Virus record (IMG/VR): IMGVR_UViG_3300036979_000212
Location: 1-26,022 of that record
Strand: one strand, 5' to 3'
Length of the DNA stretch: 26,022 nt
Source: a virus
In this document: positions 1 to 26,022 of the stretch, one piece after another
Layout of the letters: the number at the start of each line of letters is the position of its first letter
How positions within the stretch are numbered: position 1 is the first letter of the stretch
Position numbers and translations under genes: made by a program
The notes under the pieces: generated by a model
Seen by the model: only the letters and a program-made list of their open reading frames with translations
The model's database searches: none
Told to the model about the DNA's origin: nothing

Positions 1-189
1 ACACGGCTGACGTTTTACGGCGCCTCTTGTTTGATAGAGGCGTGATCGAAGCGCTGGCGCTGAACACGGCTGACGTTTTACGGCGCCTCTTGTTTGATAG
101 AGGCGTGATCGAAGCGCTGGCGCTGAACACGGCTGACGTTTTACGGCGCCTCTTGTTTGATAGAGGCGTGATCGAAGCGCTGGCGCTGA
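1..189 (+). repeat. Three tandem 63-bp repeats, in frame
   Basis: Units at 1-63, 64-126 and 127-189 are identical as far as I can compare them. The array may begin before the window. The unit is 21 codons long and stays open in only one frame, where it adds the peptide FDRGVIEALALNTADVLRRLL per copy. Each unit also holds a perfect hairpin: CGCCTCT and AGAGGCG around an 8-nt loop, at 21-27/36-42 in the first copy. Confidence 0.95.
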
Positions 190-464
190 ATACACCTTTA
201 CACCAGACAACTTACTACATGGAGCATGAGTTCAACGGCGAAATAGAAAAACTGATTGATGATCTTGCTAGAATAAAGACCGCATTGAGAATGCTCAGCG
301 ATACGCTCAAGCTCGACGATGCCATCACAGTGAGCCATCTTGTTTATTTGCTTTTCGGGAATTTGATCGCCAAGGTGTACGAAAAAACCGAATACGTTGG
401 TAAACTGCAAGCGGATGAGGGCACGAAGCTAATCGCGGCCTTGCTCTTTGGAGGGCGGAACTAA
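3..464 (+). CDS. Unknown small phage protein, 5' end outside window, 21-residue repeats
   Basis: I do not recognise this protein. The frame is open from the window edge, so the gene is either partial or starts at ATG 219, which follows the repeats and would give an 81-residue protein beginning MEHEFNGEIEKLIDDL. No good ribosome site precedes 219, so I favour a longer gene whose N-terminal part consists of the 21-residue repeats. The unique part is mostly helical by look (EIEKLIDDLARIKTALRML). It ends in TAATG, sharing bases with the start of the next gene. Its place between the missing capsid genes and the head-tail connectors suggests a head or neck accessory role, which is inference only. 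Sure of the frame, not of the start or function. Confidence 0.6.
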   Translation, partial: TADVLRRLLFDRGVIEALALNTADVLRRLLFDRGVIEALALNTADVLRRLLFDRGVIEALALNTPLHQTTYYMEHEFNGEIEKLIDDLARIKTALRMLSDTLKLDDAITVSHLVYLLFGNLIAKVYEKTEYVGKLQADEGTKLIAALLFGGRN

Positions 465-862
465 TGGCAACAATCGCAACCAACAAAAAAAATTTGCGGA
501 TGGATCAAGGAAAGACGTACATCACGAAATGGCAGGTGAAAGACTGGGGGCTGGCCACTCCCACGGTGGTAAACATTACCGGCGCTACAGCCTGGTTCAC
601 GGCAAAATATGACATTGACGACGTGGACGCCTCGGCTGTGTTCAAAAAATCGGTTGGCGTCGGCATCACCTTGACGGACCCAACCGAGGGCAAGCTGACC
701 GTACAAGTAAACCCGGCTGACACGGCGCCTATGACGGGATTCATTTTTGAAGAGCGCAGGTTGTTTTACGATTTGACGTTGAAAACCTACGCTGGTGAGA
801 TCTACGCGATATCCCAAGGGGACCTCGTTGTTCGGCAAAACGTCACGCTGACGACGACATAG
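464..862 (+). CDS. Beta-rich phage protein, possibly BppU-N-like
   Basis: This 132-residue protein has the look of an Ig-like or BppU N-terminal fold: short beta stretches such as ITGATAWFTAKYDIDD, FKKSVGVGITLTDPTEGKL and YDLTLKTYAGEIYAISQGDL. Proteins of this kind occur in phage structural operons next to head-tail connector genes. The start ATG shares bases with the stop of the upstream gene (TAATG), which implies translational coupling; the upstream GGAGGG at 450-455 is a plausible ribosome site. It is probably a virion or assembly protein. The family assignment is by pattern only and could be wrong; the coding call is firm because of length, spacing and conserved context. Confidence 0.75.
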   Translation: MATIATNKKNLRMDQGKTYITKWQVKDWGLATPTVVNITGATAWFTAKYDIDDVDASAVFKKSVGVGITLTDPTEGKLTVQVNPADTAPMTGFIFEERRLFYDLTLKTYAGEIYAISQGDLVVRQNVTLTTT

Positions 863-870
863 GGGCAAAC

Positions 871-1503
871 ATGAGAACACGCATCAAGGTCGCAACGGTT
901 CCGGCGCTTGAACCCGTGACGTTGACGGAAGTAAAGCAACATCTCAGGCGCACCGACCGGCGTGAGGATGACTACATTACGACGCTGATCACGGCAGCGC
1001 GGGAATACTGCGAGACAATCACGCGGCGGGCGTTCATCACGCAGACGATTGATCTGGTGATGGATCAATTCCCGTTCAGTGATGGGCTGAGTTACTCAGA
1101 CGAAACCAGCATAGACCGCGGTTCGCAGATTGTTTTGCCCAAGCCTCCGATGCAATCGATCACGTCAATCAAATACCTGGACACCTCCGGGACCCTGCAG
1201 ACGCTGACGTCCAGCGCCTACAACGCCGACACCTACAGCGAGCCAGGGCGAATTTACTTGAGCCAGTCTTATCAGTGGCCATCGACGCAAGACATCGAAA
1301 ACGCCGTGACGATCAAATACGTAGCGGGCTATGGACTCACGGCGGCGACGGTTCCAACCGCGTTGCGGCACGCCATCAAATTGGTCGTGGCGCATTGGTT
1401 TCTCAATCGGGAATCCATTCTTGTCGGCGTAACAAGCCACGAGCTCGAGCGCACGCTGAAAAGCCTGCTTTGGCAATACCGCGATTATAGGGTGGGATAC
1501 TGA
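871..1503 (+). CDS. Head-tail connector protein (gp6 / phiE125 gp8-like)
   Basis: 210 residues. The N-terminus has the hallmark of the phage connector family: LEPVTLTEVKQHLR near residue 10, then DDYITTLITAAREYCETITRRAF at about 33-55. The family forms a ring under the portal and joins the head to the tail in siphoviruses of the HK97 type. The C-terminal part (TALRHAIKLVVAHWFLNRES) matches the usual helix in longer members of the phiE125 gp8 group. The stop codon TGA at 1501-1503 overlaps the next start (TGATG), and the following gene is a head closure protein, the expected partner. Confidence 0.9.
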   Translation: MRTRIKVATVPALEPVTLTEVKQHLRRTDRREDDYITTLITAAREYCETITRRAFITQTIDLVMDQFPFSDGLSYSDETSIDRGSQIVLPKPPMQSITSIKYLDTSGTLQTLTSSAYNADTYSEPGRIYLSQSYQWPSTQDIENAVTIKYVAGYGLTAATVPTALRHAIKLVVAHWFLNRESILVGVTSHELERTLKSLLWQYRDYRVGY

Positions 1504-1850
1504 TGGCAAAGCTGAGAAGAGGGCAATATAAAACGTTCATTGAAATCGAGCGCCTTGACGAGACCGAGAGCGACACTCAGGGCGGAGTTGTGCCGCAATG
1601 GGAAACCGTTGAAACACGCTGGGCAAACGTTGTTCCGATGACGAACCGAGAACTTTACGAGGCACAGCAAGTTGAGGTTGAGATCTCCCACAAAGTGACG
1701 TTTGATTATTGTCCTGGCCTTTTGGTGACGGACCGCATTCATTGGGTGGACGTGGACAACCAGGACCGCTACGCCTACATCAGTTCGTTTTACGACGAAG
1801 ATGAAAGCGGTGTGACTCATGTTTGTCGATGCATCGAGAGGGCGGACTGA
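1503..1850 (+). CDS. Head closure / head-tail adaptor protein (SPP1 gp16-like)
   Basis: 115 residues, the usual size. It carries the family pattern: RRGQYKTFIEIERLDETES, then a GG-V-QWETVETRWANVVP stretch, then TNRELYEAQQVEVEISHKV, and a late DRIHWVDVDNQDRYAYISS segment. These proteins sit between the connector ring and the tail, closing the filled head. It is coupled by TGATG on both sides (1501-1505 and 1848-1852). The neighbours, a connector upstream and an HK97 gp10-like protein downstream, are the standard order. Confidence 0.9.
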   Translation: MAKLRRGQYKTFIEIERLDETESDTQGGVVPQWETVETRWANVVPMTNRELYEAQQVEVEISHKVTFDYCPGLLVTDRIHWVDVDNQDRYAYISSFYDEDESGVTHVCRCIERAD

Positions 1851-2305
1851 TGGCGATTATCCTGAACGTGCAATTATTGGGTGCCGATGCGCTCATAAAG
1901 CAGTTCAATGCGTTGCCTGAGAAGATGCAAAAAAAGGTTTTTCGTCCGGCCGTGCGCGCGGCAACCAAGCAGGTCATGCAGGACGCAAAAAAGAATGCGC
2001 CGAAGCGAACCGGGGCCATGAGGCGCGGGCTGTTCATAAAGCCATTCAAGCGTAAACGAAAGGGCGGATCCATCGGCTTGATGATCCTTACGCCAACAAG
2101 AGACGCCCTGAACATCAAGGCTGATGCGAAGTGGTATTACCCATCGCTTGTGGAATTAGGGCACAAAAAAAGAGGGGGCCGGGGTAGAGTTGCGGGGCGT
2201 CCATTCCTGCGTGACGCGATCAAAAATAATCGCGTAGCGGCGCTGGACACGTTGCGGCGGGTAATGAAAACGCGAATGGAGATGATGCGGTGGCCGAGTC
2301 GCTGA
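1850..2305 (+). CDS. HK97 gp10-like tail-joining protein
   Basis: I start this at ATG 1850, which overlaps the upstream stop as TGATG, rather than at the in-frame ATG 1823 inside the previous gene. That gives 151 residues. The pattern is that of HK97 gp10-like putative tail-component proteins: GADALIKQFNALPEKMQKKV, then AAKKNAPKRTGAMRRGL-like basic helix, KWYYPSLVELGHKK, and GRPFLRDAIKNN. The YxxxxExG(H/T) and RPFLRDA segments are the most conserved in this family. It is very basic. It probably acts in tail-to-head joining. The 3' end overlaps the next gene by 16 nt. Confidence 0.88.
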   Translation: MAIILNVQLLGADALIKQFNALPEKMQKKVFRPAVRAATKQVMQDAKKNAPKRTGAMRRGLFIKPFKRKRKGGSIGLMILTPTRDALNIKADAKWYYPSLVELGHKKRGGRGRVAGRPFLRDAIKNNRVAALDTLRRVMKTRMEMMRWPSR

Positions 2306-2742
2306 ACGAAAACCTGACAGCATACCTACGGGAACACCGGTTGATTGCCGAGCTTGTGACCGCTCCAGGCGTTTGGGTTATTGGTGCGCCGCATTCCCAA
2401 GCGTTGCCTTACATCGTTTACCAGCGCAACGACGGCAAACCTGCGGCGCATCTGGGCGGCGTCAGCGATGCGGTTCAGGCAAACGTGAGTTTTTCATGCT
2501 ACGCCGACGCGCCTGAGGGGGCCGCTGATTTGGCCGATGCGTTGGTGCTGGCATTGGCAGGCTTCCGGGGGTTCATGGACGACATTCATGTTCGTGGTTG
2601 TTTTTTGCAAACAGAGTCGCAAAACTACATCGCTCCGACTGACGGGAGCGATCAAGGAGTTTTTGTTGAGGGCCGGGATTTCTTGATTTGGTTTTTACGG
2701 ACTGCGCCGACATCGGTGGATCAACCGATGCGGATTGCATAA
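2290..2742 (+). CDS. Tail terminator / completion protein (DUF3168-like)
   Basis: 150 residues from a GTG start at 2290 inside the end of the upstream gene; no later ATG gives a complete domain. The sequence fits the DUF3168 or gp17-like tail completion family: an N-terminal helix (LNENLTAYLREHRLIAELV), PHSQALPYIVYQRNDGKP, VSFSCYADAPEGAADLADAL and a closing DGSDQGVFVEGRDFLIWF. Members cap the tail tube at the head-proximal end. The next gene is the tail tube protein, which agrees. The family call is from pattern and order. Confidence 0.85.
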   Translation: MAESLNENLTAYLREHRLIAELVTAPGVWVIGAPHSQALPYIVYQRNDGKPAAHLGGVSDAVQANVSFSCYADAPEGAADLADALVLALAGFRGFMDDIHVRGCFLQTESQNYIAPTDGSDQGVFVEGRDFLIWFLRTAPTSVDQPMRIA

Positions 2743-2757
2743 CAGGAGGGTAGCATC

Positions 2758-3186
2758 ATGCCGGGCGGAGCTGCTGACATCGGAACGGGTGCAACGATCA
2801 CGTTCTCTTCAACGTTTTTTGCGCAAATCACGAACATTTCTTGGAGTGGAATTTCTCGACCTGCAATCGATGCAAGCCATATGGGAATCGCTGCGGCCGG
2901 CGCAGGCAAGTTCGGAAACAAGCTGTTTCTTGCTGGCGACCTGGTCGATCCTGGTGAGCTGTCGGTTGATATGCATTTCAACCCGATCACGGATCCGCCG
3001 ATCGCAAGCGCCGCTGAATCAACAACCGTAACGTTTCCGAAGTTTGGAAGCGATTCGACCAGCACGTCATACGCTGGATCGGGATTCCTGACGCAGTGGG
3101 AATTCACGGTGCCGATGGAGGAATTGATGACCGCAAGCGCGACCATCAAATTTTCCGGCAACATCTCGATTACGGACGCGACCTAA
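2758..3186 (+). CDS. Major tail (tube) protein
   Basis: 142 residues starting at ATG 2758, behind a strong AGGAGGG at about 2744-2750. The protein is rich in small residues and beta strands: ATITFSSTFFAQITNISWSG, a DPGELSVDMHFNP stretch typical of tail-tube proteins, and a late FTVPMEELMTASATIKFSG. This fits the tube subunit that polymerises around the tape measure. Its own ribosome site and the gap before it suggest high, independent translation, as expected. It is followed by a strongly structured non-coding element at 3204-3272. Confidence 0.82.
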   Translation: MPGGAADIGTGATITFSSTFFAQITNISWSGISRPAIDASHMGIAAAGAGKFGNKLFLAGDLVDPGELSVDMHFNPITDPPIASAAESTTVTFPKFGSDSTSTSYAGSGFLTQWEFTVPMEELMTASATIKFSGNISITDAT

Positions 3187-3203
3187 TCCGGTTGTGGGGA
3201 TTT

Positions 3204-3272
3204 GTGGAGTCCGGCGCTTCGACGCCCTTCCACCCCACGGGGAGCCAGGAGCCTAAATCCTGGGGACTCCAC
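3204..3272. other. 69-nt gap-free four-way junction (cloverleaf) element
   Basis: The outer stem is nine perfect pairs, GTGGAGTCC at 3204-3212 with GGACTCCAC at 3264-3272. Inside it lie three adjacent hairpins with no unpaired base between them: GGCG/CGCC (3213-3216/3223-3226), CTTCC/GGGAG (3227-3231/3240-3244, one G-U) and CCAGGA/TCCTGG (3245-3250/3258-3263). There is no T-run, so it is not a plain terminator. On the minus strand the third hairpin resembles a tRNA-Leu(UAG) anticodon arm (loop TTTAGGC), but there is no D arm, TTC loop or CCA. It lies between tail tube and next gene. Confidence 0.7.
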
Positions 3273-3292
3273 GCAATAAAACGAGGTGACAA

Positions 3293-3787
3293 ATGAGCGT
3301 GCGATGCAAGTATAACCTTTATTTGCTGGCCGAGGAAACGATCAGCCTCTCTGAGGATCTGATTTCAAATCCTACGGTCACGCATCAAATTGCCTCAAGC
3401 CACGGGACCTACAGCGCCTCGTCAACCATTCCCGTATCGCAGGCATGGAGCGATACGCGCACGCTGACGGCCGGCGCTGACGCGCTGGACCTGACGGCGC
3501 TGGTTCAGGCGGCGCGCGCGAACATCAATTTCAACACGCTGAAAGTGCAGGCTGTAAAGATCAAGGCATCGGCGAATAACAGCGCCGTGGTCGTCTTTGC
3601 GCCTGCGGGAGTGAATGGATACAACCTGTTCGGGAATGCGGACGGAACGATTGCACTACCGCCTGGGGCCGAAGCGCTGATGCTTTTCAAGGAAGGGTTG
3701 GCAGACGTTTCGGCTACCGTAAAAGCGGTGGCGATCACGTCGGTGGATACGGACGCATCGTATTCGATTGTTTTGGTTGCTGGGTAA
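3293..3787 (+). CDS. Small tail-region protein, unknown
   Basis: 164 residues, start ATG 3293 behind CGAGGTG at 3282-3288. I do not recognise a family. It is alanine- and valine-rich with alternating strands (LKVQAVKIKASANNSAVVVF, TVKAVAITSVDTDASYSIVL), so it is probably an all-beta virion protein. The last strands resemble those of tail or decoration proteins. It lies between the tube protein and the tail chaperones, a spot where phages carry a second tail or accessory tube gene. Separated from the tube gene by the four-way junction, so its translation may be set independently. Confidence 0.75.
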   Translation: MSVRCKYNLYLLAEETISLSEDLISNPTVTHQIASSHGTYSASSTIPVSQAWSDTRTLTAGADALDLTALVQAARANINFNTLKVQAVKIKASANNSAVVVFAPAGVNGYNLFGNADGTIALPPGAEALMLFKEGLADVSATVKAVAITSVDTDASYSIVLVAG

Positions 3788-3800
3788 AGGAGATTTTGAC

Positions 3801-4148
3801 GTGGGGAAAGCACTAACGCGTGAACAGATTCTTGGCGCAAGGGACGTGACGGTCAAAACAGTGGACGTGCCGGAGTGGGGCGGCCCCGTCAATGTTCGCG
3901 TCATGTCTGGTGCGCGGCGTGGTTACATCGAAAGCCGGGTGCTGAAGGGTGACATGCAGCAAGGCGATATGCGCATCATCGTTTGCGCGAGCACGATTTG
4001 CGACGATGAGGGCTTCGCGATTTTTACGAACGACGACATCGAGCTGCTTGGGGAAAAGTCGTCAATCGCTTTGGATCGTGTTTTTGCTGCGGCGCTTGAG
4101 CTGAACGGAATGCAATCAGGGGCCGTAGAAGAGGCTAAAAAAAACTGA
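3801..4148 (+). CDS. Tail assembly chaperone, short form (lambda G-like)
   Basis: 115 residues. I choose GTG 3801, nine bases after AAAGGAG (3786-3792), over an in-frame ATG at 3768 that lies inside the previous gene. The short form ends with residues KKN at an A-run followed by TGA (4146-4148). This protein precedes the tape measure and is extended by a -1 frameshift into 4145-4510, as with lambda G and G-T. It would coat the tape measure during tail assembly and not enter the virion. The sequence itself (TREQILGARDVTVKTVDVPE) matches the usual chaperone start in many phages. Confidence 0.88.
   Translation: MGKALTREQILGARDVTVKTVDVPEWGGPVNVRVMSGARRGYIESRVLKGDMQQGDMRIIVCASTICDDEGFAIFTNDDIELLGEKSSIALDRVFAAALELNGMQSGAVEEAKKN
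4139..4145 (+). promoter_or_regulatory. Programmed -1 frameshift site A AAA AAC
   Basis: The heptamer A-AAA-AAC sits in the correct register: zero-frame codons are AAA (4140-4142) and AAC (4143-4145), with TGA directly after. Slipping back one base continues as CTG ACG GAT GAC and reads on to 4510. A five-pair stem, GACGG (4147-4151) with CCGTC (4157-4161), starts just after the site. Stem spacing is shorter than usual for a stimulator. Confidence 0.92.
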
Positions 4149-4510
4149 CGGATGACCCGTCCAGGCTGTATTGGTTTCGGCTTGCGAAGGAACTGGGCAT
4201 GTCAGTCAGGCGGGCGCAGGAAGAGGTTGACGCCAGTGAGTTCACCGAATGGGTCGCGTACTATGAACTTGAGCCTTTCGGCGAGCTTCGTGCTGATGTG
4301 CGGCAGGCGCATACAAGCGCCATCCTTGCAAGCGTTCATCGCCGGAAGGGATCTCGACAGCCTAGAATCGCTGACTTTATTTTCGATGGAAAGCCGGTTG
4401 TTCAACAATCGATTGACGACATGCACAACCTGTTTAAACAATTCGTTCACGCACATAACGCCGCAATCGAAGCACGACAACGACGAGTTGGAGGCGTAAC
4501 CAATGGCTAA
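4145..4510 (+). CDS. Tail assembly chaperone extension (lambda T-like), by -1 frameshift
   Basis: This is the -1-frame continuation of the gene at 3801, giving a fused product of about 235 residues. After the slip it reads LTDDPSRLYWFRLAKELGMS and then EFTEWVAYYELEPFGELRADV, which is the conserved T-domain pattern (RLAKxLG, then (E/A)WxAYYxLEPFGExRAD). An independent start at ATG 4199 is possible but would cut off the conserved RLAKELG part, so the frameshift reading is better. The stop overlaps the tape measure start by 8 nt. In lambda the ratio of G to G-T is essential for tail assembly; the same is expected here. Confidence 0.9.
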   Translation: MTDDPSRLYWFRLAKELGMSVRRAQEEVDASEFTEWVAYYELEPFGELRADVRQAHTSAILASVHRRKGSRQPRIADFIFDGKPVVQQSIDDMHNLFKQFVHAHNAAIEARQRRVGGVTNG

Positions 4511-6116
4511 TATCGGCTCGCTCAATGTCTCGGTTTACGCCAAGACCGATCAGTTCAATCGCAAAATGTCACAGAGCGCAAAGATGATGCAGCAGTTTTC
4601 TGCAACGGTGAAGGCGGCGGCGGTTGCTGCGGCCGGCGCGTTTGTTGCATTTTCTGCTGGGCGTGGGCTGAAAGATGCAATGGAATCGATTGATAAAACG
4701 GCAAAGTCTGCGGATAAATTGGGCGTTACAACAGAAGCGTTGACAGGATTGCAGTATGCTGGAAACCTTGCGGGCATTGGCATCGAGGAGATGGACAAGA
4801 AGCTGGTGAAGCTGACGCAAACCTCGCAGGAGGCCGCGATGGGAAGCGGCGAGGCTCAGGGCGCTTTCAAACTGCTGGGCCTGGACGCGCAACGATTGGC
4901 AAGGATGTCTCCGGATCAGCGCCTTTTGGCTGTCGCCGACGCCATGAAAGCAGTCAGCAACCAGGGCGATAAGATTTTGCTGTCTCAAAAAATCTTTGGC
5001 AAAGAAGGCGCAACGCTGATTCCACTTATTCAGCAAGGCAGTGAGGCGATCAAGGCGCAGCAAGTTGAGGCCGAAAAGCTGGGCATCACATATAGCAGGT
5101 TTGATGCGGCTAAAGTTGAGATGGCAAACGACGCAATGACCAGGCTTGGCGGGGTTGGAAAGGGCATCTTCAATCTGCTTGCGATCGATCTTGCGCCTAC
5201 GATCACGGCGTTGATTGAGAAGTTCATTACCTGGGCGACCGAAGGCAACAATCTGAAGGACACCTTCACGGCGATCGGATCCGTAACAGGGCCGCTCTTG
5301 AAAGGCATGTTGGGCGCGCTGGACTTCATTTTGTCGGGCTGGATGCGGTTGAAACAGATCATTGCGGGCATCCAGGCGGCGCTAATGGATCTGATTGACA
5401 CGATTGCAAGGATCGATTTTAAAAAACTGGCGAGCTTCAAAAACTGGCGCCAATGGATTGCCGGCGATCCGAACGCTGGCTTTATGGCTCCACGTGACAC
5501 CGACATGTCAAAACAGGCGGATATGCTTTTCAAGGAAGCCGGACGACAGGGGGACCTCGCAAACGAATACGTCCAGCGATTCATGAAAGGGACCAGCGGG
5601 ACGGAGCTGGATTATTCAATCGAAAACATGACGGCCAAGCTGGCGGCTGGAATGAAGGTCGCAGGTGACGAAAGCGGCAAGGGATTTACAAGCGCGATGG
5701 GCAATGCAATCGACAACACGAAGTCCATTTTAGACGCGCTGAGAAGCAAGGCTAAGTCAATTTTCGAGGCAACGCGAACGCCGCTTGAGAAAATGAACGC
5801 GCAGGTCCTGGACATCAGCGATTCGTTTTTCAATGGCTTGATTGATCAGGACACCATGAAAAGGGCTGCGCTTGCGGCGGGCGAGGCCTTCAAGCAGACA
5901 CAAGAATCGCTCATGAAGACCGACACCAAGGCGATGCAGAAGAGCGAATATGGGCGCGTGATTGACAGATCGCTGATGGCGCTGGGGGGCCCTGACCTGG
6001 GCGTCAAGACGGACACGACAGACGAAAAACAACTGGTCGAACAGAAAAAAACAAACGACATTCTGCAAAAACTCTATGCACAGTTCGGACTGAGTGAAAC
6101 GGCGGTGGCGATCTAA
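4503..6116 (+). CDS. Tail tape measure protein
   Basis: 537 residues, the longest gene in the tail block, placed right after the chaperones. GGAGG at about 4490-4494 precedes ATG 4503. The N-terminus has the family look: VYAKTDQFNRKMSQSAKMM, then an alanine-rich hydrophobic helix near 40-52 and the repeated IDKTAKSADKLGVTTEALTG segment, which is common in tape measure proteins. A hydrophobic middle (about 220-300) could be the membrane-active part. At roughly 1.5 Å per residue it would set a short tail, near 80 nm; that is a rule-of-thumb estimate. Stop TAATG is shared with the next start. Confidence 0.92.
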   Translation: MANIGSLNVSVYAKTDQFNRKMSQSAKMMQQFSATVKAAAVAAAGAFVAFSAGRGLKDAMESIDKTAKSADKLGVTTEALTGLQYAGNLAGIGIEEMDKKLVKLTQTSQEAAMGSGEAQGAFKLLGLDAQRLARMSPDQRLLAVADAMKAVSNQGDKILLSQKIFGKEGATLIPLIQQGSEAIKAQQVEAEKLGITYSRFDAAKVEMANDAMTRLGGVGKGIFNLLAIDLAPTITALIEKFITWATEGNNLKDTFTAIGSVTGPLLKGMLGALDFILSGWMRLKQIIAGIQAALMDLIDTIARIDFKKLASFKNWRQWIAGDPNAGFMAPRDTDMSKQADMLFKEAGRQGDLANEYVQRFMKGTSGTELDYSIENMTAKLAAGMKVAGDESGKGFTSAMGNAIDNTKSILDALRSKAKSIFEATRTPLEKMNAQVLDISDSFFNGLIDQDTMKRAALAAGEAFKQTQESLMKTDTKAMQKSEYGRVIDRSLMALGGPDLGVKTDTTDEKQLVEQKKTNDILQKLYAQFGLSETAVAI

Positions 6117-6868
6117 TGGCAACGATCACGGACATCATCGACGGCGCAAGTTTGAGCGTGGACCGGCAGGGCATCACGACGACGCGGGTTTTCATCGTCG
6201 AGGGCCTGACGGGGAGCGAGCACAGCAGGTTGCAGTCAGCCCTGACGGCCGACGGCATACCTTCACGCGGTGACGCCCATCCATCGAGTACGGCCTACCG
6301 CGTGGACTCGTTACGCGTCGATCCGATTGACGATTCACCAAGCAAGGCTCGCGTCACGGTCACCTACAAACCATGGCTCCCACGGCGTTTCGTGCCTGAC
6401 GACACGCAGGATTGTGATGTGCAGATCGGCGCAAGCTTGCAGGAGGTCGAAAGCGTATACGATTACAACGGCGATCCGATAATCGTGACGCACAACGAAA
6501 TCGATCAGCGCGGCAAGGTCACGAAAAGCGTGGTGATTCTGACGTTGCAACTGACCAGGCGTGAGACCAGCAACCCGCGGGCTAAGGCGCAGACTTACAC
6601 GGGCAAGGTCAATTATGGGACATGGTTAAACGATCCGCCTCACAGCTGGCTTTGCAAGTCGATCAGCGGCCATTCAGACGATGGCGGAGACAGCTACATG
6701 GTGACCTACGAATTCCAGCGGCAGCTTCCGGATTGGGATGTCGAGGTTGCCTGGGTGGATCCTGCAACTGGCGAGCATCCGGTGGACCTGGTCGAGAACG
6801 TGGGCATTAAATGGGTGCAGGTTTACAGTTCGATAGACTTCTCGGGGTTGAACCTTGGAAATTTCTGA
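6116..6868 (+). CDS. Distal tail / tail-tip candidate, unknown family
   Basis: 250 residues, coupled to the tape measure by TAATG. I do not recognise the sequence. It is beta-rich with many charged strands (SLRVDPIDDSPSKARVTVTY, KSVVILTLQLTRRETS) and a closing segment WDVEVAWVDPATGEHP. The first protein after a tape measure is usually the distal tail protein or a hub component, so a role in the ring at the tail tip is likely by position alone. There is no catalytic motif. The 3' end overlaps the next gene by 14 nt. Confidence 0.75.
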   Translation: MATITDIIDGASLSVDRQGITTTRVFIVEGLTGSEHSRLQSALTADGIPSRGDAHPSSTAYRVDSLRVDPIDDSPSKARVTVTYKPWLPRRFVPDDTQDCDVQIGASLQEVESVYDYNGDPIIVTHNEIDQRGKVTKSVVILTLQLTRRETSNPRAKAQTYTGKVNYGTWLNDPPHSWLCKSISGHSDDGGDSYMVTYEFQRQLPDWDVEVAWVDPATGEHPVDLVENVGIKWVQVYSSIDFSGLNLGNF

Positions 6869-7412
6869 TAAGTCTCCAATCAATCTGAAGCCCTGGAGGT
6901 CTGGGCAACCCATTGAGGCCGCACACCTCGACGAGGTTCGGGACGCCGTACAGCGCATCATTGGCGGAACGCCACCGGGAAGGCAAGTTCTGGCAAGCGC
7001 GCGATCCGCAAGCGTGACGCCGATACAGATGCAAATCATCGTTGTGCCAACTACGACTACAGATTATTTGTGGTGCATGCGGTGGGATGGGACGAATCAG
7101 ATCGGCGAGGCCGTGCGGGTAGCGGTGCCGTATTTGTTGCGCTCAACTCCATTCGACGGAGAAACACGCAACCTAATCACCTACGTATACGATTTTACTG
7201 CAGACCCGATAGAGCGCACGGCAACAAACGCGAGCACATCCGAAACTGAGGATCAGGTTATCGTGCCGTCGTTTCAGTATGGAGATACGATCTACGCTTT
7301 CGGGTCTGTTGATGGAGGGACTGGCGTCTTGGCGGATCTCGGCGACGGGAACTTGGAGGACGTGACGTATCTCATGCTTTCGGATGGCAGGGCGTGGAGT
7401 CAAAAATCATGA
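6855..7412 (+). CDS. Tail-tip accessory protein, unknown
   Basis: 185 residues from a TTG at 6855, six bases after CGGGG. No in-frame ATG occurs before residue about 58, and the N-terminus reads well (INLKPWRSGQPIEAAHLDEV, a pattern often seen at the start of phage tail-fibre or accessory genes: 'SGxPIxAAxLN'). The rest is beta-rich with no motif I know. It overlaps both neighbours (14 nt upstream; ATGA downstream) so belongs to the same translation unit. Tail tip or fibre base is the best guess from position. The start choice is the weakest point. Confidence 0.7.
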   Translation: MEISDKSPINLKPWRSGQPIEAAHLDEVRDAVQRIIGGTPPGRQVLASARSASVTPIQMQIIVVPTTTTDYLWCMRWDGTNQIGEAVRVAVPYLLRSTPFDGETRNLITYVYDFTADPIERTATNASTSETEDQVIVPSFQYGDTIYAFGSVDGGTGVLADLGDGNLEDVTYLMLSDGRAWSQKS

Positions 7413-8098
7413 CCACGACTCTTGATAGTTTCGGCTCGACTTCATTGGATGCGTTCTATCAGTCGCCGCTGGACGCGAGAGGGCAAGGGATTATCTATTT
7501 CGTTCCTGCATATAAGTTGGCAAGCATAAGGGCAGCGACGCCAGACGCGACTGAGTATTATCCTTTTGGCACTGGTTGGAACCTGGTGTGTACTGATGGC
7601 GGCACGCGTGATGTTGTAAAAGTTATTATACAGCCAGAAGGTGCGCCTATAAAAGCTCCTGCAAGCGGAGGGCGTTGGGTCACATTTGATTTAAAGTACA
7701 TGGGACCTAATTTTATAGTTGGCACGCACTGGTTTAGTTACGCATCAAAAAGTATTGAATATACTGTAGAGGCGGCATTAATTACATCATCTTTTAACAT
7801 TGCGACCGTGACATGGAATACATCACGCACGACAACCAGCTGGTATACGATGGCAAGCGGCAAGGGCGCATCAATGAAACTAACAGATATAAATCTCCGA
7901 CTGAGAGGAGAAGAAAGAGGGCATGTGACATTCTACCAGGATACCTATGATATCTATGGCATTGAATTGGGTGTATCCGGAAGCGCGACGGCATCCGAAA
8001 GTAAAGACTATTTTCAAGGAGTATATAATATCAACAATGCGATTGGCTCTTTGCTTGCGAATTGCCCGGATGGTTTTACTTGTTACGAGGGCTTTTAA
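7409..8098 (+). CDS. Tail appendage protein, DNRLRE/CBM-like look
   Basis: 229 residues from ATG 7409, which overlaps the upstream stop (ATGA) and has GGAG at 7396-7399. An in-frame GTG at 7394 is less likely. The middle holds ITSSFNIATVTWNTSRTTT, like the '(T)WNNxP' signature of DNRLRE or CBM96-type beta-sandwich domains, which are used in surface adhesion. The next gene has the same layout, so the two may be paralogues. This gene is visibly more A+T-rich than the tail genes upstream and has different codon choices (ATA, TTA, AGA), suggesting recent acquisition. Probably a receptor-binding or fibre part; function is inferred. Confidence 0.72.
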   Translation: MTTTLDSFGSTSLDAFYQSPLDARGQGIIYFVPAYKLASIRAATPDATEYYPFGTGWNLVCTDGGTRDVVKVIIQPEGAPIKAPASGGRWVTFDLKYMGPNFIVGTHWFSYASKSIEYTVEAALITSSFNIATVTWNTSRTTTSWYTMASGKGASMKLTDINLRLRGEERGHVTFYQDTYDIYGIELGVSGSATASESKDYFQGVYNINNAIGSLLANCPDGFTCYEGF

Positions 8099-8099
8099 T

Positions 8100-8786
8100 A
8101 TGCCATCACGTACATACCGCACGAGCGTGATTGATGTCCGACAGTTTGCGATTGTTGACAGTTCAGCGCCAACGACAAATTTTTATTATGCCAATGGATT
8201 ACCTATAGTTTCGCCAGTAATCGCATTGCAGGTTGAAACGGGCGTGGAGCGTCGCTTATTTGCCAAGTTCGCGCCGTTTAGTTATTTGGAAGACTCCACA
8301 AGCGAGGAAGGCATTGTATTCATTGGGGACCAAGTTGACAATGCTTTGCATGCAAAAGATAGCGCTGGTTATTCAATCAAGGCATATGTAGAAATGAAAT
8401 GCATTTCTGAAGATTTCGACATAGAATCGTTGACATGGAATAATCAAAGCGTGACATTCGGAAGCACGGAGGGGACGACATATAGTGGGACAACGTGGCG
8501 CAACGCTTTTATTGGCGTATCTGGTGTACCCGGATCAATAGAGCTGGGATCGGATTCGGCAGGAGCTACATGGGCAATGAGTTTTGCGCTAAGGCAGCCA
8601 CATCCAGAAACAAGAGAAACGTTATATGGATACAGACTGCGTTTATGGTTTGAGGTTGATGGTGTATCAGACGCCGTTCCGGATGATAAGGGTAGAATCA
8701 TCCTAGGAAATGCCGATTCATATACCGATGGGCACGTGCAAAAAAAATCATTCATTCATCATAGGAAATGGACTTACATACCTTAG
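8100..8786 (+). CDS. Tail appendage protein, paralogue-like to the previous gene
   Basis: 228 residues from ATG 8100, one base after the upstream stop, with GAGGG at about 8087-8091. Longer readings starting at 7947 run inside the previous gene and are rejected. It has EDFDIESLTWNNQSVTFGS, the WNN signature of DNRLRE/CBM96-like domains, and a late YGYRLRLWFEVDG strand that lines up with YGIELGV in the previous gene. Like that gene it is A+T-rich against its surroundings. It sits just before the long fibre-like protein. A host-surface binding role is plausible from context, not shown. Confidence 0.72.
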   Translation: MPSRTYRTSVIDVRQFAIVDSSAPTTNFYYANGLPIVSPVIALQVETGVERRLFAKFAPFSYLEDSTSEEGIVFIGDQVDNALHAKDSAGYSIKAYVEMKCISEDFDIESLTWNNQSVTFGSTEGTTYSGTTWRNAFIGVSGVPGSIELGSDSAGATWAMSFALRQPHPETRETLYGYRLRLWFEVDGVSDAVPDDKGRIILGNADSYTDGHVQKKSFIHHRKWTYIP

Positions 8787-8798
8787 AAAGGACTCAGC

Positions 8799-10061
8799 AT
8801 GGCAACACGACAATGGCAACCGAAGGCGAAGGCTGTGGCGCAGGTTACGACGGTGACCGTGGGCGGCACGCTTTCGAGTGAGACGTTCACGATCAGCGTC
8901 AACGGCGTGGTGATTGCAACGCATACGGATTCGACGACTGTGATTGCGGCAACCATTGCGGGCCTTGTTGCCACGTGGAATGCGAGCACGCATGCCTACG
9001 CCACCGGCATCACGGCAGCAGCGGCATCGCCAAACCTGACGCTGACGGGCGACACGGCAGAGGTGCCGTTTACGATCGCACTGAACACGCCTGGCGGCAG
9101 CGCTACGTTCACGCAGACGGCCACGACCGCGCCCACGGGGCCGAACACCTGGGATAACGCCGATAACTGGAGCGGCGACACGGTTCCCGCAACCAACGAC
9201 ACGGTGGTCATTCGCGACACGGCCGGAAATATCGCGTGGGGGCTCGGGCAAAGCGCGGTCACGCTGACGAAGCTCGTGATCGACAAAAGCTACACCGGCA
9301 AGATCGGATTGAATTCTCAGGCGTTCGCCACGACGGCTGACGGCGCGACGACAACGACAGCAGCGCCGGAATATCGGTCGGCATACCTGGCGATCAGCGC
9401 GACGACCGTGGCCATTGGCGAGAATCAAAGCCAGTCTTCACCGGCAGGATCTCAGCGGATCATGCTGGACCTGGGCAGCAACCAGGCAACGGTGACGATC
9501 TACGGGACCGCTTCGACATCTTCCGAGACTGGCCGGCCGGCCATCCGTTTGAAAAATGTCCATGTGTCCAGCGCTCTGTATGTGAGATCCGCGGCCGGTG
9601 GCGTCGGCGTGGCGATCGATCAGCCGGGCGAGGTCTCGACTCTGGCGCTGATTTCGATCTCCGATGAGAGCACGAGCAGTCGCGTCTACACCTCGTCGGG
9701 CGTGACGCTGACGACCTGGACGCAGTACGGCGGCAACAACGTCGTTGACCTTGCGGCGACGCTGACGACGCATACGGTGCGCGGCGGAACGTGCCGCACG
9801 GAGGGCGATTACACGATCACGACCGCGGACTACAGCGGCGGGACCGTCTACAGCAACCACATAAAGAGCGCGGGCAACGCCATCACAACGCTGAATATTT
9901 CGGGGACCATCGATGCTTTGGGATCCACGGTCGCCAGGACCTGGGCCACGGTCAACGCGGCCGTGGGTGGCGTGATCCGCGCTGACGGGAGCGTGCTGAC
10001 GATTACTACGCTGGCAGATCCGGCGGCGAAATACTCTGCGACCTTCTCGAACCCATCATAA
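8799..10061 (+). CDS. Large beta-rich fibre / tail protein
   Basis: 420 residues, start ATG 8799 behind AAAGGA (8787-8792). The N-terminal 110 residues are threonine- and valine-rich, Ig-like (VTTVTVGGTLSSETFTISVN). Then comes NADNWSGDTVPATNDTVVI, a pattern met in parallel beta-helix surface proteins, and after that repeated short strands (LTTWTQYGG, LTTHTVRGG, ITTADYSGG) that suggest a right-handed beta-helix. As the last gene of the tail block it is the best candidate for the receptor-binding or tail-spike protein. I see no enzyme motif. It returns to the G+C-rich composition of the tail genes, unlike the two genes before it. Confidence 0.78.
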   Translation: MATRQWQPKAKAVAQVTTVTVGGTLSSETFTISVNGVVIATHTDSTTVIAATIAGLVATWNASTHAYATGITAAAASPNLTLTGDTAEVPFTIALNTPGGSATFTQTATTAPTGPNTWDNADNWSGDTVPATNDTVVIRDTAGNIAWGLGQSAVTLTKLVIDKSYTGKIGLNSQAFATTADGATTTTAAPEYRSAYLAISATTVAIGENQSQSSPAGSQRIMLDLGSNQATVTIYGTASTSSETGRPAIRLKNVHVSSALYVRSAAGGVGVAIDQPGEVSTLALISISDESTSSRVYTSSGVTLTTWTQYGGNNVVDLAATLTTHTVRGGTCRTEGDYTITTADYSGGTVYSNHIKSAGNAITTLNISGTIDALGSTVARTWATVNAAVGGVIRADGSVLTITTLADPAAKYSATFSNPS

Positions 10062-10124
10062 CTATAGGTGGAGCAAGGATTTAAAAAATAGTTGGAATTC
10101 TGCAAGAATCTTTCGATTTTTCGA

Positions 10125-10154
10125 TTGACCTATTTCTCATTGCGTATATATATA
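10125..10154 (+). promoter_or_regulatory. Sigma70-like promoter
   Basis: TTGACC at 10125-10130 is followed by an alternating TA run that offers TATATA at 10147-10152 (16-nt spacer) or 10149-10154 (18-nt spacer). It lies in the 146-bp gap (10062-10207) between the tail genes and the early/middle region, and its A+T-rich flank supports melting. A weak hairpin ATTCT/AGAAT (10097-10101/10105-10109) followed by a T-rich stretch precedes it and might end late transcription; that is uncertain. Confidence 0.72.
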
Positions 10155-10207
10155 CACAGAGTAGTAACGCAGGGCGTAATAGAAACCATAACGAAAGGGA
10201 GACGAAA

Positions 10208-10447
10208 ATGGACAACGTAAACAACGCACTCGACAAGATTCTTGGGAAACTTCTGGCGGAGGTGGACGCTGCGCATGAGCGGATCATGTCACTATCGACA
10301 TCAGAGGAGCTTTGGCGATTTGCAGTGATGGATGGGGAGTGGGCACGCATCGACAGCTGCGTCCACTGGATGGTGGAGCGTGGCATGATCAGCGATTTCA
10401 ACCGGCGCATGACGCCGGAGATGATCAGATTTGCACTGCAGGGCTAA
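10208..10447 (+). CDS. Unknown small protein
   Basis: 79 residues, first gene after the promoter, ATG 10208 with AAAGGGAG at 10194-10201. Mostly helical and acidic-neutral (NALDKILGKLLAEVDAAHER, then SCVHWMVERGMISDFNRRMT). No domain that I recognise. Its position as the promoter-proximal gene suggests early expression. The late part (ISDFNRRMTPEMIRFAL) looks like a small helical bundle. Function unknown. Confidence 0.72.
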   Translation: MDNVNNALDKILGKLLAEVDAAHERIMSLSTSEELWRFAVMDGEWARIDSCVHWMVERGMISDFNRRMTPEMIRFALQG

Positions 10448-10453
10448 GTGAGC

Positions 10454-10470
10454 GCCGGCCAATAGCCGGC
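10454..10470. other. Perfect 6-bp hairpin GCCGGC-CAATA-GCCGGC
   Basis: GCCGGC (10454-10459) and GCCGGC (10465-10470) pair around a 5-nt loop. It lies 15 nt before the next start codon and just before its ribosome site (AAAGGTGG at 10473-10480). No T-run follows, so it is more likely a translation or mRNA-stability element than a terminator. Confidence 0.6.
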
Positions 10471-10485
10471 AGAAAGGTGGACAAG

Positions 10486-10902
10486 ATGGCGAAGTTGAGA
10501 GAACTGAGAAAACACGGGGCCGAGCGGGCGGGTCAGTGGGCGGCCGAGTGGGCCAGCGCCGATGGTCAAGGATTTCGGTGGATGGGAATCGGCGACACCG
10601 AGGCCGAGGCGATTGCCGACGCTGAGCGTGAAATCGCCGACCAGGGCCTGGAGCGCGAGGACGGAGACAGTCTGGACGCCGAGATCATCGAGGATGATCA
10701 GGAGCACGAGCTGACGATTTCGGTGGGCGTGAGCGTGATTACGGCTAGCTGCAGTTGCGGGTGGATGGAATCGCGACCGTACGCCTATCGCCCGGAGGCG
10801 TGGGGCAAATTGGAATCGGCCTGGGAGCGCCACGGCGGCAGCGCGAGCGAGTGGACGCGATGCGTGGAGGTGTCGGATGAAAATGAGGTGTCGAATGCGT
10901 AG
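10486..10902 (+). CDS. Unknown acidic protein
   Basis: 138 residues, ATG 10486 behind AAAGGTGG. Longer in-frame readings start inside the upstream gene and are rejected. The N-terminus is basic (LRELRKHGAERAGQWAAEW), and the middle very acidic (LEREDGDSLDAEIIEDDQEH). A CSCGW pair of cysteines sits in ITASCSCGWMESRPYAYRPE. I do not recognise the family. Charge distribution could suit a DNA-mimic or a partner-binding protein, but nothing more supports that. Confidence 0.72.
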   Translation: MAKLRELRKHGAERAGQWAAEWASADGQGFRWMGIGDTEAEAIADAEREIADQGLEREDGDSLDAEIIEDDQEHELTISVGVSVITASCSCGWMESRPYAYRPEAWGKLESAWERHGGSASEWTRCVEVSDENEVSNA

Positions 10903-11005
10903 CATCTCAGATCAAGAGCAGGCGGGCATGGTGATGCTCGTCTGCATGCTGGGAGCCGGGGCCATGGTGGCCATCGGCTTTTTGATACGCGCAATCGGCG
11001 CGTGA
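10877..11005 (+). CDS. Small single-pass membrane protein
   Basis: 42 residues, MKMRCRMRSISDQEQAGMVM at the start, then a hydrophobic stretch (about 17-36: MVMLVCMLGAGAMVAIGF) and a basic tail (LIRAIGA). I choose ATG 10877 because GGAGG lies at 10866-10870, six bases away; ATG 10895 in the same frame has no such site. It overlaps the upstream gene by 26 nt and ends 12 nt before the next start. Likely an inner-membrane peptide; function unknown. It is short, so the call rests on ribosome site, spacing and the clean membrane segment. Confidence 0.6.
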   Translation: MKMRCRMRSISDQEQAGMVMLVCMLGAGAMVAIGFLIRAIGA

Positions 11006-11016
11006 AAGGGGATTAC

Positions 11017-11955
11017 ATGGGCGTTTCAGAGGACAATGACATTGTGCAGTATACGGGCGGCAGCGGTTACGAACTGGCCACGGCGCACGAGATTCGCAGA
11101 CATGTGAATCTCATTCAGCAGGTGATCAAAAGCGTTTTTAAGCCGGACACGCACTACGGGATCATACCTGGGTGCAAACAAAAGAGCCTCTACAAGGCCG
11201 GGGCCGAAAAAATCCTGACGACATTCCGGATCGCCGTGGACCCGGAAATAGAGGACCTGAGCACGCCTGACGAGATCCGCTACCGGCTGCGGGTCAAGGG
11301 AATCACGCCGGACGGGCGTTTAGTCGGCGTGGGCGTGGGCGAGTGCTCATCAAATGAAGAAAAGTTTGCGTGGCGGGCAGCGGTTTCGGATGCTGAATTT
11401 CAGGCAACCGATGAACTGCGGCGGCGTGTGAAGTATTTCAAGGACGGCCGGACAGTAAATCAGATTCGCACGAACCCGGCGGATGTTGCCAATACGGTGT
11501 TGAAAATTGGCAAAAAACGCGGAATGATTGATCTATGCCTTACAGCTACGGGCGCTTCTGACGTGTTTACCCAAGACATTGAGGACATGCCGACCGAGAT
11601 TGTTGAGTCACTTGAAGCGGCAAAGCCACCGATTTCTCCACCGCAGCGCAAGAGCGCGACGCAGAAGCAGGAATCTCTCGTGGCCGGCGGCGAGGTGGTC
11701 GGGCGGGTCGAAAACATCGAGACGAAAAGCGGAAACACGGGCGGCAAAGATTGGGTGTTTTACGCCGTGACCGTGGCCGGGCAAACCTTCGGCACGTTCT
11801 CCGATTCAATCGTCAACGAGGCCAACATCGCAAAAATGGAAAACGCTGAAGTGCGATTGACGTGGAAGCCGGGAAAGAAACAGGGGTCCAAAAACATCGA
11901 GAAAATCGAACTCGTTGCAGGGGGCGCCGTAGATGAATCATCCGAAAATTTCTGA
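11017..11955 (+). CDS. Recombination-associated phage protein with C-terminal OB-like domain
   Basis: 312 residues from ATG 11017, six bases after AAAGGGG. The N-terminal domain carries HYGIIPG (46-52) and SLYKAGAEKILTTF (57-70), and the middle has QIRTNPADVANTVLKIGKKR and LCLTATGASDVFTQDIED. I have seen this pattern in conserved phage proteins encoded beside exonucleases, but no function is firmly attached in my memory. The last 90 residues (VVGRVENIETKSGNTGGK, GQTFGTFSDSIVNEANI) look like an OB-fold, as in single-strand binding proteins. The next gene is a PD-(D/E)XK nuclease, so a partner role in end resection and strand annealing is the best inference. Confidence 0.75.
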   Translation: MGVSEDNDIVQYTGGSGYELATAHEIRRHVNLIQQVIKSVFKPDTHYGIIPGCKQKSLYKAGAEKILTTFRIAVDPEIEDLSTPDEIRYRLRVKGITPDGRLVGVGVGECSSNEEKFAWRAAVSDAEFQATDELRRRVKYFKDGRTVNQIRTNPADVANTVLKIGKKRGMIDLCLTATGASDVFTQDIEDMPTEIVESLEAAKPPISPPQRKSATQKQESLVAGGEVVGRVENIETKSGNTGGKDWVFYAVTVAGQTFGTFSDSIVNEANIAKMENAEVRLTWKPGKKQGSKNIEKIELVAGGAVDESSENF

Positions 11956-12559
11956 GCGCGTGGTCATGGACCCGGCGCCAGAACTGACGTTTGACGAGGC
12001 TGAACATGCCTATTACCTGGGGGCCGTGCGTCTGCCATCAGTGACTCAAGTAATCCGTGATGCGGGCCTGATTGACGACACCTGGTTCACCGAGCACGCC
12101 CGCGACCGCGGTTCCCAGGTTCATAAGGCATGTCAGTACCTAAACGATGACGATTTGCATCTGGAGTCACTGGATCAGGAGTTGCTGCCTTACGTGATCG
12201 CGTATCAGGCATTCTTGAGGGATACGGGATTTCGAGTTTATCGATCTGAACAGCGGGTCGTATCGCGCCGGAATATGTATGCTGGGACCCTGGATATTTA
12301 TGGCCTGCTCAGGCGTGGGGTTAGGGCGGTTGTCGATATCAAGACCGGCGCAGTACCGCATTGGGTGGGCGTGCAAATCAGCGCCTACATGATCGCGATG
12401 ATCGAGATGGGCCTTGGGCGTCCGAATGAGCGCCTTAGCCTGCAGTTGAGGAACGATGGGACGTATCGCCTGCGCGGCATGGCAAGGCCGCACAAGGACG
12501 ACGTGAGGTTTTTTTTGGAGTTACTCGAACAAAGGAGGCGTGGGGACCATGGATTTTAA
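11933..12559 (+). CDS. PD-(D/E)XK exonuclease (RecB/Cas4-like)
   Basis: 208 residues. Family marks are visible: LTFDEAEHAYYLGAVRLPSV at 18-37, RGSQVHKA near 59-66, catalytic AGTLD (D121), VVDIKTG (D135 and K137) and VQISAY (Q148). This is the PD-(D/E)XK order found in phage exonucleases that resect double-strand ends, working with an annealing protein as in lambda Red. The start ATG 11933 lies 23 nt inside the end of the upstream gene, indicating coupling. ATG 11966 is a possible shorter start but would trim only non-conserved residues. Confidence 0.85.
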   Translation: MNHPKISERVVMDPAPELTFDEAEHAYYLGAVRLPSVTQVIRDAGLIDDTWFTEHARDRGSQVHKACQYLNDDDLHLESLDQELLPYVIAYQAFLRDTGFRVYRSEQRVVSRRNMYAGTLDIYGLLRRGVRAVVDIKTGAVPHWVGVQISAYMIAMIEMGLGRPNERLSLQLRNDGTYRLRGMARPHKDDVRFFLELLEQRRRGDHGF

Positions 12560-13256
12560 TTTACCAGACGTGACCAAGATTGAGGAACGCACGACATCAC
12601 TCGTGACGGCCGCGACGTTTGAGATCACAACCGAGCGCGACGCGCAGATGGCCGGGAGCCTGCTGCAGGCTGACATGGGATTGCAGAAGGAGGTCAGGGC
12701 TACGTTTGACCCGCTCGCCGCACAGGCGGATCAGCTACACAAGGCGATCACGGCGGCACGCAAGAAACATCTTCAGCCTCTGGAGGACGTAGCGGATGTG
12801 CTGAAGTGCAAGCTGAGCGTGTGGCATGATCAGCAGGAACGCGCCAGACGTGAGGCCGAGGAAAAGCAGCGCCAGGAGGCCATGAGGATCGAAGCTGAGA
12901 AACGCAAGGCCGAGATGGCGGCTATCGCCAAAGAGGCAGCGGCGAAGGCCAAAGAGGCAACGTCCAAGCGCGAGGCCGAACGCATCCAGCGCGAAGCCGA
13001 AGAGGCGAAGCGCATCATCAAGGATGCTCCCGTGGTCCTTCAGGTGCTCGACATGCCGGAGCCTGAATCCAAAATTAAGGGCGCGACGTTCAGAAAAAAG
13101 TGGGCCTATAAAATCGTCACCGAGGCGCTCGTTCCAGATAAATACTGGATTTTGGATGAGGAATTGATCGGCCGCGAAGTCAGGGCCCTTGGTCCGAAAA
13201 CCGACATTCCTGGGGTTCAGGTGTTCGAGGTGACGCAGGTGGCGAGTCGAAAATAA
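12549..13256 (+). CDS. Coiled-coil phage protein, recombination module
   Basis: 235 residues from ATG 12549, ten bases after AAAGGAGG (12531-12538); the in-frame GTG 12540 is too close to that site. Residues about 95-160 form a long charged coiled coil (RREAEEKQRQEAMRIEAEKR). The C-terminal part, with ATFRKKWAYKIVTEALVP and EVRALGPKTDIPGVQVFE, is a conserved ending in phage proteins of this kind, which accompany recombination genes and whose role is not known to me. It overlaps the exonuclease by 11 nt. Gam- or Gp157-like function is possible but not supported by a specific motif. Confidence 0.78.
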   Translation: MDFNLPDVTKIEERTTSLVTAATFEITTERDAQMAGSLLQADMGLQKEVRATFDPLAAQADQLHKAITAARKKHLQPLEDVADVLKCKLSVWHDQQERARREAEEKQRQEAMRIEAEKRKAEMAAIAKEAAAKAKEATSKREAERIQREAEEAKRIIKDAPVVLQVLDMPEPESKIKGATFRKKWAYKIVTEALVPDKYWILDEELIGREVRALGPKTDIPGVQVFEVTQVASRK

Positions 13257-13267
13257 AAGGAAAAAAT

Positions 13268-13513
13268 ATGTCTAATATTACCGAGAGGCTTAAGGGGAAA
13301 TTACTAATGCATTTTATAAAAAAAGCATGTCTGGCAATAGATGCATTATCCACTCACTCGTTCAATGGTGGAGATTTGATTAACATTACGTACAAAGCAA
13401 AGCTCAAAGGCAATATACCAAAAGACGCAATGATCGATGTGGACGATATAGATTGGGGAAACATTGAGACGCGAATGGAGGACGAAATCTACAACGCGCC
13501 AGAAGACAACTAA
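13268..13513 (+). CDS. Unknown small acidic protein
   Basis: 81 residues, ATG 13268 after AAAAGGAAAAA (13255-13265). The N-terminal half is basic and partly hydrophobic (LKGKLLMHFIKKACLAIDAL), the end acidic (DAMIDVDDIDWGNIETRMED). A+T-rich compared with both neighbours, so it may be a recent arrival. No family recognised. It is the last gene before the first pentamer array, and its stop codon is followed at once by the long inverted repeat at 13514. Confidence 0.68.
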   Translation: MSNITERLKGKLLMHFIKKACLAIDALSTHSFNGGDLINITYKAKLKGNIPKDAMIDVDDIDWGNIETRMEDEIYNAPEDN

Positions 13514-13581
13514 GTCCATGCCAGGTGCGGTTTTGATCGGCATACGCCGACGCCGCTACGTTAAAGGGGCCTGGCATGGAC
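13514..13581. other. 12-bp perfect inverted repeat at the left border of array 1
   Basis: GTCCATGCCAGG (13514-13525) and CCTGGCATGGAC (13570-13581) are exact complements separated by 44 nt. Inside lies a second hairpin, CGGC-ATAC-GCCG (13538-13549), flanked by GCGG (13527-13530) and CCGC (13553-13556), giving an arm-on-arm structure. It begins right after the stop of the preceding gene and ends ten bases before the first pentamer. It could be an RNA hairpin or a DNA cruciform. Confidence 0.8.
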
Positions 13582-13591
13582 GTAAAAAAAT

Positions 13592-13943
13592 GGCAAGGCA
13601 CGGCGCGGCGCGGCGGGGCACGGCGGGGCCGGGCAGGGCGAGGAACAGGGCTAGGCCGGGCAGGGCGTGGCGGGGCCTGGCGCGGCGTGGCAAGGCTGGG
13701 CAAGGAACAAGGCGTGGCCGGGCGGGGCTTGGCAAGGCAGGGCGAGGAACAAGGCAAGGATGTGGCTGGCGCCGGGGGCGAGCATAATCCCCCCCCCCGG
13801 ATGCGGACTCCCGACGCCAGCAAATACGAGGAACAAGGCAGGGCTTGGCCAGGCGAGGCCAGGCGTGGCAGGGCATGGAACGAGGCCCGGCGTGGCGGGG
13901 CGTGGCTGGGCTCGGCGTGGCGAGGCGAGGAACAAGGCAAGGA
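13592..13943 (+). repeat. GGCNN pentamer array 1
   Basis: A run of GGCNN words with free NN. I count 10, 11 and 7 words separated by GGAACAG, GGAACAA and GGAACAA, then a terminal GGCAAGGA at 13753-13760. A non-repeat island (13761-13829) follows, then a second sub-array with 8 and 9 words and another terminal GGCAAGGA at 13936-13943. GGAAC occurs six times. Long open frames across this region on both strands are by-products of the composition. It lies between the gene ending 13513 and the one starting 14023. Confidence 0.93.
13765..13821. other. Nested hairpin island inside array 1, with a C10 run
   Basis: GCTGGCG (13765-13771) pairs with CGCCAGC (13815-13821), and directly inside it CCGGGGG (13772-13778) pairs with CCCCCGG (13794-13800). 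The inner loop includes part of a ten-base cytosine run at 13789-13798. The 14 nt at 13801-13814 are a bulge. The island lies between two sub-arrays and follows the first terminal GGCAAGGA. Confidence 0.72.
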
Positions 13944-13947
13944 AAAA

Positions 13948-13989
13948 CGTGCATCGTTTTAGCGAGCCGTGGGGCAAGCGCGATGCACG
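13948..13989. other. 9-bp inverted repeat at the right border of array 1
   Basis: CGTGCATCG (13948-13956) and CGATGCACG (13981-13989) are exact complements around a 24-nt loop that itself can pair GCC with GGC. It begins five bases after the terminal GGCAAGGA and ends 17 nt before the ribosome site of the next gene, so it would lie in that gene's leader. Confidence 0.75.
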
Positions 13990-14022
13990 AACAGGGCAAG
14001 CAGAAGAAAGGACGTGGGGAAC

Positions 14023-14685
14023 ATGGATCGATACGAGGTTACTTTGACGGGCTTGACGCCGCTGATCATGCACGCGGATAATTTGGCATTCAGCGAGAAG
14101 GTGAAAGCGTGGCAGAAGGACCCGCAAAACAAGGAGCTGTCCACCGCAGGCGACGACCGAGCGCCTGCTTGGGTGTGGATGGGCTATCTGTATCACGACA
14201 CCAAGGTTATCGGCCTGCCGGCTGACAACCTGATGACGATGCTTCGTGAGGGTGGGGCGAAGGTCATTAACAAGGGCAAAGAGACCTACAAAAAACAGAC
14301 GCAAGCCGGGATCGTGATCGACTCGCAACTGTGGCCGCTTGAGATCCCAAAAGAGGTCGGTGTGAAGCAGTTCAATAACCTGTTCAAGTCGAACGATTTC
14401 ATGGAACATCTTACGGCTGCGGAGAGCGCAGGTTTTGAATTGTTGGTCAAGCGGGCCAAGATCGGGGCGGCAAAGCATGTGCGGGTGCGGCCTCTGTTTC
14501 GCCAGTGGGGCGCGACGGGGACCCTAACCGTGATCGATGCGGAGCTGTCTGGAATCACCAAGCCCGTGCTGCAGAAAATAATGGATGTTGCCGGGTCGCT
14601 GTGCGGCCTGGGCGACTGGAGGCCTTCGAGTCCGAAATCATCTGGGACCTTCGGGCGGTTCAGCGCAACGCTGAAAAAGATTTAA
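14023..14685 (+). CDS. Conserved phage protein of unknown role, RAMP-like pattern
   Basis: 220 residues from ATG 14023, ten bases after GAAAGGA (14006-14012); the in-frame upstream ATG 13969 lacks a site. It begins YEVTLTGLTPLIMHADNLAF and ends GSLCGLGDWRPSSPKSSGTF then GRFSATL. I know this layout from uncharacterised phage proteins. The 'LTPLIMH' beginning, the 'GLPADNLMTMLREG' middle and the glycine-rich 'GLGDWRP…GRF' end recall Cas7-like RAMP folds, but this is a resemblance, not a family match. It lies between arrays 1 and 2. Role unknown; nucleic-acid binding would fit both the fold idea and the setting. Confidence 0.75.
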   Translation: MDRYEVTLTGLTPLIMHADNLAFSEKVKAWQKDPQNKELSTAGDDRAPAWVWMGYLYHDTKVIGLPADNLMTMLREGGAKVINKGKETYKKQTQAGIVIDSQLWPLEIPKEVGVKQFNNLFKSNDFMEHLTAAESAGFELLVKRAKIGAAKHVRVRPLFRQWGATGTLTVIDAELSGITKPVLQKIMDVAGSLCGLGDWRPSSPKSSGTFGRFSATLKKI

Positions 14686-14834
14686 GGCGAGGAACGTGGC
14701 TCGGCAGGGCATGGCAAGGCACGGCGCGGCGCGGCGGGGCTTGGCGTGGCATGGCGGGGCGAGGAACAAGGCGAGGCTCGGCCAGGCTTGGCAGGGCTGG
14801 GCCGGGCTGGGCGAGGCGAGGAACAAGGCGAGGA
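14686..14834 (+). repeat. GGCNN pentamer array 2
   Basis: Starts at the base after the upstream TAA. The order is one GGCGA, GGAACGT, 13 words, GGAACAA, 10 words, GGAACAA, GGCGA, GGA. The word lengths add up exactly to the span. It shares an identical 30-bp stretch with array 1 (14711-14740 equals 13590-13619). It ends with the same 15-bp terminal motif as the other arrays and runs straight into a perfect hairpin. Confidence 0.94.
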
Positions 14835-14857
14835 GCTGCCTGGGTGGGCCAGGCAGC
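14835..14857. other. Perfect 9-bp hairpin closing array 2
   Basis: GCTGCCTGG (14835-14843) and CCAGGCAGC (14849-14857) pair completely around the loop GTGGG. It directly abuts the terminal GGA of array 2. No T-run follows (ATAAAGG), and the ribosome site of the next gene comes within ten bases, so an RNA-end or leader role is more likely than termination. Confidence 0.85.
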
Positions 14858-14876
14858 ATAAAGGAAAGGGATTGAC

Positions 14877-15338
14877 ATGGGTACTGTGAAGGGTGTTTTT
14901 TTCGGTGGGGTTCCAACGGACATTGACCTGCGTTTGCTGCGCGAGGCATTTCCTCCGGCAGAATTGACGGTGGGCAGACTGCTATCGTATCCGTCTGTGG
15001 CCAGGGCGATCAAAAGCGAGGTCGGATCGTGCAGATACAAGACGGTCACAAACCGGTGGCGGAAGGTGTTGGAGGCCGAACACGGGCTGATAGTCGGGAC
15101 GAAGGCCGGCGAGGGGTTCATCGTGCTGGACGACCACGAGAAACTGGACCTATCGAGTTCGAAAATCAGATCGTCACGGCGTGCTGCCAGGCGCTCTCTG
15201 CAGGTGGCCGCAAAGATCGACCGGAAGGCGCTGACAGAGCCAGAACAGCGCGAGCACGACCTGAACACTCTGCGTGCTGCGGCCATCACGGCCACGGCGC
15301 AGATTCGCAAGGCGTTGGACATGCCAAGTCTTGGGTAA
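14877..15338 (+). CDS. Conserved phage protein, probable helical DNA-binding-like
   Basis: 153 residues from ATG 14877, with AAAGGAAAGGG at 14860-14870. The middle has a helix-turn-helix-like layout (RLLSYPSVARAIKSEVGS, then YKTVTNRWRKVLEAEHG) and then GEGFIVLDDHEKL, a wing-like strand pair. The C-terminal third is basic helical (SSKIRSSRRAARRSLQ, then HDLNTLRAAAITATAQIRKA). I believe this is a conserved phage protein found in early regions, though I cannot name it. Its start lies just after array 2 and its stop just before array 3, so it is framed by arrays on both sides. Confidence 0.75.
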   Translation: MGTVKGVFFGGVPTDIDLRLLREAFPPAELTVGRLLSYPSVARAIKSEVGSCRYKTVTNRWRKVLEAEHGLIVGTKAGEGFIVLDDHEKLDLSSSKIRSSRRAARRSLQVAAKIDRKALTEPEQREHDLNTLRAAAITATAQIRKALDMPSLG

Positions 15339-15341
15339 CGA

Positions 15342-15771
15342 GGAACACGGCAAGGCACGGCCGGGCAGGGCTGGGCGGGGCGCGGCGTGGCGCGGCAAGG
15401 CGGGGCAAGGAACACGGCGCGGCGAGGCTGGGCCCGGCCCGGCGCGGCGCGGCGAGGCATGGAACCGGGCGCGGCACGGCGGGGCATGGAACAGGCGCGG
15501 CACGGCGGGGCATGGCAGGGCATGGCGTGGCAAGGCAAGGCGAGGAACATGGCTTGGCGGGGCTTGGCGAGGCGTGGCGCGGCGGGGCGTGGCCTGGCGG
15601 GGCCAGGCAAGGAACAGGGCATGGCCGGGCACGGCCGGGCCTGGCGCGGCGAGGAACAGGGCGGGGCAGGGCAAGGCCGGGCACGGCTGGGCAAGGAACA
15701 GGGCGCGGTGAGGCAAGGCGTGGCTAGGCTTGGCTGGGCACGGCGGGGCCGGGCATGGAACAAGGCAAGGA
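15342..15771 (+). repeat. GGCNN pentamer array 3
   Basis: Begins four bases after the upstream stop. I count 73 words in blocks of 12, 9, 4, 10, 12, 7, 7, 11 and 1, separated by nine GGAACNN spacers, one of them a base short (15488-15493). The counts reproduce the span exactly. One word is off-pattern (GGTGA, in the last long block). A 22-bp stretch at 15468-15489 recurs at 15494-15515. The final GGCAAGGAG supplies a plausible ribosome site for the gene starting at 15781. Confidence 0.94.
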
Positions 15772-15780
15772 GTAAATCTC

Positions 15781-16092
15781 ATGGCAAGGGCGATTTACAG
15801 GCACAACGTAATGAATAAAACCGAAGCGCGGTATGCGATGAAACTGCGGGCGTTCGTGTCTTCGGGACTGGTGAAAGAGTTTGCATATGACTTCATGGTG
15901 ATCAACGTGGACGACGTTGTCGAGTTCCACGAGGTCAAGGGATTCTGGCGCGATGACGCCAGGGTCAAGATCAAGGCGGCGGCTGATAAATTTCCATTCC
16001 GTTTCATCGCCGCGCAGGAGGTTGGCGGGAAGTGGAAATACGAGGAGATCAAAGGTAAACAGGGGGACAGCATTGTAGGGGGTCAAAAATGA
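15781..16092 (+). CDS. DUF1064-type PD-(D/E)XK nuclease
   Basis: 103 residues, ATG 15781 ten bases after AAGGAG, which is itself the end of array 3. The DUF1064 pattern is clear: NKTEARYAMKLRAFVSSG (12-29), LVKEFAYDFMVINV (D37), EFHEVKGFWRDDARVKIKAA (E51 and K53), then KFPFRFIAAQE. Family members are predicted PD-(D/E)XK endonucleases in phage replication-recombination modules, sometimes thought to resolve junctions. Codons upstream of 15781 in this frame run into the array and are rejected. It overlaps the XRE gene by four bases (ATGA). Confidence 0.85.
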   Translation: MARAIYRHNVMNKTEARYAMKLRAFVSSGLVKEFAYDFMVINVDDVVEFHEVKGFWRDDARVKIKAAADKFPFRFIAAQEVGGKWKYEEIKGKQGDSIVGGQK

Positions 16093-16289
16093 GACGGCGA
16101 AAGCGGGTCTCGGTCGAAGATGATTTTGCAGTGTGGTTGCGTGAGTTCCGGCTGAAGCATGAGCGAACGCAGCAAGAGGTTGCGGAGGTTCTTGGGATCA
16201 GCGTTCCACGGATCAGCGAATGGGAACGTAGGGTGCGGACGCCGAAGCGTCTGACCATTGAAGGCATCAAGGCGAGGTTGAAAGAATGA
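16089..16289 (+). CDS. XRE-family helix-turn-helix regulator
   Basis: 66 residues. A clear Cro/C1-type helix-turn-helix lies at about 26-56: RTQQEVAEVLGISVPRISEW then ERRVRTPKRLT. It is little more than the DNA-binding domain, with a basic N-terminus (MRRRKRVSVEDD). Coupled by ATGA to both neighbours. Because no divergent gene or operator is next to it, it is more likely a middle-gene or late-gene regulator than a lysogeny repressor. Targets are unknown. Confidence 0.88.
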   Translation: MRRRKRVSVEDDFAVWLREFRLKHERTQQEVAEVLGISVPRISEWERRVRTPKRLTIEGIKARLKE

Positions 16290-16461
16290 AGAAGGCATTT
16301 GAGAACAGATTCTTTTTTCGATGTCACGCCTGCGGCATCGCACCGACAAGCCAAGGGCAGATCGCAGGTGCGAGAAGTGCGGCAAAACGATCTGGGAAGC
16401 CATAATCGCAGACGAAAGGGATAAGGCAGATGGACCGAAGCCAAGAAAACGGACTCGATAA
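16286..16461 (+). pseudogene. Frameshifted small zinc-ribbon gene
   Basis: From ATG 16286 the frame reads MKKAFENRFFFRCHACG and then non-conserved residues to TAA 16403-16405. In the -1 frame, from about 16336, it reads HRTDKPRADRRCEKCGKTIW and EAIIADERDKADGPKPRK to TAA 16459-16461. Joined, they give a C-x2-C ... C-x2-C zinc ribbon. A single extra G near 16334-16335 would restore this. So a one-base loss, or a sequencing error, at that point is likely. A shorter intact reading (46 residues, ATG 16321) would have only the second cysteine pair. It overlaps the next gene. Confidence 0.55.
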
Positions 16462-16774
16462 ATATCGCAATCAGCCATGCTTTATATGCGGAGCGAAGCC
16501 CAAGGGCATGCGCCGCGAATCGATCCTGGAGCGCTATGCGATAGTGGGCAACGCGCGCAAAGCGATTTTCAGACCTGGGCGTTGGGTTACGTTTTGCGAT
16601 CGCCATCATCCGCGTAACTGGCGTCGATCCATGGGGATTTCGTTCAATTTTTGGGTCCAGGCGTTCGCCCAAGAATACGGCAAAACATTGAGCGAGAAAG
16701 TTGCCCAAGAAAACTGGCTTGAGATGTACAATGCAAACCTCTCGGCGCATGAGGCGCTGATTAGAATCCTGTAA
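16430..16774 (+). CDS. Zinc-binding phage protein, unknown
   Basis: 114 residues. Cysteine/histidine pairs CFIC (C17, C20) and FCDRHH (C56, H59, H60) suggest one zinc site, loosely like HNH or DUF968-type phage proteins, but I see no complete HNH motif. C-terminal half is helical (FNFWVQAFAQEYGKTLSEKV). ATG 16430 is preceded by AAAGGGATAAGG. Starts inside the frameshifted gene before it. Function not assigned. Confidence 0.72.
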   Translation: MDRSQENGLDKYRNQPCFICGAKPKGMRRESILERYAIVGNARKAIFRPGRWVTFCDRHHPRNWRRSMGISFNFWVQAFAQEYGKTLSEKVAQENWLEMYNANLSAHEALIRIL

Positions 16775-16788
16775 GAGGGCGTTGCATC

Positions 16789-17034
16789 ATGGTCGATTTT
16801 GTGAAACTGCTTGGAGAAAGCGGGAGCTTCACGGTGTCACTGGTCGGGATTTTGATTTACTGGCAACTAATGCGAGAAAGGAGGCTGAGCGACAGACTGG
16901 ATAAGGTGCAGGACGATCACGCGACGATCATGCGGGAATTGGTGCAGCGCAATAATTCGGCGCTGAAGGATGTGGCGGTTGCGCTGGAGAATTTGACAAA
17001 AAATTGCGAAAAAGAAAGGGTGAAACGAGAATGA
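16789..17034 (+). CDS. Holin-like small membrane protein (BhlA/UviB-type look)
   Basis: 81 residues, ATG 16789, AAGAGGG at 16774-16780. Short N-terminus, one membrane segment at about 14-28 (FTVSLVGILIYWQLM), then RERRLSDRLDKVQDDH and a helical, coiled-coil tail ending KKCEKERVKRE-like (LTKNCEKERVKRE). This is the outline of BhlA/UviB-like proteins, some of which are phage holins. Positive charge after the membrane segment implies the C-terminus stays inside. The next genes are lipoproteins, so the set may act in lysis, though no endolysin is visible. Ends with ATGA into the next gene. Confidence 0.68.
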   Translation: MVDFVKLLGESGSFTVSLVGILIYWQLMRERRLSDRLDKVQDDHATIMRELVQRNNSALKDVAVALENLTKNCEKERVKRE

Positions 17035-17540
17035 CACGTAAACAATTGTTTGCCTTGCCGCTCATTGTCGCGTTGGTCTTGGCGCTGACTGGGTGCGGCG
17101 AGAGCATGCAGGCGGCCAGGGCCATCGGCGCCATCGAGGCGTCGAGCATTAACTATGACCAGAACAGGGATCGGATCGACGAGGCCTTCATCCAGTTCTA
17201 CCGGGCAAAGATGATCGCCGAAGCCGACGCCCTGGCCGATGCTGCGGTGAAAGCCGAGACGAAGCTTGTCGATGGCGTGCCGATGGCAAATCCGAACAAC
17301 CTTGCCTTGATCTATGCCAAAAAGCTCGATGACTACAAGACCATTGAAGGCCGGATCATCGAGATGCGGACGAAGATCATTGCTGCAAAACAGGATCATG
17401 TGAACATCATCAAGTACAGCGATGCGATGAAGCAATATTTCAATGCCTCGACATCGAGCGCTGACCTGCTCAATAAAAACACCGAGCAGGTGCTGCAAAT
17501 GTTGGAACAGTTCATGGTAAAGAAAGGCGGTGTCAAATGA
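17031..17540 (+). CDS. Phage-encoded lipoprotein with long helical domain
   Basis: 169 residues. Signal peptide with basic start MTRKQ and hydrophobic FALPLIVALVLA, then lipobox LTGC with the lipidated cysteine at residue 22. The mature part is almost all helix (IEASSINYDQNRDRIDEAFI, GRIIEMRTKIIAAKQDHVNI). Coupled ATGA to the gene before and TGATG-like to the one after. It could be an outer-membrane spanin-like partner of the membrane protein upstream, or a lipoprotein altering the host surface. Both are inference; the lipobox is seen. Confidence 0.78.
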   Translation: MTRKQLFALPLIVALVLALTGCGESMQAARAIGAIEASSINYDQNRDRIDEAFIQFYRAKMIAEADALADAAVKAETKLVDGVPMANPNNLALIYAKKLDDYKTIEGRIIEMRTKIIAAKQDHVNIIKYSDAMKQYFNASTSSADLLNKNTEQVLQMLEQFMVKKGGVK

Positions 17541-17803
17541 GCGGATTCAGCATAGAGCATGTCAAGGCAAGGTTGATTGAGCTTGGATATCAGGGCGAAC
17601 CGACGCCTGAGATTCTGAGGCAGTGCGGGTGGATTCCTGACGATCCGCTGGCGAACGTGGACCTGTCGGGGCCGATCAGGACGAAAGAGCAGTTGTTGGA
17701 CGACCTTGCACTGCTCAAGGCCGAGATGGAGGCAAACAGTACGCCGCAACAAATCATCGACGGCGTGTTGAAGGTTGCCGGGACCGTTTTAAAATTCATT
17801 TAG
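17537..17803 (+). CDS. Unknown small protein
   Basis: 88 residues, ATG 17537, which overlaps the previous stop. No signal peptide or membrane segment. Pattern: HVKARLIELGYQGEPTPEIL and then LRQCGWIPDDPLANVDLSGP, followed by a helix (EQLLDDLALLKAEMEANSTP). No family recognised. It lies between two lipoprotein genes in one translation unit, so it may act with them. Confidence 0.7.
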   Translation: MSGFSIEHVKARLIELGYQGEPTPEILRQCGWIPDDPLANVDLSGPIRTKEQLLDDLALLKAEMEANSTPQQIIDGVLKVAGTVLKFI

Positions 17804-17813
17804 GAGCGAGAAA

Positions 17814-17915
17814 ATGCGTTGGAAATACGTTGTTTTTGCTTTGTTGATTGGTCTGGTTATGCTGACTGCGACTGGTTGTCTGAGGAATGATTTGGGCAAC
17901 CTGCACAATTTCTAG
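17814..17915 (+). CDS. Tiny lipoprotein, 33 residues
   Basis: MRWKYVVFALLIGLVMLTAT then GCLRNDLGNLHNF. Basic start, hydrophobic core and lipobox ATGC with cysteine 22, leaving a mature peptide of only 12 residues. GGAG at 17803-17806 precedes ATG 17814 by seven bases. Such tiny lipoproteins occur as entericidin-like peptides or as minimal outer spanins. It is the last gene before a 78-bp gap that contains no clear gene. Confidence 0.68.
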   Translation: MRWKYVVFALLIGLVMLTATGCLRNDLGNLHNF

Positions 17916-17993
17916 CGGCTTGCGTGCCGTGGTTCGGGTTGCTTCCCGTGACCTGGGCCATGGCACGATCTAAACACCACGTGGGGTGATAAA

Positions 17994-18179
17994 ATGATCT
18001 GTCCTAATCCGAATTGCGGATACCGTGGCGAACCCAAGCGGGTCGCCCGTGGTAGCTGCCTCGTTGGCCTTGCTCTATGTTTCTTCTTTCTTTTGCCTGG
18101 CATCCTTTACCTGATGTTTCGTGGCGGATATCGATACTATTGCCCAAACTGCGGCATGCAAATATCTGGAGATTTGTAG
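17994..18179 (+). CDS. Zinc-ribbon protein with membrane segment
   Basis: 61 residues. Two C-P-N-C/CxxxxC pairs (CPNPNCGYRGE at 3-13 and CPNCGMQI near the end) flank a hydrophobic stretch (SCLVGLALCFFFLLPGILYL). I recognise this as a small conserved type of zinc-ribbon membrane protein found in bacteria and phages, without a known function. GTGGGGTG at about 17982-17988 lies before ATG 17994. One membrane-spanning segment with both zinc halves joined across it is odd; it may be a hairpin insertion. Confidence 0.78.
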   Translation: MICPNPNCGYRGEPKRVARGSCLVGLALCFFFLLPGILYLMFRGGYRYYCPNCGMQISGDL

Positions 18180-18180
18180 C

Positions 18181-18372
18181 ATGACACGACGCCAGATTTT
18201 TGACCGTACGATTGATGTACCATTGCCAGATGGACCGCGCGAGGACGTGGGCTTCAGCGTGCGGGCGTGTCAGCACTGTGGGTTGTCTGCGAGGCATGTC
18301 AGAACAATGAACGGGTGGCGTTGCATGATGTGCGGGCGATTTACAGAAGAAAAGACGAAAGGCGGTGCGTGA
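18181..18372 (+). CDS. Small zinc-finger protein ending KGGA
   Basis: 63 residues from ATG 18181, two bases after the previous stop. Cysteine pairs CQHCG and CMMCG suggest one zinc site. The last codons, ACGAAAGGCGGTGCG, give TKGGA and at the same time carry the ribosome site of the next gene; TGATG joins them. This is one of the repeated junctions described under findings. Longer readings from 18121 lie inside the previous gene. Function unknown. Confidence 0.72.
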   Translation: MTRRQIFDRTIDVPLPDGPREDVGFSVRACQHCGLSARHVRTMNGWRCMMCGRFTEEKTKGGA

Positions 18373-18374
18373 TG
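18355..18374 (+). repeat. Junction motif family A (ACGAAAGGYGGTGCGTGATG), first of six
   Basis: Copies: 18355-18374; 19684-19703 (one C to T); near 23094-23116 (GTAAAAATG end); 23147-23166 (GGCGC variant); 23994-24012 (GCATGATG variant); 24286-24307 (GTAACATG end). Each joins two genes. Read in the upstream frame the motif encodes KGGA and a stop; its AAAGGYGG serves as ribosome site and it ends at the downstream start codon. Confidence 0.85.
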
Positions 18375-19169
18375 CCAAAGACGATATACATGACAGGGCC
18401 TAGGATAAGCGCCACAACAGCCTGTTCGCGGTACAGCAGCTGCATTGACATCTCCTGGACGCCATCATCCGGACGATTAAACATCGGCGGATGGTATGAC
18501 TCATGCGTCGGGATTGAGAGCACGTCCATGACGCTGGCAGAGTTTTTCTCCAGGCTGGGGATTACGGAGAAAGACGCGAAGAAGGCGTTCAAGAGCGTGG
18601 AGGGTTCGGACTTGGGTTGTCCTCACTATCGCTCGAATGGTTGTAAGGGTTCGTGGAGATGCGGGTTGCGTCTTCATGATGGATATATTGTTGCGTGCGA
18701 CCCAGCCAAGGTGTCAGGGTGCCCGTATGGGCCGAACAACGCGGGCGTAAAAGGCGAGTTCTACCCATGCAAGCCTGACATCTTCGCGGCGACATATAAG
18801 CCTGCGGATGATATTGCTACCAACGCGCTATCCATCGCGAATGGGGCCGAGGGAATGAAATGGCAATCGAGTGTATGTTGCGGCGAGAGCGTGCATTGGG
18901 ACGCTGATGGGCTGGCGTGGTGCGGCAAATGCAAGAAAGCTCGATCAACGCATTGCATTGTCGACGTAGATGAACTGAAGCGATGCTTTCAGTATTTCAT
19001 GGCTATTAATATGGCCGATCTCGACGAAATCATTTGGATCCGAGATGGTAAACGATTGCGACCCGATCGGGCTACGCTGGAAAAGTTCGCGTTTACGGGG
19101 CTGAGTAATAAAGACTTTCCCGAGTATGCTGGCTGGCTGGACGATCCGAGCAAGGAGGTCGAGGGATGA
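18372..19169 (+). CDS. Unknown cysteine-rich protein
   Basis: 265 residues from ATG 18372, directly behind junction motif A. It has at least fourteen cysteines, in clusters such as GCPHYRSNGCKGSWRCGLRL, GCPYGPNN and ESVHWDADGLAWCGKCKKAR, so probably binds several zinc ions. The middle includes ATTACSRYSSCIDISW. No enzyme motif. Ends KEVEG at a family B junction shared with the next start (ATGA). I cannot assign a family; an RNA- or DNA-binding role would fit zinc-rich proteins, but nothing shows it. Confidence 0.75.
   Translation: MPKTIYMTGPRISATTACSRYSSCIDISWTPSSGRLNIGGWYDSCVGIESTSMTLAEFFSRLGITEKDAKKAFKSVEGSDLGCPHYRSNGCKGSWRCGLRLHDGYIVACDPAKVSGCPYGPNNAGVKGEFYPCKPDIFAATYKPADDIATNALSIANGAEGMKWQSSVCCGESVHWDADGLAWCGKCKKARSTHCIVDVDELKRCFQYFMAINMADLDEIIWIRDGKRLRPDRATLEKFAFTGLSNKDFPEYAGWLDDPSKEVEG
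19152..19168 (+). repeat. Junction motif family B (AAGGAGGTCGAGGGATG), first of four
   Basis: Copies: 19152-19168; 19345-19362 (GTTGAG variant); 19768-19784 (one G shorter); 19830-19847. In the first two, the upstream frame reads KEVEG then stop, and AAGGAGG is the ribosome site for the next gene, with ATGA overlap. In the last two the same DNA lies in frame with the helicase and encodes residues instead. Confidence 0.85.
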
Positions 19170-19363
19170 AGAATCAAACGAGAAACGACATGCCATATGG
19201 CGCGTGCCCGCACTGCGGCCACAAATGGCAGATGGATGACTGGTACGAACTACGTGGTGGGGATGCGATTTACTGCCCGAAATGCTCAAATGAGATCCAC
19301 ATAACAGATCGGGAAGATACCTGCATGATGATTTTTGCCAAGCCAAAGGAGGTTGAGGGATGA
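19166..19363 (+). CDS. Zinc-ribbon protein ending KEVEG
   Basis: 65 residues. CPHCGHKW (14-21) and CPKCSNEI (about 39-46) form a C4 zinc ribbon. ATG 19166 follows AAGGAGG at 19152-19158 (7 bases). The C-terminal PKEVEG is encoded by the second family B junction. Small zinc ribbons of this kind are common in phage accessory regions, with unknown targets. One of a string of such genes here. Confidence 0.78.
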   Translation: MKNQTRNDMPYGACPHCGHKWQMDDWYELRGGDAIYCPKCSNEIHITDREDTCMMIFAKPKEVEG

Positions 19364-19701
19364 CTGCAATAGGCAATGCTTTCGCGAAGTGGTCTCGGTG
19401 CATCTATAAAGGCGCAATTGCCTGCGCCAAGTGTCCGCTGTCGAAAGCGGACCCCGACGAGGGGTGCGACATGGCGGCGGGGCGCACACGGAGTCAGGAG
19501 GCGTTCGCGGCGGGATGGAAGCAGAGCGATCTTGCCTATGTGCCGTTGCCCGATGCGCCGCGTGAAATGGAGCTCGTATGCAATAAATGCGGTCAGATTG
19601 CGGTTGAGTTTGGCATTGCAGGCGAGTGTGGTCGGATTGAGTTGGGCGAGAGGTGCCGGTGTGGCGGAGTGTACCTGCACAAAACGAAAGGTGGTGCGTG
19701 A
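19360..19701 (+). CDS. Zinc-binding accessory protein ending TKGGA
   Basis: 113 residues. Cysteine groups: CIYKGAIACAKC (14-25), CDMAAG, CNKCG (74-78) and CRCGG (about 101-105), suggesting two zinc sites. ATG 19360 is preceded by AAAGGAGG (19345-19352). The last residues TKGGA come from the second family A junction. The middle (EAFAAGWKQSDLAYVPLPDA) has no motif that I know. It is coupled by TGATG to a start at 19701 in the frame of the helicase. Confidence 0.75.
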   Translation: MTAIGNAFAKWSRCIYKGAIACAKCPLSKADPDEGCDMAAGRTRSQEAFAAGWKQSDLAYVPLPDAPREMELVCNKCGQIAVEFGIAGECGRIELGERCRCGGVYLHKTKGGA

Positions 19702-19844
19702 TGGACACGCGGACCGGTGAAATCCTTACAGAAGCAGAGGCAAAGTTGCGTGCTGGTCGCTCAAGGCAAAGGAGGTCGAGGATGGACAAAGAACTTAGGC
19801 GATTGCTGATGGAATTAACGAAAGAAGAGAAAGGAGGTCGAGGG

Positions 19845-21200
19845 ATGAATTACGAGGCGTTTTTGGAAGCGAAAACCCACGTCGGCGCAGAGCACGGATT
19901 TGACCCGCTATGGATGCCGGATAGCCTGTTTCCATTCCAGGTGGCGCTGGTGGAGTGGGCCTGCAGGAAAGGCCGCGCGGCGATTTTTGCAGACTGTGGA
20001 CTTGGCAAGACGCCGATGCAGCTTGTATGGGCGGAGAATGTGGCGAGGAAGACCGACGGGCGCGTGCTGATCCTGACTCCTCTGGCGGTAGCATTTCAGA
20101 CCGTGCGTGAGGGAGAGAAGTTCGGCATTGAGGTGGTGCATCGGCGTGAAGGACTGCAAGATGGTGATAGGATCGTAGTCGCCAACTATGAGCGACTGCA
20201 TTATTTCAATGCTGAAGATTTTCAGGGCGTGGTGTGCGACGAAAGCGGCATCCTGAAAAATTTCAATGGATCGACACGTAGGGCAATAACGGACTTCATG
20301 CGGAAGCGCCCATATCGACTGCTTTGCACGGCAACGGCAGCGCCGAATGACTACATGGAACTGGGGACAAGTAGCGAGGCTCTTGGAGTCATGGAGCGCA
20401 AGCACATGCTGGCGCAATTCTTCACGCACGACGGAGGCGATACGGCTAAATGGAGAATTAAGGGCCATGCCCGTGAGCATCTATTTTGGAGATGGATTTG
20501 CTCTTGGGCCAGGGCGATGCGAAATCCTTCGGATTTGGGATTTATAGATACCGCATTCAACCTGCCATCATTGCATACAAGGCAGCATCTCGTGAAGGCA
20601 TCGCAACCACTTGATGGATACTTGTTTGACATGCCTGCTGTTGGGCTGGACGAGCAAAGGGCAGACCTAAGGCGAACGATGGATGAGCGCTGCGGGATGG
20701 TAGTGGATTTATGCAACGCCCACAATAATCCATCGGTATGTTGGACAAATTTAAACGCTGAGGCGGATGCTATTGCAAAGGCGACGCGTGGGGCTGTAAA
20801 TGTACAGGGGTCAGATAGTGATGAGGCGAAGGAAAATGCATTTGCGGCTTTTGCCAAGGGTGAAATTCGCGTAATCGTCAGCAAGCCATCGATTGCAGGA
20901 TTTGGCCTAAACTGGCAACATTGCGCGCATATGACGTTTTTTCCATCACACTCATATGAACAGTATTATCAGTGTGTGCGCCGCTGTTGGAGGTTTGGTC
21001 AGCGTCGCGATGTCACTGTTGATATTGTAACGACTGACGGGCAGAGCAACGTACTGTGCAATATGCAGCGCAAGGCCGATGCTGCATCAAAGATGTTTGA
21101 ACAGATTGTAGCGCTGTTGCGCGAGGAATTACGCATTACAAAAACAGCTGGATACACGAAGAAAGAGGAGGTTCCGTCATGGCTGTGCGAGATCAAGTAA
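19845..21200 (+). CDS. SNF2/DEAD-type helicase of phage
   Basis: 451 residues from ATG 19845. Helicase motifs: DCGLGKT (50-56), DESG (132-135) in VVCDESGILKN, LLCTATAAPNDYMELG (motif III), and the C-terminal VIVSKPSIAGFGLNWQ and QCVRRCWRFGQ (motifs V and VI). I choose 19845 because MNYEAFLEAKTHVGAEHGFD matches family N-termini as I recall them, and AAAGGAGG precedes it. Two earlier in-frame starts, 19701 (behind junction A) and 19782 (behind a family B copy), would add 48 or 21 residues. It overlaps the methyltransferase gene by 22 nt; the two probably act together on phage DNA. It lacks a nuclease domain. Confidence 0.9.
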   Translation: MNYEAFLEAKTHVGAEHGFDPLWMPDSLFPFQVALVEWACRKGRAAIFADCGLGKTPMQLVWAENVARKTDGRVLILTPLAVAFQTVREGEKFGIEVVHRREGLQDGDRIVVANYERLHYFNAEDFQGVVCDESGILKNFNGSTRRAITDFMRKRPYRLLCTATAAPNDYMELGTSSEALGVMERKHMLAQFFTHDGGDTAKWRIKGHAREHLFWRWICSWARAMRNPSDLGFIDTAFNLPSLHTRQHLVKASQPLDGYLFDMPAVGLDEQRADLRRTMDERCGMVVDLCNAHNNPSVCWTNLNAEADAIAKATRGAVNVQGSDSDEAKENAFAAFAKGEIRVIVSKPSIAGFGLNWQHCAHMTFFPSHSYEQYYQCVRRCWRFGQRRDVTVDIVTTDGQSNVLCNMQRKADAASKMFEQIVALLREELRITKTAGYTKKEEVPSWLCEIK

Positions 21201-22117
21201 TCAAAGAGCGTTATGCTCTCTACAATGGGGATTCGTGCGAAGTGCTGAGAACCATGCCAGATGCGAGCATAGATTTCAGCGTCTTCAGTCCACCATTTGC
21301 AGATCTATACTGCTACAGCGACAGTCCGGCAGACCTTGGCAACTGTCGCACATACGATGAATTCTTTCAGCATTTTGGGTTTATCATCAGCGAGATTGCG
21401 CGAGTCATAAAGCCAGGAAGGCTATGCGCCGTACACTGCATCGACATTCCAGCGATGAAAGAACGCGATGGATATATCGGACTCAAAGACTTTCCAGGTG
21501 ATATTATACGGGCGTTTCAATCTTCTGGCATGATTTATCACTCCAGGCACGCGATATGGAAAGACCCGCTGATTGAGGCGACGCGAACGAAGGCGCTTGG
21601 GTTAATGCATAAGCAGTTGTGCAAGGATTCGACGGCATGCAGGAGTGGTCTGCCTGATTACCTCTTGGCGTTTCGCGCTCCAGGAGAAAATGCTATTCCA
21701 GTTACACATCCGAATGGTCTAACAAAATACTGTGGACGGACGGATCCTGGAGGCGAAGGGATCAAGCGATCGCATAATATTTGGCGCGCCTATGCATCGC
21801 CGGTGTGGATGGATATCAGACAAACACATACGCTTGATGCAAGAAAGGCGCGAGATCCTGAAGACGAAAAACATCTTTGCCCGCTCCAACTCGACGTGAT
21901 CGAGAGGGCCTGCGTGCTGTGGTCAAATCCTGGCGAGGTCGTTTTGACGCCATTCATGGGCGTGGGATCTGAGGTTTACGGGGCCGTGCTGAATGGTCGG
22001 CGCGGGATCGGCATCGAACTGAAGCCGTCCTATTACTCGCAGGCGGTAAAAAACCTTGCGGAATGCAAGCCTGAGTTGGACCAGGGGACGCTGTTCGAAA
22101 CCTTTGACGAAAAGTGA
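21179..22117 (+). CDS. DNA methyltransferase, beta-class (SPPF)
   Basis: 312 residues, ATG 21179 behind GAGGAGG. The catalytic SPPF is at 37-40 and the S-adenosylmethionine motif PFMGVG at about 258-263, followed by GRRGIGIELKPSYYSQA. Catalytic motif first and cofactor motif last is the beta-class order, for adenine-N6 or cytosine-N4 methylation; which one I cannot say. The target recognition part would lie between (about 100-220). No restriction nuclease is next to it, so it may protect phage DNA from host restriction, together with the helicase just upstream. Confidence 0.88.
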   Translation: MAVRDQVIKERYALYNGDSCEVLRTMPDASIDFSVFSPPFADLYCYSDSPADLGNCRTYDEFFQHFGFIISEIARVIKPGRLCAVHCIDIPAMKERDGYIGLKDFPGDIIRAFQSSGMIYHSRHAIWKDPLIEATRTKALGLMHKQLCKDSTACRSGLPDYLLAFRAPGENAIPVTHPNGLTKYCGRTDPGGEGIKRSHNIWRAYASPVWMDIRQTHTLDARKARDPEDEKHLCPLQLDVIERACVLWSNPGEVVLTPFMGVGSEVYGAVLNGRRGIGIELKPSYYSQAVKNLAECKPELDQGTLFETFDEK

Positions 22118-22188
22118 AAAGTGGTTATGGTGTTCCGCTCACGCCGCATCAGCGGCCCGGATTGGAACCCGGTGAAAGGAATAGTCAA

Positions 22189-22284
22189 ATGTGCAACTCG
22201 GAAGACTTCAGACAGGAGCCCAGCAAGCCCCAGGCGACTATTCCGCCGTTCCAGGCTTGTATGGTCCTGTCTGGAGGTTTTTAA
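22189..22284 (+). CDS. Short unknown peptide, 31 residues
   Basis: MCNSEDFRQEPSKPQATIPP then FQACMVLSGGF. ATG 22189 follows AAAGGA by seven bases. The stop lies one base before the next start, and its last codons, TCTGGAGGTTTTTAA, supply the ribosome site of the replication initiator gene. It may act as a translation-coupling leader rather than as a protein. Support is ribosome site, spacing and a close fit to the gap; there is no homology that I recognise. Confidence 0.5.
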   Translation: MCNSEDFRQEPSKPQATIPPFQACMVLSGGF

Positions 22285-22285
22285 G

Positions 22286-23095
22286 ATGAAAATCAAGAAC
22301 TGGAAGAAGTTTCAGCATTTCAAGGATCGTAAACCACCGTGGATTAAACTTTATCGCGACATTCTCGACGATGTTGATATCAACATGATATCAGACCGAT
22401 GTTTTCGTGTTATCATCATGTTATGGCTTATCGCGAGTGAAGATCCAAGCCGTGAGGGTAATTTGCCAGCGCTTCGCAAGCTCGCATTTCGTTTGCGAAT
22501 GAGCGAGGCGACATTAGTCGAGATTATTAAAGGACTTACGGAGTTTATTGAGTTTGATGATATCGACTTGATATCAACACGATATCAACATGATACACCA
22601 GAGACAGAGACAGAGACAGAGATAGAGACAGAGAATAAACACCACTTGTCCGATTCAATCGGACGTGATGATGTTTCGAAAACATCAACAGATGGTTGCC
22701 ATGAACAAAAAAAGGCAAAGACACCTCGCCGGCCAAAAAAGGCAATCGTTTACGATCCGGCAATTATTGCCATATACGAGGCCTATCCGAAAAAGGTCGG
22801 CAGGGCGGTGGCGTTGGCGTCGATCCAGAGTGCAATTGAACGCGGACATGCTGCTGATGCCATTTTGGAGGCAACCAAGGCCTACGCCGCGTCACCCATG
22901 GTGCAAACGACGGAGCTTCAGTTCATCCCCAACCCGTCAACGTTTTTCAACCAGGACCGTTTTTTGGATGATCGGTCAAACTGGAACCAGGTGCGCTCAA
23001 ACGGAAGCGAACGCCAGGGCGGCGGCATGGTGGCATGTGTGGACGATGGGATCTCGGATGGTTACGAGTCGATGTTTGGATCTGTCAATTTTTGA
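22286..23095 (+). CDS. Replication initiator protein (lambda O / DnaD-like)
   Basis: 269 residues, ATG 22286, GGAGG at 22272-22276. The N-terminus (KIKNWKKFQHFKDRKPPWIK, then LYRDILDD) is that of phage replication proteins with a winged-helix DNA-binding part. An acidic-threonine run, TETETEIETE (about 107-116), is encoded by six AGAGAC-like units. The C-terminal FIPNPSTFFNQDRFLDD (near 225-240) is usual for proteins that load the replication complex. Repeats inside the gene (see iterons) and a DnaC-like loader gene downstream strongly support an origin-binding role. The gene is shorter and less G+C-rich than its neighbours. Confidence 0.88.
   Translation: MKIKNWKKFQHFKDRKPPWIKLYRDILDDVDINMISDRCFRVIIMLWLIASEDPSREGNLPALRKLAFRLRMSEATLVEIIKGLTEFIEFDDIDLISTRYQHDTPETETETEIETENKHHLSDSIGRDDVSKTSTDGCHEQKKAKTPRRPKKAIVYDPAIIAIYEAYPKKVGRAVALASIQSAIERGHAADAILEATKAYAASPMVQTTELQFIPNPSTFFNQDRFLDDRSNWNQVRSNGSERQGGGMVACVDDGISDGYESMFGSVNF
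22376..22397 (+). repeat. Origin-like iterons, upstream pair
   Basis: Two 11-bp units, GATATCAACAT (22376-22386) and GATATCAGACC (22387-22397). With the preceding TT they also include the palindrome TTGATATCAA at 22374-22383. They lie inside the replication initiator gene. The unit length is not a multiple of three, so the repeat is not kept by protein sequence. Confidence 0.72.
22559..22595 (+). repeat. Origin-like iterons, downstream group
   Basis: Three adjacent 11-bp units, GATATCGACTT (22559-22569), GATATCAACAC (22570-22580) and GATATCAACAT (22581-22591), followed by a partial GATA (22592-22595). A second TTGATATCAA palindrome is at 22568-22577. They sit just before the AGAGAC run. The period of about one helix turn suits side-by-side binding of an initiator. 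Confidence 0.75.
22600..22635 (+). repeat. AGAGAC simple repeat
   Basis: Six tandem hexamers, four AGAGAC and two single-base variants (AGAGAT, AGAGAA), read as alternating Glu-Thr. It directly follows the downstream iterons inside the initiator gene. It may link two protein domains and could also be prone to slippage. Confidence 0.85.
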
Positions 23096-23113
23096 GAAAG
23101 GCGGTGCGTAAAA

Positions 23114-23164
23114 ATGAGTGACGCAAAAGAACTGCAACAATCGAGAACGAAAGGCGGCGCGTGA
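23114..23164 (+). CDS. Micro-ORF MSDAKELQQSRTKGGA
   Basis: Sixteen residues between two family A junctions. ATG 23114 has AAAGGCGG at 23097-23104, and TGA overlaps the next start (TGATG). Its last five residues are again TKGGA. It is either a minimal relic cassette or a leader that couples translation of the DnaC-like gene. Too short to call a protein function. Confidence 0.45.
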   Translation: MSDAKELQQSRTKGGA

Positions 23165-23970
23165 TGGAGTCTATCGGCAGGATCCTACAGGATGCCGTTC
23201 CAGGCGTGCAATACGCGGCCGGACATCCACCGTACAAACCGCAGGAGCGTGTTTACATCAACGGCATGACGCGTGCATATCAGCACTACAAGTGTTTTCG
23301 GTGTGGCGAATGGCAAGATCAGCGCGCAGACCCTGGAGCTTGCGACAAACATGATCATCAAGTTTGCACTCGATGCCTTGAAGACATCAAAAATGATGAG
23401 ATCAAATACGTCGGGCAGGGGCCGGTTGAGGCCGAGGTCGATCCGGCGTATGCCTTGGCGGCGCTGACGGATTTTACATCGACGATACGCACGCAGTTGC
23501 TTAAATGGCCGCTCAAGTCGGCGTTCATGGGTCTGAAGGGATTGCCTGGGCGCGGAAAGACGCACGCCATCAGCGCCATAGCTCGAGCCATGGCCAAGGA
23601 AGGGCGCCTGGTCAAGATCCAAAACGCCATACAACTAAAACAGCGCTGGGCCGGGATTGATATATCGCAGCGTGAGGCCTATTTCGATTTGCTCATCCGC
23701 ACGCCGTGGCTGGTGATCGACGACATCACGGGCCCAGGGTCGTCTCCAGGGTGGGCTGAGTTGCTCTTGCGGATCGTCGATCAGCGTGTCAATATGTGCC
23801 GGCCGATGATTGTCTCCAGCATGGACGACGGCAAAACGGTTTTGCGGTTGTACGGAAACGCGCTGCTGAGTCGAATGAAGTTGTTTGATTGGATCAAATT
23901 TGAGGGCAAGGACAGGCGCGAGGATAAACAGCGAAAGGAATCAGATGAAAACGAAACAGGAAAAAGCTGA
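23164..23970 (+). CDS. DnaC-like helicase loader with N-terminal zinc finger
   Basis: 268 residues, ATG 23164 in TGATG behind junction A; GTG 23161 is less likely. N-terminal cysteines CFRC (44-47) and VCTRC (67-71) form a zinc finger. Walker A GLPGRGKT is at 126-133 and Walker B LVIDD at 183-187; sensor-like VSSMDD and ALLSRMK come later. This is the DnaC/IstB-type AAA+ arrangement, loading the replicative helicase at the origin bound by the initiator just upstream. The tail is basic and acidic by turns (RREDKQRKESDENETGKS). Confidence 0.87.
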   Translation: MESIGRILQDAVPGVQYAAGHPPYKPQERVYINGMTRAYQHYKCFRCGEWQDQRADPGACDKHDHQVCTRCLEDIKNDEIKYVGQGPVEAEVDPAYALAALTDFTSTIRTQLLKWPLKSAFMGLKGLPGRGKTHAISAIARAMAKEGRLVKIQNAIQLKQRWAGIDISQREAYFDLLIRTPWLVIDDITGPGSSPGWAELLLRIVDQRVNMCRPMIVSSMDDGKTVLRLYGNALLSRMKLFDWIKFEGKDRREDKQRKESDENETGKS

Positions 23971-24010
23971 CCGAAGGCCACGGGGAAACGACGAGAAAGG
24001 TGGTGCATGA
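23945..24010 (+). CDS. Micro-ORF MKTKQEKADRRPRGNDEKGGA
   Basis: Twenty-one residues, in a different frame from the end of the loader gene that it overlaps. AAAGGA at 23935-23940 precedes ATG 23945 by four bases, and TGATG couples it to the next gene. It ends KGGA in junction A. Possible coupling leader; no known function. Confidence 0.45.
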   Translation: MKTKQEKADRRPRGNDEKGGA

Positions 24011-24303
24011 TGAGATCGCCGACTGATGCGGAAATAGAACAATTATCGCGGTCTTTACTTATGTTGCCATTTGCAATGCGGCTTATGAGACATAGGACCA
24101 TTGCGGGACATTTTATGTATGTACATGGATCTCCCGTTATGGATGCAACATTGAGATGGTTGGCTAAGCAAAACGATGATACGTGGGCCGAACTGATAGA
24201 TGCATGGGGAGGCGAGCAGGTTGCCGGGCTTTTGATGAGAGCGCTTTTGGATAGCCTGCCTCATTACGGGCCGAGTGGAAACGATACGAAAGGCGGTGCG
24301 TAA
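24010..24303 (+). CDS. Unknown small protein ending TKGGA
   Basis: 97 residues. I set the start at ATG 24010 because it aligns with the other junction A starts (TGATG); 24007 would add one methionine. It is helical (RSLLMLPFAMRLMRHRTIAG, then ATLRWLAKQNDDTWAELIDA) with no cysteine pairs. No family recognised. Its end encodes DTKGGA in the last junction A copy. Confidence 0.68.
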   Translation: MRSPTDAEIEQLSRSLLMLPFAMRLMRHRTIAGHFMYVHGSPVMDATLRWLAKQNDDTWAELIDAWGGEQVAGLLMRALLDSLPHYGPSGNDTKGGA

Positions 24304-24304
24304 C

Positions 24305-24679
24305 ATGTTCGGGGATCGATGCTGGAGATGCGGAATGCGCGATGGTACAGGTCGGCCGATGTTAATAAATGGTGGCCTGGTGGCAATTGCTTGCCCGAGG
24401 TGCTTAACTGCTTGGCACGAGTACGGGCATCAGACGTGGGAGTATAAGGCGGTTGTTCAGGCTGAGCGCAGCGCGGATTTGGTGAAGGCTGCGCTGATGG
24501 GTAAGATGGAGTTTAGCGAAGTGCAGCCTGGTGATTTTAGTAGTGAAGCAGTGCTGACCGCAAAGCATGCGCTGTTTAAGCTGTCCGTCGAGTTTTTCAA
24601 GCCGAATCAGTCCGCGCGCGAAGCCAATTTATACGCTGAGGCAGCGCTTGGGCGTCTTATCCAAGAGTGCCCGGAATGA
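24305..24679 (+). CDS. Zinc-ribbon protein with helical tail
   Basis: 124 residues from ATG 24305, behind AAAGGCGGTGCG. CWRCGMRD (6-13) and CPRCLTAWHEY (about 30-40) form a zinc ribbon. The rest is helical (YKAVVQAERSADLVKAALMG, then VLTAKHALFKLSVEFFKPNQ). In phages such short zinc ribbons accompany nucleases. It overlaps the next gene as ATGA. Function unknown. Confidence 0.75.
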   Translation: MFGDRCWRCGMRDGTGRPMLINGGLVAIACPRCLTAWHEYGHQTWEYKAVVQAERSADLVKAALMGKMEFSEVQPGDFSSEAVLTAKHALFKLSVEFFKPNQSAREANLYAEAALGRLIQECPE

Positions 24680-24927
24680 GCAAGAAAACGACGAAAAAGC
24701 AAAAGCGCGGCAAACGCGATTATTGGCTGGATGACGCCGAATACCTCGCCGAGCAGATCGATTCAGTTGCCACGATCATGCAGGCGCTGGCCGGACAGAT
24801 GCAGTATTACGCAGGGTTCAACATTCACCTTGGCAAACACGCCAAGGAAATGGCCGGAGCCGCGGAGATCGCGAAGGGCTGGGCTGACGAAATACGGACG
24901 ACTCCGAAAAAAACACGAAGAAGGTAA
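24676..24927 (+). CDS. Unknown basic protein
   Basis: 83 residues from ATG 24676, sharing ATGA with the previous stop; the in-frame 24667 start is inside the upstream gene without a site. Both ends are strongly basic (MSKKTTKKQKRGKRDYW at the start; TTPKKTRRR at the end) around a helical core (AEQIDSVATIMQALAGQMQY). It may bind nucleic acid; no domain recognised. Confidence 0.68.
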   Translation: MSKKTTKKQKRGKRDYWLDDAEYLAEQIDSVATIMQALAGQMQYYAGFNIHLGKHAKEMAGAAEIAKGWADEIRTTPKKTRRR

Positions 24928-24930
24928 TTG

Positions 24931-25260
24931 ATGCCGATTAAGCCTGAAAATCGAGCGCGTTATCCGGCAGACTGGAAGCTTAGATCTCGATTTGTGCGCT
25001 TTTATCGGGCCAAAAATCGCTGTGAATGGTGTGGGTGTGAGAATCACAAGCCGCATCCGGTGACCGGATCTCATGTCGTATTGACCACGGCGCATGTCTA
25101 CGACGATAGGCCTGAGGCGTGCGCGTTGCTGAATTTAGCAGCCCTTTGCCAGCGATGCCATAACCGACATGACGCTAAAGCGCGAAGCCTCCGAAAAAAA
25201 AGTGCAAAAAAACTGAAATCTGATAAACGGGTGTTTCGAAAACGGGAGTCATTCGCATGA
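24931..25260 (+). CDS. HNH endonuclease, zinc type
   Basis: 109 residues, ATG 24931, after AAGAAGG. It has CEWCGC (31-36), the HNH core HVVLTTAHVYDDRPE (H55), NLAALCQRCHNRHD (N68, C73, C76, H77, H80) and a very basic tail. This is the HNH layout with a zinc-ribbon pair. Phage HNH genes commonly stand next to the packaging genes and can help cut concatemers. A second HNH protein follows at 25372. Overlaps a small membrane peptide gene by ATGA. Confidence 0.85.
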   Translation: MPIKPENRARYPADWKLRSRFVRFYRAKNRCEWCGCENHKPHPVTGSHVVLTTAHVYDDRPEACALLNLAALCQRCHNRHDAKARSLRKKSAKKLKSDKRVFRKRESFA

Positions 25261-25343
25261 GCCAAGAAAAACAACTCAAGATGTTTCCATGGGTTTTGCT
25301 GATAATCGTGCTTTTGAACACCTTGTGCCACGCGATTAGCTGA
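25257..25343 (+). CDS. Small hydrophobic peptide, 28 residues
   Basis: MSQEKQLKMFPWVLLIIVLL then NTLCHAIS. Short charged start then a membrane segment (10-27). ATG 25257 overlaps the HNH stop (ATGA), so it is probably translated through coupling, since no separate ribosome site is visible. Could be a signal-anchor peptide; function unknown. Confidence 0.5.
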   Translation: MSQEKQLKMFPWVLLIIVLLNTLCHAIS

Positions 25344-25371
25344 AACCGATGGAAGGCAGGCGTGGGGACGT

Positions 25372-25779
25372 ATGCCAAATAAACCACCAACACATGAGCG
25401 ACGCCTGGCGCGCACTGGCCGCAGGCACGTGGACGGGCATAGTCAGGACGGCACGACCGACCCTGTTGTGCGCGCTATCCGCAATAGCGCCCGTTACAGG
25501 CGCGTCATTGCCATCGCCCGACGGCGGGCGCCACTATGTTGCGATCCGTTTGACTGGCACGCCAAGGACGGCATCACGCAACCGACGCAGCAGATCCACC
25601 ATATCATCGGCCTTGCGCTGGACGCGGGCCTTGCATACGACCTGAGCAACTGCGTTGGGCTATGCACCAAATGCCATGCTGGCATCGAGCAGCGGGTTCG
25701 AACTGGCGAACGGACGGCTTACATGTTTGAGGGAAAGGCTGTGTCCACTGTCATACACAACGTGCAAAACGCGCTATAG
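25372..25779 (+). CDS. HNH endonuclease, second copy type
   Basis: 135 residues from ATG 25372, GTGGGGA at 25360-25366. RNSARYRRVIAIARRRAPLC, CDPFDWHAKDG, QIHHIIGLALDAG (HH at 76-77), LSNCVGLCTKCHAGIE (N93, C98, C101, H102) show an HNH nuclease of the kind placed just upstream of small terminase genes. Distinct from the first HNH. The next gene would lie beyond the window, after 243 bp without a gene, consistent with terminase following. Confidence 0.85.
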   Translation: MPNKPPTHERRLARTGRRHVDGHSQDGTTDPVVRAIRNSARYRRVIAIARRRAPLCCDPFDWHAKDGITQPTQQIHHIIGLALDAGLAYDLSNCVGLCTKCHAGIEQRVRTGERTAYMFEGKAVSTVIHNVQNAL

Positions 25780-26022
25780 CGAGGATCGCGTTAAATCGAT
25801 AGATCTTATCGCACTTGCGTGAGATCGTGCGCGTAGCGCGTTCTGTGCGTGGGCGCGGGGCCTTTCTGGCGCATCTGTACGTGTTGGTCACGAAACAGAT
25901 TTCGTTACCAACGTGCATTCGTAATGTGCGCACAGGTGACGCACAATGTGCCGACGAATACTCGTCACCGCAATGTGCAGGGGTATGGGGGTCATTTTCT
26001 TAAATTCGATCGATTTGTACAC
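25780..26022. other. Non-coding stretch rich in inverted repeats
   Basis: No gene here that I trust. It contains CGATA-GATCT-TATCG near 25799, the 12-base inverted pair described separately, AATGTGC three times (25923, 25945, 25972), GGTGACG/CGTCACC (25935-25941/25963-25969) and a near-palindrome around CGATCG at the end. It may be a control or packaging (cos/pac) site before the terminase genes, or an operator region. Confidence 0.55.
25884..25911. other. 12-bp inverted repeat with one mismatch
   Basis: TTGGTCACGAAA (25884-25895) and TTTCGTTACCAA (25900-25911) pair at 11 of 12 positions around CAGA. Operator or packaging element are both possible. No T-run follows. Confidence 0.68.

Follow-up and report, generated by a model that had tools for sequence, protein, structure and literature searches.

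The 26,022-nt stretch of viral DNA analysed here (IMG/VR record IMGVR_UViG_3300036979_000212; hereafter the window) very probably carries a tailed-phage VIPR locus, in which three intergenic arrays of GGCNN words would supply guide RNAs to a Vipr protein directed against competing phages and prophages. VIPR, described in a 2026 preprint, pairs Vipr with vrRNAs in which GGY and NN words alternate. Their NN letters read the target DNA, passing over one base per word, and direct Vipr to the DNA of competing phages; the natural targets are mostly satellites and prophages (PMC13142463). Its reported traits are a Vipr of ~20 kDa, tandem YNNGG repeats, 9–16 repeats per vrRNA and an invariable 3′ tail, and RNA binding, the 1-nt skip rule, DNA binding and repression were all shown for the SUSP1 system (PMC13142463). 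The window has a RAMP-homologous Vipr, GGY words with hypervariable NN, a probable vap gene beside vipr and intergenic arrays flanking vipr. The initial annotation had regarded the arrays as a candidate for an undescribed system; given the Vipr homology, including a profile match to PDB 36pp, and the published description of VIPR (PMC13142463), they are not one. With this locus, an uncultivated phage has a large bank of about 15 guides of an RNA-guided system that has only just been described.

Architecture of the arrays and the genes between them

The GGCNN words are positioned between ORFs, in three gaps of the window (13514–14022, 14686–14876 and 15339–15780). A tokeniser counted 146 of them (49/25/72), two of array 1's 49 sitting in a hairpin insert, which leaves 47/25/72 without them; the earlier count of 47/25/73 (145) differs by no more than one or two words. 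The other features first described for the arrays were confirmed on recounting: all 16 NN dinucleotides are present, 18 GGAAC breaks interrupt the words, one of them (at 15488, the site of a 27-bp duplication) with a one-base spacer, and the orientation is single, an 8-word pattern having 36 matches on the forward strand and none on the reverse, and a reversed-pattern control none at all. The words are nearly all GGC and fit the GGY/NN scheme, with GGT variants frequent in relatives.

All array features lie on the + strand. Array 1 is preceded by a hairpin at 13514–13581 with a 12-bp stem, GTCCATGCCAGG/CCTGGCATGGAC (RNA fold z −3.1 on 13510–13578), and is divided into array 1a (13592–13750; three vrRNA-like units, 28 GGCNN words; GGAAC at 13642, 13704 and 13746) and array 1b (13830–13942; two vrRNA-like units; GGAAC at 13830, 13877 and 13929) by the hairpin insert at 13765–13821, which folds with a z of only −0.7 and is nearly identical in the related locus L045. 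A hairpin at 13948–13989 (z −3.5), near-identical in L045, separates array 1 from vipr. Array 2 (14686–14829) holds two vrRNA-like units, the first of 13 words and the second of 10, together with end junctions and GGAAC at 14691, 14763 and 14820, and is followed by a hairpin at 14835–14857 (z −3.5) that differs from L045 by one base. Array 3 (15342–15771) contains eight vrRNA-like units, ~72 words and nine GGAAC, and ends in GGCAAGGAG, which can serve as a possible Shine-Dalgarno sequence for the downstream gene. In general, the arrays end in GGAACAAGGCRAGGA, followed by hairpins or a ribosome site, and of the four hairpins only the insert in array 1 does not fold more stably than shuffled sequence, the others having z of about −3.1 to −3.5. 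An Rfam search of the window region and 13 other loci returned no match; in particular, no hammerhead reached the gathering score.

Over the 142 GGAAC sites in the window's group, GGC positions carry ~1.1–1.8 bits per position and NN mostly near 0–0.1 bits, with the junction GGC-RA-GGAAC-R as the exception. Successive GGAAC sites mostly lie 42–72 nt apart and follow, with few exceptions, a 5n+7 ladder in steps of five, so that a unit comprises 7–13 words (usually 7–12) with a mostly constant final word; several units are shorter than nine words, against the 9–16 repeats of VIPR vrRNAs. Only the short constant junction lies between units, hairpins being confined to the array ends and the one insert. 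Most likely, one GGAAC-bounded unit corresponds to one guide, and the phage most likely carries about 15 of them.

Decoded as NN words, usually with a constant final RA, the units of array 1 read AA AC GC GC GG AC GG CG AG GA (13592), TA CG AG GT GG CT GC GT AA TG AA (13649), GT CG GG TT AA AG GA (13711), AG TT CA GA CA GT AG AT (13837) and CC GT GG GT TG TC GT GA GA (13884). Those of array 2 read TC AG AT AA AC GC GC GG TT GT AT GG GA (14698) and GA TC CA TT AG TG CG TG GA GA (14770). Array 3 gives AA AC CG AG TG GG GC GT GC AA GG AA (15349), GC GA TG CC CC GC GC GA AT (15416), GC AC GG AT (15468), GC AC GG AT AG AT GT AA AA GA (15494), TT GG TT GA GT GC GG GT CT GG CA AA (15551), AT CG AC CG CT GC GA (15618), GG AG AA CG AC TG AA (15660) and GC GA AA GT TA TT TG AC GG CG AT (15702), the register of the last crossing a GGTGA word. 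At 15461–15515, the four-word unit GC AC GG AT recurs as the start of the next unit behind a one-base GGAACA spacer, which looks like a product of unequal recombination inside a guide array.

The gene between arrays 1 and 2 (14023–14685, +) encodes a 220-aa protein that, by sequence homology, is Vipr, a RAMP-like protein whose guide-RNA binding is predicted from the same homology. Its family profile matched PDB 36pp ('SUSP1 Vipr protein') with an E of 2.1e-42, and the window protein alone did so with an E of 9.6e-11. An AF2 model (pLDDT 92.8) retrieved CRISPR RAMPs of type III-A (Csm3) and type VII (Cas7) in Foldseek. PHROG 4652, listed as of unknown function, was matched by 66 of the 68 aligned family members, and a Pfam search of the family yielded nothing meaningful. 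The window Vipr has in common with Csm3/Cas7, the backbone of type III-A and VII CRISPR complexes, the RAMP fold and a glycine-rich C-terminal motif (GLGxxRP...FGRF); Csm3 and Cas7 polymerise on guide RNA, and by analogy the window Vipr may do likewise. Unlike type III-A and VII CRISPR, however, the locus is without crRNA repeats, spacers and other cas genes, and its guide would be non-contiguous; a search for class 1 CRISPR-Cas features found no repeat-spacer array in the region. The neighbouring genes are of the exonuclease-family, resolvase-like and HTH kinds.

The 153-aa product of the gene between arrays 2 and 3 (14877–15338, +) is probably a vap1-like accessory protein, judging from family profile matches to SUSP1 agp038, the gene directly 3′ of vipr (58.9 bits), and to LittleE gp33 (84.4 bits). 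From its position, agp038 would be the vap1 of PMC13142463. The AF2 model of the window protein (pLDDT 89) gave weak winged-helix-like matches only in Foldseek.

Recurrence of the arrays and turnover of the guides

As the initial annotation had proposed, we searched for the array pattern elsewhere and tabulated its gene context, and the arrays indeed recur. The exact pattern (GGCNN)7-GGAACNN-(GGCNN)3 was present in 22 IMG/VR stretches and a run of 12 plain GGCNN words in at least 120, far more than chance would give. Among 84,980 species genomes, the GGAAC form occurred once, in a Verrucomicrobia bin (contig of 4.7 kb). Arrays of at least 10 words occupied a single strand in each of the fetched loci; the loci span a GC of 0.36–0.76, and the break word varies by lineage, being GGAACNN in the window's group and others elsewhere. 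When the window genes were compared with all ORFs of the 141 fetched array loci, the 14023–14685 gene was found in 64 by single sequence and in 107 by the Vipr profile; of the latter, 106 share the strand of the array and 87 lie within 150 bp of an array. By comparison, the recombination genes upstream of the window arrays recurred in only 3–5 loci, and none of 20 unrelated IMG/VR contigs contained the Vipr family. Many of the 34 loci without Vipr have arrays at contig ends, lie on short contigs or are microsatellites, a handful of the IMG/VR matches being true microsatellites (L090, L104, L130 and L137). From sequence alone, array plus Vipr is widespread in phages, with at least 107 loci.

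Among the relatives, L045 carries the same locus, with a Vipr 98% identical in protein and with vipr and vap 94.7% and 91.8% identical in DNA. The GGC frame is kept and the flanking hairpins are nearly identical, but the guides of the two match no better than shuffled words (3.13 versus 2.99, sd 0.16), and a single one of the ~15 window guides is common to both (unit 13884, six consecutive words GT GG GT TG TC GT). The arrays also differ in length (array 2, 145 versus 304 nt; array 3, 443 versus 251 nt). Given that vipr third codon positions differ at only 26 of 221 sites while the guides stand at the shuffled level, the difference reflects guide replacement rather than drift of NN. Of the two suggestions in the initial annotation, selection on the GGC spacing is borne out, and an NN free to drift is not: whole guides are replaced between relatives with genes 92–95% identical in DNA, and NN would carry the guide information. 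Other close pairs, with Vipr 88–96% identical, have 0–2 six-word strings in common. In the related phages L031, L038 and L046, near-identical guides (CC AG GG GT TT TA AG and variants) stand among others that mostly differ, which suggests a common target.

These comparisons bear on three other readings of the arrays. That they are parts of protein genes would agree with the long ORFs that cross them, with the CDS annotated over the array of phage Donkeykong and with the depletion of TA words; all frames through (GGCNN)n are nearly open, since the one stop that they can form requires TA as NN in one phase. Array lengths and NN letters change relative to L045 next to flanking genes that are 92–95% identical, units of 5n+7 nt shift the frame freely, the arrays follow stop codons and precede ribosome sites, and no conserved product emerged from the window/L045 comparison, which together make this reading highly improbable. 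We give still less credence to a neutral degenerate microsatellite produced by slippage and subsequent drift, despite the segment duplications within the window arrays (TRF periods 27, 42 and 62) and the few true microsatellites among the IMG/VR matches (such as L090 and L104). Slippage does not account for a GGC that is kept beside near-random NN, on one strand and over GC contents of 0.36–0.76, and the reading is refuted by the association with a single protein family in 107 of 141 loci; guides that match no better than shuffled, where vipr third positions differ at 26 of 221 sites, also speak against it. The early view that the GGC spacing is constrained and that the arrays belong to a functional system is borne out.

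TRAP binds (G/U)AG triplets with 2-nt spacers, in the same 5-nt register as GGCNN. An RNA decoy or attenuator of this kind, in which a ring protein on spaced triplets regulates the next gene and NN is a meaningless spacer, would also suit arrays that directly precede ribosome sites. Yet the associated protein is a RAMP rather than TRAP, and related phages have 64 7-word guide strings in common against 0.1 after shuffling (most of them from near-identical contigs), as expected if NN is informative; we regard such a decoy as very improbable, on a par with the protein-gene reading. A product of a diversity-generating retroelement was set aside, the As of GGAAC being kept, as were G-quadruplex arrays and a CsrA decoy after consideration.

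If the locus is a VIPR system, as we favour, the GGAAC-linked guide banks could be actively rebuilt by gain and loss of whole units so rapid that phages with 88–98% identical Vipr share at most one or two guides. This would imply some process of guide acquisition or exchange in a system that lacks Cas1-like genes, with GGCRAGGAAC as both processing and recombination site, a proposal that we put forward only tentatively. The window/L045 pair constitutes a natural experiment on the turnover rate of VIPR guides, and such pairs make the origin of new guides testable.

Comparison with known VIPR loci and a proposed mechanism

The window resembles the SUSP1 system (PMC13142463; PDB 36pp) in its Vipr homologue, its vap1-like gene, the sense GGY/NN arrays flanking these genes and its location in a phage. 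By contrast, almost every word in the window is GGC, the ~15 units are linked through the 7-nt GGAACNN and have no long structured 3′ tail of the SUSP1 kind between them, and an array lies between vipr and vap, which are adjacent in SUSP1. The closest architecture is probably that of the 'staggered arrays with overlapping vrRNAs' named in the preprint (PMC13142463), which likewise place several guides in an uninterrupted array, and the window's compact arrays, with several guides linked by GGAAC, may be an instance of them; we claim no new VIPR variant.

GGYNN arrays flank vipr in both SUSP1 and LittleE, and in the mycobacteriophages LittleE and Donkeykong they adjoin a Vipr homologue as in the window, although with different break words. 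Arrays of LittleE and L060 alternate with small T-arm-like stem-loops (GGTTCGACTCC / GGTTCGAGTCC; L060 6920–7220, L185 2300–4012); ARAGORN did not call those of L060 as tRNAs, and they are possibly tRNA-like vrRNA processing signals. In Mycobacterium phage Donkeykong (L053), the annotated hypothetical protein gp48 covers the array (2482–2868) and is most likely no true gene but the open frame of a vrRNA array. An AT-rich phage (L150, GC 0.36) has a constant element, GGCAAAACATAGCAAGGCAAGGTATTTTATGATCAT, between units, a candidate vrRNA tail.

In the mechanism that we propose for the window, the arrays would be transcribed along with the operon and yield guide RNAs (vrRNAs), their boundaries set, we infer, by processing at or near GGAAC. 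Vipr, as a Cas7-like RAMP, would bind the guide RNA with one subunit per 5-nt word, holding GGC as a scaffold while each NN points outward. Successive NN pairs would then read DNA as NNxNNxNN, one base being skipped per word, and Vipr, aided by Vap, would be brought onto genes of competing phages or prophages, resulting in their shut-off. Which targets the window phage would address was sought with six window guides, whose exact cores gave 0 matches in IMG/VR or matches with non-matching flanking words, and by comparing 424 guides with the fetched loci (1.2 Mb) at skips of 0–3 nt, where nothing rose above chance and no rule stood out. By likelihood, codon positions 1+2 account for the composition of NN better than the other phases do, a fit also reported for VIPR targets (PMC13142463), and TA words are depleted among NN (observed/expected 0.55). 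Within-locus shuffling was not specific for phase 1+2, other phases giving signal too, so the fit serves as a hint only.

Elsewhere in the window, a 63-bp unit stands in three exact copies at the contig start (1–190); the copies keep the frame of an ORF and could reflect either an artefact of assembly or a repeat protein. Two short tandem repeats at 22557–22634 (an 11-bp unit and CAGAGA ×6) lie within an ORF and encode a Thr-Glu repeat. The genes for a DEAD/helicase and, after it, an N6/N4 DNA methylase occupy 19692–22117, the closest match of the helicase being Synechococcus phage S-H1 (57% identity).
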